64,000 nucleotides of DNA, taken from Candidatus Competibacteraceae bacterium. GTDB taxonomy: Bacteria > Bacteroidota > Bacteroidia > CAIKAF01. The stretch is from positions 48,655-112,654 of the forward strand of contig JACSSC010000020.1 in NCBI GenBank assembly GCA_014879445.1, written 5' to 3'. Positions 1 through 64,000 of the stretch are shown piece after piece (the stretch's first letter is position 1; every line of letters begins with the position of its first letter). The position numbers and the translations under genes were made by a program. The notes beneath the pieces were generated by a model. The model ran no database searches. It was given only the letters and a program-made list of their open reading frames with translations, and was not told where the DNA came from.

Positions 1-58
1 CCGACTTTCGTTCGAAAACAACATCCCATACACGTTCGCCGTTTTTTATCTGAATCAT
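1..58 (-). CDS. Partial N-terminus of an unidentified protein running off the left edge (MIQIKNGERVWDVVFERKS...)
   Basis: Open frame on the minus strand from an ATG at 58-56 to the window edge; too short to assign. Confidence 0.35.
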   Translation of the reverse strand, partial: MIQIKNGERVWDVVFERKS

Positions 59-257
59 GTTCAATTTCTTTAATAAGGGCATAAATATACACAAATGTTA
101 ATTGAGAAGCAGAGCAATTGAGTGAAGATAAATCGTTCATAATCTGAAAAGACACTGGACAATCAAGAGAAATGTTGAAAACTATCCAAAGGACTTTACC
201 ATTTTTCGATAAATGAGAGATAAAACAAACGAACAAAAAAAGTAAATTTGTAAAATT

Positions 258-1757
258 ATGGAACAAGGCAAAACATTCACCGACAAAACATTCAAACCAC
301 GCAAAAAAGCAACAGAACAACCGTTGGATTTTGGTAAAGTACCACCACAAGCCGTTGACCTTGAAGAAGCCGTATTAGGAGCCATCATGCTTGAAAAAAA
401 TGCTTTCACGCAGGTCAATGAAGTCCTAAAACCCGAGATATTTTACAAACCGGCTCACCGCATGATATACGAAGCCATTCAGCGCTTATTCATGAAGATG
501 GAGCCGATAGATATATTAACAGTAACCCAAGAATTGAAAGAAAAAGGCCAACTTGAAATTGTGGGAGGCCCGTATTTTATTGCGTCATTAACCAGTCGGG
601 TGGGTTCGGCAGCCAACATTGAAAGCCATTGTAAACTATTACAAGAAAAATTTATCAAACGAGAGCTAATCCGCATTTCTGGAGATGTAATTACTGAGGC
701 CTTTGAAGAAAGCACTGACGCATTTGATGTGTTAGACAAAGCCGAACAGGGCTTGTTTGATGTTTCGCAAGGCAATTTGAGTCGCACCAATGTTCGCATC
801 AGCGACCTATTGAAAGAAGCCATTTCAAACATGGAAAATGCCGCTAAAAATGACTCAAAAAGCGTCGGCGTACCATCCGGATTTCACGAGCTTGATAAAA
901 CAACATCCGGCTGGCAACCATCCAACCTTATAGTTGTAGCCGCTAGGCCAGGCATGGGTAAAACAGCATTTGCCCTTTCATTAGCACGTAATGCTGCCAT
1001 TGATTTTAAAAAACCTGTGGCCATTTTCTCGCTGGAGATGGATGCCATTGAATTGGTTAATCGTTTAATCTCATCAGAAGCAACCATTGATTCTTCTAAA
1101 ATAAAATCAGGCCAACTGACAAACGAAGAATGGGACTTGCTTCATGCCAATCTTTCTAAATTAGCCGAAGCCCCTATCTTCATCAATGATACACCGGCAT
1201 TGTCAATATCTGATTTCAGAGCCATTGCCCGACGCCTACACCAACATAACCGCATCGAACTGATTGTAATTGACTACTTGCAGCTCATGCGTGGTAGCGT
1301 TGATACCAGAGGACTTCGAGAACAAGAGATTAGTTTTATTTCACGTTCGCTCAAGGCCGTTGCAAAAGAATTGAAAATTCCTATCATTGCATTATCGCAG
1401 CTGAGCCGAAAAGTAGAAGAACGAGGTGGTGATAAAAAACCACTACTTAGCGACCTTAGAGAATCAGGGGCCATTGAGCAAGATGCCGATATGGTTTGCT
1501 TTATCTATCGCCCCGATTACTATGAGATAAACCACGACGAAGAAGGTAATTCACTCAAAGGAATAGCACAAATATTAATCGCTAAAAACCGACATGGAAG
1601 AACAACCGATGTGAATTTGGGATTTGTACACTCACTAACAAAATTTGTGAATATCGAAGATCTACAGTTTCATCAAGAAAAAACTTTCAAACAGCCCTCT
1701 TCACGTATCGTAAAATCTAAAAATTGGGATAATGCTTTTGAAGATACACCATTTTAA
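258..1757 (+). CDS. dnaB: Replicative DNA helicase DnaB
   Basis: 499 aa. N-terminal PPQAVDLEEAVLGAIM, Walker A ARPGMGKTAFALS, VIDYLQLM and LSQLSRKVEERGGDKKPLLSDLRESGAIEQDADMVCFIYRPDYY are typical of DnaB. No intein. Confidence 0.97.
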   Translation: MEQGKTFTDKTFKPRKKATEQPLDFGKVPPQAVDLEEAVLGAIMLEKNAFTQVNEVLKPEIFYKPAHRMIYEAIQRLFMKMEPIDILTVTQELKEKGQLEIVGGPYFIASLTSRVGSAANIESHCKLLQEKFIKRELIRISGDVITEAFEESTDAFDVLDKAEQGLFDVSQGNLSRTNVRISDLLKEAISNMENAAKNDSKSVGVPSGFHELDKTTSGWQPSNLIVVAARPGMGKTAFALSLARNAAIDFKKPVAIFSLEMDAIELVNRLISSEATIDSSKIKSGQLTNEEWDLLHANLSKLAEAPIFINDTPALSISDFRAIARRLHQHNRIELIVIDYLQLMRGSVDTRGLREQEISFISRSLKAVAKELKIPIIALSQLSRKVEERGGDKKPLLSDLRESGAIEQDADMVCFIYRPDYYEINHDEEGNSLKGIAQILIAKNRHGRTTDVNLGFVHSLTKFVNIEDLQFHQEKTFKQPSSRIVKSKNWDNAFEDTPF

Positions 1758-1762
1758 GCATC

Positions 1763-3064
1763 ATGTCGTTATTAGTTGATATACAACAATCATTTATGCG
1801 CTTCTTTATTCGGGTTATTCTTTTTATTTCATTATTTACAGCTTTTAAATCGGCTCTGCACGCCACTTACATCTTCATTCCAATGGATCAAACCCAATCC
1901 AACCATCTTAAAGCATACGGTATTGCATATTGGATATTGGGGTTTGAAGTTGACACATACTGGATGGTAAATTACCGTGGGGGCTCATTCATGTTTAAAC
2001 ATACCAAAGAGTTTGAAACAGAATGCATATTACGTGGCGTAAGCCACCAACTGATTACCGACGCACAGTCGTCAGCGTTGATTGCAGAAGTTAGCGACCC
2101 CAATGCCAATATGGATGCCGTGAAATTAGAGAAAGCCCCACGAATTGCCGTATATTCACCTCCCGGCACTCAGCCATGGGATGATGCCGTAACATTGGTA
2201 TTGACCTATGCCGAAATTCCTTATGATGTAATCTATGACGAAGAAGTAATAATTGGAAAACTCCCGATATACGACTGGTTGCATCTGCACCATGAAGATT
2301 TCACAGGCCAATATGGTAAGTTTTGGGCATCCTATCGCAATGCAGATTGGTACATCGAGCAAGTGCGCTCATCCGAAGCTATGGCTCGAAAATTAGGATA
2401 CAACAAAGTATCTCAACTCAAACTTCAAGTTGCCCTCAAAATACGTGATTTTGTATCAGGTGGCGGATACCTCTTTGCCATGTGTTCAGCAACCGACACA
2501 TACGATATTGCATTGGCAGCACAGGGAATAGATATTTGTGATGCTGTATTTGATGGCGATGCCATGGACCCTAATGCTCAACAAAAACTAGATTTTAGCC
2601 GCACTTTTGCATTCAACAATTTTACACTGAGCAGAAATCCATACGAGTACGAATATTCGAATATAGACAACACCAATCTTCGTAATCTGCCCAAAAACTT
2701 AGATTATTTTACACTGTTTGAATTTTCAGCCAAATCCGATATCATCCCTACCCTGCTCACTCAAAATCACGAGAACATCATCAAGGGTTTCATGGGGCAA
2801 ACAACCGCATTCAATAAAAATACCATTAAAAAAAACGTGATTATCATGGGTGAAAATCAGGCAGCAAACGAAGCCAGATACATACATGGTGAATATGGAA
2901 AAGGATTTTGGACATTTTATGGCGGGCACGACCCCGAGGACTATCAACACATGGTAGGCGATCCGCCCACAGAGTTGGCACTACATCCCAATTCAGCCGG
3001 TTATCGGCTTATACTCAACAACATTTTGTTTCCTGCAGCCAAAAAGAAAAAACAAAAAACGTAG
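1763..3064 (+). CDS. Secreted conserved Bacteroidetes protein of the kind often auto-named 'asparagine synthetase B'; possible class-I GATase/ThuA-like fold
   Basis: Hydrophobic N-terminal signal-like segment, then MDQTQSNHLKAYGIAYWIL, LHLHHEDFTGQYGKFW, GGGYLFAMCSATDT and GGHDPEDY. No recognisable AsnB N-terminal nucleophile or ATP-PPase motif. Confidence 0.6.
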   Translation: MSLLVDIQQSFMRFFIRVILFISLFTAFKSALHATYIFIPMDQTQSNHLKAYGIAYWILGFEVDTYWMVNYRGGSFMFKHTKEFETECILRGVSHQLITDAQSSALIAEVSDPNANMDAVKLEKAPRIAVYSPPGTQPWDDAVTLVLTYAEIPYDVIYDEEVIIGKLPIYDWLHLHHEDFTGQYGKFWASYRNADWYIEQVRSSEAMARKLGYNKVSQLKLQVALKIRDFVSGGGYLFAMCSATDTYDIALAAQGIDICDAVFDGDAMDPNAQQKLDFSRTFAFNNFTLSRNPYEYEYSNIDNTNLRNLPKNLDYFTLFEFSAKSDIIPTLLTQNHENIIKGFMGQTTAFNKNTIKKNVIIMGENQAANEARYIHGEYGKGFWTFYGGHDPEDYQHMVGDPPTELALHPNSAGYRLILNNILFPAAKKKKQKT

Positions 3065-3070
3065 AAAAAA

Positions 3071-3796
3071 TCAAGAGAAAAATGACGCCAACCTGCGTTT
3101 TAGATACAATAATCCAATTTTACCGGGAGCACGATAACGGCCAACTTTTTGCATTTCATCTTCTTGCAAACCATCAACACGCTGCATCAGTAATGAATTT
3201 TGCACATAGCAAATAATCTTATACCCATTATCCAGCAAATACGGAATGGCTGTTTTGCCTTTACCCTGCCAATTTCCGGAACGATCTTTCCATACATCAT
3301 CAAAACATACAAAACCACCCGAAATCACTTTATCTACAATAGATTTAGAAGCTTTTAGGTGCATATCATAAGCGGCTTGATTACTCAATTCTGCATTTCG
3401 AATTTTATATGAATTGATCGTAGATTCCTTATGAGGCCAATCTGTTACTAAATCAAAAGCATCAAGATAGCATATCGCAATAGAATCACCATTGTATCCA
3501 TCAAGAAAAACTTCACCTAATGCATGATGAGCTTCAAAAGCAGGATTAACACGATGTACAATTTCGGCAGCACCACTAGCATTATCAGCATCCGCATCAA
3601 CCGTTATAAAATGCATTTTTAATTCCTGTGCATAAACTGAAAGACGCGATGTTGAACCCGTACCACGCTGAGATCCCACTTCAATAAAAGCTATTTTATT
3701 CTTTTGACTGACAAAACTGTCGATATACGGTCGGTTCAATAAAATCATCTCATCTCCATGAATCATTGACTTGGGTGCGATTATCACTTCATCCAT
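3071..3796 (-). CDS. SAM-dependent methyltransferase-like protein (class I fold)
   Basis: 241 aa. FIEVGSQRGTGSTSRL glycine-rich motif, acidic ITVDADAD, GGFVCFDDVW. Last gene of the minus-strand operon. Confidence 0.6.
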   Translation of the reverse strand: MDEVIIAPKSMIHGDEMILLNRPYIDSFVSQKNKIAFIEVGSQRGTGSTSRLSVYAQELKMHFITVDADADNASGAAEIVHRVNPAFEAHHALGEVFLDGYNGDSIAICYLDAFDLVTDWPHKESTINSYKIRNAELSNQAAYDMHLKASKSIVDKVISGGFVCFDDVWKDRSGNWQGKGKTAIPYLLDNGYKIICYVQNSLLMQRVDGLQEDEMQKVGRYRAPGKIGLLYLKRRLASFFS

Positions 3797-4725
3797 TATA
3801 TGCTAAGATTATTAATTAAATTTTCAACTGCCATGATCCCTTGCCTTTCTACGCTTTCAAAGGTTCTTGAACCAATATGTGGCGTAATAAATACTTGATT
3901 AAACTTATATAAGGGATGATGAATAGGCATGGGTTCCTGATCTAAAACATCCGTAAGATAAGCCATTTTGGTATTGGCCTCTAACCGCTCAATCAGTGCG
4001 CTTTGGTCAATCAATTCACCACGTGCCGTATTAACGATAATCACCTCTTCTTTCATGTAAAAAAAACGCTTTGCATCAATTATATGACGGGTTGATTCAT
4101 CAAGATTCAAATGAAGAGATAAAATATCACACAATGGGATCATCTCATCGGGTGAAGTATGAAAAACAATACCATGTGATTGAATAAAATCATAGTCAGG
4201 ACGAGCATCAAAAGCATGAACATGCATACCAAAAGCAAGTGATCTAAGTGCTACTTCTTTACCAATTTTGCCAAGGCCAATAATCCCAATTGTTTTCCCA
4301 CGTATTTCAATACCCGTTTTACGTAACCATTCTCCATTTCTTGTATGCTGAACGGCGTAAGGAATTTGTTTGCAGTACGACAATAATAATGCAAATACAT
4401 GTTCGGCAACGGTAGTATGATTCACCCCGATACAATTAGTAACTAAAATACCCAAATCCTTTGCTGCTTTTAAATCTATCTTGTCTAACCCAATACCATA
4501 TTTAGATAATACGCGGAGCTTCCCATTTTTACCGGCATTTAGCACCTCCGCACTATACTCATCATCTCCGCAAATCACGCCATCATACTGATGAATAATT
4601 GGCAACAACACATCTGCCTTCACAGGCCCGCGAATCATGTCAATTTCAAAACCCTTGCTATTCAAAAGGTAATGATGTTTGCCAGGTGTATCCTGAAAAG
4701 AAGTAGATGTAAGTAAAATCTTCAT
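3796..4725 (-). CDS. D-isomer-specific 2-hydroxyacid dehydrogenase (phosphoglycerate-dehydrogenase-like)
   Basis: 309 aa. Rossmann motif GKTIGIIGLGKIGKEVA, catalytic NTARGELID, DVLDQEP and TPHIGSRTFES. Confidence 0.9.
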   Translation of the reverse strand: MKILLTSTSFQDTPGKHHYLLNSKGFEIDMIRGPVKADVLLPIIHQYDGVICGDDEYSAEVLNAGKNGKLRVLSKYGIGLDKIDLKAAKDLGILVTNCIGVNHTTVAEHVFALLLSYCKQIPYAVQHTRNGEWLRKTGIEIRGKTIGIIGLGKIGKEVALRSLAFGMHVHAFDARPDYDFIQSHGIVFHTSPDEMIPLCDILSLHLNLDESTRHIIDAKRFFYMKEEVIIVNTARGELIDQSALIERLEANTKMAYLTDVLDQEPMPIHHPLYKFNQVFITPHIGSRTFESVERQGIMAVENLINNLSI

Positions 4726-4834
4726 AGAAACACAAAATTACGTTTTCTATTGAAATTATTTAATATCATATCGTTCCATGCATATTTATGTTAAAGGATA
4801 TCACATCATTCTTTATTAGAAATTCGAGTTATAT

Positions 4835-5479
4835 TTAAATACGGAGTAGCAATTCTTGAAAATGAATAAAATTACGTATCCTCATGATGTTGTATGATGC
4901 AAACAAATTCTCATTATCCAAATGCTCTCTCAATACAAATTGAACCTGATTTTGAATAGCTGCTTCGTAGTCAGCTAATGCATCACCAACGAAAACAGAT
5001 TGGCTTGAATTAAGTTGTTCTTCACGTATAATTTTTTCTACCCAGTAAGATTTTTTCTCGGGACTACCATAACATGATACGAAATATTTCTCAAGCTGTA
5101 ACGCTTTCACTATTTCGCGAATCTCATTTGTTGGAGTTCCTGTTATTATCCACATACGATATTTTGTATGATTTGCATCCAAAAAATCTCGAATGCCGGC
5201 TACTTCAGTGGCATTAACAACCCCTGAAAACACGCGTTGAGAGAACTCATTGGCCAATTCGTATATTTTGCTCTCATCAGTAGGAATGCCCAACCAGTTT
5301 TCATGGTACAATTTGAACTTTTCAAATCGTGACACCCCGCCATTTTCTATGTGATGTTGCCTAACACGTTCAGCGATTTCTATTCCATACGGCAAATACA
5401 TATCATAAAAAGCTTGGGTCTTTACCTCTAATGAATCAAGAATAACACCATCAAAATCAAAAAAAATGGATGTAATCAT
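4835..5479 (-). CDS. HAD-superfamily phosphatase/hydrolase
   Basis: 214 aa. FFDFDGVILDS motif I, IITGTPTNE motif II, FVGDALADYEAA motif IV. Confidence 0.88.
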   Translation of the reverse strand: MITSIFFDFDGVILDSLEVKTQAFYDMYLPYGIEIAERVRQHHIENGGVSRFEKFKLYHENWLGIPTDESKIYELANEFSQRVFSGVVNATEVAGIRDFLDANHTKYRMWIITGTPTNEIREIVKALQLEKYFVSCYGSPEKKSYWVEKIIREEQLNSSQSVFVGDALADYEAAIQNQVQFVLREHLDNENLFASYNIMRIRNFIHFQELLLRI

Positions 5480-5485
5480 CGTGTA

Positions 5486-6163
5486 TTATTTTTCATAAGT
5501 AGCCCAAACAGTAACCGGTGCTCCCTCAGATTGCACAACTCGCAGAGGAGACACAATCACTTTTTGCAATTGCCTATCAGACGAAAGCATTGAGAGGTTC
5601 ATATCTTCAATCAATAAAAGTTGGTGTGTTCCTAAAAATTCACGATGGGCTTCTCGCCCTATCTCTCTTTGTTGATATGAAGTTAAAGAAATCAGATCAA
5701 AACCTACTGCCCTTAATTGCGGAAATCTTTCTTTAAGAAAATTCGCAGATGAGGGTGCAAATCCCCAATTGTTTTTCCAATACAACGCTTCACTGCGTTT
5801 ATAACAAAAACCTGTTTTGAATAAAATCAATTGTATGTCTGTTGATACTTCAAGTAATACATCACGCAGGTGATGAGGCGCAATCAGATAATTGTCAGGA
5901 GTAATATGAGAAATATCAACCCAATGCACCCTTTCAAAAACAAAATCATCAGCAGCATAATCGCTACCACTCTTGCCATTGGATAAAAAATGAAGAGGGA
6001 AATCAATATGCGTTGCTGTATGAGATGATAATTTAATTAGCGAATGATTACTGCTATTACCCTGGCTAATTTTGTTTGCATACATAATTTCAACTCCAGG
6101 ATTACCACCGTAATTTGACAATTCTGGAGACAGCTCATATGACAAAAAAAACCATTTACCCAT
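5486..6163 (-). CDS. Cyclase-family protein (kynurenine formamidase-like metal hydrolase)
   Basis: SYELSPEL start and SSHTATHIDFPLHF, matching the HxGTHxDxPxH-type metal motif. Start trimmed from 6199 to ATG at 6163 (MGKWFFLSYEL). Confidence 0.75.
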   Translation of the reverse strand: MGKWFFLSYELSPELSNYGGNPGVEIMYANKISQGNSSNHSLIKLSSHTATHIDFPLHFLSNGKSGSDYAADDFVFERVHWVDISHITPDNYLIAPHHLRDVLLEVSTDIQLILFKTGFCYKRSEALYWKNNWGFAPSSANFLKERFPQLRAVGFDLISLTSYQQREIGREAHREFLGTHQLLLIEDMNLSMLSSDRQLQKVIVSPLRVVQSEGAPVTVWATYEK

Positions 6164-7031
6164 TATCTTGAGAATGCTGAATGGTGTGAATACAAGCAAG
6201 AATTCCTTGCCCCATGTCTATGTATGGGTTTGCAGCCAGCTTGCGACTTGATTCTGGCTGCCAGGCATAAGGCGTTTGTTTATAGTGATGATGATAACCA
6301 TCTTTTTTTAAGTGTATAGATATTTGCCCACCTAAAATCTCATTAATCATTTGAAACAATTCCAACCTACGCATACGTTCTACACCTGTAAGCATAAGGT
6401 TTTCGTTGAGGTAATCACCATTTTCTATCACATCTACCGAAAGACGAGCAGCATCAGCAGCATGAATATATTCACGAATTTCTTCTCCATCACCGCTATG
6501 AAATATCTTTCCATTTTGCAAAGCTTCTTTCACAACATGAAAAATATAATTATTTTCAAAATCTCGATCGCTATATACTGATCCATATCGAAGAATTGTA
6601 TAGTTTAGTCCATAGCGTTTATGAAACTCTCTAACATTTTTCTCAGAAGTTAGTTTGCTGATTCCATAAAAAGAACCTTTATCGTTAAGAGCATAAGCGC
6701 TACTTGCATATACAAAATGTTTGATTTTCTTTTTACGACATGCTTCCAAAACATGTAAGTTCCCGATAACATTTAGAGAAAAAGTATCAACAGGAAAATC
6801 AACCGCTTTATCTAAATTAGCAAACCCTGCCAAATTATAAACAACATCTGTGTCCGTGCCGATAGCATCTTCAACTTCCTGTTGATTAAGTATAGAGCAA
6901 GAAATAAATTCTGCATCAACTATAGGCGAAACAAGATCAGCTACTGTAACATGATAGTTTCTATACAATAACTCCTGAACGAGATATGAACCCAAAAATC
7001 CGGCACCTCCAAATACTACAACTTTTTTCAT
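6156..7031 (-). CDS. NAD-dependent epimerase/dehydratase (extended SDR)
   Basis: 291 aa. VVFGGAGFLGSYLVQEL Rossmann, YxxxK as YGISKLTSEK, LRYGSVYSDR. Confidence 0.9.
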   Translation of the reverse strand: MKKVVVFGGAGFLGSYLVQELLYRNYHVTVADLVSPIVDAEFISCSILNQQEVEDAIGTDTDVVYNLAGFANLDKAVDFPVDTFSLNVIGNLHVLEACRKKKIKHFVYASSAYALNDKGSFYGISKLTSEKNVREFHKRYGLNYTILRYGSVYSDRDFENNYIFHVVKEALQNGKIFHSGDGEEIREYIHAADAARLSVDVIENGDYLNENLMLTGVERMRRLELFQMINEILGGQISIHLKKDGYHHHYKQTPYAWQPESSRKLAANPYIDMGQGILACIHTIQHSQDNG

Positions 7032-7795
7032 AATAAAGATGATTTGAGTTTTTCCATTTCCGTTCTTACTTTATCCCCAAGAAAGAAGAAATCCAAACTA
7101 AAAGCCAAAAACGTATAACCTGTATTCACCTTATCAGCAAGAAGCTGATAATCGGGTTGAATAACATGAAATCCGAGTGGTTTTTTACAAGATATACAGG
7201 TCTGCTCCACATGTTTGATAGCGGCTTTAACATCATCGCGATGATATTCACCAGGAAAACCCATGGAACCAGAAAGATCGTAAGGCCCAATGATGATACC
7301 GTCAATACCATCTACCTGCAATATCTCTTCAATATTATTGGCTGCATCAATATGTTCTATTTGGGCAATGACAACAGATTCTTGCTGCAACCATTCCTTA
7401 TACGTGTCAAATCCAATCCCATATTGTTGGGCACGTGCAAGCCCCACACCGCGTTTACCCAATGGAGGATATTTTACAAAACTAACTGCTTGTTCTGCAT
7501 CACTTGCTGAATTTACCATAGGCACAATTACACCATCAGCGCCGGCATCCATGACACGCTTAATGATAACCTCTTCATTTTTGCTCACCCTAACCAAAGC
7601 AGAAACACCATTGTTTTTGATATGAGCTATCATCTGTTGGGCTTGGCTCAATTCAATAACTGAATGTTCAAGATCTAAAGTTAGCCAATCAAAACCACCC
7701 GTACACATAATTTCCACAATGGATTGATGCCCAATCGTAATCCATGAACCAACAATCAATTCATTTTTAAGAAGCTTTGTTTTAAGATTTGTCAT
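7028..7795 (-). CDS. HpcH/HpaI-family aldolase/citrate lyase-like enzyme
   Basis: 255 aa. GSWITIGHQSIVEIMCTGGFDWLTLDLEHS, RVSKNEEVIIKRVMDAGADGVIVPMV, GKRGVGLARAQQYG and IIIGPYDLSGSMG. Confidence 0.92.
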   Translation of the reverse strand: MTNLKTKLLKNELIVGSWITIGHQSIVEIMCTGGFDWLTLDLEHSVIELSQAQQMIAHIKNNGVSALVRVSKNEEVIIKRVMDAGADGVIVPMVNSASDAEQAVSFVKYPPLGKRGVGLARAQQYGIGFDTYKEWLQQESVVIAQIEHIDAANNIEEILQVDGIDGIIIGPYDLSGSMGFPGEYHRDDVKAAIKHVEQTCISCKKPLGFHVIQPDYQLLADKVNTGYTFLAFSLDFFFLGDKVRTEMEKLKSSLL

Positions 7796-8741
7796 TTGAT
7801 ACGAAGTTATTCATATTATAAAAAGGTAAATCCTGAGAGTGAGAATTGATAAACATCCAAGGTTCTATATCGTCACGATTACGTTTTCTGGTTTCAATAA
7901 ATAATTTAGCAAGAAAGGCAAAAAACAAAAAAGGTTTAAAAGGTTTGATAACGGCAGGAATTTTTGCAGCACGCCATGCCATTACAGAATTTCTCATGGG
8001 ATGAATACGATGATCTGCAAAAAATAATGCGCGATCGCGAATAGTTGGTGGGTACATTGGCCTCAGTTCATTATAAGGATCTCTAACAATCACATTGATT
8101 CCATCAAGCCATGTATCCCATGCATGATTCAAATCATCGCCTTTCAAATTAGCCGGATGTGATTTAGTATATCCTTCAAAAAGAAGTTTAAAATCAGGGT
8201 GTGAGTATAAAAAATCCTGATTTGCCTGACGAACATGGTTGTAGTTTGAATTATCTACAACAATAATTGCCTGATCTGATAAATATTTCTTTGACATTAA
8301 CAAACAAACCAACTGACTACGATAATCATGTGGCCCATCAATAAAGAAGATTCCAATTTTTTTTCCTTGTAGATAATAATCGAGTTGATGTAATGCGTCT
8401 TCAAAATCAAGATTAATTAATGTTGTATTTTGCAACGACATTGATTGGATAGTGTTCTCAATAAATAACCTGTTAGTACCGTCTTGATCAAATTGCGTAA
8501 AATTATCAATTCCAAATGTTGAAATATCTTGACGAACTGAAGATGTTGAAATCAGTGAAAGCCCTCGGTAAACACCAATTTCAAGATAACACTCATCGGG
8601 AGTGAGAAGATTAACACAATGCTGAAGAACAGCTAACACTTTCTTTCCTGTAGCGCCTTTAAGTTCTAAATCTTTAACAAGGCCATCATTTACTGCCCTG
8701 TTTATACATTCTTTCACTTCGTGAATTCGTGAATTTCTCAT
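7782..8741 (-). CDS. Class I SAM-dependent methyltransferase-like protein
   Basis: 319 aa. YLEIGVYRGLSLIS, FGIDNF, IGIFFIDGPHDYRSQ and AIIVVDN. Confidence 0.65.
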   Translation of the reverse strand: MRNSRIHEVKECINRAVNDGLVKDLELKGATGKKVLAVLQHCVNLLTPDECYLEIGVYRGLSLISTSSVRQDISTFGIDNFTQFDQDGTNRLFIENTIQSMSLQNTTLINLDFEDALHQLDYYLQGKKIGIFFIDGPHDYRSQLVCLLMSKKYLSDQAIIVVDNSNYNHVRQANQDFLYSHPDFKLLFEGYTKSHPANLKGDDLNHAWDTWLDGINVIVRDPYNELRPMYPPTIRDRALFFADHRIHPMRNSVMAWRAAKIPAVIKPFKPFLFFAFLAKLFIETRKRNRDDIEPWMFINSHSQDLPFYNMNNFVSNDKS

Positions 8742-9421
8742 GCAGTATTCCTTTTTAAATAGAGTGTTTCTGCTAAATCGAAATCTTCCGGTTCATCAAT
8801 ATCTATAGCTTCCATCTTATTCATTTCAAACATAGCAGGGCATTTACCTATGCGTCTTCTTCCAGATTGAGAAAAGGATGATTGAGAAAAGATAAAGAAA
8901 TTTGAATTTTCCTCATACAAAGGAGGCAAATCCTGAGTTCTTATCAATTCATTGGGATTATGATTTACAGGTGTTCCATCTTGCCAATATAATCGGGTTT
9001 GCAAACGGGTAACACTAAATACAGAATCGTAGATGGATATGGAATCAAAATAAAATGAAATCGCTTTGCTTATTGTTTCAGTTTTCAATAGCGGATTGGT
9101 TGAATGGGTTTGAATAAAATGCTGTGAATTGGTTTGTTGCATATCATAATCAATGATTTCGTTCATCGAAACAAAATCGCCACAAATAGATTCAGGACGT
9201 TGTATGATACGAACGCGTGAAAAATGTGACAAGGCATCTTCAGCAATAAGACGACTGTCTGTATTGATTAAAACTTCTGATATCAATTCACAATCCAACA
9301 ATGCATGCATAATGGCATGATACAAGGGTTTCCCAGCAAAGGGTTTTAAATTTTTGTTCGGCACCCTTTCTGAATGTCCTTTCATGGGAAGTAATGCTAT
9401 CACCTTCCGATCTGAATTCAT
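8738..9421 (-). CDS. Acylneuraminate (CMP-sugar) cytidylyltransferase family protein
   Basis: ALLPMKGHSERVPNKNLKPFAGKPLYHAIMHAL nucleotidyltransferase signature, LINTDS, QTHSTNPLLKTETI. ATG at 9421 overlaps the yfhO stop codon (TAATG). Confidence 0.85.
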   Translation of the reverse strand: MNSDRKVIALLPMKGHSERVPNKNLKPFAGKPLYHAIMHALLDCELISEVLINTDSRLIAEDALSHFSRVRIIQRPESICGDFVSMNEIIDYDMQQTNSQHFIQTHSTNPLLKTETISKAISFYFDSISIYDSVFSVTRLQTRLYWQDGTPVNHNPNELIRTQDLPPLYEENSNFFIFSQSSFSQSGRRRIGKCPAMFEMNKMEAIDIDEPEDFDLAETLYLKRNTA

Positions 9422-11973
9422 TATGCTTTTGATTTTTTTGTTTGAAGCCAAATCAAATATGAAAAACCGACTAACATAATCAATAACAAAATACCTGAAC
9501 TCGCCTGCGAAATCATTACCCCCTTGGCATAAGAAGCAGGCGAAAAATCAAATTCAATGGTATGTTTTCCGGCGGGTATTTTCATTCCTCTTAACACGTA
9601 GTTTGCCCTCACATATTCTACCGGTGCATCATCTATGTATGCATTCCATCCTTTGTCGTAGAAAATTTCGCTAAACACGACGAACTGTTCGGTTGATGAT
9701 TCAAATGCATAGGTGAGTTGATTGGGTAAATAGGAGGTGAGTTGGATACTTGCTGAAGAATCGGGAACGGGTGTAAAACCTGAAAGTACCTGCTCATATC
9801 TCTTGTCAACAATAGCCGTTTGTTTGATATCTTCGCGTGTAAGTTTTTCCAACTCCTCATCCGCATCATTAGCCCATTCGATTCGATTCACCATCCATGC
9901 ATTTCCAAATGCATACAAATTAGGTAATGCAGCTTGTTCGGGACTAAAAATATAGTATTTCGTATTTAGCATATTAGCCACTTGCATGCTTTTAAATACT
10001 TCCATCATATCTTCTGCCGAGTTGGCTTTGCTCGTAAAAATTTTGTTTAAATCGGGCATAAGTGCAAACTCTATTAACTCCTGATATCTTTCCATTTTGG
10101 CACCATGATAACCGCCAATGGACTTATGAAAATAGCTTGTTATGCCATCATTGAACGTGCTTACTGACAAGTTAGCTACTCTGAAATTGGGGTCAGTATC
10201 TTGCAAAATGGATTGATTCGCAATGGTTGGCCTTATCAATTCGGTGGGCTTTTTATAATTTTTATCGGTCAAATAGCGCGTATTAATTGTGTATAAATCA
10301 ACAAAAGTTATCGCAATTAATCCAATGGAAAGTACCATCGCATTAATCTTTTTTCGGCTATAAGCAAAGAGCAAAGCAAATCCTAAAGAAATGATAATGG
10401 CTGTGCGTATGGCATCAGCTTTAAAAATTGAAATACGAGCAGTTTCCACAACATCAAGCATTCGATTGATATCTGATTGTCCGGCACCCTGTTGTGTAAG
10501 TGCTGCTGTAATTTCATTTATCTCGCCGGGTTTAAAGAAAGATTGCAAGATACCGGGCACAAGATATGCTATTAATGCCATGATGCCTGTAAGTGCAAAT
10601 ACGCCATACAATACATGTTCATTTCGCAAGTTTTGTACTTGATTTTTGAAAACAGTAAACGGTTGTTTGAAAAAATCTCTACGTGAAGTAATTTCATAAA
10701 GTGCAAAAACGGCTAGGATAGGTACAGTAAATTCCATCACTACAAGAATAGAATTTACGGCTCTGAACTTATTGTATAGGGGAAAATGATTGATAAAAAA
10801 CTCTGTCAGTCCCATATAATTTTTCCCCCACGACAACATCAAAGTAAGGAGAACTGAGAACATAACAATCCATTTAATTGGATGAGAAACAAGAGCTATT
10901 CCCAAAATAAAAAGAAAGAAAATAATAGCACCTGAATATAGAGCCCCACCTGAAGCATCCTGTCCGCCCCAATACTGATCAAATGATTTGAGCATTTCTC
11001 TGTCATTGCCTTTAACCGACTCTCTAGCAGCAGGATGCTCATACAATACACCATTTTTAGGGCCTTTAAAATTTGGTATCCACATACTGAAAATATCTCC
11101 TTTACCATAGCTATAGCCCACGATATAGGATTTATCTAATCCACTGGTTTTATCCGAATTTTCTTTCAGTCGTACCAATTCTGATTTTCCTCGTGTGCTG
11201 TAAGACGTATATTCGTTAACCGGCAAAAGACGGTTAGATGTGGTTACTGCGCCGATGGTAAACATTACACCAATAATAGAAGCTGCTATCAATGCATGCT
11301 TGGATTGTTTTTGAATGATTGCATCAACAAAACGATAGAGAAGATATATAGAAAGAAAAAAAGCAAAATAATAATAAGTCATTTGAGGGTGATTACCAAG
11401 CATTTCGAGCGACATGGCCAGACCGGCAACGATAGCACCCCATATATATTTCTTATCAAAAACAAGATTAATGCCGGCAACAACAAGAGGGATATATGAG
11501 ATCGTAACCATTTTATTAAAATGGCCGGCGCCCATGATAATAAAATGATACGTAGTAAGTCCAAAACCCAAAGCGCCTAACATTCCCATCCATGGATCGG
11601 GACGAAAAGTAAGCATCATCAAATAAAAGCATAACAAGGCAATAAAAATAGAATTGGCAGGACGAGGCAATCCTAATGAAAAAACAGGCGCAATGTACTT
11701 TTCAATGAAATTTCCATCCGGCTTAAATGTTATCAAGTATGAAGGCATACCACCAAACATAGAGTTGGTCCATAATGGCTCTTTCCCGTGTTGCTTTCTA
11801 AAATCCTGCACTTCTTTAGCAGATCCTCTGTATTGGAGGTCATCGTGAGCACTCAGAACTTTACCATCAAAAGCCGGCAATGACATTACAACCGATATCA
11901 ATAAAAAGATACCAACAGCTAAGGCATGAGGCATTACCGATTTCCATTCGGGCATGAATTGCTTCATAAACAA
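9421..11973 (-). CDS. YfhO-family polytopic membrane protein (GT-C-like)
   Basis: 850 aa with many TM helices. C-terminal soluble domain with VVFSEIFYDKGWNAYIDDAPVEYVRANYVLRGMKIPAGKHTIEFDFSP, typical of YfhO proteins. Confidence 0.85.
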   Translation of the reverse strand: MFMKQFMPEWKSVMPHALAVGIFLLISVVMSLPAFDGKVLSAHDDLQYRGSAKEVQDFRKQHGKEPLWTNSMFGGMPSYLITFKPDGNFIEKYIAPVFSLGLPRPANSIFIALLCFYLMMLTFRPDPWMGMLGALGFGLTTYHFIIMGAGHFNKMVTISYIPLVVAGINLVFDKKYIWGAIVAGLAMSLEMLGNHPQMTYYYFAFFLSIYLLYRFVDAIIQKQSKHALIAASIIGVMFTIGAVTTSNRLLPVNEYTSYSTRGKSELVRLKENSDKTSGLDKSYIVGYSYGKGDIFSMWIPNFKGPKNGVLYEHPAARESVKGNDREMLKSFDQYWGGQDASGGALYSGAIIFFLFILGIALVSHPIKWIVMFSVLLTLMLSWGKNYMGLTEFFINHFPLYNKFRAVNSILVVMEFTVPILAVFALYEITSRRDFFKQPFTVFKNQVQNLRNEHVLYGVFALTGIMALIAYLVPGILQSFFKPGEINEITAALTQQGAGQSDINRMLDVVETARISIFKADAIRTAIIISLGFALLFAYSRKKINAMVLSIGLIAITFVDLYTINTRYLTDKNYKKPTELIRPTIANQSILQDTDPNFRVANLSVSTFNDGITSYFHKSIGGYHGAKMERYQELIEFALMPDLNKIFTSKANSAEDMMEVFKSMQVANMLNTKYYIFSPEQAALPNLYAFGNAWMVNRIEWANDADEELEKLTREDIKQTAIVDKRYEQVLSGFTPVPDSSASIQLTSYLPNQLTYAFESSTEQFVVFSEIFYDKGWNAYIDDAPVEYVRANYVLRGMKIPAGKHTIEFDFSPASYAKGVMISQASSGILLLIMLVGFSYLIWLQTKKSKA

Positions 11974-11995
11974 ATAAATTAAGGTACTAAAGTAT

Positions 11996-12020
11996 AAAAA
12001 ACCGCTGAGTAGCGAAGCGG
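11996..12020 (-). terminator. Rho-independent terminator between murF-alr and yfhO
   Basis: Minus strand reads CCGCT-TCGCTACTC-AGCGG-TTTTT; arms at 12002-12006 and 12016-12020, followed by a T run in the minus direction. Confidence 0.6.
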
Positions 12021-12037
12021 GAAGAAAAAAAACAGCT

Positions 12038-14515
12038 TTATTCCTTTACGAAAATACGCTTCAGCCGATGCGACAAACCGGTTAATACTTCATAAGGAAT
12101 GGTTCCCATTTGCTGAGCAATTTCAGAAACGGTAAGGGGTGGATGCCCCATCACAATCACTTCATCGCCTTCTTCTGCTTGAATATCTGTAATGTCTATC
12201 ATAGTCATATCCATACATACTCTTCCAACAACAGGCGCCAGCTTACCATTTACTAACATTGCACCAACACCATTGCTTAGAGAGCGACGAAAACCATCGG
12301 CATATCCCAAAGGAACGGTTGCAATAACTCTTTTTTGTGTAGAAATACCATCACGGGCATAGCCCACAGAATCGCCTGCTTGCACCACTCGTACTTGCGA
12401 AATACGGGTTTTTAGTCGTACTACCTCCATCAAACGTGCTGTTTGTTCTTCATTCGATCCGATACCATACAATCCGATACCTAACCGCACCATATCAAAT
12501 TGCGACTCAGGGAATCGCTCTATACCACTCGAATTAAGAATATGTCGCAAGGGCATATAGCCAAGAGTGTCGGCTATCTGGACGGATGCCGATATAAATC
12601 GCTCAACCTGCATTTCTGTAAAACTATCATAATGATTTGTATCAGAGGCCGACAAGTGAGAGAAAATAGAAGCAACACGTATAAAAGGATTTTGAGATAA
12701 TAACATACAAAGTTCAGAAATATCTGATGGATTATAACCTAGTCGGTGCATGCCTGTATCCACTTTAATATGTACCGCCGGCAGATTGCCATTATATCCG
12801 CGTGCAAAAACCAGAAAACGCTGCAATGAACGGATACTATACAATTCTGGTTCGAGTCGATAGCGAGCCATTCGTTCATAATGTTCGTCTTCAGGACTCA
12901 TCACCATAATTGGCAATCCAACGCCCTCATTGCGTAGCTGAATGCCTTCATCTGTATATGCAACTGCCAAATAATCGGCTTTATAATATTCAAGCAATTG
13001 GGCTATTTCAACATCTCCTGTACCATAAGATGCTGCCTTTACCATGGCCATAATACGAATACCCGGTGCCAACAATGATTTGTAGTAATTAAAATTATGC
13101 GCCACAGCATTAAGATTAATCTCCAACACTGTGGCATGCGTTTTTTCAATCAAAAAGGATTCTATTCGCTCCAATTCAAAACTTCGTGCTCCTTTAATCA
13201 GAATATCTTCATCCTTAAAATGCAAGCCGGGCAATGCTTTCAGCAATTCATCAGTGTTTTCAAAGGTTTGTTCCACATGATTGAAATAAGCATGATAAGC
13301 AGAAATATAAGGACCAATAAGAAACAACCTTGAGAAAGCAGCTTCATTCACTAATCTGGCTAATGAAGCATACAAGTCGGATGCGGGGCGGTTTGACTGA
13401 TGAATATCAGATAAAAATAAGGTTTTCTTTTTCTTATTACCCAACTCAATCAGATATTGAAGCGCAATGCGCACAGAGTCCATGTCAGCATTATAAGCAT
13501 CGTTGATAACCGAACAACCATTGACACCTTTTTTCATTTCGAGTCGCATAGCGATCGGCTGAAGCTGTGGCAAAGAATATATGATTTCATCAGTCGAAAT
13601 ATTCAAATATGTCAATACTGCCATACAGTGTATCGCATTTTCGATCAAAGCCGGTTCAGTAAATGGCAATACAATTTCAAAATCCTTATGGGTGCGAATA
13701 GTTAGTCGTGTGTTTTTTCCTTCTTTTACTTTATTCAGGATCCGCAGATCGGCATCTTCATATTCCGACCAGGTAAAAAACCTGACACCTTTCAGAAAAT
13801 CGGATTTTGCTATTTCGTGATGTAATACAGAATGATCACGTGAATAGATGAGGGTATGGGTATGAATAAAAAGACGAAGTTTTTCTTTAATTTTTTCTTC
13901 AATACAATTAAAGTTCTCGCTATGTGCTTCGCCAATCATGGTAAAAACGCCAATATCAGGACGCATGCAATCTGCGAGGCGTTCCATTTCGCCGGGTTGT
14001 GAAATGCCGGCCTCAAATAAGCCCAACGTATGAGTTGCATTGATATGCCATAATGACAAAGGCACACCCGTTTGGGAATTAAAGCTGCCAGGACTTTTCA
14101 CTACCTGATACGTAGGCGAAAGCAATTGTGACAACCATTCTTTAACGATGGTTTTACCATTGCTGCCGGTTATACCTATTACCGGCAATTGAAACTGTTT
14201 GCGATGCCATCCGGTAATTTGCTGCAAAGCATGAACCGTATTGCTCACAACGATAAATATAGTATGATGAAAATCGCTAATTGTTGGAGGCAGAGCAGAA
14301 ACCAAAAAACAGCGAACGCCTTTATGATAAGCCGAATGTAAAAATTGATGACCGTCATGATATGTGCCACAAATAGCAACAAACAAACTTGTATCAGGGA
14401 AAATGATTTTACGACTATCCGTACTTATATGGCTCACATTAACATGAGCAGCACCTTGCGGATAAATTTTCCCGCCACATACGAATGCCAATTTATCGCT
14501 AGAATAATTATTCAT
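12038..14515 (-). CDS. Bifunctional UDP-N-acetylmuramoyl-tripeptide:D-Ala-D-Ala ligase / alanine racemase (MurF-Alr fusion)
   Basis: 825 aa. MurF-like ATP motif GITGSNGKTIVKEW in the N-terminal half. Alr half has VLEINLNAVAHNFNYYKSLL, MVKAASYGTG (PLP lysine), HIKVDTGMHRLGY, GYADGFRR and GRVCMDM. Confidence 0.93.
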   Translation of the reverse strand: MNNYSSDKLAFVCGGKIYPQGAAHVNVSHISTDSRKIIFPDTSLFVAICGTYHDGHQFLHSAYHKGVRCFLVSALPPTISDFHHTIFIVVSNTVHALQQITGWHRKQFQLPVIGITGSNGKTIVKEWLSQLLSPTYQVVKSPGSFNSQTGVPLSLWHINATHTLGLFEAGISQPGEMERLADCMRPDIGVFTMIGEAHSENFNCIEEKIKEKLRLFIHTHTLIYSRDHSVLHHEIAKSDFLKGVRFFTWSEYEDADLRILNKVKEGKNTRLTIRTHKDFEIVLPFTEPALIENAIHCMAVLTYLNISTDEIIYSLPQLQPIAMRLEMKKGVNGCSVINDAYNADMDSVRIALQYLIELGNKKKKTLFLSDIHQSNRPASDLYASLARLVNEAAFSRLFLIGPYISAYHAYFNHVEQTFENTDELLKALPGLHFKDEDILIKGARSFELERIESFLIEKTHATVLEINLNAVAHNFNYYKSLLAPGIRIMAMVKAASYGTGDVEIAQLLEYYKADYLAVAYTDEGIQLRNEGVGLPIMVMSPEDEHYERMARYRLEPELYSIRSLQRFLVFARGYNGNLPAVHIKVDTGMHRLGYNPSDISELCMLLSQNPFIRVASIFSHLSASDTNHYDSFTEMQVERFISASVQIADTLGYMPLRHILNSSGIERFPESQFDMVRLGIGLYGIGSNEEQTARLMEVVRLKTRISQVRVVQAGDSVGYARDGISTQKRVIATVPLGYADGFRRSLSNGVGAMLVNGKLAPVVGRVCMDMTMIDITDIQAEEGDEVIVMGHPPLTVSEIAQQMGTIPYEVLTGLSHRLKRIFVKE

Positions 14516-15096
14516 TATCTTTCATTTTGCTGATGCTGATAACAATATCGGCAAAGTGGTTTGTATTTATCGGTTTCGCCAAGCAGCACAACCTTTTTTT
14601 CGTCTGTAACACGATACGAATGATGTGCTAAATTTCCACAAGAAACGCATATCGCATGCACTTTTGTAACAAATTCTGCAACAGCCATCAATGGAGGCAT
14701 TACACCAAAAGGAGCACCGGAATAATCCATATCCAAACCTGCAATGACAACCCTAATTCCATTATTGGCAAGTTGATTACATACATCAACCAATCCATCG
14801 TCAAAAAATTGGGCTTCATCAATCCCCACTACATCCACATCGCTAGCCATAAGCAAGATATTTGAGGACGAAGGCACCGCTGTTGAAAGAATTCGGGTAT
14901 CATTGTGCGAAACAACCTGTTGTTCGTGGTAACGCGTATCAATAGCTGGTTTAAAGATTTCAACTTTAAGGCGAGCAAACTGAGCACGCTTCAACCTGCG
15001 AATCAGTTCTTCTGTTTTGCCAGAGAACATTGATCCGCAGATAACCTCTATCCACCCCTTGCGTTCGTGCGACCTAAATGTGTTTTCAACAAACAT
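14515..15096 (-). CDS. tdk: Thymidine kinase
   Basis: [32 protein letters not shown] and a zinc site CVSCGNLA...CRYC. Confidence 0.96.
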
Positions 15097-15192
15097 ACTG
15101 AATAAAATTCGGCCAATATGGCTGTATATCTTATCTGAATTATCAATTTTGTATGTTCTGACAACGGATTAGTATCCTTCTCTGTCAGATCA

Positions 15193-15236
15193 TATTGGTT
15201 ACAAATTTGCTAAATCTTGTGGGATTATAACCAATA
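15193..15236. promoter_or_regulatory. Perfect 9-bp inverted repeat TATTGGTTA / TAACCAATA with 26-nt spacer in the tdk/hypothetical divergent intergenic region
   Basis: Arms read directly at 15193-15201 and 15228-15236. Confidence 0.4.
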
Positions 15237-15303
15237 CCCAAAGATTTTATGCAAATAAGATTGTAAATTGCGTTGTATTATTCAATAAACATTGAGATAA
15301 ATT

Positions 15304-15966
15304 ATGGATCCCAAGAATTTGTTAGAGAAAATCGAATTACATATGCTGAGAGTTCAACAGTTGTTGCAAAAATCCTCACTAAATGTGGGAGATATGGAGA
15401 AGCTTCACGATGAACTTCGTCAGGCATACGAATGGAGTACTTTGCTCAAACACGGCTTTCACAGTTCAACCGTTCATTCTTCTGCCCAAACAACCGTTCC
15501 TGCATCACCGGCAACATCAAAAGTACCTCATGCATCATCACCGGTTCAAGCGGCTGTCTTCGTTCCAACAGAAGTATCGCAACCTCAAATACCAATGCAG
15601 GAACCTAAACCTGCTGTAACTTCGTCGTCGCCCAAACAAAGTCCTATGACTGTACAAGAAGCCCGTGTTACGCTTAATGATATCAATTCTATGACAGCGC
15701 ATGAGCCGTTGGCCGACAAACTGTCGCAAACCCGGGTTGTTGATTTGTCAAAATCCATCGCCATACACGAGAAATTTCACTTCATCAATGAATTGTTTCA
15801 AGGAGATAATATACCATACAACCGATTTATCGAAGAAGCCAATCAAAGTGAATCGCTTGATCAAGCTAATCGCCTAATTGCACAATACCGCATACAGTAT
15901 AAGTGGGAAGAAGAAAACAAGGCCTATCAAAAACTTATTAATTTCGTTCAAAGAAAGCATATCTGA
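15304..15966 (+). CDS. Conserved hypothetical protein with Pro/Ser/Thr/Gln-rich linker and C-terminal helical domain
   Basis: 220 aa. Low-complexity SSAQTTVPASPATSKVPHASSPVQ region, then HEKFHFINELFQGDNIPYNRFIEEANQ. Followed by a 1-bp ORF overlap with the next CDS. Confidence 0.75.
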   Translation: MDPKNLLEKIELHMLRVQQLLQKSSLNVGDMEKLHDELRQAYEWSTLLKHGFHSSTVHSSAQTTVPASPATSKVPHASSPVQAAVFVPTEVSQPQIPMQEPKPAVTSSSPKQSPMTVQEARVTLNDINSMTAHEPLADKLSQTRVVDLSKSIAIHEKFHFINELFQGDNIPYNRFIEEANQSESLDQANRLIAQYRIQYKWEEENKAYQKLINFVQRKHI

Positions 15967-17243
15967 TGATAAGATATTTGATGTTGATAATTGGCTGTTT
16001 TTTGCAGCTTACTTTATTTTCGCAATTTAAGCCATTACCTTATGCCAGGATGGTTGTTGACAGTTTGTCGGGGCCATATTATGAAGGGCGCGGATACGTT
16101 CGTGAAGGGGATATGAAAGCTGCATTTTTTATTGCATCTGAGATGTATAAATTAAATCTGAAACGCTTTCCCTTGGCACCTACTTTTTATCAAAATTTCA
16201 ACTTTCCTGTTAATACATTTCCATATCCAGTATTTGCCGCCCTTGATGAATCGTATCTAAAACCGGGTATTGAATTTGTGCCTTCGCCTGCCTGTCCGTC
16301 TATTTCCGGCGAATACCGATTGGTTTGGGTAGATAGCTCTTTACTGTATAATGAAACTGCCTTTAAAAAATTCTCAAAACAATCATTTGCTGATGCAATG
16401 ATCGTGATGGATGAAAAAGGCATTGTAGGAGAAGAAGAAAAAAAAGTATTTAAAAATTTAGGATATAACCCTTTTGCCGCCAAAGGCATCATACGCATAA
16501 AAGATAAAATTACTTGGAGTGTAGCCACTGACACATTACCGTATGCTCAACTTGATATCGTACGCAATGTGATTCATCGCCAACATCAGCGCATTCGAGT
16601 TCAGATACAAAATGATTTTAAGTCATCTTATAAGTCACAAAATGTAATCACTTACATTCCAGGCAGTGAGGAGCCAGATAGTTTTATTGTATTTTCTGCC
16701 CATTATGATCATTTAGGTCGCATTGGGCATTCTGTTTATTTTCCCGGTGCCAACGACAATGCCAGCGGTGTTGCCATGATGCTTGCTTTGGCTCATCATT
16801 TTTCTCAGCCCGCTTTCAAGCCGCGATATTCAGTTGTTTTTATTGCTTTTGGCGGTGAAGAAGCCGGGCTAATCGGCTCAAAGCGATTTACCATGTATCC
16901 GGTATTTCCACTTGAAAAAATTCGACTTTTGATAAATGTTGATTTGATGGGAGGTGGAGAAGATGGTATTACTGTAGTAAATGGAAAAGAGCAGCAGAAA
17001 ATCATGCAACTTTTGCATAAGATTAATGAAGAAAAAGGTCTGCTGAAAACTATCAAAGAGCGTAGCAATGCGCCCAACAGCGATCATTATTTTTTTGCTG
17101 AAGCTGGAGTGCCTGCAATTTTCATATACACGATGGGCGCATACAAACATTATCATGACTTGCATGATCAAGGGAAAAATCTTGAGCTCACAGCTTTCGA
17201 ACAGGTATTTACTACCATTATAGAACTCATAAACCGCTACTAA
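15966..17243 (+). CDS. M28-family metallopeptidase (secreted)
   Basis: 425 aa with N-terminal signal. FSAHYDHLGRIG, GANDNASGVAMMLALA, AFGGEEAGLIGSKRF and NSDHYFFAEAGVPAIFIYT zinc-peptidase motifs. Confidence 0.9.
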   Translation: MIRYLMLIIGCFLQLTLFSQFKPLPYARMVVDSLSGPYYEGRGYVREGDMKAAFFIASEMYKLNLKRFPLAPTFYQNFNFPVNTFPYPVFAALDESYLKPGIEFVPSPACPSISGEYRLVWVDSSLLYNETAFKKFSKQSFADAMIVMDEKGIVGEEEKKVFKNLGYNPFAAKGIIRIKDKITWSVATDTLPYAQLDIVRNVIHRQHQRIRVQIQNDFKSSYKSQNVITYIPGSEEPDSFIVFSAHYDHLGRIGHSVYFPGANDNASGVAMMLALAHHFSQPAFKPRYSVVFIAFGGEEAGLIGSKRFTMYPVFPLEKIRLLINVDLMGGGEDGITVVNGKEQQKIMQLLHKINEEKGLLKTIKERSNAPNSDHYFFAEAGVPAIFIYTMGAYKHYHDLHDQGKNLELTAFEQVFTTIIELINRY

Positions 17244-17246
17244 ATT

Positions 17247-17936
17247 TTGTCAAAACTTTATATCATACCCACTCCTGTTGGCAACCTTGAAGATATTACG
17301 CTTCGAGCCATACGATTACTATCTGAAGTAGATTTTATACTGGCAGAAGACACTCGACAAACAGCAAAGCTGTTGCAACATTTGTCCATACAGCAACGAA
17401 TGATTCCATTTCATCAGCACAACGAACACCGCCATACGCCTTCCATTGTAAAACAGATAATATCAGGGCAGGTTGCCGGCCTGGTATCGGATGCCGGCAC
17501 ACCGGGCATTTCCGACCCTGCGTTTCTGTTGGTAAGAAGCTGTATAGAGGCAGGGGTGGAAGTGGAATGTTTGCCCGGCCCCACTGCATTTGTGCCAGCA
17601 TTGGTGCAATCGGGTTTCCCAACTGACAAGTTTGTTTTTGAAGGATTTTTACCCCATAAAAAAGGGCGTCAAAAACGCCTCAAATCTTTGGCCGAAGAAC
17701 GCCGAACCATCATCTTTTACGAATCGCCTTTCCGTTTGATCAAAGCATTGGACGAATTTAAAACCTATTTCGGCACAGAACGAATGATTGCGGTTTGTCG
17801 CGAAATCAGCAAGATGTTTCACGAAACGAAAAGAGGCACCTCTGACGAATTAATCAATCATTATTCAGCACACCCTCCCAAAGGAGAAATCGTATTGGTT
17901 GTATCCGGTAACGAAGAATCGGATAGCCCATCATAA
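17247..17936 (+). CDS. rsmI: 16S rRNA (cytidine(1402)-2'-O)-methyltransferase RsmI
   Basis: LYIIPTPVGNLEDITLRAIRLLSEVDFILAEDTRQTAKLLQHL, LVSDAGTPGISDPAFLLVR, FYESPFR. TTG start 3 bp after the M28 peptidase. Confidence 0.95.
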   Translation: MSKLYIIPTPVGNLEDITLRAIRLLSEVDFILAEDTRQTAKLLQHLSIQQRMIPFHQHNEHRHTPSIVKQIISGQVAGLVSDAGTPGISDPAFLLVRSCIEAGVEVECLPGPTAFVPALVQSGFPTDKFVFEGFLPHKKGRQKRLKSLAEERRTIIFYESPFRLIKALDEFKTYFGTERMIAVCREISKMFHETKRGTSDELINHYSAHPPKGEIVLVVSGNEESDSPS

Positions 17937-17972
17937 CAAAAAAAGTAGCGATTGAAGATTGAATTCGTGCGA

Positions 17973-19103
17973 TTACTTGCGAGTTGCAAAGTATGCAACT
18001 ACACCAATCACAGCAAGAATAGCAATTACAAGTAGTGCAATTTTCCATGCGCTGTATGGTCGCTCGCCTTGTACTTCACCGGTTCGGCCATTAACCAAAA
18101 AATTATATACCTTCCCTTTAAATCGAAATGCGCTAATATAAATAGGCAATAAGATATGCTTGAAAGTAATATCAGAATGTTTGGTATTAAGATTAATGAT
18201 ACGCTGTTGGTCGCCACCTATATTTTTTCTGACTAACGTACGAATATGGTCATCCATTTTATTTCTGGCCGTATCAAAACCCTCTTTTAATTCCACTTTA
18301 TACTTTTCGGTAATAAATCCGCCAAGGAAACTTTCATTGAAGCCGGTTAAATTTTCCAAATCCCAGGGCTCTAACTTCTCAGCATATTTCAATGGAAGAG
18401 AATGTGATGCTATCACTAATACATCATCAAAAGCGTGAGACACATTACCACTTACCGTATGCCAACGAATCTTACGGTCGCGACGTGTTTTAGTAACTGT
18501 TTTTCCGTTTTCTGTAGCTGTATAATTTACATTTACATAATAGTAATCGCCACGTTGTCCAATATAACTGGATTGCGTATTGGAGTCGAATGTCCAGTAT
18601 GGAATATACATTCCATTAAATCGGTCGGTATCAACCGATGCTTTTTTGAGGTCGTTAGGTGCGAACCACAAGCCCTTTACCCATGCTTTAAATTTATTAC
18701 GTGCCTCATCCTTATTCAATTTAAATGGCAAAACAGCTTTAGGTTGTATTACCGAATCAGTATGCGCATCTTTCACAACCAATGGATTCATGCAATATGG
18801 GCATGAATGTGAACGAATATTAGGATCAATGGTCGTATTGGCGCCACAAGCTGAACAGCTCACCACACTGATGGTCATTTGCGCTGAAGTAGCCGCCGAG
18901 TTATTGATATACTCGTAAAAATCATTTTCATTTACCGGTTCACCCGAATCGGGAATTTCATTTTCAGCATTGCAATACGTACAGGTAAGATGTCGCGTAC
19001 CGGGTTTATAATTCAGATCAGCGCCACAGCTTATACATGCAAACACATTGACTGTTTCTTTGTTAGGGCCGGCATAAGCCAACTCTTCTTTTGAAGTTTC
19101 CAT
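17973..19103 (-). CDS. Twin zinc-ribbon (TFIIB-type) membrane-anchored protein, YdjG-like
   Basis: Two CxxC...CxxC ribbons (CISCGADLNYKPGTRHLTCTYC and CSACGANTTIDPNIRSHSCPYC), C-terminal TM IALLVIAILAVIGVVAYFATRK. Start set to ATG at 19103 (METSKEELAYAG). Confidence 0.8.
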   Translation of the reverse strand: METSKEELAYAGPNKETVNVFACISCGADLNYKPGTRHLTCTYCNAENEIPDSGEPVNENDFYEYINNSAATSAQMTISVVSCSACGANTTIDPNIRSHSCPYCMNPLVVKDAHTDSVIQPKAVLPFKLNKDEARNKFKAWVKGLWFAPNDLKKASVDTDRFNGMYIPYWTFDSNTQSSYIGQRGDYYYVNVNYTATENGKTVTKTRRDRKIRWHTVSGNVSHAFDDVLVIASHSLPLKYAEKLEPWDLENLTGFNESFLGGFITEKYKVELKEGFDTARNKMDDHIRTLVRKNIGGDQQRIINLNTKHSDITFKHILLPIYISAFRFKGKVYNFLVNGRTGEVQGERPYSAWKIALLVIAILAVIGVVAYFATRK

Positions 19104-19119
19104 ATAAATAAAATATGAA

Positions 19120-20214
19120 TTAAGGAATAGGTGGCGGTGGTGGTGGCGGCACCTGGCCAAAAACAGCGCCTAACTCAGCAACCGTATTAGCCGCTACCCA
19201 ATTGGCCATACCTGCTTTCCACACCATCGAATCAGGTTTAAAGTTACCTTGCGTTGCCATTTGTGTCAATTGATCAATTGTAAAAGGACCGGTTTGTTGT
19301 CCATTCACAGCAACAAAAAACTGAACCAAAGGCGGTGGTGTTGGAGTAGCCATTTGATTAACCATACCACTCATCATGCCGCTCATCATGTGTCCCATGC
19401 CCATACCCACTCCCATACCTACTCCTGCTCCACCCAATCCTTCATTTCCGGCAGCAGTTTCAATTGATTTAGCCATTTTAAGTTGTGCAAGTTTGGCCGC
19501 ATCCACTTTTCCTAATCTGCTATATTCGAAGATTTCTTTCTTCAACTCATCCGGCATGGATGCGTTTTCAATGTTGAAATCAGTAAGAGTAATGCCGTAT
19601 TCTGCAAATTTTTGATTCAGGTTGTCCTGACTCACTTTCCCAAGGTCATCAATAGCTGTAACAAACATATCAATGGGAATATTGCTTGTGCCAAAACTCT
19701 TTGAAAACGTAGTTACGATAAGCGAACGCAACTGACCGGTAATTTCATCGGTTGTAAATCGCTGATCAGTGCCGGCAATTTCACGTAAAAATTTGGCCGC
19801 ATCGGTTACCCTGAAGCCATAATTACCAAAAGCACGAATTTCAACCATACCAAAACGCTCATCCGGAACTGTAAAAGGATTTTTTGTGCCCCATTTTTGA
19901 TCAGTAAAACGCTTGGTACTCACAAAAAACACATCCACCTTAAATGGACTATTAAACCCATACTTCCATCCTTTTAGTGTGGAAAGAATAGGCATGTTTT
20001 CGGTAGATAAGCTATACATACCGGGCTGATATACATCAGCAATCTGACCTTCGTTAATAAAAACAGCTACCTGAGATTCGCGTACAGTAAGCTTGGCTCC
20101 GTTTTTAATCTCATTCTGATAACGCGGAAATTTATAGACAATCGTATCGCTGGTATCATCTACCCATTCGATAATGTCAATAAATTCATTTTTTAGTTTA
20201 TTCCACAATGACAT
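19120..20214 (-). CDS. SPFH/Band-7 domain protein (YdjI-like) with Gly/Met-rich linker, C-terminal GYF_2 domain and polyproline tail
   Basis: EWVDDTSDTIVYKFPRYQNEIKNGAKLTVRESQVAVFINEGQIADVYQPGMYSLSTENMP, then GAGVGMGVGMGMGHMMSGMMSG, VQFFVAVNGQQTGPFTIDQLTQMATQG...VWKAGMANWV, then PPPPPPPIP. Confidence 0.85.
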   Translation of the reverse strand: MSLWNKLKNEFIDIIEWVDDTSDTIVYKFPRYQNEIKNGAKLTVRESQVAVFINEGQIADVYQPGMYSLSTENMPILSTLKGWKYGFNSPFKVDVFFVSTKRFTDQKWGTKNPFTVPDERFGMVEIRAFGNYGFRVTDAAKFLREIAGTDQRFTTDEITGQLRSLIVTTFSKSFGTSNIPIDMFVTAIDDLGKVSQDNLNQKFAEYGITLTDFNIENASMPDELKKEIFEYSRLGKVDAAKLAQLKMAKSIETAAGNEGLGGAGVGMGVGMGMGHMMSGMMSGMVNQMATPTPPPLVQFFVAVNGQQTGPFTIDQLTQMATQGNFKPDSMVWKAGMANWVAANTVAELGAVFGQVPPPPPPPIP

Positions 20215-20299
20215 GGCAAGAAGTATTAAATGGTTTTACAGAGGGTAAATCTATGCAATATTTAAAAAAAAGGAAAAAAAATCTCAGAAAAACTAAAAG

Positions 20300-20821
20300 T
20301 TAATCTAAGCGAATGGTTATGGCTTGAATACGAGACCATAATCCGGCAACTGTACAGAGAGGATAAACCTGCGATGGGGCAACTTGAATTGAATCATTTA
20401 TCCCGTTATATTGCCAAGTAATTTGAAAGCTCCTTTTCTGATAGAGATAGTTCATTCCCTCTGATTTAATCATACACGATTTGTCAGCCATTGTTAGAAA
20501 AACAACCTGGCATCCGGCCAAAAAATTATAATCATTGTATAAATCTGAGATAAGATGCTTCCAAATATAATAGTTGGGATGCAGACGCATTTCATCCATA
20601 ATATCCTTTTCTGTTCTAAACAAACGATGAATCAATTTATCGGAATAAGTACATTTTTCAACCTGCTCGTTATACATTTCATGCAAATAGAAATCTGGCC
20701 ATCTATCAGAATGTGAAGTTGCTTTCAAAAGAACAATATATGTGCCATCATAAGGGCAATGTTGTGCCATCAAAGGCAGAGTGAATACATATATAAATAA
20801 GCCAATAAGAAACGGATTCAT
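20300..20821 (-). CDS. Hypothetical secreted protein
   Basis: 173 aa with signal-like N-terminus MNPFLIGLFIYVFTLPLMAQH; no recognised family. Confidence 0.6.
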   Translation of the reverse strand: MNPFLIGLFIYVFTLPLMAQHCPYDGTYIVLLKATSHSDRWPDFYLHEMYNEQVEKCTYSDKLIHRLFRTEKDIMDEMRLHPNYYIWKHLISDLYNDYNFLAGCQVVFLTMADKSCMIKSEGMNYLYQKRSFQITWQYNGINDSIQVAPSQVYPLCTVAGLWSRIQAITIRLD

Positions 20822-20844
20822 AAAAAAATTTTGACTTGATACAA

Positions 20845-21423
20845 CTACTTGCGATAAAAGTTCATTTCATCTATAAATGTATATGCACTTTCCGGCATGA
20901 AATGTCGAACATCAGCACCCTGAGCAATTGATTTTCTGATAAAGGTAGAAGAAATCTCCATCATAGGCGCATCAATCCATCGCACAGATGAATGATCGCG
21001 GAACGGGCCACCGTCAAAACCATTCCGCGGGTACACGTAAAGTTCATAATGTTCGAGTATCGCTTCATAATTTTTCCATTTATGAAAAGATTGAAGATTA
21101 TCTGATCCCATCATAAGCACAAACTGATGATGAGGATTTCGTTCGCTCAGATGTACCAATGTATGGATGGTATAATTCGGCTGAGTAAGACCAAACTCAA
21201 TATTACTTGCCTTGAATCGTGAGTCATTCTCAATGGCTCTGTTTACTATTTCCAAACGATGATAATCAGAAAGTAAACTCTGTTTGTCTTTCAATGGATT
21301 GTGAGGAGAAACCACAAACCATATCTGTTGCAAATCGGTAAAGGACACAAAATAATTTGCTATTACCATATGACCAACATGCACAGGATTAAATGAGCCA
21401 AAAAACAATCCAACTTTCATCAT
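20845..21423 (-). CDS. nadD: Nicotinate-nucleotide adenylyltransferase
   Basis: VGLFFGSFNPVHVGHMVIANY, VVSPHNPLKDK, MMGSDNLQSFHKW and ISSTFIRKSIAQG. Confidence 0.93.
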   Translation of the reverse strand: MMKVGLFFGSFNPVHVGHMVIANYFVSFTDLQQIWFVVSPHNPLKDKQSLLSDYHRLEIVNRAIENDSRFKASNIEFGLTQPNYTIHTLVHLSERNPHHQFVLMMGSDNLQSFHKWKNYEAILEHYELYVYPRNGFDGGPFRDHSSVRWIDAPMMEISSTFIRKSIAQGADVRHFMPESAYTFIDEMNFYRK

Positions 21424-21613
21424 TAGGAATTTTGATTTGACAAAAATATACTAAAATATATAAAATGTATCAGAAAAACCTGCATAAAATGAAACATAGC
21501 ACATTCGATATCAGTCAATTTAAAAGTTATTCATTCGATATTAACATGACACAAAATGACGCTTTGCATTTTGTATTTTTACACTGAAAAAATTAGACAA
21601 TAAACTATCACAC

Positions 21614-24600
21614 ATGCCAATATTCAGTCACTTACACGTACACACTCAATTTTCTCTTCTTGATGGCGCTGCCGACATAAAAAAACTATACGCCAAAGCG
21701 ATTGAGAACAAGATGCCGGCATTGGCTATTACTGATCACGGAAACATGTTTGGCGTGTTTCAATTTGTTAATGAAGCATACAAACACAAATGCGAAAATG
21801 GGCAATTAAAAGTAAAACCAATTGCCGGATGCGAATTTTATTTAGTAAAAGACCGGCATAAAAAGCAATTTACGAAAGAAGATAGAGATGTTCGTTACCA
21901 TCAACTCATGTTGGCAAAAAACGAAGAAGGGTATCGCAATCTATGCAAGCTATCATCGCTCGGATACATAGAAGGACTTTACAGCAAATATCCTCGCATT
22001 GACAAAGAGTTAGTGCAGCAATATCACAAAGGACTCATTGCCACAACCTGTTGTTTGGGCGGTGAAGTGCCTAAAACCATTCGTGAAAAAGGAGAAGAAG
22101 AGGGCGAAAAAGTATTCAAATGGTGGTTAGACCTATTTGGAGAAGATTATTACATTGAATTACAGCGACATCATATACCTATTCAAGACGAGATCAATCA
22201 AATATTGTTAAAGTGGGCAGAGAAATATAGCGTGAAAGTAATAGCAACAAATGATTCGCACTACGTAAATCAGGATGATTCGAATGCTCATGACATTCTG
22301 CTATGCATCAATACCGGCGAGAAACAATCAACCCCCACAATGCGTGATCCGGAAGAAGACGGGTTTGTAAAAGGAAAGAGATTTGCCTTTTATAACGACC
22401 ACTTTTATTTTAAAAAACAGGAAGAAATGAACATCCTGTTTGCTGATATACCTCAAGCCATTGACTACACCAATGAAATTATAGACAAAATATCGCCTTT
22501 ACAACTTAATCGCGACATCCTGTTGCCTAATTTCCCTGTTCCTGATGCTTTTAAAATTCACAACCACTCACAATTTTTCAACAACAAAGAATTATCAGCC
22601 GATGTACTGAACCAGTGGGAATATTTACGACACATCACTTTTCAGGGTGCCATAACCCGATATCCGATTATGACTGCAGATATTGAAGAGCGACTGAATT
22701 TTGAGCTTGAAACAATCAGGAACATGGGATTTCCAGGATACTTCCTCATTGTGCAGGATTTTATAAAAGCAGGTCGCGATATGGGTGTTTTTATTGGACC
22801 AGGTCGTGGTTCGGCAGCAGGCAGCGCCGTAGCATATTGTATTGGTATTACCAACATTGATCCGATTAAATATGACCTGCTGTTTGAGCGATTCCTCAAC
22901 CCAGAGCGTATCAGTATGCCCGATATAGATACTGATTTTGATGACGAAGGACGCCAAAAAGTTATTGATTATGTGGTAGATAAATACGGAAAAAATCAGG
23001 TTGCTCAGATTATTACATATGGAACAATGGCAGCCAAAACTAGCATTCAGGATGTTTCAAGGGTACTCGATTATCCAATATCTGAAATGAATACACTAAA
23101 AAAATTGCTTCCTGATAAACCCAACTTCACACTCAATGATTACCTGTATGCAAAAACGGAGAAACTGAAAGTTCATTTATCAAATGATGAAATGGATGGC
23201 GTAAATAATCTACGGAAATTGCTCGATGGAAATGATATTCGAAGTACCATACTGAAAGAAGCAGCTGTACTTGAGGGATCTGTTCGCAACACCGGTGTAC
23301 ATGCGGCAGGAATTATTATTGCACCCGAAGATTTATCCAATCTGATTCCTGTAACAACAGCCAAAGATTCTGAATTGCTGCTCACACAATACGAAGGGAA
23401 TGTTGTTGAAAACGCAGGCGTTATAAAAATGGACTTTTTGGGTCTAAAAACACTGACACAAATCAAAGAAGCACTTAAACTTATAAAACAAAAACATGGT
23501 GTAGAAATTGACATCGAGAAAATCCCTTTGGATGATTCTAAAACGTTGGCATTATATCAAAGAGGAGAAACGAATGGCACATTTCAGTTTGAAAGTGTTG
23601 GTATGCAAAAGAACCTGATAGAACTCAAACCCGACAAGTTTGAAGATTTGATTGCCATGAATGCATTGTATCGTCCTGGACCGATTAAATACATACCTGA
23701 TTTTATCAAACGAAAAAAAGGAGAAGCAGCCATCGTATATGACTTACCTGATATGGAGGAAATACTACGTGAAACATACGGTATTACAGTATACCAGGAG
23801 CAGGTTATGTTATTAAGTCAAAAATTGGCAGGATTTACTAAAGGTGAAGCCGACACACTTCGCAAAGCCATGGGTAAAAAGCAACTTGATGTGCTGAATA
23901 AGATGAAATCGAAATTTATTGAAGGCGCTAAAGCAAAAGGATATCCCGAAAAAGTACTGAATAAAATATGGAGCGACTGGGAAGATTTTGCCCAATATGC
24001 ATTCAATAAATCGCATGCTACTTGTTATGCATATGTCGCATTTCAAACAGCATATCTGAAGGCACATTATCCGGCAGAATACATGGCCGCCGTATTAAAC
24101 GATGCAGGCAATATTGAAAAAATTGCCTTCTTCATGGAAGAGTGCAAAAGAATAGGATTGCCAGTTTTAGAACCTGATATCAATGAATCGGATATTGGAT
24201 TTTCAGTAAATGCCAAAGGTGAAATAAGATTTGGACTTGGTGCCATTAAAGGTGTTGGAGAAGTTGCCGTTGAATGTATCGTAAATGAAAGAAATACAAA
24301 CGGTCATTATTCCGACGTGTATGATTTGCTAAAGCGAAACAATCTTCGCTCTCTGAATAAAAGAGTACTAGAAAGCTTGGTGCTGGCAGGTGCGTTGGAT
24401 AATTTTACTTTAATCAACAGAGCTCAATATTTCCATGCAGAAAAAAATACTGAACAAACCTATATTGATATCATTCTAAAATGGGCATCTCAGTATCAAT
24501 CAAAATCAAAAGGATCGCAATCTTCTTTGTTTGGAGAATCTGACGACGATAATATTCAAATACCCAAACCACCCGACTGCGACCCGTGGGATATGCAATA

Positions 24601-25228
24601 CAAACTACTCCGCGAAAAAGAAGTTACCGGGCTGTATCTATCCGGCCATCCGCTCGACGAGTTTCGTTTCGATATCACTACTTATTCAAATATTGATTCA
24701 TTACTGTCCCTTCAATCAGCATCCCAAGATAAATCATTCCGATTTGGCGCTATCGTAACCGACGCACAGCATCGAACCAGCAAAGTCGGAAACCACTACG
24801 GCAGCTTCAAAATTGAAGATTTTTATAGCTATTTTGAATTTCAGATTTTTGGAGAAGATTATCTAAAATACAAACACTTTTTTGAGCCCAATACGCCCCT
24901 TTTTATTCAGGCACGTTTTTACAACGCAAAAGGATATGAAAACTTTAAAATCTTAGGTATCGAATTACTTAGCGACATCCGGCTTAAACGAATGAAACAA
25001 TACAAAGTAAGTATTGATATTGATAAAATTACGCCCTCGCTGATTGAACACATGATGAAAACTATTAAACAAAATCCCGGAACCATTCCTCTCTTTATTG
25101 AATTTATTGATAAAACAGAAAAATTCTCGTTAGAAATGGACTCTGAAAAAACAAAAATCAATCCGTCTAACGATTTTTTAAAAGCTATGAAAGAAATAGA
25201 ATCAGAAGGTATTAATTTTCAGTACTGA
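21614..25228 (+). CDS. dnaE: DNA polymerase III subunit alpha
   Basis: 1204 aa. PHP start FSHLHVHTQFSLLDGAADIKKL, GPGRGSAAGSAVAYCIGIT, PDIDTDFDDEGRQKVI, TGVHAAGIIIAP, FNKSHATCYAYVAFQTAYLKAHYPAEYMAA. Confidence 0.97.
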   Translation: MPIFSHLHVHTQFSLLDGAADIKKLYAKAIENKMPALAITDHGNMFGVFQFVNEAYKHKCENGQLKVKPIAGCEFYLVKDRHKKQFTKEDRDVRYHQLMLAKNEEGYRNLCKLSSLGYIEGLYSKYPRIDKELVQQYHKGLIATTCCLGGEVPKTIREKGEEEGEKVFKWWLDLFGEDYYIELQRHHIPIQDEINQILLKWAEKYSVKVIATNDSHYVNQDDSNAHDILLCINTGEKQSTPTMRDPEEDGFVKGKRFAFYNDHFYFKKQEEMNILFADIPQAIDYTNEIIDKISPLQLNRDILLPNFPVPDAFKIHNHSQFFNNKELSADVLNQWEYLRHITFQGAITRYPIMTADIEERLNFELETIRNMGFPGYFLIVQDFIKAGRDMGVFIGPGRGSAAGSAVAYCIGITNIDPIKYDLLFERFLNPERISMPDIDTDFDDEGRQKVIDYVVDKYGKNQVAQIITYGTMAAKTSIQDVSRVLDYPISEMNTLKKLLPDKPNFTLNDYLYAKTEKLKVHLSNDEMDGVNNLRKLLDGNDIRSTILKEAAVLEGSVRNTGVHAAGIIIAPEDLSNLIPVTTAKDSELLLTQYEGNVVENAGVIKMDFLGLKTLTQIKEALKLIKQKHGVEIDIEKIPLDDSKTLALYQRGETNGTFQFESVGMQKNLIELKPDKFEDLIAMNALYRPGPIKYIPDFIKRKKGEAAIVYDLPDMEEILRETYGITVYQEQVMLLSQKLAGFTKGEADTLRKAMGKKQLDVLNKMKSKFIEGAKAKGYPEKVLNKIWSDWEDFAQYAFNKSHATCYAYVAFQTAYLKAHYPAEYMAAVLNDAGNIEKIAFFMEECKRIGLPVLEPDINESDIGFSVNAKGEIRFGLGAIKGVGEVAVECIVNERNTNGHYSDVYDLLKRNNLRSLNKRVLESLVLAGALDNFTLINRAQYFHAEKNTEQTYIDIILKWASQYQSKSKGSQSSLFGESDDDNIQIPKPPDCDPWDMQYKLLREKEVTGLYLSGHPLDEFRFDITTYSNIDSLLSLQSASQDKSFRFGAIVTDAQHRTSKVGNHYGSFKIEDFYSYFEFQIFGEDYLKYKHFFEPNTPLFIQARFYNAKGYENFKILGIELLSDIRLKRMKQYKVSIDIDKITPSLIEHMMKTIKQNPGTIPLFIEFIDKTEKFSLEMDSEKTKINPSNDFLKAMKEIESEGINFQY

Positions 25229-25245
25229 CAACATAAATTCAACCT

Positions 25246-26142
25246 CTACCATCGAATAGCATCCAACTGCTCTTTTAGCTCAAATAATGTGGAAATATCA
25301 ACGGCATGTTCGGGAAGATGTGATGCAAATATCCCTGCCTGAGGGCCGCATAAAAATACCTTTTGATAGTCGAAATTCTCAACAATCGCTTTCATATATG
25401 ATATCATCTTCTGCTGATTAATAGACGTGGTAAAAAAAGAAAGCAAAAAATCGGGTTTCCATGAACTTTTCAGGTTGAGAATATCCGAAAGCGGAACGGA
25501 CTGACCTAGATATAAGGTTTTGAATCCACGTGACTTAATAAGATATTTAGCAAACAACAAGCCGATTTCATGCCATTCGCCCTCAGGTAAAAAAAGTAAA
25601 AATCGCGGTGCTGATTTTTGCACAACCGACAACCCATCAATAGCGACAATAACCTTACGACGTATAAGATTAGATATGAAATGCTCCTGCGCAACGCTAA
25701 TTTCACCGGTTGACCACATCATTCCCACTTTGCGCATAAAAGGTATAAGAATCTGAATCATGGTTTGCTCAAAGCCAAAACGCGATTCAGCCGCCGAAAA
25801 AACTTTCTCAAATCGAACTTCATCCAACTCTATCATTGACATGGACAACACATCCACCTGCATTTCAAAATAATCCTGCCTTCCCGTTACACATTTAACC
25901 AACGACAATACCTCTTGATTCAATACATCCTCCGACATACGGGCAATAGTTGATATTTTGCGACCATGCTTAATAAGCATGCTAACATTTAATAACTTCT
26001 TCAAATGAGCATCATCATAATACCGGATATTGGTATGAGTGCGATGTGGCGATACAATTCCATAACGCTGCTCCCATATACGTATTGTATGCGCCTTGAC
26101 ACCCGTAAGCTTCTCTACCTCTTTGATGGAATACTGTCCCAA
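25246..26142 (-). CDS. MerR-family transcriptional regulator with cobalamin-binding domain (CarH/LitR-like)
   Basis: HTH YSIKEVEKLTGVKAHTIRIWEQRYGIVSPHRTHTNIRYYDDAHL, W-x9-EH motif WSTGEISVAQEH and B12-ligand motif EWHEIG. Start likely TTG at 26142 (MGQYSIKE...); the ORF track also gives a TTG at 26181. Confidence 0.85.
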   Translation of the reverse strand: MGQYSIKEVEKLTGVKAHTIRIWEQRYGIVSPHRTHTNIRYYDDAHLKKLLNVSMLIKHGRKISTIARMSEDVLNQEVLSLVKCVTGRQDYFEMQVDVLSMSMIELDEVRFEKVFSAAESRFGFEQTMIQILIPFMRKVGMMWSTGEISVAQEHFISNLIRRKVIVAIDGLSVVQKSAPRFLLFLPEGEWHEIGLLFAKYLIKSRGFKTLYLGQSVPLSDILNLKSSWKPDFLLSFFTTSINQQKMISYMKAIVENFDYQKVFLCGPQAGIFASHLPEHAVDISTLFELKEQLDAIRW

Positions 26143-26166
26143 ATGATAATCAAAATTGAATGTATG

Positions 26167-26196
26167 ACAAATATAACACAACCCATTTATATTTGT
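26167..26196. promoter_or_regulatory. Palindromic pair of face-to-face TAnnTTTG (-7-like) boxes between merR-B12 and spoIIM-like genes
   Basis: ACAAATATAA (26167-26176) and TTATATTTGT (26187-26196) are a perfect 10-bp inverted repeat. Each arm contains TATATTTG on its own strand. Confidence 0.5.
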
Positions 26197-26286
26197 TTAA
26201 CGATTTTAATCTTTTTCTAAACAAATTTCTTCCGATTGCTATGAAAATAAATGCATAAAAAGTGTAACATTGTATCGTAAACCATC

Positions 26287-27486
26287 ATGAAAGAGATTCG
26301 TTTTGTAAACACAAGCCGAGAGCGTTGGAAAATGCTTGAAGACATGTTAGCTGCTACAGGGAAGAAAGACCCAGACCGGTTATCAGAATTATATATTCAA
26401 CTCACCGACGACCTATCATACGCCCGAACATATTATCCTGACAGTAAAACTACACAATATTTAAACGGCCTATCAGCACATCTTCACCGCGAGATATACA
26501 GAAATAAGAAAGAAGACAGCAATCGGTTTGTGTATTTCTGGACAACCGAATTACCACTTACTATTCGGAAATACCATCACATAATGGGTCTTTCATTCAT
26601 TGTTTTCTTCATATCATTTACAATTGGATGGATCTCAGCTGAAAATGACCCCGGATTTGTTCGGCTTATTCTTGGCGACAACTATATCAACATGACCGAA
26701 GAAAATATTTTAAACGGCCAACCCATGGACGTTTATGGTAAGATGAGAGAAGGCGCAATGTTTTTATACATTACTCTCAACAATATTTATGTTTCCTTTT
26801 TGTTTTTTGTATTAGGCATTACATTTGGCATTGGCACACTTTGGCGACTATTCAGCACAGGCATTATGGTAGGGGCTTTCCTCAATTTCTTTTACCAAAA
26901 AAACCTACTTACAGATGCCATGTTGGCTATTTGGATGCATGGCACAATCGAAATTTCTGTTGCTGTGATTGCAGGAATGGCAGGCCTTGTACTTGCTTCC
27001 GGCATCATATTCCCGAATACATACTCCAGAATGGAATCAATAAAACGAAGCGCCATGGATGGATTAAAAATTGTAATGGGCCTCATACCTTGCTTCATCA
27101 TTGCCGGATTTATAGAGAGTTTTCTTACTCGTCATTATAATGCTAGTGTAATGCTTAGCATGAGTGTCATTCTATTTTCATTAGCATTTATTATCACATA
27201 CTTTATTATTTATCCTATTTATCTCGAAAAAAAAATAAACAGAGCCAAAACATCTATCATTAAAAGATATAATCATAATTTAATACTTTCACTTTTAATT
27301 CATATTTGTATAATATCCCTGACTGTTTTTTTTGCTTTAGTTTTATTTTTCATTACAAATAACACCAATATTATTAAATTTTTAATTCCGCTTTTAGTTC
27401 CGCTTGGAATTATATTCCATATTATATACTTAACTTCTTATAGAAACAAAACCGATAAAGAACAAAACAACACCCATGCAGAATAA
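26287..27486 (+). CDS. SpoIIM-family (stage II sporulation protein M-like, DUF95) membrane protein
   Basis: 399 aa. LTDDLSYARTYYPDSKTTQYLNGLSAHLHREIY, N-terminal helical part plus multiple TMs, HGTIEISVAVIAGMAGL. Confidence 0.8.
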   Translation: MKEIRFVNTSRERWKMLEDMLAATGKKDPDRLSELYIQLTDDLSYARTYYPDSKTTQYLNGLSAHLHREIYRNKKEDSNRFVYFWTTELPLTIRKYHHIMGLSFIVFFISFTIGWISAENDPGFVRLILGDNYINMTEENILNGQPMDVYGKMREGAMFLYITLNNIYVSFLFFVLGITFGIGTLWRLFSTGIMVGAFLNFFYQKNLLTDAMLAIWMHGTIEISVAVIAGMAGLVLASGIIFPNTYSRMESIKRSAMDGLKIVMGLIPCFIIAGFIESFLTRHYNASVMLSMSVILFSLAFIITYFIIYPIYLEKKINRAKTSIIKRYNHNLILSLLIHICIISLTVFFALVLFFITNNTNIIKFLIPLLVPLGIIFHIIYLTSYRNKTDKEQNNTHAE

Positions 27487-28465
27487 AATAGATGAGATCG
27501 TATTCCTCAAGATGAGAGATGCCGGTGAGGTGTTGGCCATTACATTTAGATTCATCAGAGAAAATTTCAAAACACTTACACTGGGCATACTGCTTATTGT
27601 TATTCCGTTTTACATCATAGGGTCCATTCTCATGATTAGTTCAATTGACGGACTTTGGATGGATCAACCCGAATCACAGAATTTATCTTCATTAGGCACA
27701 ATGATGTTGGCCATGCTGTTTCTAGGTTTGGGATCAGTGATGCTTATCACCTATGTAAATGAGCTCATGAAATATGTATGGCAACATCCGGGCGAACCTC
27801 TTCCCGGCGTATGGCATATTTGGAAACCTACTCGCCGATATTTCTGGTGGAATCTGCTGCACTTAGTGGTTTGGTTTATCGTTGTATGGATGTTTATGCT
27901 CAGTATGTATATCGTGTTTTTTCTCTTCATGATGGGAGGCATTGCGGGCTTATCAAGCGGCTCAATTTTTATTGCTATTGTAATGGCTTTGCTTGGCATT
28001 GTATCCATGCTTTTTGTGATGCTTTATACGGTATCTGCCACTTTGCCCATGTTTTTTATTGCAACCTGCGAAAAGACAAATATTTTTTCAGCTCTAAGTA
28101 GAAGTTTTAGCTTAATGCATGCCACAAGATCTAATTTCAAAAGTGCTATGCTTACTAATCTACTTGCATTTTTTATTCAAATGATTATTTCTAGCAACAT
28201 TATCATACCCATTTTAATCATTGAAGGATTGATTGAATACAATTCAGGGGAATCAACTATACTCAGCGGACCAAAAACATTCATCAAAGTATTTTATGGC
28301 ATCACCTATCTCATCAGCCCTTTTTTATATGCCATTCCGCTCATAGGAAACGGAATGAATTATTTCAGCATGCGTGAACGAATTGATGCAACCGGCTTGC
28401 GGCATAGAATCAGCGAGATTGGCCAACAAAAAGATTTTGATATCTATCAATATGAAGAAGATTAA
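27476..28465 (+). CDS. Multi-pass membrane protein of unknown function
   Basis: 329 aa with about 6 hydrophobic segments; overlaps the SpoIIM-like ORF by 11 bp. Confidence 0.75.
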   Translation: MQNKIDEIVFLKMRDAGEVLAITFRFIRENFKTLTLGILLIVIPFYIIGSILMISSIDGLWMDQPESQNLSSLGTMMLAMLFLGLGSVMLITYVNELMKYVWQHPGEPLPGVWHIWKPTRRYFWWNLLHLVVWFIVVWMFMLSMYIVFFLFMMGGIAGLSSGSIFIAIVMALLGIVSMLFVMLYTVSATLPMFFIATCEKTNIFSALSRSFSLMHATRSNFKSAMLTNLLAFFIQMIISSNIIIPILIIEGLIEYNSGESTILSGPKTFIKVFYGITYLISPFLYAIPLIGNGMNYFSMRERIDATGLRHRISEIGQQKDFDIYQYEED

Positions 28466-28478
28466 ATAATCGGATGTA

Positions 28479-29276
28479 ATGATGCAATACAAACATATAT
28501 TTATGCTCGTTCCGGTAAAATATTTTGCCCGAATATTAAACGAGCTATGTTATGTTAAAAAAATACACATCCCTATCATCTTATTAAGTTTGTTCATATT
28601 CAGTATGCTTTCAGAAACACATGCACAATCTGAATTGCCAAAACACGAATGGAGAGAATTCGACAAAAAGCAAATAGAAAAATTTCGATCTGATAAAGAT
28701 TTTGATTACCACGAAAAAACCACAACCAAATCAAAAGAAACATTAAACTGGCTTGAAAAACTTCTAGAGCGATTATTCCGTGATAACTGGAGCCCGGAAG
28801 TAAACAACGGCCTGTTTGACCTTGTAACCATTATCATTATTGTATTAATTATGATTATTGTCATTTGGGCATTATCAAAAGCAAAATTAAAGTGGATTAT
28901 TACTGGCAAAGGAGCAAAAAGTGAATATACTGAGATGTATCCTGACATTGAAAACATTCACGAAATTTCGTATGAAGAAGAAATAAAGAAAGCAGAAAAA
29001 GAGAACAATTTTCGAAATGCCATTCGGCTACACTATCTCAAACTGCTGAAAGAATTGACAGACAAAGATTGTATTGAATGGCAACCACAAAAAACCAATC
29101 ATGAATACAGCTCAGAACTGCGACAAACACATTATGCATTTCCTTTCAATAACCTTACCAATTGGTTTGAATATACATGGTATGGAGGTTTTATTACAGA
29201 TGAATCGCTTTATCTACATATAAAACAGACCTTCCTTTCCTTTCCTGAAATAAAACCCAAAAAACACATAATCTGA
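28479..29276 (+). CDS. DUF4129-type membrane protein
   Basis: Signal/TM, central TM LVTIIIIVLIMIIVIWAL, C-terminal NAIRLHYLKLLKELTDKDCIEWQPQKTNHEY...WFEYTWYGGF, typical of DUF4129. Confidence 0.7.
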   Translation: MMQYKHIFMLVPVKYFARILNELCYVKKIHIPIILLSLFIFSMLSETHAQSELPKHEWREFDKKQIEKFRSDKDFDYHEKTTTKSKETLNWLEKLLERLFRDNWSPEVNNGLFDLVTIIIIVLIMIIVIWALSKAKLKWIITGKGAKSEYTEMYPDIENIHEISYEEEIKKAEKENNFRNAIRLHYLKLLKELTDKDCIEWQPQKTNHEYSSELRQTHYAFPFNNLTNWFEYTWYGGFITDESLYLHIKQTFLSFPEIKPKKHII

Positions 29277-29281
29277 TAAAA

Positions 29282-30475
29282 ATGAGTAAAGGAAAAACAT
29301 ACTTCATTTTTATAGCTACACTCATTTTAATTTTTTTGGCTATTCAAACTATTCGTCCTGAACCAAAAAACTGGAAACCATCCTTTTCAAAAATCCATAA
29401 ATGGCCATATGGGAATTATGCACTATTCAGATTATTGGAAAATATTTTCCCCAAACAACACATCATATATTCGCGAACATCTCCCTACACTTTTTTACCG
29501 GAATATGAAAATGGATTCAACTATATTCTAATAACAAATAAATATACAGCCGGTGATGAGGAAAACGACGCATTATTTAATTTTGTTAGTAGAGGAAATA
29601 ATCTCTTTATTGCCACCTCTGAAATCAATTACATATTGTATCAGCAAACCGGACTGAGTATCGAAAGTGATTATTCGCATCCCGACTCATTACTCACTTC
29701 AACGATAAATTTTACTGAAACATCGCTAAAAAAGAATGAAGGGTATAAATTCCGTGGCAGTCATGTTTCAAACTACTTTTCAATAGATAGCTTGATGAGC
29801 TCCTATGAAATTCTTATATTAGGAAAAAATGCAAAGAATCAACCTAATTTTGTTTGTATGAAAATAGAAGAGGGGTTATTGTTTATGCATGCCAATCCAT
29901 TGGTATTTACCAACTACAACATAGTATATGACCCCTTAAATCAAGAATATGTGAGTAAAGCGCTATCCTATTTACCGATTCAATCAGTTATATGGGACGA
30001 CTATTACAATCTCGGCCCGGAGGGGTCAACAAGCGAAGTCAGATATCTGTTATCCTCCCCATATTTAAAAACGGCATGGTTTATTTTGCTTTTTTCTATA
30101 TTGACTTATATGTTAACTGAAAGCAAACGACGGCAACGTATTATTCCGGTAATAAAACCGCCCATCAACACCACACTAGAATTTACGCATACGGTTGGGC
30201 GATTGTATTTTCAGCAGAAAGACCATGCCAATCTGGCTCGCAAAAAAGTAACATACTTTTTAGAAAGCATCAGGCGCAGGTTTAATATTGACACGCAACA
30301 AATCAATGAGGAATTTGCCGAGCAGTTGTCAGCAAGATCAGGTGTAGATAAAGACACCGTTCAATCCGTTACAAAACACATTCAGCGCATTCAATCTGGA
30401 ATTGCCGCATCCGAAAAAGAACTTTTGGCATTAAGCCATTCAATTGATATGTTTAATATAAAATCAAACGCATGA
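29282..30475 (+). CDS. DUF4350-type membrane protein
   Basis: 397 aa. N-terminal TM, KWPYGNYALFRLLENIFP, NNLFIATSEI, C-terminal TM before TESKRRQRIIPVIKPPINTTLEFTHTVGRLYFQQKDHANLARKKV. Confidence 0.7.
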   Translation: MSKGKTYFIFIATLILIFLAIQTIRPEPKNWKPSFSKIHKWPYGNYALFRLLENIFPKQHIIYSRTSPYTFLPEYENGFNYILITNKYTAGDEENDALFNFVSRGNNLFIATSEINYILYQQTGLSIESDYSHPDSLLTSTINFTETSLKKNEGYKFRGSHVSNYFSIDSLMSSYEILILGKNAKNQPNFVCMKIEEGLLFMHANPLVFTNYNIVYDPLNQEYVSKALSYLPIQSVIWDDYYNLGPEGSTSEVRYLLSSPYLKTAWFILLFSILTYMLTESKRRQRIIPVIKPPINTTLEFTHTVGRLYFQQKDHANLARKKVTYFLESIRRRFNIDTQQINEEFAEQLSARSGVDKDTVQSVTKHIQRIQSGIAASEKELLALSHSIDMFNIKSNA

Positions 30476-31464
30476 TGGAACAAGAAATGCAACCTCAGGA
30501 ATTCAAATCACGGATAGAATTGACAAAACTCAGACAATCAGCAGATGAAATACGCAGCGAATTAGGGCAAATCATTGTTGGTCAACACCAAATGATAGAT
30601 CTTTTGCTAGTGGGCTTATTGTCTGATGGGCATCTTTTAATAGAAGGTGTGCCGGGTATTGCTAAAACCCTCACGGCCAAGCTGCTTGCCAAAACACTTT
30701 CCATAAAGTTTTCACGCATACAATTCACGCCCGACTTGATGCCATCAGATGTTATTGGCACAACGGTATTCAATCTAAAAAACTCAGAATTTGAATTTCA
30801 TCCCGGCCCCATCTTTGCCAACATTGTACTTATTGACGAAATCAACCGCGCTCCGGCCAAAACACAAGCAGCTCTCTTTGAATGTATGCAGGAAAAACAA
30901 GTTACCATTGATGGTAAAACCTATCCCCTTCCGCCACCATTTATCGTATTGGCTACCCAGAATCCTGTTGAGCAGGAAGGAACTTACCGACTTCCCGAAG
31001 CTCAACTCGACAGGTTTATGTGCAAAATCGAAATCACTTATCCGGCACATGAGGAAGAAGTCAGCATCCTAAAAAACCATCACAGCCAAAAAGGTAATTT
31101 CTCTCCAAATCGGATTAAAGAAATATTATCTGCAGAGCAAATACTTGCGCTACGAAATATTGTACAAGAAGTACAAGTAGAAGATAAACTCATTGAATAC
31201 ATCGCTGCTATTGTTAATAAGACACGCGGTCATAAGTCATTATACTTAGGCGCTTCACCACGTGCTTCCATTGCAATACTAACGGGCGCAAAGGCCTATG
31301 CAGCCATCAACGGAAGAGATTTTATTACACCTGACGATGTTAAATTTATTGCCGCTCCTGTCCTCATACACCGAATCATGCTTACACCCGAAAAAGAAAT
31401 GGAAGGATTAAATACAGCTAATGTTGTTCAACAAATTCTCGACTCAATAGAAGTTCCCCGCTAA
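30472..31464 (+). CDS. MoxR-family AAA+ ATPase
   Basis: GHLLIEGVPGIAKTLTAKLLAKT Walker A, VLIDEINRAPAKTQAALFECMQEKQVTIDG, ATQNPVEQEGTYRLPEAQLDRF. Confidence 0.95.
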   Translation: MMEQEMQPQEFKSRIELTKLRQSADEIRSELGQIIVGQHQMIDLLLVGLLSDGHLLIEGVPGIAKTLTAKLLAKTLSIKFSRIQFTPDLMPSDVIGTTVFNLKNSEFEFHPGPIFANIVLIDEINRAPAKTQAALFECMQEKQVTIDGKTYPLPPPFIVLATQNPVEQEGTYRLPEAQLDRFMCKIEITYPAHEEEVSILKNHHSQKGNFSPNRIKEILSAEQILALRNIVQEVQVEDKLIEYIAAIVNKTRGHKSLYLGASPRASIAILTGAKAYAAINGRDFITPDDVKFIAAPVLIHRIMLTPEKEMEGLNTANVVQQILDSIEVPR

Positions 31465-31466
31465 AC

Positions 31467-32813
31467 ATGGCATTGATACGATTCATACGATCCTTATATT
31501 TCACCGTATTCTTCTATGCATGTATGGGAGTATTTATTATTCTATTTACCTACATCCATTTTGATTATTATTATTTAAATTTTATTTTAATACTATCATT
31601 GTTGATATTTATTCTGGGTTCAACACTATCAGAAATAATAATGCTTTACCGTTTCAAGCAACCAATCGTTGCAAAACGCCTTACAGGCGAAAAATTATCA
31701 AATGGCGACTTTAACGATATCACCATCCAGATTACAAACAAATATCCTTTTTCTGTACTAATCCGACTGATTGACGAAGCACCTATTCAGTTTCAACTTC
31801 GCAAACTCTCCTACTCCATATTGATGAATCCGGGAGAAACTAAAAACATCACCTATACGTTGCGACCCACACGACGAGGAGAATACATGTTTGGGAATAT
31901 CAATGTTTTTGCAAAAACAATTATGCCTTTGGTTCAGCGCAAAATCATTATCCCGGCAGAAACTACTTTACCTGTTTACCCATCATTCATACAAATGCGT
32001 AAATATGAAATTATGGCCATATCGAATCGGCTTACCATGATTGGGGTAAAGAAGATGCGACGCATTGGACATAATCTTGAATTTGATCAGATTCGCGAAT
32101 ATGTGATAGGAGATGATTACCGTACGGTTAACTGGAAAGCTACAGCCCGTCGTTCAAAGCTCATGGCAAACCAATACATGGACGAACGTGCACAACCTGT
32201 TTATTGCATGATTGATATGGGGAGGGTAATGAAAATGCCATTCAATGAACTTACCCTACTCGACTACAGCATCAATGCTTCATTAGTCATATCCAATGTG
32301 GCATTGATTAAGCACGACAAAGCAGGCATTATCACATTCTCCCACAAAACCGACAGCTTTTTACAAGCAGAACGCAAAGCAAGTCAAATGCAAAAAATCA
32401 TGGAATTGCTGTATAGGCAAAAAACAGGATTCTTGGAAACTAGTTATGAACTCCTTTTTTCAACAGTTATCCGACGCATCAACCAGCGTAGCTTACTTTT
32501 ACTCTTTACAAATTTCGAAACCGTTGCTTCTATGCACCGACAACTACCCTATCTAAGACAATTGGCCAAACGACATTTGCTTGTAGTCATCTTTTTTCGT
32601 AATACCGAACTGGTCTCATTTATTCAAAAACCTGCCACTCATACTGAGCAAGTATATCTTAAAACCATTGCCGAAAAATTTGATTTTGAAAAACGATTAA
32701 TTGTAAAAGAGCTCGAAAAACATGGCATTGCATCTATCCTCACAGCACCCGAAAATCTTACCGTAAATACCTTGAACAAATACCTTGAACTCAAAGCCAG
32801 AGGTCTTATTTGA
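31467..32813 (+). CDS. DUF58 domain protein (VWA-like)
   Basis: 448 aa. Two N-terminal TMs, EFDQIREYVIGDDYRTVNWKATARRSKLMANQYMDERAQPVYCMIDMGRVM. Confidence 0.92.
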   Translation: MALIRFIRSLYFTVFFYACMGVFIILFTYIHFDYYYLNFILILSLLIFILGSTLSEIIMLYRFKQPIVAKRLTGEKLSNGDFNDITIQITNKYPFSVLIRLIDEAPIQFQLRKLSYSILMNPGETKNITYTLRPTRRGEYMFGNINVFAKTIMPLVQRKIIIPAETTLPVYPSFIQMRKYEIMAISNRLTMIGVKKMRRIGHNLEFDQIREYVIGDDYRTVNWKATARRSKLMANQYMDERAQPVYCMIDMGRVMKMPFNELTLLDYSINASLVISNVALIKHDKAGIITFSHKTDSFLQAERKASQMQKIMELLYRQKTGFLETSYELLFSTVIRRINQRSLLLLFTNFETVASMHRQLPYLRQLAKRHLLVVIFFRNTELVSFIQKPATHTEQVYLKTIAEKFDFEKRLIVKELEKHGIASILTAPENLTVNTLNKYLELKARGLI

Positions 32814-32856
32814 GTTTTCATTTTCATTTGTATATTTACACTCAACAAACAATCGC

Positions 32857-33816
32857 ATGAAAAATAAAATTTTCTCTACCATTTTATTTGCCCTAATTAT
32901 TAACCTAAGTTATGCCCAAGATGCAAAAACCGTGCTTAGTGGCCATTCCGATTTAATCTGTGGTGTTAGTTTTCATCCAGGTGGTAAACAAATCGCTACA
33001 ACCGGAAGTTGGGACTACACTACTATGATTTGGGATATTAATACAGCCAAAAACATTCATACCCTGACCGGTTTTTCAGACGCCCAAATATCATGTACAT
33101 ATTCGCATGATGGGAAACTCCTAATTACCGCTGGAAGCGACAAAAAAATTCATGTCTATCAGACAAAAAACTGGAATGAAATGTTTTCATTCGAATGCCC
33201 GGCCACAATATGGTATATTGATATTTCTCCCGACAACAAAACATTGGCTGCCGGATGCTGGGATGGTAACATTTACCTCTTCGACATGAAAACAAAAAAA
33301 TCAACCAAATTATCAGGGCACAAAGACAATGTAAATTGCGTAAACTTTAGTCCTGACGGAAATTACCTCGTAAGTGCATCGGAAGATAATACGCTAATGA
33401 TTTGGGATATTCATAAACAAAATGTAACTCGTACACTCATTGCTCATTCTAAATCCGTCATGATTTGCAAATACAGCCCCGATGGTAAAAAAATTCTGAG
33501 CGGAAGTGACGACAACCAAGCCATCTTATGGAATGCTAAAAGCGGTAACCCAATACATCGTTTTGATATGCCCGACATGGTTAGAGCCGTAGCATTTAGT
33601 CCGAATGGTAAATGGCTGGCAGCTTCCGGCGCTTCTAAAGATGCCAGTATTCGAATTTTTGACACAAACACATTTGCCGAACTGGCCATCCTTAAACACC
33701 ATAATTCATTTGTCAACTCAATGTCGTTCAGCCCTGACAATAAATCACTTGCCAGCGTAAGCTCCGACAAAGATTTAGTAATATGGAATCTTAGCAAATT
33801 CAATATATCACAATAA
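32857..33816 (+). CDS. Secreted WD40-repeat (about seven-bladed beta-propeller) protein
   Basis: Signal peptide MKNKIFSTILFALIINLSYAQ and repeated GH...FSPDG/N...SGS/D...IWD units. Start trimmed from 32785 to ATG 32857. Confidence 0.88.
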   Translation: MKNKIFSTILFALIINLSYAQDAKTVLSGHSDLICGVSFHPGGKQIATTGSWDYTTMIWDINTAKNIHTLTGFSDAQISCTYSHDGKLLITAGSDKKIHVYQTKNWNEMFSFECPATIWYIDISPDNKTLAAGCWDGNIYLFDMKTKKSTKLSGHKDNVNCVNFSPDGNYLVSASEDNTLMIWDIHKQNVTRTLIAHSKSVMICKYSPDGKKILSGSDDNQAILWNAKSGNPIHRFDMPDMVRAVAFSPNGKWLAASGASKDASIRIFDTNTFAELAILKHHNSFVNSMSFSPDNKSLASVSSDKDLVIWNLSKFNISQ

Positions 33817-34452
33817 ATGACACAAAGAATCTTCGCACTATTTTTCTTTTTCAGCATAACATTCAATACAAATTCTCAGCTTAAGGTGGGCGTATTTTAT
33901 ACGTATGAAGATTTCATCAACAACGACTATGACCCAATGGACTTCAGTAAGGTCTATACTTCACATATTGGTTTATACAATCCTCAGGGAAAGTTGGTTA
34001 CCGTTAAGTATTCTAAAATGTGGGGATATCTGCATAGAAACGACATCGTGCGTGTAATGCCCGATAGAAAATTATATTTGGTTTTCAGTATCGGTAAAAT
34101 CATCACATACATCAACACGGATTGTACTTTTAATATCTATAAAAACAAAAAATATTTCGAACCGAACTGCCTGAGATGGGGATTCTCCAACATCAGAACA
34201 TTTTACATATCAGAAGATCTGAATTCAGCGATATTACCTATACAGGAAGATAAATGGGAACCAGATGTAAAAGCATTGCTCACAAAAGGATTGCGTGATG
34301 ACATTACTTGGGAAGAATTTTCAATGAAAAATGATAAGGAAATGCCGATAGTCGAAAAAATCCTTAGATACATACAGATTGACAAAATTAATGGCCGAGG
34401 CATTAATGTTGATCCTGATGAAATCAGCATTAATATTGGTGAGAAATATTAA
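33817..34452 (+). CDS. Hypothetical secreted protein
   Basis: 211 aa with signal-like MTQRIFALFFFFSITFNTNSQ; starts immediately after the WD40 gene. Confidence 0.6.
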   Translation: MTQRIFALFFFFSITFNTNSQLKVGVFYTYEDFINNDYDPMDFSKVYTSHIGLYNPQGKLVTVKYSKMWGYLHRNDIVRVMPDRKLYLVFSIGKIITYINTDCTFNIYKNKKYFEPNCLRWGFSNIRTFYISEDLNSAILPIQEDKWEPDVKALLTKGLRDDITWEEFSMKNDKEMPIVEKILRYIQIDKINGRGINVDPDEISINIGEKY

Positions 34453-34454
34453 GC

Positions 34455-35189
34455 ATGTCGCTATTTATCAATTTAAAAGATCAGATTCGAAGCACCTTAC
34501 AATGGCTGCATCTCGACATTACGCCTAATCTTCGTTACGACCGACTCACTTTGCGCATCATGCAAAAAGTAATCAAGCCGGATTCTAATTGTATAGATGT
34601 GGGCTGCCATAAAGGCGAAATTTTAGATCAAATTCTTCGACTTGCACCGCATGGAAAACATTTCGCATTTGAACCCATTCCAATATTCTCAAAATCCCTT
34701 CAACAAAAATATGCTTCTCTTGTTTCAATTTTCCCCTTCGCTCTATCCAATCAGGCCAGAACAACTTCATTCCATTTTGTGAAAAATGCGCCAGCATTCA
34801 GTGGTATCAAAGAAAGGTCTTATCTAATAAACAATCCTAACATTGAAAAAATAGAGGTGGAATTAAAGCGATTAGATGACGTACTCCCCGTGGGTTTACC
34901 TATTCACTTTATCAAAATTGATGTTGAAGGAGGCGAATTTGACGTGATGAAAGGAGGTATCAACACAATTAAAACATACAAACCCATTATTATATTTGAA
35001 TCAGGACTGGGTGCAAGCGATCGATATGGCACGCTACCACAGGATTTATACCTTTTTATCAAACAAGAGGCAGGACTTCATGTTTCACGACTACAGGATT
35101 TTTTAAACCACTCAAATCCCCTTTCCCTACACGAATTTGTTCAATGCTATGAGCAAGAAAAAGAATTTTATTATGTAGCTCACCCCTGA
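34455..35189 (+). CDS. FkbM-family methyltransferase
   Basis: SNCIDVGCHKGEILDQILRLAPHGKHFAFEPIP, ...KRLDDVLPVGLPIHFIKIDVEGGEFDVMKGG. Confidence 0.9.
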   Translation: MSLFINLKDQIRSTLQWLHLDITPNLRYDRLTLRIMQKVIKPDSNCIDVGCHKGEILDQILRLAPHGKHFAFEPIPIFSKSLQQKYASLVSIFPFALSNQARTTSFHFVKNAPAFSGIKERSYLINNPNIEKIEVELKRLDDVLPVGLPIHFIKIDVEGGEFDVMKGGINTIKTYKPIIIFESGLGASDRYGTLPQDLYLFIKQEAGLHVSRLQDFLNHSNPLSLHEFVQCYEQEKEFYYVAHP

Positions 35190-35213
35190 TGATTTTTTTA
35201 TATATTTAACCCA

Positions 35214-35552
35214 ATGAAACAAGCCCTGAAAATAGGATGGAAATTTGCCGAATTATGGATTTGGATTTTAGCAATTCTCTATTTAGGATTTATCAACCCA
35301 TCTCATGAGCATATGAACTTTTGTATCTATCATTGGACAGGTTTAACTTTCTGTCCGGGTTGTGGTATTGGCAGCAGCATTTCGTGGTTACTTCATATCA
35401 ATATTAAAGAATCTTTTTCAGCACACCCGCTCGGCATACCGGCCTTCATGATTCTGACTTATCGCATTTCACAACTTAGCTTACAATTCATAAAACAACT
35501 TAAAAATCAAAACTATGGATCAGAACATGCTCATGTCACTACCCGGTCTTGA
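35214..35552 (+). CDS. DUF2752 membrane protein
   Basis: FCIYHWTGLTFCPGCGIGSSISWLLHINIKESFSAHPLGIPAF, a characteristic CPxCG motif. Confidence 0.8.
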   Translation: MKQALKIGWKFAELWIWILAILYLGFINPSHEHMNFCIYHWTGLTFCPGCGIGSSISWLLHINIKESFSAHPLGIPAFMILTYRISQLSLQFIKQLKNQNYGSEHAHVTTRS

Positions 35553-35871
35553 AGCCGATGAACTGGCTTTTATCAAAAATGCCACAGCCAACCTCACCGA
35601 AAAACAAGCTGAAAACTTTTTAGCGCTTTACAGAGGAAAACGTAAGGAAACACAAATGACTCTTATTCTTACATTGGTAGGTTTCTTTGGCGTTCACGGT
35701 ATCCAACGTTTCGTTCTTGGACAAATCGGAATGGGTATTCTGTATTTTCTAACATTCGGACTTTGCTGTATCGGTACGATTGTTGACTTGGTGAATCACA
35801 AAAAAATGACACTCGAATACAACCAAAAGCAAATTTCCGAATGTGTGATTATGGCTAAAGCCATGTCTTAA
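35515..35871 (+). CDS. TM2-domain membrane protein
   Basis: TLILTLVGFFGVHGIQRFVLGQIGMGILYFLTFGLCCIGTIVDLV; overlaps the DUF2752 gene by 38 bp. Confidence 0.85.
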   Translation: MDQNMLMSLPGLEADELAFIKNATANLTEKQAENFLALYRGKRKETQMTLILTLVGFFGVHGIQRFVLGQIGMGILYFLTFGLCCIGTIVDLVNHKKMTLEYNQKQISECVIMAKAMS

Positions 35872-36135
35872 AACAAAAGGACTTTACATTTCATGTGATT
35901 TGATTAGTTATGATTGCTTTGTCGGCATTATAATCAATTACTTCATGTGGTTCTTTAATTTTTTCTTGCCTTTTCGCTATGGGTTGGATAGATCCATACC
36001 TAATGAACAGAGGTACAATATAAAAAACTGCTTAGAGAATGGTATCACTTATCCCTGCTTGACGAAGAGAAAGATTAATTATTTAATTAAATGTAGGATA
36101 TCATTAAGGGTTGCATCTAAAAGAATTGAAATAAG

Positions 36136-36900
36136 CTAAGATACAACCGTCAGTCCTATATTAATTGGGGTTACGTTATTGAATTCATCAATAGCTGTAA
36201 TGCGTAAAATATAATTTCCAACAGGCAATGTAGCACCTAAATAATATTTCACATCAATAGTTACAAGTGAAGATTGAGTGCTGTTAAAAAGTTGAATAGG
36301 TGTTAACCCATCAAACTGAGGTACGAGCCATATTACCAGACGATGCATGCCTCCAACATTGAGATCGGAAAGTGTTTCATTGATAGTGCCTACAATGCGC
36401 AAAGTATCTCCTAATGTCCAATTAGACCCTTCCATTGGCGAGGATAAGGTTAATTGAGGCGGAACTGTATCCAGAGAGTTCATAACAGTTAAAACAAGTG
36501 TATCTCGCCCTTCATTAAACTGATTATTAAGAGCAGAAACAATCAGGTGATATTTGCCTGGGGTAAAATTTAAAGGCAAAGGAATGTTGGCTGAGATATG
36601 AGATTGATTATAATTCGTACCGGAAACAAACAAAAAAGAATGATTGCCAAACAATACAACACCACTTGATGCGCTATCCAATGGTTCACATGGCGCTGAA
36701 AGTTTCAGCTCCACTTTATACTGGTCAATCAATCCATCATTGGTCAATGAAGCAGATACATTAATCTGGCTACCTACCCAAAAGCGGGCATCGGGCAGTG
36801 GTGAACTGATATCTACATCGGGTTTAATGCCAGAACCACTATCACAAGAAGTAAAAAATGAGAAAAATAAAATGCAAATCGAGAAAAAGGTATGCTTCAT
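36136..36900 (-). CDS. Putative lipoprotein with Ig-like/extracellular repeats
   Basis: Lipobox-like FFTSCDSGSG; two repeat-like segments SPLPDARFWVGSQINVSAS and SPMEGSNWTLGDTLRIVGT. Confidence 0.65.
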   Translation of the reverse strand: MKHTFFSICILFFSFFTSCDSGSGIKPDVDISSPLPDARFWVGSQINVSASLTNDGLIDQYKVELKLSAPCEPLDSASSGVVLFGNHSFLFVSGTNYNQSHISANIPLPLNFTPGKYHLIVSALNNQFNEGRDTLVLTVMNSLDTVPPQLTLSSPMEGSNWTLGDTLRIVGTINETLSDLNVGGMHRLVIWLVPQFDGLTPIQLFNSTQSSLVTIDVKYYLGATLPVGNYILRITAIDEFNNVTPINIGLTVVS

Positions 36901-37096
36901 AAACCAATTTTAAAACACTAAGATAAGAAAACCAAACTAATAAACAAGTAAATTATTTGTTGATTCAATAACTTCGCATAAGCGATGAGCATATAAACAG
37001 AATATTTGGCTGTTTCATGCAATAACCCACCTGATAAATTTGGTAATTCCTTTCTATAAAACTATTTTCGTGCCATTATAACATAAGTATTGTATT

Positions 37097-38236
37097 ATGA
37101 ACTTTACGCCTACAGAAAGCCAGCAAATGATTGCGCAGATGGTTCGCGATTTCGCCGAAAAAGAAATACGCCCTCATGTAATGCATTGGGATGAAAATGA
37201 AATTTTCCCCGTTGATGTGATGAAAAAAATGGGGGAGTTGGGATTGCTTGGTATTTTTGTGCCTCAACAATATGGTGGCAGTGGATTAAGTTATTTTGAA
37301 TACATGACGGCATTGGTTGAATTGGGCAAAGTTTGTGGGGGGATGGCATTGTCAGTAGCTGCACATAACTCATTATGCACAGGACATATATATTACCATG
37401 CCAATGAAGAACAAAAACAGAAATACCTTCCCAAGTTGGCTACTGGCGAATGGATTGGTGCCTGGGGACTCACAGAAGCTAATACTGGGTCAGATGCCAT
37501 GCGTATGAAATGTGTAGCAAAGAAAGATGGTAATGAATGGGTAATAAACGGAACAAAAAATTGGATAACACACGGTCTTTCTGGTGATGTCGCCGTTGTA
37601 TTGGTTCGAACAGGAGATTTACTTGATTCAAACGGAATTTCTGCTTTTATTGTTGAGAAAGGCACGCCCGGATTTTCTGCTGTAAAAATAAAACAAAAAT
37701 TGGGTGTACGGGCCAGCGAAACGGCCGAGTTAATTTTTGATAATGTTAGAATCCCTGAATCGAATGTGATTGGAGAAGTTGGACAGGGTTTCAAGCAAGC
37801 AATGAAAGTTTTAGATGGTGGTCGAATTTCGATTGCTTCAGTATCTCTCGGCATTGCCAAGGGCGCTTATGAAGCTGCTGTAAAATATGCCAAAGAACGC
37901 GAACAATTTGGGCAACCCATCGCCAATTTTCAGGCCATCGGATTCAAATTGGCCGATATGGCTACTGAAATCGAAGCGGCTGAATTACTAACACTCAAAG
38001 CTGCCGACCTAAAAAATCGTGGCGAAAAAGTAACCAAAGCCGGTGCATTTGCTAAATATTATGCCTCTGAAGTTTCGGTTAAATGTGGCAACGAAGCTGT
38101 GCAAATAATGGGCGGATATGGCTTCACTAAAGAGTTTCCTGCTGAAAAATTTCTTCGCGATTCCAAATTAATGACCATCGGTGAGGGAACTTCTGAAATA
38201 CAGAAACTCGTTATTGCCAGAAATTTGCTCTCATAA
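37097..38236 (+). CDS. Acyl-CoA dehydrogenase
   Basis: 379 aa. AWGLTEANTGSDAM, NGTKNWITHG, YAKEREQFGQPIANFQAIGFKLADMATEIEAA, QIMGGYGFTKEFPAEKFLRDSKLMTIGEGTSEIQKLVIAR. Confidence 0.96.
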   Translation: MNFTPTESQQMIAQMVRDFAEKEIRPHVMHWDENEIFPVDVMKKMGELGLLGIFVPQQYGGSGLSYFEYMTALVELGKVCGGMALSVAAHNSLCTGHIYYHANEEQKQKYLPKLATGEWIGAWGLTEANTGSDAMRMKCVAKKDGNEWVINGTKNWITHGLSGDVAVVLVRTGDLLDSNGISAFIVEKGTPGFSAVKIKQKLGVRASETAELIFDNVRIPESNVIGEVGQGFKQAMKVLDGGRISIASVSLGIAKGAYEAAVKYAKEREQFGQPIANFQAIGFKLADMATEIEAAELLTLKAADLKNRGEKVTKAGAFAKYYASEVSVKCGNEAVQIMGGYGFTKEFPAEKFLRDSKLMTIGEGTSEIQKLVIARNLLS

Positions 38237-38246
38237 TTTCTTTGTT

Positions 38247-38906
38247 CTATTTTTTCCTTATCAGCATCAATCCATCACGAATGGGAACTAATAAATTATC
38301 CACTCGCTGATCATCTGTTACATGTTGATTAAATGCCCGTATGGCTTTGGTTTCTGAATCCTGACACTTTTCATCCAACACCTTACCGCTCCATAATACA
38401 TTATCTGCAATGATATAACCCCCAGGCCTGACTGACTCAAAAACCATTTGGTAATAATGCAGATAATTTTCTTTATCGGCATCAATAAATACCAAATCCC
38501 AACATTCATAAAGTGTTGGAATAAAATCCAAGGCATTGGCAATATGGTAGATGATTTGTCCATCCATACCCGCAGATGCAATGGTTTTTCGAATCATCGC
38601 TTCTAATTCGTCATTCACATCAATGGTATGCAACAAACCATCCGGCTGCAAACCTTTTGCTAAACATATAGCCGAATAACCCGTAAATGTGCCTATTTCT
38701 AAAATGCGTTTAGGCGAAATCATACGACTCATCATTTCTAAAAAACTCCCTTGCAAATGCCCACTCAACATGCGTGCATAAAGCATTCGAGCATGTGTTT
38801 CTCGATTGAGATTCTGCAAAACAGCATCTTCGGGTGAGCTGTGTTGCAATGCATAATTTTCAATATCGGTCGAAATAAATTCCATATCATTATGGTTTAG
38901 AAACAT
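38247..38906 (-). CDS. Class I SAM-dependent O-methyltransferase (caffeoyl-CoA OMT-like)
   Basis: RILEIGTFTGYSAICLAKGL, WDLVFIDADKENYLHYYQ, GGYIIADNVLWSGKV. Confidence 0.9.
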   Translation of the reverse strand: MFLNHNDMEFISTDIENYALQHSSPEDAVLQNLNRETHARMLYARMLSGHLQGSFLEMMSRMISPKRILEIGTFTGYSAICLAKGLQPDGLLHTIDVNDELEAMIRKTIASAGMDGQIIYHIANALDFIPTLYECWDLVFIDADKENYLHYYQMVFESVRPGGYIIADNVLWSGKVLDEKCQDSETKAIRAFNQHVTDDQRVDNLLVPIRDGLMLIRKK

Positions 38907-40119
38907 ACATTAATTCACTGCATTGCAACTCATCAAAAACCTGATTGGCGACATGCATCAGATCTGAAGAAGTAATCTTCTCTACTTTTTTCAATGTTTG
39001 CTGCATGGACTCAAATTGTCGGAACAACAAAAAACTTCTACTTGCTACATGCAACAAGTGTGAAGGCGATTCTGATGCTAAAGCCAATTGACCTTTGACT
39101 TGTTTTTTGAGCTTATCCAACTGTATCACACCTAGCCCCTCACAACAAAGCTTATTCAACTCTTTACGAATTAACTGCCTGGTACGATCAAAATTTCGAT
39201 AATCAGATGCATAATACACCCACCACAATCCGGTATCATCAAATGGTGTATAATTAGATTCTAAAAAGTAAGTTAATCCGAATTTTTCTCGAATGTTGAG
39301 ATTCAATCTTGAATTAAGAGAAGGACCGCCCAGTAAATGATTCAACATATAAAAAGCTAAACGATACTTACTCTTAACCGGATAAGCTATATTGCCCATC
39401 ATGCCATGGCAAGTATGATTATCTTTTTCGTGAATCAAAGTTTTGGGCTTATATCCTGAAAACTTTTTCCGAACAAAACTTCGAGACGAGGAAGGCACTC
39501 TTTCAAAATAATGACAAGCTTCTTGAATAACCTCCTGAAAGGTGTGTTGCCCGATATAACATAACACCATTTGATCGGTTGTATAAGTCCGCTTATGAAA
39601 ATCATGCAAGGAATGGGATGTAAAAGATGAAACTGATGACGGTGTGCCGAGTATGTTCTCTGCCAATGAATGATTACGAAAAACTAATTGATCAAAATCA
39701 TCGCTTATTTCCTCTGAAGGATCATCACGATATGCATTGATTTCGTCAATGACTACCGCTTTTTCTTTCTCTAACTCCCTTTGAGGAAATGTAGAATGAA
39801 AAGTAATATCAGCCAAAAGTTCAAAGGCGCGACTTGTGTATTCTTTCAGAAATGCAGCATACAAAAAAGTATTCTCTTTGGTTGTAAATGCATTAAGTTC
39901 TCCACCTACATCATCTATGCGTGTTAGTATATGATAGGGTTTCCGTTTTAAAGTGCCTTTAAAAAGCATATGTTCCATCATGTGGGCAATGCCGATTTCG
40001 TGGGGCTTTTCATCACGTGATCCGGTATTAATTAGCAATCCTGTATAAGAAACAGGCGATGCCGAAGGCAAATAAATCAGCCCAATCCCATTTGAAAGTA
40101 TAGTAGTACTTGCCTCCAA
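38890..40119 (-). CDS. M16-family zinc metallopeptidase
   Basis: GSRDEKPHEIGIAHMMEHMLFKGT (HxxEH), ELNAFTTKENTFLYAAFL, GGPSLNSRLNLNIREKFGLTY. Confidence 0.93.
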   Translation of the reverse strand: MEASTTILSNGIGLIYLPSASPVSYTGLLINTGSRDEKPHEIGIAHMMEHMLFKGTLKRKPYHILTRIDDVGGELNAFTTKENTFLYAAFLKEYTSRAFELLADITFHSTFPQRELEKEKAVVIDEINAYRDDPSEEISDDFDQLVFRNHSLAENILGTPSSVSSFTSHSLHDFHKRTYTTDQMVLCYIGQHTFQEVIQEACHYFERVPSSSRSFVRKKFSGYKPKTLIHEKDNHTCHGMMGNIAYPVKSKYRLAFYMLNHLLGGPSLNSRLNLNIREKFGLTYFLESNYTPFDDTGLWWVYYASDYRNFDRTRQLIRKELNKLCCEGLGVIQLDKLKKQVKGQLALASESPSHLLHVASRSFLLFRQFESMQQTLKKVEKITSSDLMHVANQVFDELQCSELMYVSKP

Positions 40120-40179
40120 TATTTTGAGTTTAGAGGTAAAAATAGATGAAAAATTGACAGAAGTGTTTGAGCATATAAT

Positions 40180-41046
40180 TCAATAAATATCTATCAATTC
40201 AACAATATAAACCATGTGAGTATAAGGCAAAATCAAAGGAGGCATTCCATCCTTTCCATACGCTAAATAATACGGAACGATAATCCGTGCTTTACCCCCT
40301 TTTTTCATTCTTGAAATTCCCTCATTCATACCTTGCGGAACTGCTTCAGACCCCAATTCAAAAACGTATGGTTCAACACCAGGATAACTATTGGTTATTT
40401 CATTTCCTGTAATCGTCATTCCCATAAAATGAATAGCCACACGACTACCATATAATGGAAATTTGCCAGAACCTTCGTGTTCGTGTTGCATATAAATTCC
40501 TGACCCAACCGGCTCCTCGCTAATCCCATTCAATCGCAAATATTCATAAAACTGCTTGTAGGCATATGCTCTGTCGTGGTTATCTTTCTCATCTATCCAA
40601 ATGCGTGTCTGATCTTCGTTCATCAGATTATCAATGCGGATATGTACATTAACGAATGAGAGTGAGTCAACATTATCGGGTAACGGCTGACTGAATGCAG
40701 GCAGTTGAAAAAAAGTAGATGCCTTGATGCGAATAATCGCACTATCGCCTGATGATAGCATAAATAGTGCTTTCATAAAACCGCTGCTGTCGTTTTGCTC
40801 ACGTAATGGTACTTGCAAATAAAACCCATCGCGAAAAAATGGATTATCAATTAATGAGTCATGTTGATTTAACACCTGTGCATAACCCAGCATAAAATAG
40901 CCCTCACCGGCTTTGATTCCTGTATCAATGTTCTGAATATATTTTAAATAAGTATCAGAAGTAACAGGTGTAAATCCTTTCATGGAATTTGAATCACATG
41001 AAGCCAATACAGAGAGTAACAAGGTAAATTGTAAGAAACGAATCAT
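40180..41046 (-). CDS. FKBP-type peptidyl-prolyl isomerase lipoprotein
   Basis: Lipobox LASCDSN; VAIHFMGMTITGNEI...FELGSEAVPQGMNEGISRMKKGGKARIIVPYYLAYG. Confidence 0.85.
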   Translation of the reverse strand: MIRFLQFTLLLSVLASCDSNSMKGFTPVTSDTYLKYIQNIDTGIKAGEGYFMLGYAQVLNQHDSLIDNPFFRDGFYLQVPLREQNDSSGFMKALFMLSSGDSAIIRIKASTFFQLPAFSQPLPDNVDSLSFVNVHIRIDNLMNEDQTRIWIDEKDNHDRAYAYKQFYEYLRLNGISEEPVGSGIYMQHEHEGSGKFPLYGSRVAIHFMGMTITGNEITNSYPGVEPYVFELGSEAVPQGMNEGISRMKKGGKARIIVPYYLAYGKDGMPPLILPYTHMVYIVELIDIY

Positions 41047-41582
41047 CTTTCAACTGATTTAGATATGATTTCCAATAAATGAATATTGTAAACAACAGTA
41101 GCAAAGGATGGAATCTTTTCATTATCTCCGGCCAATCCAAAAGCTCTGTGAGATGGAATGATGATGATTGCTTTATCACCTTCGTGCAAATACTGAATCG
41201 CTTCATGCATACCACTTTCCACATGGTCGTACTCAACAACAAAATGTTCAGGCCCTGATTCTTTAGATGAATAACACACCGAACCATCAAGAAGCTGTAT
41301 TTCAAAATCAATCACAACAATATCACCGGATTCGGGCATTTTATCCTTACCCCGTTCATATATCATGTACTTCACACCCGTACCGGTTTCAATCATGTTC
41401 CAATTACGGCGAGTAACGTATGCATCAATGGCACGTTTTTCGTCTTTACTAATTTTCTGGTTAACTTTGATTAGTGGCTCTTTTGATTTATTCAAATCAA
41501 TAACGACAGGTTGATGATTATCATTTTTGCCTCCACATGAAGCAAGAAAAACAACAAAAATTATAATAAATATGCGCAACAT
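41043..41582 (-). CDS. FKBP-type peptidyl-prolyl isomerase lipoprotein (GldI-like)
   Basis: Lipobox FLASCGGK; GDIVVIDFEIQLLDGSVCYSS...ESGMHEAIQYLHEGDKAIIIIPSHRAFG. Located next to a DHH phosphoesterase. Confidence 0.8.
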   Translation of the reverse strand: MLRIFIIIFVVFLASCGGKNDNHQPVVIDLNKSKEPLIKVNQKISKDEKRAIDAYVTRRNWNMIETGTGVKYMIYERGKDKMPESGDIVVIDFEIQLLDGSVCYSSKESGPEHFVVEYDHVESGMHEAIQYLHEGDKAIIIIPSHRAFGLAGDNEKIPSFATVVYNIHLLEIISKSVER

Positions 41583-41584
41583 AA

Positions 41585-42622
41585 TTATAAGGATAAACTA
41601 ATAAGTTGATCTTTATATTGTGGCAACACTTTCAAAAAATATTCAATAGCTTCTTCAATAGTGCCTGCATACTGCCCTCCTGAGGCATTTCGATGACCGC
41701 CTCCATTAAAAAACTTACTTGCAATATCATTGCAGGCAAACGCACCTTTGGATCGAAATGAAATACGGATAGTGTCATCGGGTTTTTGATTAAAGAACAC
41801 ACCAAGCACCACACCCTCAATACTAAGTGTATGATTCACCAAACCTTCAGTGTCACCTCTTCGTGGATTAAAAGGCATCATTTCAGTTTCGGATAGAGAA
41901 AAATATGCAGTGCGATATTCCGGTAAATATCTGAGCTTGTTTTGCAACACAAAACCGGTTAGCTGAATTCGTTGAAAAGAATAACTATCAAAAATTTGGG
42001 TAATAATTTGTTGAACCGGAATATTTGACTGCAAAAGATTGGCAGCAATTTGAAATGTTTGAGGCCGAAGTGAGAATCTAAAACATCCAGTATCGGTAAC
42101 CATTCCTGTATAAATACATGTAGCCCAATCTGTCGTTATTGGAACATCTGTAAAAAAAGAACTTGCAAATATGGCTATCAATTCACTTGTACTACTAGCT
42201 GTTACATCATGATACACGGCTTGAAAAGATGCAAGATCGGGTTCTGGATGGTGATCAAATAATATTCGAGGGGCAGATGATTGACGAACAAACGGCTCCA
42301 ACTTACCACATCTGTTGAGTTGACTAAAATCAGTACAAATGATAAATGAAGCCGAAGAAATGAGCTCCTGAACCCTGCGAGGATCAGAATTATAAATAAT
42401 AACATCTTGGGAACGTGGGAGAAAATGTAAAAAATAAGGCAACTCGTCTTCCACTACAACATGAGCTTTCACGCCATACTTTTCTAAGAGCAACAAAATA
42501 CCCAGTGAAGAACCTATCGCATCTCCGTCGGGGTTTTTGTGTGTAACAATCACAAGATTAGAAGCAGATTTCAATGGTTCTATAAATGGCAAAATCGAAG
42601 CGGTGTTCACAGGAATAATCAT
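41585..42622 (-). CDS. DHH/DHHA1 phosphoesterase (NrnA-like oligoribonuclease/pAp phosphatase)
   Basis: VTHKNPDGDAIGSSLGI, ILFDHHPEPD, GMVTDTGCFRFS, GGGHRNASGGQYAG. Confidence 0.9.
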   Translation of the reverse strand: MIIPVNTASILPFIEPLKSASNLVIVTHKNPDGDAIGSSLGILLLLEKYGVKAHVVVEDELPYFLHFLPRSQDVIIYNSDPRRVQELISSASFIICTDFSQLNRCGKLEPFVRQSSAPRILFDHHPEPDLASFQAVYHDVTASSTSELIAIFASSFFTDVPITTDWATCIYTGMVTDTGCFRFSLRPQTFQIAANLLQSNIPVQQIITQIFDSYSFQRIQLTGFVLQNKLRYLPEYRTAYFSLSETEMMPFNPRRGDTEGLVNHTLSIEGVVLGVFFNQKPDDTIRISFRSKGAFACNDIASKFFNGGGHRNASGGQYAGTIEEAIEYFLKVLPQYKDQLISLSL

Positions 42623-42708
42623 TAAATAATATTGAATTTGTGCAGGTATTTATTATTTTCGCTGCCCAAAAACAAGCTAAAAGTAAATAAAATTAAAACA
42701 AATTAAAA

Positions 42709-43131
42709 ATGAGTGGAAGCCGAACATTTACCATGATTAAACCCGATGCAGTACTGAACGGTCATATGGGCGCTATTATTCAAGATATCACCAATGCCGG
42801 ATTTAAAATTATAGCCATGAAATACACCCGCTTATCAGCAGATCGTGCAGGCGAATTTTATGCTGTTCATAAAGAAAGACCATTTTATGCCGATTTGGTG
42901 TCATATATGTCATCGGGTAATATTGTAGCTGCCGTGTTGGAAAAAGAAAATGCTGTATTAGCATTTCGCGAACTGATTGGAGCAACAGACCCACAAAAAG
43001 CAGCCGAAGGCACTATTCGAAAAAAATATGCGGCATCAATATCTGCTAACGCTATTCACGGGTCAGACAGCGATGAAAATGCCGTAATTGAAGCCGGATT
43101 CTTTTTTTCTCAACTCGAAATGTTTGTCTGA
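42709..43131 (+). CDS. ndk: Nucleoside-diphosphate kinase
   Basis: [68 protein letters not shown]. Confidence 0.96.
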
Positions 43132-43132
43132 G

Positions 43133-43852
43133 ATGCATCACTTTCCGGATCGCCTCAAACCGGAATATAAACAAGTTTTGCTGGATTTTCTTTACGAAAT
43201 GATCAGCAATAACAAACAACAAAAATTTCTTGAAACGGCAGCTAACCGTACAAGAAAAATCACGGTAGTGATTGAAGATTTCTATCAGCCACATAACGCT
43301 AGTGCTTTACTTCGAACTTGTGACTGTTTTGGAATTCAAGACGTTCATATTATTGAGCACAAACATAAGTTTGAAGTAATCCCTGACATTGTCAGGGGCG
43401 CCAGCAAATGGCTTACTGTAAAACGGTATAATAGTGCATATGAAAACCCTACAACTACATGTTTAAACTCATTAAAAGATCTGGGCTATGAAATCATCGG
43501 TACCCAACCTGATGCTATGGATGAAAACTTAGAAGAATTATCGCTTCAACAACCGATTGCTATCATGTTTGGAAGAGAAAAAACAGGATTATCCGATCAG
43601 GCCATTTCTCAGTGCGACCGATTTATGAAAGTACCCATGTATGGATTCACGGAAAGTTTGAATGTATCGGTTTGTGCCGGAATTATTTTGCATCATTTAG
43701 TATGGAAATTAAAATCAATTGACAATCATTGGGCGCTTAGCGAAAATGAAAAATTGGATCTTCTTATCCAGTGGGCTTTTCAAGTTACACGCAATAAAAG
43801 GAATCTAATGAATACATTTATACAAAAATATCCTGCCGCCTCGTTGGCTTGA
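43133..43852 (+). CDS. TrmH/SpoU-family tRNA/rRNA 2'-O-methyltransferase
   Basis: EDFYQPHNASALLRTCDCFGIQDVHIIEH, IAIMFGREKTGLSDQAI, VPMYGFTESLNVSVCAGIILH. Start trimmed to ATG 43133, 1 bp after the ndk stop. Confidence 0.92.
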   Translation: MHHFPDRLKPEYKQVLLDFLYEMISNNKQQKFLETAANRTRKITVVIEDFYQPHNASALLRTCDCFGIQDVHIIEHKHKFEVIPDIVRGASKWLTVKRYNSAYENPTTTCLNSLKDLGYEIIGTQPDAMDENLEELSLQQPIAIMFGREKTGLSDQAISQCDRFMKVPMYGFTESLNVSVCAGIILHHLVWKLKSIDNHWALSENEKLDLLIQWAFQVTRNKRNLMNTFIQKYPAASLA

Positions 43853-43854
43853 TT

Positions 43855-43887
43855 TTTGTTAATGACAGCCCGTTATTTCTATCTTTG
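43855..43887 (+). promoter_or_regulatory. Consensus-like Bacteroidetes sigma-ABfr promoter, TTTG-N21-TATCTTTG
   Basis: TTTG at 43855-43858 and TATCTTTG (TAnnTTTG) at 43880-43887, immediately upstream of ATG 43894. Confidence 0.55.
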
Positions 43888-43893
43888 CAGCGT

Positions 43894-46188
43894 ATGTTAA
43901 AGAAAATCAGCATTGCCGTACTTGTGCTCCTTGCAGCCATTACGGGATTTTTGGCCTATCGGGCTATAAGTATTGGATTTGATTATAATTTCGAAACCTT
44001 TTTCCCACGTCGAAGTAAGGATACCGATTTTTTTAAAAAACATCGGGAAAAATTCGGATCAGATAACGATTTCGTACTTGTTGGTGTGCAAAACAACAGC
44101 GGCATATTTAATTATAAATTCCTAGAAAAAGTTCAAAAACTTGCCGATACGCTTGCCACTTTACCCGATGTGGAGTTTGTATTGTCGCCCACTTCTATCA
44201 AAGAAGTTACACGCGACCCACTTATGGGCTTGCCCAACGAAATGCCTTATCTAAGATGGAAACAGGATTCACTTTATCACATTGATAGTATCAGAATTTT
44301 TCAAACAGCCGAGCTCATCGGATCCCTTTTTGCTTCAGACGGAAAATCGCTCTGTATCATTATTAAGCATAAGGAGCGCATCATGGATGATAAATGCACC
44401 CAGCTTACCCAAAATGTTAACAATTTGGCGCCTCACTTTCAATTTGATGAGTTTCACGTTGCTGGACGCTGCATCGGACAATCATTCTACACAGGTCTGA
44501 TGAAAGGTGAGTTGGTTCTGCTCCTTGTTTCTGCACTCATTGCCATGATGATTTTAATGATTATCATATACAGGAATGTGTATGGCGTGATTTTGCCCCT
44601 GCTTGTCGTAGGATTAGTGGTTGGTTGGACAGTTGGCATGATGGAACTTACAGGCAAAAGTTTCGATATGTTGTCAAATGCTATTCCAACCATTCTTGTA
44701 GTTACCGGCCTTTCTGTTGCTATTCATATTATTACCAAATATTTCGACCATATTAAAGAGGGTTGGAATAAATTTGATTCCATCAAAGATACTGTTGTGA
44801 ATGTGGGTTTGGCCAATCTATTCACTACGCTTACAACCGTTGTAGGGTTTGCTTCATTGGCCACAACCGGTATTAAACCCATTGATGATTTTGGATTATA
44901 CACAGCCCTGGGTGTAGTGTTTTCATTCGTTATTTCTTATACGTTACTGCCGGCCATGTTATATCTACTTCCGGCACCTGTCGTTCAAGCAGCCAAAGTA
45001 CCCACTCGGTTCTTATGGAATAATATGCTGAATGCTGTTTTTTCCTTTATTACCCGAAGAAAATTTTGGATCATCGGCGCTTCTGCTTTGGTAATAGCTA
45101 GCATGATTTATGGCATTACCAGAATTGAAGAAAACACACGACTGTTAGAAGACCTCAACAATAAATCAAAACTCAAAAAAGATTTTGTTTGGTTTGGTGC
45201 CGAATTTCAAGGCACACGACCATTTGAATTAGCCGTGTGGGTAGAAGATAGCGGTAAAACTGTATTGGATAAAGATGTTTTATTGGAGGTAGAAAAGATG
45301 GAAAAATATTTAGCTCAACACTACGGTGTAGGTTTTATGTTATCGCCTGTTGCTCTTGTAAAAGCCGCCAATCGCAGTTATGCCGGAGGCGACCCATCTT
45401 CATACGAAATACCTGAAAGCGATACGCGGTTCCAAAAAATCACTAAAGAATTAAAAGCTATTCAGGCAAATCCTCAAATCAAATCTGTACTAAGCGATGA
45501 TTTTCGTTCGGCTCGAATACAGTCAATGATTGATGATATAGGAAGCAACAAAGCGCACCAACAAAATCTTGATTTCTATGAATTTGTTAACTCAAGTACC
45601 GACACTTCCCTTTTCAAATACAAGCTCACAGGCACGGCCGAACTCATTGACAAGAACAACCGAAATCTTGCTTGGAATATTGCAACAGGCATCCTCATTG
45701 CTTTTGCTGTTATAGGAATTATTATCGGACTCATGTTCAAGTCGTTCAAAGTAACAATGATTGCCATTGTAACCAATGTGGTGCCCCTCATTATTCTAGG
45801 TGGTATTATGGGTTATTTTGGTATCAGCTTGAAAACTTCTACAGCCATCCTTTTTGCCATAGCATTTGGAATTGCCGTTGACGACACAATCCATTTCCTC
45901 AGTCGATTCAATCTAGAAATTCGTAAAGAAAAATCTGTACTCTACGCTCTTAAGCGTACTTTCCTTACAACCGGCAAAGCCATGATTATTACTTCTGTGA
46001 TTCTTTGTACAGGATTTGCTATTTTGGGAATATCCTCGTTTCTGGCTACACGCAATATTGGCGTACTTACTTCCATTACTTTATTTTTTGCCATGATATG
46101 CAATATCACCTTACTTCCTGTATTGATACTGCTTTTCTATAAGCAAACCAAAATAACCAGCGAACCGCCTCTAACTCAAAAAAAGTAA
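43894..46188 (+). CDS. RND/MMPL-family transporter
   Basis: Two copies of the RND TM block (ILVVTGLSVAIHIITKYFDH; ILFAIAFGIAVDDTIHFLSRF). Start trimmed to ATG 43894 (MLKKISIAV). Confidence 0.9.
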   Translation: MLKKISIAVLVLLAAITGFLAYRAISIGFDYNFETFFPRRSKDTDFFKKHREKFGSDNDFVLVGVQNNSGIFNYKFLEKVQKLADTLATLPDVEFVLSPTSIKEVTRDPLMGLPNEMPYLRWKQDSLYHIDSIRIFQTAELIGSLFASDGKSLCIIIKHKERIMDDKCTQLTQNVNNLAPHFQFDEFHVAGRCIGQSFYTGLMKGELVLLLVSALIAMMILMIIIYRNVYGVILPLLVVGLVVGWTVGMMELTGKSFDMLSNAIPTILVVTGLSVAIHIITKYFDHIKEGWNKFDSIKDTVVNVGLANLFTTLTTVVGFASLATTGIKPIDDFGLYTALGVVFSFVISYTLLPAMLYLLPAPVVQAAKVPTRFLWNNMLNAVFSFITRRKFWIIGASALVIASMIYGITRIEENTRLLEDLNNKSKLKKDFVWFGAEFQGTRPFELAVWVEDSGKTVLDKDVLLEVEKMEKYLAQHYGVGFMLSPVALVKAANRSYAGGDPSSYEIPESDTRFQKITKELKAIQANPQIKSVLSDDFRSARIQSMIDDIGSNKAHQQNLDFYEFVNSSTDTSLFKYKLTGTAELIDKNNRNLAWNIATGILIAFAVIGIIIGLMFKSFKVTMIAIVTNVVPLIILGGIMGYFGISLKTSTAILFAIAFGIAVDDTIHFLSRFNLEIRKEKSVLYALKRTFLTTGKAMIITSVILCTGFAILGISSFLATRNIGVLTSITLFFAMICNITLLPVLILLFYKQTKITSEPPLTQKK

Positions 46189-46233
46189 TGGGGCTTTTAT
46201 CAAATGCAAACTTTCATTTCTTACTTAATTGAC

Positions 46234-46266
46234 AAAAAAAAATCCCTGCCGAAGCAGGGATTTTTC
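46234..46266. terminator. Bidirectional rho-independent terminator between the RND transporter (+) and HU gene (-)
   Basis: A-run, then AATCCCTGC-CGAA-GCAGGGATT (46241-46249/46254-46262), then TTTT; perfect 9-bp stem, 4-nt loop. Confidence 0.9.
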
Positions 46267-46287
46267 ATGCTTTTTTGATAGTGCAAA

Positions 46288-46560
46288 TTACTTGATAACA
46301 CCAGAAAGTTCAGCACCGGCTTTGAATTTAACCACTTTCTTAGCAGGAATTTTAATTTCTTTTCCTGTTTGTGGGTTACGGCCAGTACGAGCACCTCTTT
46401 TTGTAACACTCCAAGAACCGAAACCTACCAACGCTACACGATCTCCTTTCTTTAGTGCTTTAGTAGTAGCTGTGATAAATCCATCCAACGCTCTTTTTGC
46501 GTCAGCTTTTGAAAGACCAGCATCTGCTGCAATTGCATCAATCAATTCTGCTTTGTTCAT
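46288..46560 (-). CDS. HU-family DNA-binding protein
   Basis: [29 protein letters not shown]...[37 protein letters not shown]. Confidence 0.97.
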
Positions 46561-46765
46561 AAAATTTAGTTTTAGTTAGTAATACATTGGTTTAACCATG
46601 ACAAATATAATGGGATGTATGATACAACAAGCGATACAGAAAATGAAAATGCTGAAATGTTGATAAAATAAGGGTTTTGTTAATTACAACACTACAAAAC
46701 GCCCACTATCAAAAGATATCAACAAGTAAAAAGAATACAATACTAGTATTTATAACCCTTTCAAG

Positions 46766-47764
46766 TCATTCAATACGCCAATCATCTGTTAATAAAGTGA
46801 AACCTCTCAAAAATTCTTCTATCTTCAACCGTTTTCTTCCAGGCCATTGCAATTCCTCAATAATCAAGCGACCTTCAGGATGATGAATAGCTAAGTAATA
46901 TTTGTTATCTGTTTCTATAAGTCGCGGCGGCAAAGGATTATCAAACTCCTCTATCCTGCATCTATATATTTTAATAGGGTTTTGATTACCCATCTTATCT
47001 ATAAGCATTGTAAATGCAGACGGGTGCGGACTTAGCCCTCGTATTAGATTATAAATTTGCCTCAATGACATTGACCAATTAATTCGACAATGCGCCTTCG
47101 TAATCTTTGGGGCAGGAATAAGCTCAATATTCTGCTTTTCAATGATTTGCGACTGATCAATTAAACTTATCTGTTGATTTTCTATCAAATCAACCGTTTT
47201 TACTACCATTTCAGCCCCTTTTATCATCATACGGTCGTGCAATTCGCCTGCTGTTTCTGCATCGCCGATCGCTATATTTTGCTGCAATATGATTTGACCT
47301 GTATCAATTTCCTTGTCAATAAAAAAAGTCGTTAATCCAGTTTGCTTTTCTCCATGAATAATCGCCCAGTTGATAGGCGCTGCTCCCCTATACTGTGGCA
47401 GAAGCGATGCATGAAGATTAAATGTTCCGAATCGGGGATATCGCCAAATGATTTCGGGTAGCATACGAAATGCTACTACTATGTTTAAATCGGGCTGTAA
47501 TGCCTGATAGGTCTGTTCGAACTCTGCATCCTTCAAATTTTCGGGTTGGAGTACCGGAATATTTCTCTCAACAGCTACTTTTTTTATTTCTGATGATTGT
47601 AATTGTAATCCTCGTCCTGCTGGTTTATCGGGGGCAGTTACAATTGCCACAACATGATATCCTGCATCTAATAAATATAATAATGAAGGAACGGCAAAAC
47701 CCGGTGTGCCCATAAACACGATGCGAAGACGGCTCTTTTGATTGTGATGTGATATTGAATTCAT
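46766..47764 (-). CDS. fmt: Methionyl-tRNA formyltransferase
   Basis: RIVFMGTPGFAVPSLLYLL, TAPDKPAGRG, FNLHASLLPQYRGAAPINWAIIHGE. Confidence 0.96.
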   Translation of the reverse strand: MNSISHHNQKSRLRIVFMGTPGFAVPSLLYLLDAGYHVVAIVTAPDKPAGRGLQLQSSEIKKVAVERNIPVLQPENLKDAEFEQTYQALQPDLNIVVAFRMLPEIIWRYPRFGTFNLHASLLPQYRGAAPINWAIIHGEKQTGLTTFFIDKEIDTGQIILQQNIAIGDAETAGELHDRMMIKGAEMVVKTVDLIENQQISLIDQSQIIEKQNIELIPAPKITKAHCRINWSMSLRQIYNLIRGLSPHPSAFTMLIDKMGNQNPIKIYRCRIEEFDNPLPPRLIETDNKYYLAIHHPEGRLIIEELQWPGRKRLKIEEFLRGFTLLTDDWRIE

Positions 47765-47821
47765 GGATGCTGCGAAATTTCGGTCTCAAAGAAAACAAAA
47801 AAATGGACCTTTCTCAATATA

Positions 47822-49594
47822 TTAATGTGGTATCAATCTCCCCAACATGGAGGTCATGGCTAGCAAAAGACCTTGTGTTGTGGGCTGAATCCGATAATGG
47901 CTTGAGCCAAACATTTGTGGAAGATAATATCGCGCCTCCGATTCTACGGCAAATGCAAATGAATGCATGCCTGATTGCCTGATTTCATATAATGCCTGCC
48001 TAACGTCTTGTATCCCATGTCGTCCTTCATACCGATCGTAATCGTTGGGTTTGCCGTCAGAAATTAATAAAATCCACTTCCTTGTTGCACTTCTTTTTTG
48101 CAACAAACTTGCTGCATGTCGCAATGCAGGGCCTATTCGTGTGTATCCGCATGGTTCTATTCCACCTACTCTATCGCGTGATGATACCCATTCTTCTTCA
48201 AATGCCTTAACAATCGAAAAGGATGTATAATTTCGAGTTTGTGAATAAAATGAAGCAATAGAAAAATCAACACTGAATTCGCTTAACAATTCGCCAAATA
48301 ATACACTTACATACTTTTCAATATTCAGTATTTTTTCGCCATTCACATAGGCATCACTTGATAAGCTGGCATCAATTAAAATTAATACCGACAAATCTTT
48401 CTTTTTTATGCGATCTGATATATAAATTTTTTCATCTGGTGATTTGCCACTCATTCTATCTGTGTAAAAGTCGGTTAGCGCATCTATATCAAACTCTTTG
48501 CCATCTATTTGTCGTCTATATTTTTCGGACTTATTGTTCAAATTGGCCAAATATTTTCTTGTGCTAGTCCAAATACTCCTATGCTGTTGCAGCGTATCTA
48601 ATGCAAATCCCGTTTGCTTTGATATGCTTTTTTGTGGAAATACACTACAAAATTTTTCTTTATACGAATTTTTCCGAAAATCCCACTCGGGATACAATAC
48701 AGGTTCTATGGTTTGCTTACTATCGGCGCTTTCAGCCAATGATGCATTTTCAACAAACTCGGCTTGATATATGGAATGTGTCGGATCATGTGTTCTAACT
48801 ACCCATTTCATATGTAATTCGTCTATGGCATCTTGTTGTTCTTTGAGCTCATCAGCCCCATCAAAATCACGCCAAATTCCATCAAATTCCTCAGCCGTTT
48901 CAACCTTCTCAAAGTTATGTGTTAATACATAATCTTCTTGTTGCTTCTTATCTATCTCTGCTAATTTTATCTCTTCGGCTGCTTTCGCTTTTATTGTAGT
49001 TGTAATTCCTTCTTCTGGTATAACATGCTTCGAGTCAAACCCGGTAAGTGCTTCTGAACTGACCGAATCTCCTATACTGTTTTTCATCCATTTACCATAC
49101 AACCAGTAGGATTCGATAACGGGCATTTGATCTGCTATTTGTTTTTCATTGTGTCTTACATATTCTAACCAGCATCCATAAGCATAAGGATATTCATACT
49201 GCATGATATGTAATATCTGATGACTGTTTTGAATGGAGATATTTCGTGATGCTTCTATAGGGGGCTCGCCTGTTGTTGCTGTTGGCCAATTAAGTTGAAA
49301 CTTGAATTGAATTGATAAGTATGCTATCCTATAATAATAGAAATGTAGGTTTTGATTGTAATCCGAAAACCAGGAAACAGATTCAGGTAAAAAGAAATTT
49401 AAATCTTTGTATCCTCCCTCCAGCTCAGCTGGAAAAATCTCAATGGGCTTGCCTGTCATCGTTCGTGCCATGACAGTTAAGCGGTAATGAACATCCGATA
49501 ATTTTACTACATGGGGCTGAATCGCTAATTGTCTTTTTTTTCTTCGACTAAAGCGCTTTACAAAAAATGAATAAATAATTTCATCCAGCTCCAT
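47822..49594 (-). CDS. norD: NorD-like VWA-domain protein (NO reductase activation)
   Basis: C-terminal VWA: LSVLILIDASLSSDAYVNGEKI (MIDAS), RVGGIEPCGYTRIGPALRHAASLL, WILLISDGKPNDYDRYEGRHGIQDVRQAL, typical of NorD; adjacent to norQ/norB. Confidence 0.88.
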   Translation of the reverse strand: MELDEIIYSFFVKRFSRRKKRQLAIQPHVVKLSDVHYRLTVMARTMTGKPIEIFPAELEGGYKDLNFFLPESVSWFSDYNQNLHFYYYRIAYLSIQFKFQLNWPTATTGEPPIEASRNISIQNSHQILHIMQYEYPYAYGCWLEYVRHNEKQIADQMPVIESYWLYGKWMKNSIGDSVSSEALTGFDSKHVIPEEGITTTIKAKAAEEIKLAEIDKKQQEDYVLTHNFEKVETAEEFDGIWRDFDGADELKEQQDAIDELHMKWVVRTHDPTHSIYQAEFVENASLAESADSKQTIEPVLYPEWDFRKNSYKEKFCSVFPQKSISKQTGFALDTLQQHRSIWTSTRKYLANLNNKSEKYRRQIDGKEFDIDALTDFYTDRMSGKSPDEKIYISDRIKKKDLSVLILIDASLSSDAYVNGEKILNIEKYVSVLFGELLSEFSVDFSIASFYSQTRNYTSFSIVKAFEEEWVSSRDRVGGIEPCGYTRIGPALRHAASLLQKRSATRKWILLISDGKPNDYDRYEGRHGIQDVRQALYEIRQSGMHSFAFAVESEARYYLPQMFGSSHYRIQPTTQGLLLAMTSMLGRLIPH

Positions 49595-49600
49595 AACTGA

Positions 49601-50410
49601 TTATATCATCAGATTAGCTACATCTTTCAGTGGGCCGATAATATCTTCATCATCCGTTAATGATTGTATGATAGCCACTTCAACCGAAAGACGTTTGGGC
49701 AGCCCCTGATGAATAAGTTTGGCGGCATCAACCAACAGGCGTGTTGAAACCGTTTCTGCTAATCCTAATTCTTTAAGGTTTCTTATTTTGTTTCCAATCT
49801 GTACTAAGCGAGATGCTATATCTGAAGCAATTCCTGTTTCCTTAACAAGTATTTCAGATTCGATTTCGGGGTTGGGGTAATGAAATGACAATGATACAAA
49901 CCGTTGCCTAGTTGATGGTTTAATTTCTTTAAATCCTTTTTGATAACCTGGATTAAAAGATGCTACCAACATAAAATCGGGATGCGCTTTACAAGTTTCG
50001 CCTAACTTATCAATATACAATTGACGGCGATGGTCGGTCAATGGATGTATTGCCACTATTACATCAGGGCGTGCTTCAGCTATTTCATCAAGATAAAGAA
50101 TCCCTCCATTTTTTACTGCATGGGTCAATGGGCCATCTATCCATACCGTCTCTGCTCCTTTTATGATATATCTTCCTATCAAATCGGTTGATGAGGTTTC
50201 CTCATGACAACTGACTGTTATAAGCGGCAAACCTAAATCGTATGCCATATATTCCACAAACCTCGACTTACCGGTTCCTGTCGGTCCTTTTAACATGACG
50301 GGTAACCGATTCTGAAAACAGGCCTCAAACACTTCTGTTTCTTTACCTGTAATTTTATAATAAGGTATGGCTGCAACAGTATCAACTGTAGTTGTCAACA
50401 TATTAAACAT
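49601..50410 (-). CDS. norQ: NorQ/CbbQ-family AAA+ ATPase
   Basis: VMLKGPTGTGKSRFVEYMA, GPLTHAVKNGGILYLDEIAEARPDVIVAIHPLTDHRR, FNPGYQKGFKEIKPSTRQRF. Confidence 0.92.
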   Translation of the reverse strand: MFNMLTTTVDTVAAIPYYKITGKETEVFEACFQNRLPVMLKGPTGTGKSRFVEYMAYDLGLPLITVSCHEETSSTDLIGRYIIKGAETVWIDGPLTHAVKNGGILYLDEIAEARPDVIVAIHPLTDHRRQLYIDKLGETCKAHPDFMLVASFNPGYQKGFKEIKPSTRQRFVSLSFHYPNPEIESEILVKETGIASDIASRLVQIGNKIRNLKELGLAETVSTRLLVDAAKLIHQGLPKRLSVEVAIIQSLTDDEDIIGPLKDVANLMI

Positions 50411-50420
50411 TTTATTGTTT

Positions 50421-50452
50421 AAAACAGGCGGTTATAGAAAACCGCCTGTTTT
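50421..50452 (-). terminator. Strong stem-loop between norB and norQ (attenuator, terminator or processing element)
   Basis: AAAACAGGCGGTT (50421-50433) and AACCGCCTGTTTT (50440-50452): perfect 13-bp inverted repeat with 6-nt loop, ending in a short U run on either strand. Confidence 0.8.
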
Positions 50453-50468
50453 ATAAATCAGTTCATTT

Positions 50469-51809
50469 CTAATCTCCAGAAGCAATCAGGGCTTCATCAG
50501 TGGGGCGTCCATATCTGATAAAATCATAAATAAATATACAAACACCCACAGTAAATAATGACGCACATAGAATAAGCACAAAGAAATGTACCTGAATTTC
50601 CTTTTGCACCTCTCCAAAATCTAGTCCCATTATGCGTTCTAAATATACCTGTGCCACACCGGCAGCGGCAAAAGATGAGGTCATACCAATCATACCGAGA
50701 TTAGATAACCAAAATGCCCATATGCCCGATGATTTTTTGTACAAATTTCTACCCGTTAAATTGGGCATCGTATAGCTGATAATCGCCAATACGATCATAC
50801 CATAAGCGCCCCAAAATGCCAAATGCCCATGCATCGCTGTAACCAATGTGCCATGCGTGTACATATTTACCTGAGGTAATGTATGGGCTAAACCCAAAAC
50901 ACCAGCGCCTAAAAATGATACAATGGCTGTGCCTAACGTCCATTTTAACGCTATGGCATTGGGATGTTTTTTTTCGCCCTTACGATACATTGCTATCGCA
51001 AACAAAGCCATTCCTAAAAATGCCAACGGCTCAAGTGCTGAGAATATACCACCTATGATTAACCAGTACTTGGGTGTTCCGATATAATAGTAATGGTGAC
51101 CTGTTCCTAATATTCCGGAAATAAAGGTAAGTCCTACGATGACATATAACCACTTTTCAATTACTTCACGATCCACTCCTGTGATTTTAATAAGCAAAAA
51201 TGCCAAAATTCCACCTAAAATCAATTCCCATACGCCTTCTACCCAAAGGTGAACTACCCACCATCTAAAAAATGAATCCATGGTTTGACTATCAAACCAA
51301 ATCATGCCGGGAAGATAAAGCAATGCTGCAAAAAAGAGACCCATCGTCAATACCAGAGATGTGGTTGTTCGCTTTTTTCCTTTGAATAATGTTACCAGGA
51401 TAAGACCAAGAAACAAGAGGACATTCACAACAACCAGCCAGTCGAGTGGTCGAGGAATTTCTAAGAATTTTCGACCCTCCCAATAATTAAAATGATATCC
51501 GACAACTGCAATCACACCAACAACAGCTAGTGAAATAAGTTGCAGATAAGCCAATTTTACACTCACCAGTTCGGTTTCTGCCTCCTCAGGTATGATATAA
51601 TATGCAGCACCCATAAATCCAGACAGCAACCAAACTACAAGAAGATTGGTATGTACTGCTCGTGCCGTATTAAACGGGAATATGTTATGCCACCCGTCAA
51701 AACCCATGTGTGCAAAACCCATGATAAACCCATAAAATAATTGCAAAACCAACAACAACATGGATAATGCAAAAAACCAATATGCTACTTTTTGAGATTT
51801 GTATTTCAT
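50469..51809 (-). CDS. norB: Nitric oxide reductase large subunit (cNOR-type)
   Basis: 446 aa, 12-TM heme-copper family. ARAVHTNLLVVWLL, WWVVHLWVEGVWEL, GTGHHYYYIG and AMHGHLAFWGAYGM supply the expected His ligands. Confidence 0.94.
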   Translation of the reverse strand: MKYKSQKVAYWFFALSMLLLVLQLFYGFIMGFAHMGFDGWHNIFPFNTARAVHTNLLVVWLLSGFMGAAYYIIPEEAETELVSVKLAYLQLISLAVVGVIAVVGYHFNYWEGRKFLEIPRPLDWLVVVNVLLFLGLILVTLFKGKKRTTTSLVLTMGLFFAALLYLPGMIWFDSQTMDSFFRWWVVHLWVEGVWELILGGILAFLLIKITGVDREVIEKWLYVIVGLTFISGILGTGHHYYYIGTPKYWLIIGGIFSALEPLAFLGMALFAIAMYRKGEKKHPNAIALKWTLGTAIVSFLGAGVLGLAHTLPQVNMYTHGTLVTAMHGHLAFWGAYGMIVLAIISYTMPNLTGRNLYKKSSGIWAFWLSNLGMIGMTSSFAAAGVAQVYLERIMGLDFGEVQKEIQVHFFVLILCASLFTVGVCIFIYDFIRYGRPTDEALIASGD

Positions 51810-51821
51810 AACCTTACGATA

Positions 51822-52259
51822 TTAATTGTTTTGTACGGACTTATATTTGGGCTTTGCCGGAAAGCCATTCAAGTCGGCCTCCCCTACCCATCTAAAAAAT
51901 TCAAGCAACGCAGTGGCGTCTTCTTCCGAAAAACCATATGCAACCATTTTGCGACCACGTGGTGCCCATGGCGTTTTTGACATTAATACAGCTTTGATGT
52001 ATCCATCGCCTCTCCGTTCCACAACCTTGGTTAATTCGGGTGCATAATATGCCCCTTCGCCCATAATGGTATGACATCCCATACAATTATTATCCTCCCA
52101 AAGTTTTTTTCCCATCACAACCTGAGGGGTGAGTTTATCACTTTGAGTTTGTTTAGGCACCTCAACACTCAGCGAATGCCACGACAATCCGATAAATACA
52201 GCAAATGTGAGGATTGTGCCACCTAAAAAAAAGACCCTTGCTTGGCTTTTTGACAGCAT
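51822..52259 (-). CDS. norC: Nitric oxide reductase cytochrome c subunit
   Basis: 145 aa. N-terminal TM, CMGCHTIMGEGAYYAPEL heme-c site, adjacent to norB. Confidence 0.93.
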   Translation of the reverse strand: MLSKSQARVFFLGGTILTFAVFIGLSWHSLSVEVPKQTQSDKLTPQVVMGKKLWEDNNCMGCHTIMGEGAYYAPELTKVVERRGDGYIKAVLMSKTPWAPRGRKMVAYGFSEEDATALLEFFRWVGEADLNGFPAKPKYKSVQNN

Positions 52260-52435
52260 AGTATTTTGTTTTTAATTAATAAATAATCCTTAATCGGTAC
52301 AAAAATACTGGCTGACTATGATTGCGTCTTGTTCAATCTCACCGTTAATAGGGATTGTTCTCAACATTAAATATGCATAAATGCAACTCTGAAGCAGCAA
52401 TCTGTTTCTAATGAATAAAATAGGTATAGATACTT

Positions 52436-53326
52436 TTATTGGTAGCGGATGCGCATATCCACCAATACGGGCTCATCCGGCTGCATATGATTGAGACGGC
52501 ACAATTCACCAACCTGTACTTGATATAATCTACTAATGGAATAAATATCTTCTCCTGGCAATACTTGATGGTAGCGTGCCGCATTTTCAACTATTATTCG
52601 GTCTTTACGCTTATTCAGTATCACATCTGTATATCGCAATGTCATCTTATCAAAATCAATCACTAACGCAGGGTCAATCGGGATACCCAAGAAACGAATT
52701 TCGAAATGCAGGTGCGCCCCATATGAACGACCTGTATTACCACCCAAACCAACAATATCGCCGGCCTGTACATAATCGCCGGCCTGTACATGTAATGCAG
52801 ATAAATGCGCATAATAGGTTTCCAATCCATTGGGATGACGAACAACTACCAAATTGCCATACGAATCATTGTATTTGGCATATCGCACCATTCCCTCAAA
52901 GGCCACCTGTACCTTATCACCTGTTTCAAGATCTATATCTATCCCATAATGCATGCGACGACGACGTTTGCCAAATTTAGAAGTAACTCGTCCATTAAAC
53001 GGATGAATATAATCACAATTTACATTCCACGCTAAGTTGAGTGAGGTTTCTGACACAAAAGAATTGGTACCTAATGTCCAGTAATGACATGCTGTTGTAT
53101 CAAAATTAGCATAAAAACGGGATGCAGGGAATTCCCCTCCTTCTCCGGGAGGCCCTCCGGGAAGCGTTGCATAAAGGGATGGCTCAATAAGGGTGGTCAG
53201 CAAGACAATGATCAATACATTTATCTTCATACACATGTTGTTAAGGGCATCATCCTTATCGAACGATGGGCAAAAATAACCAATATTATGTAACAACCAA
53301 ATCTTATAGCTTTTTTTAATAAACAA
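52436..53326 (-). CDS. M23-family peptidoglycan endopeptidase with C-terminal LysM-like segment
   Basis: GRVTSKFGKRRRRMHYGIDIDLETGDKV, YGNLVVVRHPNGLETYYAHLS, GAHLHFEIRF, then YHQVLPGEDIYSISRLYQVQVGELCRLN. The exact start may be downstream of 53326. Confidence 0.88.
   Translation of the reverse strand: MFIKKSYKIWLLHNIGYFCPSFDKDDALNNMCMKINVLIIVLLTTLIEPSLYATLPGGPPGEGGEFPASRFYANFDTTACHYWTLGTNSFVSETSLNLAWNVNCDYIHPFNGRVTSKFGKRRRRMHYGIDIDLETGDKVQVAFEGMVRYAKYNDSYGNLVVVRHPNGLETYYAHLSALHVQAGDYVQAGDIVGLGGNTGRSYGAHLHFEIRFLGIPIDPALVIDFDKMTLRYTDVILNKRKDRIIVENAARYHQVLPGEDIYSISRLYQVQVGELCRLNHMQPDEPVLVDMRIRYQ
52757..52792. repeat. 18-bp tandem duplication (2 copies, 17/18 identical) inside the M23 peptidase gene
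   Basis: ATCGCCGGCCTGTACATA | ATCGCCGGCCTGTACATG; encodes VQAGDY-VQAGDI. Confidence 0.85.
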
Positions 53327-53382
53327 TCAATTGGGGATGATAATTTATCAGCTTTACCAAAGAACTTATCTACTTTTGACAC

Positions 53383-54543
53383 GTGATAAATATGAAAATG
53401 TTTGCTAAAACATTTGCCGGATTAGAGCAGGTTTTGGCTAAAGAAATTACAGCGTTGGGAGGTCATGATGTGAAACCAGGCATTAGAGGTGTTTCTTTTT
53501 CTGGTGATTTAGCTTTATTATATGCAGCCAACTATTCTTTAAGAACTGCTCTGCGCATCTTAGTGGAACTGCACACAGCCACCGTTGAAAATGAAGATGC
53601 CCTTTATCGTGAATGTAAGAAAATTGCCTGGGAAAATGTGATGTCCGTTTCTCAAACTTTCAGCATGGATGCTACCGTTAACAGCCGACTCTTCAATCAT
53701 TCACAATATGTGGCATTGAAAGTAAAAGATGCTTTGGTAGACCGTTTCAGAGAAAAACAATTTAAGCGACCTACGGTTGCCAAGTCATATCCTGATGTGA
53801 AAGTTAATGTTCACATTGACCATCAACGACTAACCATCTCTTTGGATGCAAGTTCCGAATCGCTTCACTTACGTGGCTATCGAATTATTCAAGGTGAAGC
53901 ACCCATCAATGAAGTGCTGGCTGCCGGCATGATTTTATTATCTGATTGGGATATAAAAACGCCATTCTTAGACCCCATGTGTGGCTCAGGCACAATACCC
54001 ATCGAAGCTGCCCTCATTGCCACTAATACCCCTCCCGGATATTACAGAAAAGAATGGGGATTCATGAAATGGAATAACTATGACAATGAATTATTCCTTC
54101 AAATGAAAGAAAAGGAAAATGCCAAAATCCGCAGTTCTACAAACGTATCTATTGCTGCTTACGACAAATCTTTTGCCATGTCTCGTGCCACTCAGCAAAA
54201 TCTGATTTCTGCCCTGATGGATCAACATGTTATCGTGGAAAAAAAGGATTTCTTCAAAACTTCCGAAATTCAAAACCCTTGTCATATCGTTACAAACCCT
54301 CCCTATGGACAGCGCCTAGAGGAAGAAAATATGCCGGCTTTTTACAGTGATTTGGGACGTGTGCTTAAACATTATTATTCAGGTTCTACTGCATGGATTA
54401 TTACTAGTTTTGAGGATGCAATGAAACATGTCGGATTGAAATCCGGAGCCAAAATTCCTCTCTTCAATGGTGCGCTGCCTTGTAAGTTCTATCGCATTGA
54501 TCTTTATCAGGGCTCAAAGAAAACTCCATCATCAGCTGATTGA
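53383..54543 (+). CDS. THUMP-domain class I SAM RNA methyltransferase (RlmL N-terminal/YpsC-like)
   Basis: KMFAKTFAGLEQVLAKEITALGG, THUMP region, PFLDPMCGSGTIPIEAALIATNTPPGY, HIVTNPPYGQRL. Confidence 0.92.
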   Translation: MINMKMFAKTFAGLEQVLAKEITALGGHDVKPGIRGVSFSGDLALLYAANYSLRTALRILVELHTATVENEDALYRECKKIAWENVMSVSQTFSMDATVNSRLFNHSQYVALKVKDALVDRFREKQFKRPTVAKSYPDVKVNVHIDHQRLTISLDASSESLHLRGYRIIQGEAPINEVLAAGMILLSDWDIKTPFLDPMCGSGTIPIEAALIATNTPPGYYRKEWGFMKWNNYDNELFLQMKEKENAKIRSSTNVSIAAYDKSFAMSRATQQNLISALMDQHVIVEKKDFFKTSEIQNPCHIVTNPPYGQRLEEENMPAFYSDLGRVLKHYYSGSTAWIITSFEDAMKHVGLKSGAKIPLFNGALPCKFYRIDLYQGSKKTPSSAD

Positions 54544-54560
54544 TAGCTCTCTTTGCTTCT

Positions 54561-56648
54561 TTAATATTTTAAAAGTTTTTCGATTAAAGCCCCTACCCTA
54601 TCCGCATTAGGCAACATGGCATTTTCTAGATTGCTGTTTAAGGGTATAGCCGGTAATTTTTCGGCTCCGGTAATTTCTACTGGTGCATCAAGCCATGCAA
54701 AACATGCATGCTGTATGCTTCCTGCCATGGCCTCAGCAAATGAATTACGCAATACCTCTTCGGTAACTATCATACAGCGTCCATGTGCCTTTACTCTTTC
54801 AAAAACCAACCCTTCGTCCCAAGGATTCAATGTACGCAAATCAATGATTTCAATCCTGCCTGCAAATCTTTTTGCGGCTTGCATAGACCAATATACGCCC
54901 ATACCATAGGTTACTATTAGCATTGTTGTTTCTGTCGTGTTTGTCTCATTGGTTTGCAACACGATGCGTGCTTTACCAAATGGAATAACATAATTCTCAT
55001 CCGGATCTATGGTACGAGCCCCTTCTGTGCCTTTTATTTTACTCCAATACAATCCCTTATGTTCAAATATAACAACCGGATTGGGATCGTAATACGCCGA
55101 CTTTAGTAATCCTTTTAAATCAGCTCCATTCGATGGATATGCCACTTTCACGCCGTGAATATTGAGCACTACTGACTCCACACTGGATGAGTGATATGGC
55201 CCTCCACTTCCATAAGCCCCAGTAGGCACTCGTAATATCATACTCACCGGCCATTTCCCATTTGACAAATAGCATGAGCGGCTCACTTCCGAAAACAACT
55301 GATTCAGCCCAGGCCATATATAATCAGCAAATTGCACTTCTACAATCGGCTTTAGTCCAACTGCACTCATACCTACTGTACTGCCTATGATAAATGCTTC
55401 CTGTATGGGGGTATTAAATATGCGTTCATCTCCAAATCTTTCTGCCAAAGTAGCTGCTTCCCTAAACACACCGCCCAATCTCTTGCCTACGTCTTGACCA
55501 TAAAACACACATTCAGGATGCTTTTCCATAATTTCTCGGATGGCAATTAAGGCGCTATCTACCATCACAACAGGTTGACGACCGCTTGGCTCTCGTTCAC
55601 CCACTTCTTGGGTAATAGGCGTAGGGGCAAATACATGTCTATGCAAATCCGAAGGATACGGCTCTTCAGCCTCAAGGGCAAACTGATAGGCCTGCTCTAC
55701 TTTATGTTGAATGTCGGATTCCAAACCCTCCAACATTTCTTCAGAAACGCCCTGACTAATTAGCTTTTTTCGTAGCAATGGATATGGATCTTTTTGTTGA
55801 TGAATTTGCAAATCATTACGATACCATTCACGCCTAACTCCTGATGTATGATGTCCAATAAGTGGCACTTCGGCTCTTAGCAAAAAAGGCCTTCTTTCGA
55901 CACGCATTACTGCTAATATTTCTTTGATGGATAAATAACTTGCTTCAAAGTCGGATCCATCAACCACCCTCGCTTCTATTCCATTAAACCCTTTTGCATA
56001 TTGGTCGGCGTTCATAGCTCTGACCTCAGCAGCTGTAGCCGATATATCCCATCCGTTATCTTGAACCAAAAAAAGCACAGGCAATTGCTTCAACGAAGCC
56101 ATCTGTAATGCTTCTGACACTTCCCCCTCTGTTACGCTGGCATCGCCAAGCGAACATACCGAAACCGGCAAGCCGACTCCATCTGATTGATACTTTCTTT
56201 CTTGATATGCCATACCCATCGCTGCTCCAACCGCCGGTATGGCCTGCATACCTGTTGCCGACGACTGATGTGGTATTTTGGGCTTACCATCTTCTCGCAA
56301 CGACGGATGACTGTAATAGGTACGGCCGCCCGAAAACGGATCATTGCGTCGGGCCAATAACTGCAACATTAAATCATACGGCTGAATACCAATGGAGAGC
56401 AATAGTGAATCATCCCTATAATACGGAAACAGATAATCAATCGGCAATAACTGCATCCCTAATGCAATCTGAATTGCCTCATGCCCCCTACTTGTAGCAT
56501 GTACATATCGCGATGTTACGGATGTATGCTTCTCATATAACGACGACATAGCAATGGCCGTAATCATATGTTCATAGGCCTTTATGCTTATTCGTGTATC
56601 CAATATTTTCAACTCCTTTTCTATATCCGGTAATGTTTCAATGCGCAT
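54561..56648 (-). CDS. Fused E1 alpha/beta 2-oxoacid dehydrogenase (thiamine-diphosphate dependent)
   Basis: 695 aa. Alpha half HATSRGHEAIQIALGMQL, SLGDASVTEGEVSEALQMA; beta half IREIMEKHPECVFYGQDVGKRLGGVFREAATLAERFGDERIFNTPIQEAFIIG, FADYIWPGLNQLFSEVS. Confidence 0.93.
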   Translation of the reverse strand: MRIETLPDIEKELKILDTRISIKAYEHMITAIAMSSLYEKHTSVTSRYVHATSRGHEAIQIALGMQLLPIDYLFPYYRDDSLLLSIGIQPYDLMLQLLARRNDPFSGGRTYYSHPSLREDGKPKIPHQSSATGMQAIPAVGAAMGMAYQERKYQSDGVGLPVSVCSLGDASVTEGEVSEALQMASLKQLPVLFLVQDNGWDISATAAEVRAMNADQYAKGFNGIEARVVDGSDFEASYLSIKEILAVMRVERRPFLLRAEVPLIGHHTSGVRREWYRNDLQIHQQKDPYPLLRKKLISQGVSEEMLEGLESDIQHKVEQAYQFALEAEEPYPSDLHRHVFAPTPITQEVGEREPSGRQPVVMVDSALIAIREIMEKHPECVFYGQDVGKRLGGVFREAATLAERFGDERIFNTPIQEAFIIGSTVGMSAVGLKPIVEVQFADYIWPGLNQLFSEVSRSCYLSNGKWPVSMILRVPTGAYGSGGPYHSSSVESVVLNIHGVKVAYPSNGADLKGLLKSAYYDPNPVVIFEHKGLYWSKIKGTEGARTIDPDENYVIPFGKARIVLQTNETNTTETTMLIVTYGMGVYWSMQAAKRFAGRIEIIDLRTLNPWDEGLVFERVKAHGRCMIVTEEVLRNSFAEAMAGSIQHACFAWLDAPVEITGAEKLPAIPLNSNLENAMLPNADRVGALIEKLLKY

Positions 56649-56879
56649 CAGATCTGTTTATTCTCAACACTTAACAAATATAATCAGAAAGGGTTTACGA
56701 TTGTTTTTCATTTTCTATTCTTTTTATTCTTCTATTATAATAATCCTAACACGTCATACCTCATAAACAAATCCAAACCATCGTGCTTTGTTTGTTTTTA
56801 CTAAGTCATTTATCCATTTTACGCATTTTATTATAAGGATTTTAAAGCCATATTATATTTTTACATCAGATTATTGGTT

Positions 56880-59800
56880 ATGAAGCATACATTTTTATCT
56901 CTTTTTATTTTCCTCTCTGTCATACGCCTTTCGGGGCAAGCCATCCCATCCGAACTGCCTTGGAGCGAATCTTTTGCTTCTGCATACGCACAATACCCTC
57001 TGGTGCCGCATGGCTTACTTGAAGCCGTCTCTTTTGTTCAAACCCGATTTGCGCATCTCAACGAAACGATTGACTCCAGTTGTACCGGCATGCCTAGATA
57101 TATGACATGCATGGGCCTCATTGAAAATGGGAAAGGATACTTTAATCCTACCCTCCAAGTCGTTTCGCAATTATCCGGCTTTACCACAAACCTTATCAAA
57201 TCATCTCCAAATACTGCCATTCATGCCTATGCCGCCAGTTTCCAACATCTTTTACTTACCTACAATTTGGCCGATTCATCTTTGTATAATCAATTACATC
57301 TGCTGGAGTTGCTAACTGAAATCCCCATTCAAACCCAATGGGCTTCCAACGATTTTGCTTTTCAAAGCTTTCTTTTCGAAATCATTCGCTTCCTCAATAC
57401 CGTTGAGTACCAAACTAATTTTGGCTTCCCTAATCATAAAATTGATGCACTTACTTTCTTTGGGCAGGAAAGATTTGAAATGCTTTCCGCCGGCCAAATT
57501 TTGATTTCTCCATACTCTGTCAGCGACACTTCAGGTAATGCATGGCTGCCTGCCGGTATCAAGTCAGCCGACTATCCACCTGCTTTATGGAATCCGGCAG
57601 CTAGCTGTAATTACAGCTCTCGTAACGGAACAGCTATTAGTGCTGTTACGATTCATACCGTGCAAGGCACATATTCCGGATGTATTTCATGGTTTCAAAA
57701 TTGCGCCGCCAGCGTTTCTGCTCACTATGTTTTGCGTTCGTCCGACGGACAGGTTACTCAAATGGTTTTAGAATCTAATAAAGCTTGGCATGTTGGAACC
57801 GAAAACCCATATACCATTGGATTGGAACACGAAGGATATGTGAACAATTCCGCCTGGTACACCCCTGCCATGTACTCTTCTTCGGCTGCGCTGGTAAGCG
57901 ATATTACCAATAGTGGATATGGCATCAATCCCATTCGTACTGCATGGTGGCCTTGGGCTCCCACCACACATTACAACCAAAGCAGCATACCGGGTGGGTG
58001 CACACGTATTAAAGGTCATCAGCATTATCCTAACCAAACACATACTGACCCCGGAGCCAACTGGGACTGGAATAAATACTTTATGCTGATTCATCCAACA
58101 CCCAGTGCTCAGATTTTTAACGCAGCTTCTGGTACACTCACAGATCCGGGAGGCGCCGGAAACTATGCCGACGACCAACGTGTCATATATACCATAGCTC
58201 CATCTGCTGCTAATACCGTTACCATTTCTTTCGGCAGCTTTCAGCTTGAAAACAACTGGGATTATCTTTTCATATATGATGGAGCCGATATACAAGCCCC
58301 TCTCATCGGATACTATACTGGAAATGCAAACCCCGGTGTTATTACCTCTTCAGGCAATGCTATTACGCTTGAATTCCGATCCGACTGCGCTACCACAGCG
58401 CCTGGATTTGAACTCAACTGGACTTCTGTTAGCACACCCCCTCCCGTGAGCGACAACACTCCTCCTACTACACTTATTCAACTTAGCCAAAACTGGCAAA
58501 CTCATAACTTTGATGCTTCATTCTTAGATGATGATAACCCGGGTGGGTCAGGTCTCGAAAAAGCATATTATTCAGTGGCCGACTTCAATGCTTCCGACTG
58601 GCGGTCCAATGCCAACCGTGGTTTCTTCTTTGATTCTTTCGACAACAACACTCTTCATAGCGATTGGACTTCTTTCACCGGTACTTGGACGGTTGCCAAT
58701 GGCGAATTAATTCAATCCGACGAATCGCTCTCTAATACCAACCTATCTGCTTATCTTCGTCAGGATTTATCTAACAGATATCTCTATCATTTCTCTGCGG
58801 CCATTGAAGGCGGACAATCAAACCGCAGAGCCGGATTTCACTTCTTTGCCGACAGCGCTTCACTCCCAAACAGAGGCAACGGTTATTTTATTTGGTTTCG
58901 ACTCGACGACCAACAACTTCAATTCTATAAAGTAACCAATGATGCTTTTTCTTTACTTCACACCGAACCCATTTCGCTTGTCCCTTCGCAATGGTACGAC
59001 TTCAAAGTGATTTACGACCGAATTGCCGGAAAAATTACTGTTTATAAAGATAATATGCTGGCCGGTAGTTATACCGATATCGCTCCTTATTCTTCTGGCA
59101 AATTCATCTCGTTCAGAAGCGGTAACGCCATTTGGAAAATCAATCACTTGCACATTTATCGCAGTCGCTATGCCAATTCTTCAACTTCCATCTCCGTTGG
59201 CAATTGCTTCGACTGTGATATACGCTATCAAAACACTTCACCCCCTCAACATGCCGCTAAAATTTACTCTTTAGTTGCCGACTCTGCCGGAAACCTTTCC
59301 TCTATCGCATGTCACGATGTATCCGTTGACTGGACACCTCCTGAACCCATCTCAACTATATCAGATGGAGCTGCTGCCGATATTGATACTACCTTTAATG
59401 GATCTTTCCTTCAATACAACTGGACCGCTGCTTCCGACCCTCACTCAGGCATCAGCCGATACTTTTATGCGGTTGGCGATGCTCCCGGTGATAGCAATAT
59501 CGTTGATTGGAATGATAACTGGATCTTCCTTTCTGCCGATGATATCCTGAATCTTAACCCCGGAACCATCTATTATGTACAGGTAAAATCTGAAAATGGA
59601 GCCGGACTCTTTTCTTCTCCTTCCATTTCAAACGGCCAACTCTATTTTGTTGACGATTCTTCTATCAACCCTGAAACGCCTTTTCAAATTTCTATCTTCC
59701 CAAATCCAGCTCAATCGTATATTCATGTCGCAATCAATCCACCAACTTCCACCACAATTTGGCTTCAACTTCTTGATTTGCAAGGAAGAATAATCTTTGA

Positions 59801-59930
59801 CCTCGGAAATGTGTTTTTATCTAACCAAATCGTTTTGCCCATTCCTTCTCATATTGCTAATGGCACGTACATCCTTTCTGGTTTCTTGAATGGATATCGC
59901 TTTGCTTATAAAACACATATTCAGAGATAA
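56880..59930 (+). CDS. Secreted PGRP-like N-acetylmuramoyl-L-alanine amidase with CUB-like domain and T9SS C-terminal sorting domain
   Basis: Amidase_2 signature TIHTVQGTYSGCISWFQN...SAHYVLRSSDGQVTQMV...AWHVGTENPYTIGLEHEG...THTDPGANWDW. CUB-like TISFGSFQLENNWDYLFIYDGAD. C-terminal ISIFPNPAQSYIHVAI...GTYILSG. Start MKHTFLS at 56880. Confidence 0.88.
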   Translation: MKHTFLSLFIFLSVIRLSGQAIPSELPWSESFASAYAQYPLVPHGLLEAVSFVQTRFAHLNETIDSSCTGMPRYMTCMGLIENGKGYFNPTLQVVSQLSGFTTNLIKSSPNTAIHAYAASFQHLLLTYNLADSSLYNQLHLLELLTEIPIQTQWASNDFAFQSFLFEIIRFLNTVEYQTNFGFPNHKIDALTFFGQERFEMLSAGQILISPYSVSDTSGNAWLPAGIKSADYPPALWNPAASCNYSSRNGTAISAVTIHTVQGTYSGCISWFQNCAASVSAHYVLRSSDGQVTQMVLESNKAWHVGTENPYTIGLEHEGYVNNSAWYTPAMYSSSAALVSDITNSGYGINPIRTAWWPWAPTTHYNQSSIPGGCTRIKGHQHYPNQTHTDPGANWDWNKYFMLIHPTPSAQIFNAASGTLTDPGGAGNYADDQRVIYTIAPSAANTVTISFGSFQLENNWDYLFIYDGADIQAPLIGYYTGNANPGVITSSGNAITLEFRSDCATTAPGFELNWTSVSTPPPVSDNTPPTTLIQLSQNWQTHNFDASFLDDDNPGGSGLEKAYYSVADFNASDWRSNANRGFFFDSFDNNTLHSDWTSFTGTWTVANGELIQSDESLSNTNLSAYLRQDLSNRYLYHFSAAIEGGQSNRRAGFHFFADSASLPNRGNGYFIWFRLDDQQLQFYKVTNDAFSLLHTEPISLVPSQWYDFKVIYDRIAGKITVYKDNMLAGSYTDIAPYSSGKFISFRSGNAIWKINHLHIYRSRYANSSTSISVGNCFDCDIRYQNTSPPQHAAKIYSLVADSAGNLSSIACHDVSVDWTPPEPISTISDGAAADIDTTFNGSFLQYNWTAASDPHSGISRYFYAVGDAPGDSNIVDWNDNWIFLSADDILNLNPGTIYYVQVKSENGAGLFSSPSISNGQLYFVDDSSINPETPFQISIFPNPAQSYIHVAINPPTSTTIWLQLLDLQGRIIFDLGNVFLSNQIVLPIPSHIANGTYILSGFLNGYRFAYKTHIQR

Positions 59931-60027
59931 ACATCTTTCTATCGCATTTTTTTTACCTGTTTTTTCATTTTTTATCATCATTCTTATACTTAACTTCATA
60001 ATATTGTATTCATAAACTACAATTAAT

Positions 60028-61920
60028 ATGAAACGAATATTACTTTTTGCTGCCGCCGTTTTAATTATTAATGCTGCCGGCGCTCAGGTTCAAAGAATGG
60101 TGATGGCTGAAGCTTTCTCCAATGCAAGTTGCGGCCCTTGCGCTTCTCAAAATCCCGGATATAGCGCTTTGCTAGCTAGCAACACTACTAAGGTTGTTGC
60201 CATTAAATATCAAACCAACTGGCCCGGTGTTGACCCCATGAATGCCCAAACACAATCCGAAGTTGGTCCTCGTGTTAGTTATTACAGCGTGTCTGGTGTT
60301 CCTTGGGGCGTTTTAGACGGTACTCCGTTTGCCGGCTCAAGCTACTCAGGCGCTGTTGCCAATCTCGACCAAGCCGAAATTAATGCCCGATATGCTGTTG
60401 GATCTCCCTTTGCGCTCAATATATCTCATAGCTTTTCTCCCGACATGGATTCCATCTTCATTCAAGTAGACATTGACTGCCCAGCAGGCCATAATGGAAC
60501 AACCCTTAAACTTCATGTGGCCATGATTGAAAAACTCATTACTTTCTCTTCTCCTCCCGGTAGTAATGGCGAAACTGAATTTCATAATGTTATGCGCAAA
60601 ATGTATCCAAATGCCAGTGGCACATCTTTAGCTGCCTCTTGGGCTCCTGGAAATAACCAAACTTTGAATTTTGCTGCGCCCATCCCTTCCTATATCTACG
60701 ACTATACACAAATCGGCGTTATCGCTTTTATTCAGGAAGATGCCAACAAAGAAGTGCATCAAGCAGGTATCAGCAACCCCATCCCTCTTATTGATTTTGT
60801 GAAAAATGTTTCTGTTGGTAACGTCACAACGGCCAGCTGCAATACCGACCTCAACGGCGCTACTTTTACCGTTACAAATCAAGGATCTACTACCGTTACG
60901 GCTTTAACTATTAACCAACAGCTTGACAATGGCTCTATTACTCAAACCCCTTGGACTGGCACCATCCTATCAGGCGCCAACCAAGTTTTCACACTAGCCA
61001 ACGAAACCGGCATTACACCCGGTTCGCACACCATGAAAGCTTGGGTAACTGATGTAAACGGAAATGGAATCCTTACCCCCGTTGGAAACATGGCCCAAAA
61101 AGTTTTTAATGTATTCGGAACTCCGGTTTCCGGACCTATCTTCAACGATTTTGCCAGCACAACATTTCCTCCTACCGACTGGATTTTAGATAATTATGAA
61201 TCTAGCTTGGGATGGAGTCGCCAAACCGCTAGTGCTGGAGGCGGACAAGGTTCTGCTCGATTCAACTCGTATTTAATCCCTAATGGCGGCATCCGCGATT
61301 TTTATTTGCCACGTACCGATATCTCTGGTATAACCAATCCTATCCTGAGTTTTGATGTGGCTTATGCACAGTACTCCAGCGAAAACGACCGATTGGCCGT
61401 TTCTGTTAGTACCGATTGCGGCGCTTCTTGGAATACCATTTACAACAAAGCCGGATCTACTCTAAAAACCGCACCTGCTACCACTTCTAGCTTTACACCT
61501 ACTTCCTCCCAATGGCGTTCCGAACTTGTCGATCTAGCCAACTATGCTACAGCCAATGATATCATTTTCCGTTTCAGAGGTACCAGCAACTATGGCAACA
61601 ACATCTTTGTTGATAATATCAATATTAACTATTCTACTGTTTCTATTGATGACCAAAACAATATCAATGGCATTCTGGTATATCCCAATCCTTCTACCGA
61701 TAAAGCTTGGATTGGATTAACTTTATCCGAAAAACAAACCGTTAGCGTTGCTCTCATCAACCAACTGGGCGCTACCATTCAGCATCTGCAATTCGGCGAC
61801 CTCACTGCCGGATCTCATACCCTACCCATACAAACCGATGCACTGGCTGTTGGCATTTATCATGTAATGATTACTACCGGCAACACTACCTCTGTTCACA
61901 AACTCACAGTTACACGCTAA
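60028..61920 (+). CDS. T9SS-sorted, Omp28/thioredoxin-like secreted protein with CGPC motif
   Basis: Signal MKRILLFAAAVLIINAAGAQ, AEAFSNASCGPCASQNPGYSALL, SGVPWGVLDG (cis-Pro-like), C-terminal GILVYPNPSTDKAWIGLTL...AVGIYHVMITTGNTTSVHKLTVTR. Confidence 0.87.
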   Translation: MKRILLFAAAVLIINAAGAQVQRMVMAEAFSNASCGPCASQNPGYSALLASNTTKVVAIKYQTNWPGVDPMNAQTQSEVGPRVSYYSVSGVPWGVLDGTPFAGSSYSGAVANLDQAEINARYAVGSPFALNISHSFSPDMDSIFIQVDIDCPAGHNGTTLKLHVAMIEKLITFSSPPGSNGETEFHNVMRKMYPNASGTSLAASWAPGNNQTLNFAAPIPSYIYDYTQIGVIAFIQEDANKEVHQAGISNPIPLIDFVKNVSVGNVTTASCNTDLNGATFTVTNQGSTTVTALTINQQLDNGSITQTPWTGTILSGANQVFTLANETGITPGSHTMKAWVTDVNGNGILTPVGNMAQKVFNVFGTPVSGPIFNDFASTTFPPTDWILDNYESSLGWSRQTASAGGGQGSARFNSYLIPNGGIRDFYLPRTDISGITNPILSFDVAYAQYSSENDRLAVSVSTDCGASWNTIYNKAGSTLKTAPATTSSFTPTSSQWRSELVDLANYATANDIIFRFRGTSNYGNNIFVDNININYSTVSIDDQNNINGILVYPNPSTDKAWIGLTLSEKQTVSVALINQLGATIQHLQFGDLTAGSHTLPIQTDALAVGIYHVMITTGNTTSVHKLTVTR

Positions 61921-61943
61921 TTACTTGCTCATTTTTTGAATCT

Positions 61944-61979
61944 AAAACGGGGTCGTATCATACGGCCTCGTTTTTTTTT
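61944..61979 (+). terminator. Rho-independent terminator downstream of the T9SS thioredoxin-like gene
   Basis: AAAACGGGGTCGTAT-C-ATACGGCCTCGTTTT hairpin (two G-U wobble pairs) followed by a T run to 61979. Confidence 0.9.
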
Positions 61980-62070
61980 AACACCATCTTCCCCCACTTT
62001 GACAAGCCATACAGGTTGTCGAAAAAAATAATCATCTTAGGATAGTTTGTATTAATACTAAATTGTATAA

Positions 62071-63615
<1,545 letters not shown>

Positions 63616-63621
63616 TCATTT

Positions 63622-63870
63622 ATGCAACTACAGATTATAACGCCCGACAAAACCCTTTTCGATGGCAATGCCAAACTCATTCAGCTCCCTGGCACCAACG
63701 GCTCCTTTGAACTCATGGAAAACCACGCTCCCATCATTTCTACACTGCGTAACGGCAAAATCAAAATCGTGATTGACAACAACATAACCGAGTGGATTCA
63801 CATCAACAGCGGCGTGGTCGAAGTACTCAAAAACAAAGTCATCATTTTGGCCGAACCCTCGCTAAATTAA
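63622..63870 (+). CDS. atpC: F0F1 ATP synthase subunit epsilon (short form)
   Basis: 82 aa. MQLQIITPDKTLFDGNAKLIQLPGTNGSFELMENHAPIISTLRNGKIKI...INSGVVEVLKNKVIILAE; directly follows atpD. Confidence 0.92.
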   Translation: MQLQIITPDKTLFDGNAKLIQLPGTNGSFELMENHAPIISTLRNGKIKIVIDNNITEWIHINSGVVEVLKNKVIILAEPSLN

Positions 63871-63899
63871 TCTTCCCCTTTTTTATTATCTTATTTTCT

Positions 63900-64000
63900 T
63901 GGGTGCCCGCCCCGCTCCTACACACGCGGGGCGCCGGGCTATGCAGGGCTTCGCTTCGCTCCGGTGCTACGCACCGCTGCCTCTGGGCAGCGCCCTTACT
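63900..64000. repeat. GC-rich multi-hairpin intergenic repeat element (truncated by window edge)
   Basis: Three successive stems: GCCCGCCCCGC/GCGGGGC(GC)CGGGC (63905-63939), CGGTGC-TAC-GCACCG (63962-63976), GCTGCC-TCTG-GGCAGC (63976-63991), in an otherwise AT-rich genome. Confidence 0.75.

Follow-up and report, generated by a model that had tools for sequence, protein, structure and literature searches.

Which sugar is activated by an operon in which a NeuA-type cytidylyltransferase gene lies among genes for an aldolase, two dehydrogenase-type enzymes and a cyclase-family hydrolase? CMP-activated keto acids (sialic acids, Kdo, pseudaminic and legionaminic acid) are common decorations of bacterial surfaces and are thought to be mainly products of PEP-dependent synthases. 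We analyzed a window of 64,000 nucleotides from a Candidatus Competibacteraceae bacterium (contig JACSSC010000020.1). The nine-gene operon is real: nine consecutive open reading frames on the minus strand make up the whole of positions 3071-11973 (Table 1). Gene junctions mostly overlap by a few bases, as is typical of operons, and the sole real intergenic gap, of 109 bp, separates the dehydrogenase and HAD genes. Revised start codons are more likely for the NeuA-like (ATG 9421), cyclase (ATG 6163) and YfhO (ATG 11967) genes.

Table 1. Genes of the operon, in order from the first gene of the run.
Product	Position	Strand	Status	Profile match
YfhO-like membrane protein, first gene in run	9421..11967	-	outside conserved core	PF09586, 47 bits
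NeuA-like CTP:ulosonate cytidylyltransferase	8738..9421	-	core	CTP_transf_3 (PF02348), 96 bits, cut-off 22.6
MT1, class I methyltransferase-like	7782..8741	-	accessory	PF13578 (Methyltransf_24), 48 bits
HpcH/HpaI class II pyruvate aldolase	7028..7795	-	variant A core	PF03328, 122 bits
Extended SDR, proposed sugar C1 dehydrogenase	6156..7031	-	variant A core	PF01370 (Epimerase-type), 138 bits
Cyclase-family metal hydrolase, proposed lactonase	5486..6163	-	core	PF04199, 57 bits
HAD phosphatase	4835..5479	-	variant A core	PF13419 (HAD_2), 62 bits
D-2-hydroxyacid dehydrogenase, proposed aldonate 2-dehydrogenase	3796..4725	-	core	PF00389, 69 bits; PF02826 (2-Hacid_dh_C), 173 bits
MT2, methyltransferase-like	3071..3796	-	accessory	no Pfam or NCBIfam match

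All nine genes, in the same order, were found in three congeners (L027-L029). Six of them, encoding the NeuA-like enzyme, the HpcH/HpaI aldolase, the extended SDR, the cyclase, the HAD phosphatase and the D-2-hydroxyacid dehydrogenase, recur as a cassette in permuted order in at least four phyla (Bacteroidota, Deferribacterota, Balneolota and Bdellovibrionota). Since the order is identical in three congeners and the six genes are kept across phyla, their association is far beyond chance. Phylogenetic analysis placed the NeuA-like proteins of two cassette variants in a single clade (support 100/98), with the NeuB-linked NeuAs outside. In variant A (clade A, 24 loci) the aldolase, an SDR and the HAD phosphatase were present at every locus, the dehydrogenase at 23, and a hydrolase at 22, this being the cyclase in 17 cases and a phosphogluconolactonase in 5, never both. 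Variant B (the sister clade, 10 loci) always contained the dehydrogenase and never the aldolase or the HAD phosphatase; a classical, glucose-1-dehydrogenase-like SDR replaced the extended SDR at 7 of the 10 loci, and half of the loci carried a gluconolactonase, UlaG-like or cyclase hydrolase. These data support the view that the six genes are a dedicated, co-conserved module around a NeuA-type cytidylyltransferase. Its most constant partner is the dehydrogenase, and at locus L053 a cytidylyltransferase-like domain is fused to a homologue of this enzyme. A YhcH-family gene adjoins the NeuA-like gene at seven loci (L014-L017, L022, L054, L098). We also considered, and rejected, phages or viruses as vehicles of the cassette; the viral_contigs set held no relatives of the NeuA-like protein, and phages gave a single distant match.

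The remaining three genes, encoding YfhO, MT1 and MT2, are accessory. A first-pass annotation had expected the neighbors to be co-conserved, as they proved to be, and had further proposed that YfhO takes part in the function of the operon, that the product may be methylated, and that it is transferred across the membrane. The latter three proposals fared less well. YfhO, which in lipoteichoic acid glycosylation acts together with a GtcA-type flippase and a lipid-linked sugar, is adjacent in all four congeners and constant in the genus only. Its domain match is confined to the C-terminal 81 residues. Homologues of approximately 33% identity accompany the cassette in L099 and L103, and L030 and L035 also have them close to other NeuA loci. 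Because it varies outside the genus, we rejected it as a core component. MT1 and MT2 are missing from most cassettes. MT1 was present in the congeners, being truncated in one of them (L029), and in L099 and L107. The predicted structure of MT2 is of low confidence (pLDDT 52.6), its weak best PDB matches being SAM methyltransferases, and domains homologous to MT2 adjoin the variant-B cassettes of L046 and L049. As for the transfer, the genome yielded no member of the MptE-like transferase family and, in a search run without a positive control, no GTX-type protein. A GTX gene adjoins the NeuA-like gene at other loci (L014-L017, L091, L102). That its product is a GT42-like transferase is no more than a lead: for its modeled structure (pLDDT 74.8), Cst-II and human ST6GALNAC2 appeared among non-significant matches only, and profile comparison with MptE-like proteins gave just 19% probability.

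By both score and motifs the NeuA-like protein belongs to the CTP_transf_3 (NeuA/KdsB) superfamily. Its QTHSTNPL, RTQDL and DIDE motifs are conserved, with motif residues invariant in 13 orthologues, and its profile matches solved NeuA structures. Against the PseF model it scored 87.7 bits, below the cut-off of 205.7 for this curated nonulosonate equivalog, and against the KdsB models at most 32.3 bits, with cut-offs of at least 193. A stronger CTP_transf_3 match, which we read as a KdsB-like enzyme, lies on contig C13 of the same genome. A NeuB homologue is also encoded in the genome, next to a KdsC-like HAD on contig C34, and the NeuA-like enzyme could in principle activate the product of this NeuB (Kdn or a sialic-type nonulosonate), the other cassette genes being unrelated. 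However, the C34-type NeuB was found in every order-mate, even where this NeuA-like gene is lacking, and NeuB is absent from several cassette genomes, among them G069 (99% complete) and G333 (98% complete). NeuB was never near a clade A or B NeuA-like gene (0 of 34 loci), in contrast to NeuAs outside the clade (9 of 13), and NeuB could instead be partnered by an SpsF-like cytidylyltransferase encoded on C13. As NeuB and the cassette dissociate in both directions, a canonical sialic-type substrate is unlikely. The genome's NeuB as substrate source was therefore rejected as the main reading, and we give it hardly any credence. A synthase elsewhere in the genome, which the first-pass annotation had coupled with use of a standard substrate as a refutation, is thus present yet separate from the cassette. 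The annotation's claims that the operon departs from the sialic, legionaminic, pseudaminic and Kdo pathways, and that a CMP-activated acidic unit is made by a non-canonical pathway, are supported, the former by the lack of NeuB at all 34 loci and the missed PseF and KdsB cut-offs, the latter in outline.

What that annotation overlooked, besides the constancy of the dehydrogenase, was the probable lactonase character of the cyclase slot. Amidases are the best-known members of PF04199. The cyclase is a member of this family with a metal motif of the HxxTHxDxPxH type (HTATHIDFPLH) that aligned with kynurenine formamidase, and it scored 53.6 bits against the arylformamidase equivalog, far below the cut-off of 223. 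At five loci (L018, L021, L022, L051, L098) the slot is occupied by a 6-phosphogluconolactonase, and the L018 protein, with 167 bits, exceeded the TIGR01198 equivalog cut-off of 124. Variant B carries an SMP-30/gluconolactonase (L047, L049), a UlaG-like protein of the MBL fold (L094, L105) or a cyclase (L107); in L047 and L049 the gluconolactonase and the SDR lie near the NeuA-dehydrogenase unit and outside it. Because hydrolases of unrelated folds, 6-phosphogluconolactonase in variant A and gluconolactonase or UlaG-like proteins in variant B, replace it, the cyclase is probably a lactonase. No recognized lactonase was seen in the clade-A loci L092 and L100 (2 of 24), nor in half of the variant-B loci. 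Alternatively, the substrate of the SDR and the hydrolase may be a nucleotide sugar or an amide; as epimerase and deacylase the two would then give an amino-ulosonate, which would agree with the NDP-sugar enzymes among the top models of the SDR and with the formamidases in PF04199. We consider this very improbable, given the equivalog-level phosphogluconolactonase in the slot and a conserved cassette that includes neither an aminotransferase nor an acetyltransferase.

The other core enzymes allow two further readings. The nearest solved relatives of the aldolase are YfaU, GarL and HpaI; it is a class II enzyme in which the equivalents of HpaI H45, R70, D84, E149 and D175 are invariant in 10 homologues, and it scored 179.7 bits against the HpaI equivalog, below the cut-off of 368.8. 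The best eight Bacteroidota homologues all had a cytidylyltransferase and a 2-hydroxyacid dehydrogenase gene nearby. It is possible, if rather unlikely, that the aldolase adds pyruvate to an aldose phosphate, that the HAD phosphatase dephosphorylates the resulting 3-deoxy-2-ulosonate, and that the NeuA-like enzyme activates it, while the remaining three enzymes (SDR, hydrolase, dehydrogenase) modify the sugar, its far end being turned, for instance, into a second carboxylate via a lactone. This scheme mirrors KdsA/KdsC/KdsB and is consistent with the eight neighborhoods, the invariant catalytic residues and the constant aldolase and phosphatase of clade A, as well as with L096, where the HAD and a distant NeuA-like gene occur with an HMGL-type aldolase. 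Variant B argues against it, since the same NeuA clade and dehydrogenase are found there without aldolase or HAD.

The dehydrogenase has the PF00389/PF02826 domains with Arg/Glu/His catalytic residues, and its RGELID, DQEP and TPHIG segments have aligned counterparts in phosphoglycerate dehydrogenase 1wwk. It is most closely related to phosphoglycerate dehydrogenase and hydroxypyruvate/glyoxylate reductases. Together with the HAD phosphatase it might convert 3-phosphoglycerate to hydroxypyruvate, which the aldolase would join to an aldehyde, yielding a 3-hydroxy-2-ulosonate for the NeuA-like enzyme. A solved hydroxyketoacid aldolase is among the homologues of the aldolase, and the genes for the dehydrogenase, the HAD and the aldolase are adjacent in L055 and L056. 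We nevertheless regard this scheme as improbable, as it leaves the lactonase and SDR unexplained and variant B retains the dehydrogenase without the aldolase.

We tentatively favor a different reading, to which we assign slightly less than an even chance: the cassette makes an acidic 2-ulosonic sugar through oxidation at C1 and C2, independently of NeuB and KdsA, and activates it as a CMP derivative. The core logic would probably be sugar, lactone, aldonate, 2-ulosonate and CMP-ulosonate. The SDR would produce a lactone by oxidation at C1 of a sugar or sugar phosphate. Ring opening by the cyclase-family hydrolase would give an aldonate, which the D-2-hydroxyacid dehydrogenase would oxidize at C2 to a 2-ulosonate, and the NeuA-like enzyme would couple this to CMP. 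In variant A only, the HAD would take off a phosphate and the aldolase would remodel or extend the carbon skeleton (by retro-aldol/aldol reaction, or by addition of pyruvate or hydroxypyruvate). These substrates, this order of steps and a final transfer to a surface glycan are what we infer. At L105, the top model of the classical SDR was glucose 1-dehydrogenase (185 bits, under the cut-off of 215); for the extended SDR there was no close relative with known sugar-1-dehydrogenase function. A 2-keto acid made by the dehydrogenase leaves the aldolase of variant A unexplained, which counts against the oxidative route; one made by the aldolase leaves no explanation for the dehydrogenase, the SDR and the lactonase. 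The relatives of the SDR, the amidases of PF04199, the loci without a lactonase, the gene spacing in L047/L049 and the lack of a transferase in the genome likewise count against oxidation.

In its wider form, the proposal would describe a new, widely transferred route to CMP-ulosonic acids, free of PEP synthases (NeuB/KdsA), running through C1 oxidation, lactone opening, C2 oxidation and CTP activation, extended in one branch by aldolase and phosphatase steps, and leading to a surface sugar new to these phyla; this we hold with more reserve. From a mobile cassette that lacks a PEP synthase but has a cytidylyltransferase clade to itself, one would predict that several phyla make acidic surface sugars of a further class. 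The cassette provides a genomic marker and a defined enzyme set for in vitro work, and suggests functions for proteins in polysaccharide loci that are annotated as cyclase family, phosphoglycerate dehydrogenase or acylneuraminate cytidylyltransferase.

No description of such a route was found in the literature searched, which covered few subscription papers. The nonulosonic (sialic, pseudaminic, legionaminic) routes share with the cassette a NeuA-family enzyme with conserved motifs and, in some cassettes, a YhcH-family neighbor; they differ in their NeuB-type synthase and in the placement of their NeuAs outside the present clade, and the PseF cut-off was missed. With the Kdo pathway (KdsD, KdsA, KdsC, KdsB) the cassette has in common keto-acid chemistry, a HAD phosphatase and a CTP_transf_3 enzyme. 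However, Kdo synthesis uses a PEP-dependent synthase where the cassette has a pyruvate aldolase, the KdsB cut-offs were missed and a separate KdsB-like gene is present on C13, and the lactonase-type hydrolase, SDR and 2-hydroxyacid dehydrogenase go beyond that pathway. Oxidative sugar-acid routes (glucose dehydrogenase, lactonase, 2-ketogluconate; HpaI/YfaU/GarL) employ the same dehydrogenase, lactonase, 2-hydroxyacid dehydrogenase and pyruvate aldolase families. Those routes are catabolic, whereas the cassette is tied to CTP activation, often within polysaccharide loci, and, unlike in those routes, no sugar-acid dehydratase was seen with it. A likeness in product is offered by the E. coli K3 capsule with its 4-deoxy-2-hexulosonic acid (Dengler 1988 as cited in PMC10433991), which shows that bacterial surface polymers do contain short 2-ulosonic acids.

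The nine minus-strand genes at positions 3071-11973 were present as the first-pass annotation had described them, and Pfam and NCBIfam backed eight assignments, the exception being the second methyltransferase-like protein (MT2), which matched nothing in either database. None of the nine proteins reached a curated equivalog cut-off in NCBIfam: the NeuA-like cytidylyltransferase (NEUA) scored 87.7 bits against the PseF model (cut-off 205.7), the aldolase 179.7 against HpaI (368.8) and the cyclase 53.6 against arylformamidase (223), and the HAD passed a generic subfamily model only. The families are therefore clear and the substrates are not. The catalytic residues of HpaI and NeuA are established; those of the aldolase, with its metal residues, were invariant (10 homologues), the NeuA motifs were conserved (13 homologues), and the dehydrogenase catalytic segments aligned with phosphoglycerate dehydrogenase. 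The flanking genes, read from the sequence, are housekeeping genes (DnaB-type helicase, MurF-Alr fusion, thymidine kinase); none of the adjoining genes encodes a glycosyltransferase. GC is 36.2% from NEUA to MT2 vs. 38.9% in the whole window.

With NEUA as query, a species-level genome collection yielded eleven loci at 56-68% identity (Deferribacteraceae/Seleniivibrio, Balneola, Flavobacteria, Bdellovibrionota), all of which have homologues of the aldolase, SDR, HAD and dehydrogenase in the neighbourhood, with the gene order changed in some. Three congeners keep all nine genes in the same order. These loci and further sampled genomes whose neighbourhoods were read, identical copies being counted once, gave 24 loci with a clade-A NEUA, not all independent (four Deferribacterota, four window genus). 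Aldolase, extended SDR and HAD occurred in 24/24, the dehydrogenase in 23 (missing in L092). Among 396 Bacteroidota genomes, the best eight aldolase homologues all lay beside a 2-hydroxyacid dehydrogenase and a cytidylyltransferase of NEUA or KdsB type (KdsB read from sequence in L052 and L053). The first methyltransferase-like gene (MT1) is a short remnant in one congener and is therefore probably dispensable; MT1 and MT2 are accessory. Ten sister loci (clade B), some on plasmids of Alphaproteobacteria and some in other genomes, carry neither aldolase nor HAD; all have NEUA and dehydrogenase (about 4 kb apart in L104), and seven a classical SDR, for which glucose 1-dehydrogenase was the best-scoring model in L105, below cut-off.

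Coordinates of features in the compared loci
Locus	Genome, contig	Positions	Feature
L029	G002	8975-9253	MT1 remnant between aldolase and NeuA, this congener only
L053	G034 C20	5685-7454	590-aa D-2-hydroxyacid dehydrogenase fused to cytidylyltransferase-like (CTP_transf_3) domain, weak (E = 4e-5); extended SDR, HAD, KdsB-like gene and HpcH/HpaI aldolase around it
L096	G656	10371-11948	HMGL-type aldolase domain fused to MptE-like domain; adjoins HAD and distant NEUA
L019		5431-11186	genes beside cassette, taken across L019, L020 and L103: MBOAT-type acyltransferase, SGNH-like, FkbH-like, VOC-type
L020		2332-5965	as L019
L103		53-5732	as L019
L111	G000 (window genome) C34	9518-10941	NeuB homologue with KdsC-like HAD
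L033	G000 C13	7505-10214	SpsF-like cytidylyltransferase beside transketolase-like gene

The dehydrogenase-CYTIDYLYLTRANSFERASE pair are the most constant partners (33/34 clade A and B loci; 0/13 NeuA loci outside). This pairing and the L053 fusion suggest that the dehydrogenase produces the acid that is activated, i.e. by C2 oxidation of an aldonate. Between SDR and HAD, clade A has a cyclase (17 loci) or a 6-phosphogluconolactonase homologue (L018, L021, L022, L051, L098; L018 passes TIGR01198 with 167 bits, cut-off 124), never both; L092 and L100 have neither. Because loci of both types are interspersed on the NEUA tree, the exchange probably occurred more than once. Hydrolases in five clade-B loci are SMP-30/gluconolactonase (nearby, L047, L049), MBL-fold (L105, by Pfam; L094, best NCBIfam model ascorbate-6-phosphate lactonase, below cut-off) and cyclase (L107). 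A lactone substrate would best account for the filling of a single functional position by four folds that are unrelated, three of which belong to sugar-lactonase families.

A standard nonulosonate is an unlikely product. NeuB adjoins nine of the 13 outside loci and none in clades A and B, which with L054 and L095 are joined at 100/98 support, and it dissociates from the cassette both ways: all order-mates have NeuB, including those without cassette-type NEUA, and it is absent from carriers G069, G333 (98-99% complete), G412 (apparently the same genome as G069), G413 and G415. The window genome's own NeuB may be served by the SpsF-like enzyme, possibly as a second CMP-sugar pathway of the order.

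The proposed order would be sugar (phosphate), lactone, aldonate, 2-ulosonate, CMP-ulosonate. Clade B's own genes would suffice for this; in clade A, the phosphogluconolactonase-type slot and HAD would fit a phosphorylated intermediate. The main puzzle is the aldolase. That it forms a 3-deoxy-ulosonate itself, KdsA/KdsC/KdsB-like, with the remaining genes as tailoring, appears somewhat less likely than the reading that we tentatively favor, C1/C2 oxidation, in which the aldolase may extend the chain or edit stereochemistry by retro-aldol/aldol. A CMP-activated keto acid, common to all readings, is the likely product. NEUA in L014-L017, L022, L054 and L098 is adjoined by genes of the YhcH family, one member of which is a sialic acid anomerase; these fit an ulosonic acid.

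No MptE-like (PF01973) or GTX-type transferase turned up in searches of the window genome; cassettes in other genomes have MptE-like proteins, GTX or a family 2 glycosyltransferase with them. GTX, without Pfam hit, lies beside NEUA in L014-L017, L091 and L102 and occurs in L100 and L094. Its predicted model (fair, pLDDT 74.8) had no significant PDB match; weak ones included Cst-II, a CMP-sialic acid transferase. GTX is a candidate new transferase family with weak predicted fold likeness to such enzymes. The L096 fusion possibly joins an aldolase to a CMP-sugar transferase. Genes near the L019, L020 and L103 cassettes (Flavobacteriales and Oligoflexia), judged from sequence, perhaps add acyl decoration. 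In the window genus YfhO comes before the cassette, and L099 and L103 have ~33% identical homologues upstream of theirs; because YfhO is found close to other NeuA loci too (L030, L035), its role could be that of a general glycan gene.

The pathway first proposed is partly supported: the cassette probably serves CMP-ulosonate-type biosynthesis, with YfhO and the methyltransferases as accessories outside the core. Related Bacteroidota clusters (L052, L054, L055, L056) combine aldolase, dehydrogenase and cytidylyltransferase (NEUA in L054, otherwise KdsB-like) with SIS isomerase, Gfo/Idh oxidoreductase, classical SDR and methyltransferase, plus transaldolase (L055/L056) or an AroB-like protein (L052/L054; that of L052 scores above the cut-off of TIGR04425, putative cyclising sugar-phosphate phospholyase); their product may be an unusual sugar, perhaps a carbocyclic one. 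No description of the cassette was found in the mainly open-access literature covered, so its novelty is provisional. An E. coli K3 capsule containing a 4-deoxy-2-hexulosonic acid is cited in the reference list of PMC10433991, so bacterial surfaces do carry short ulosonic acids.
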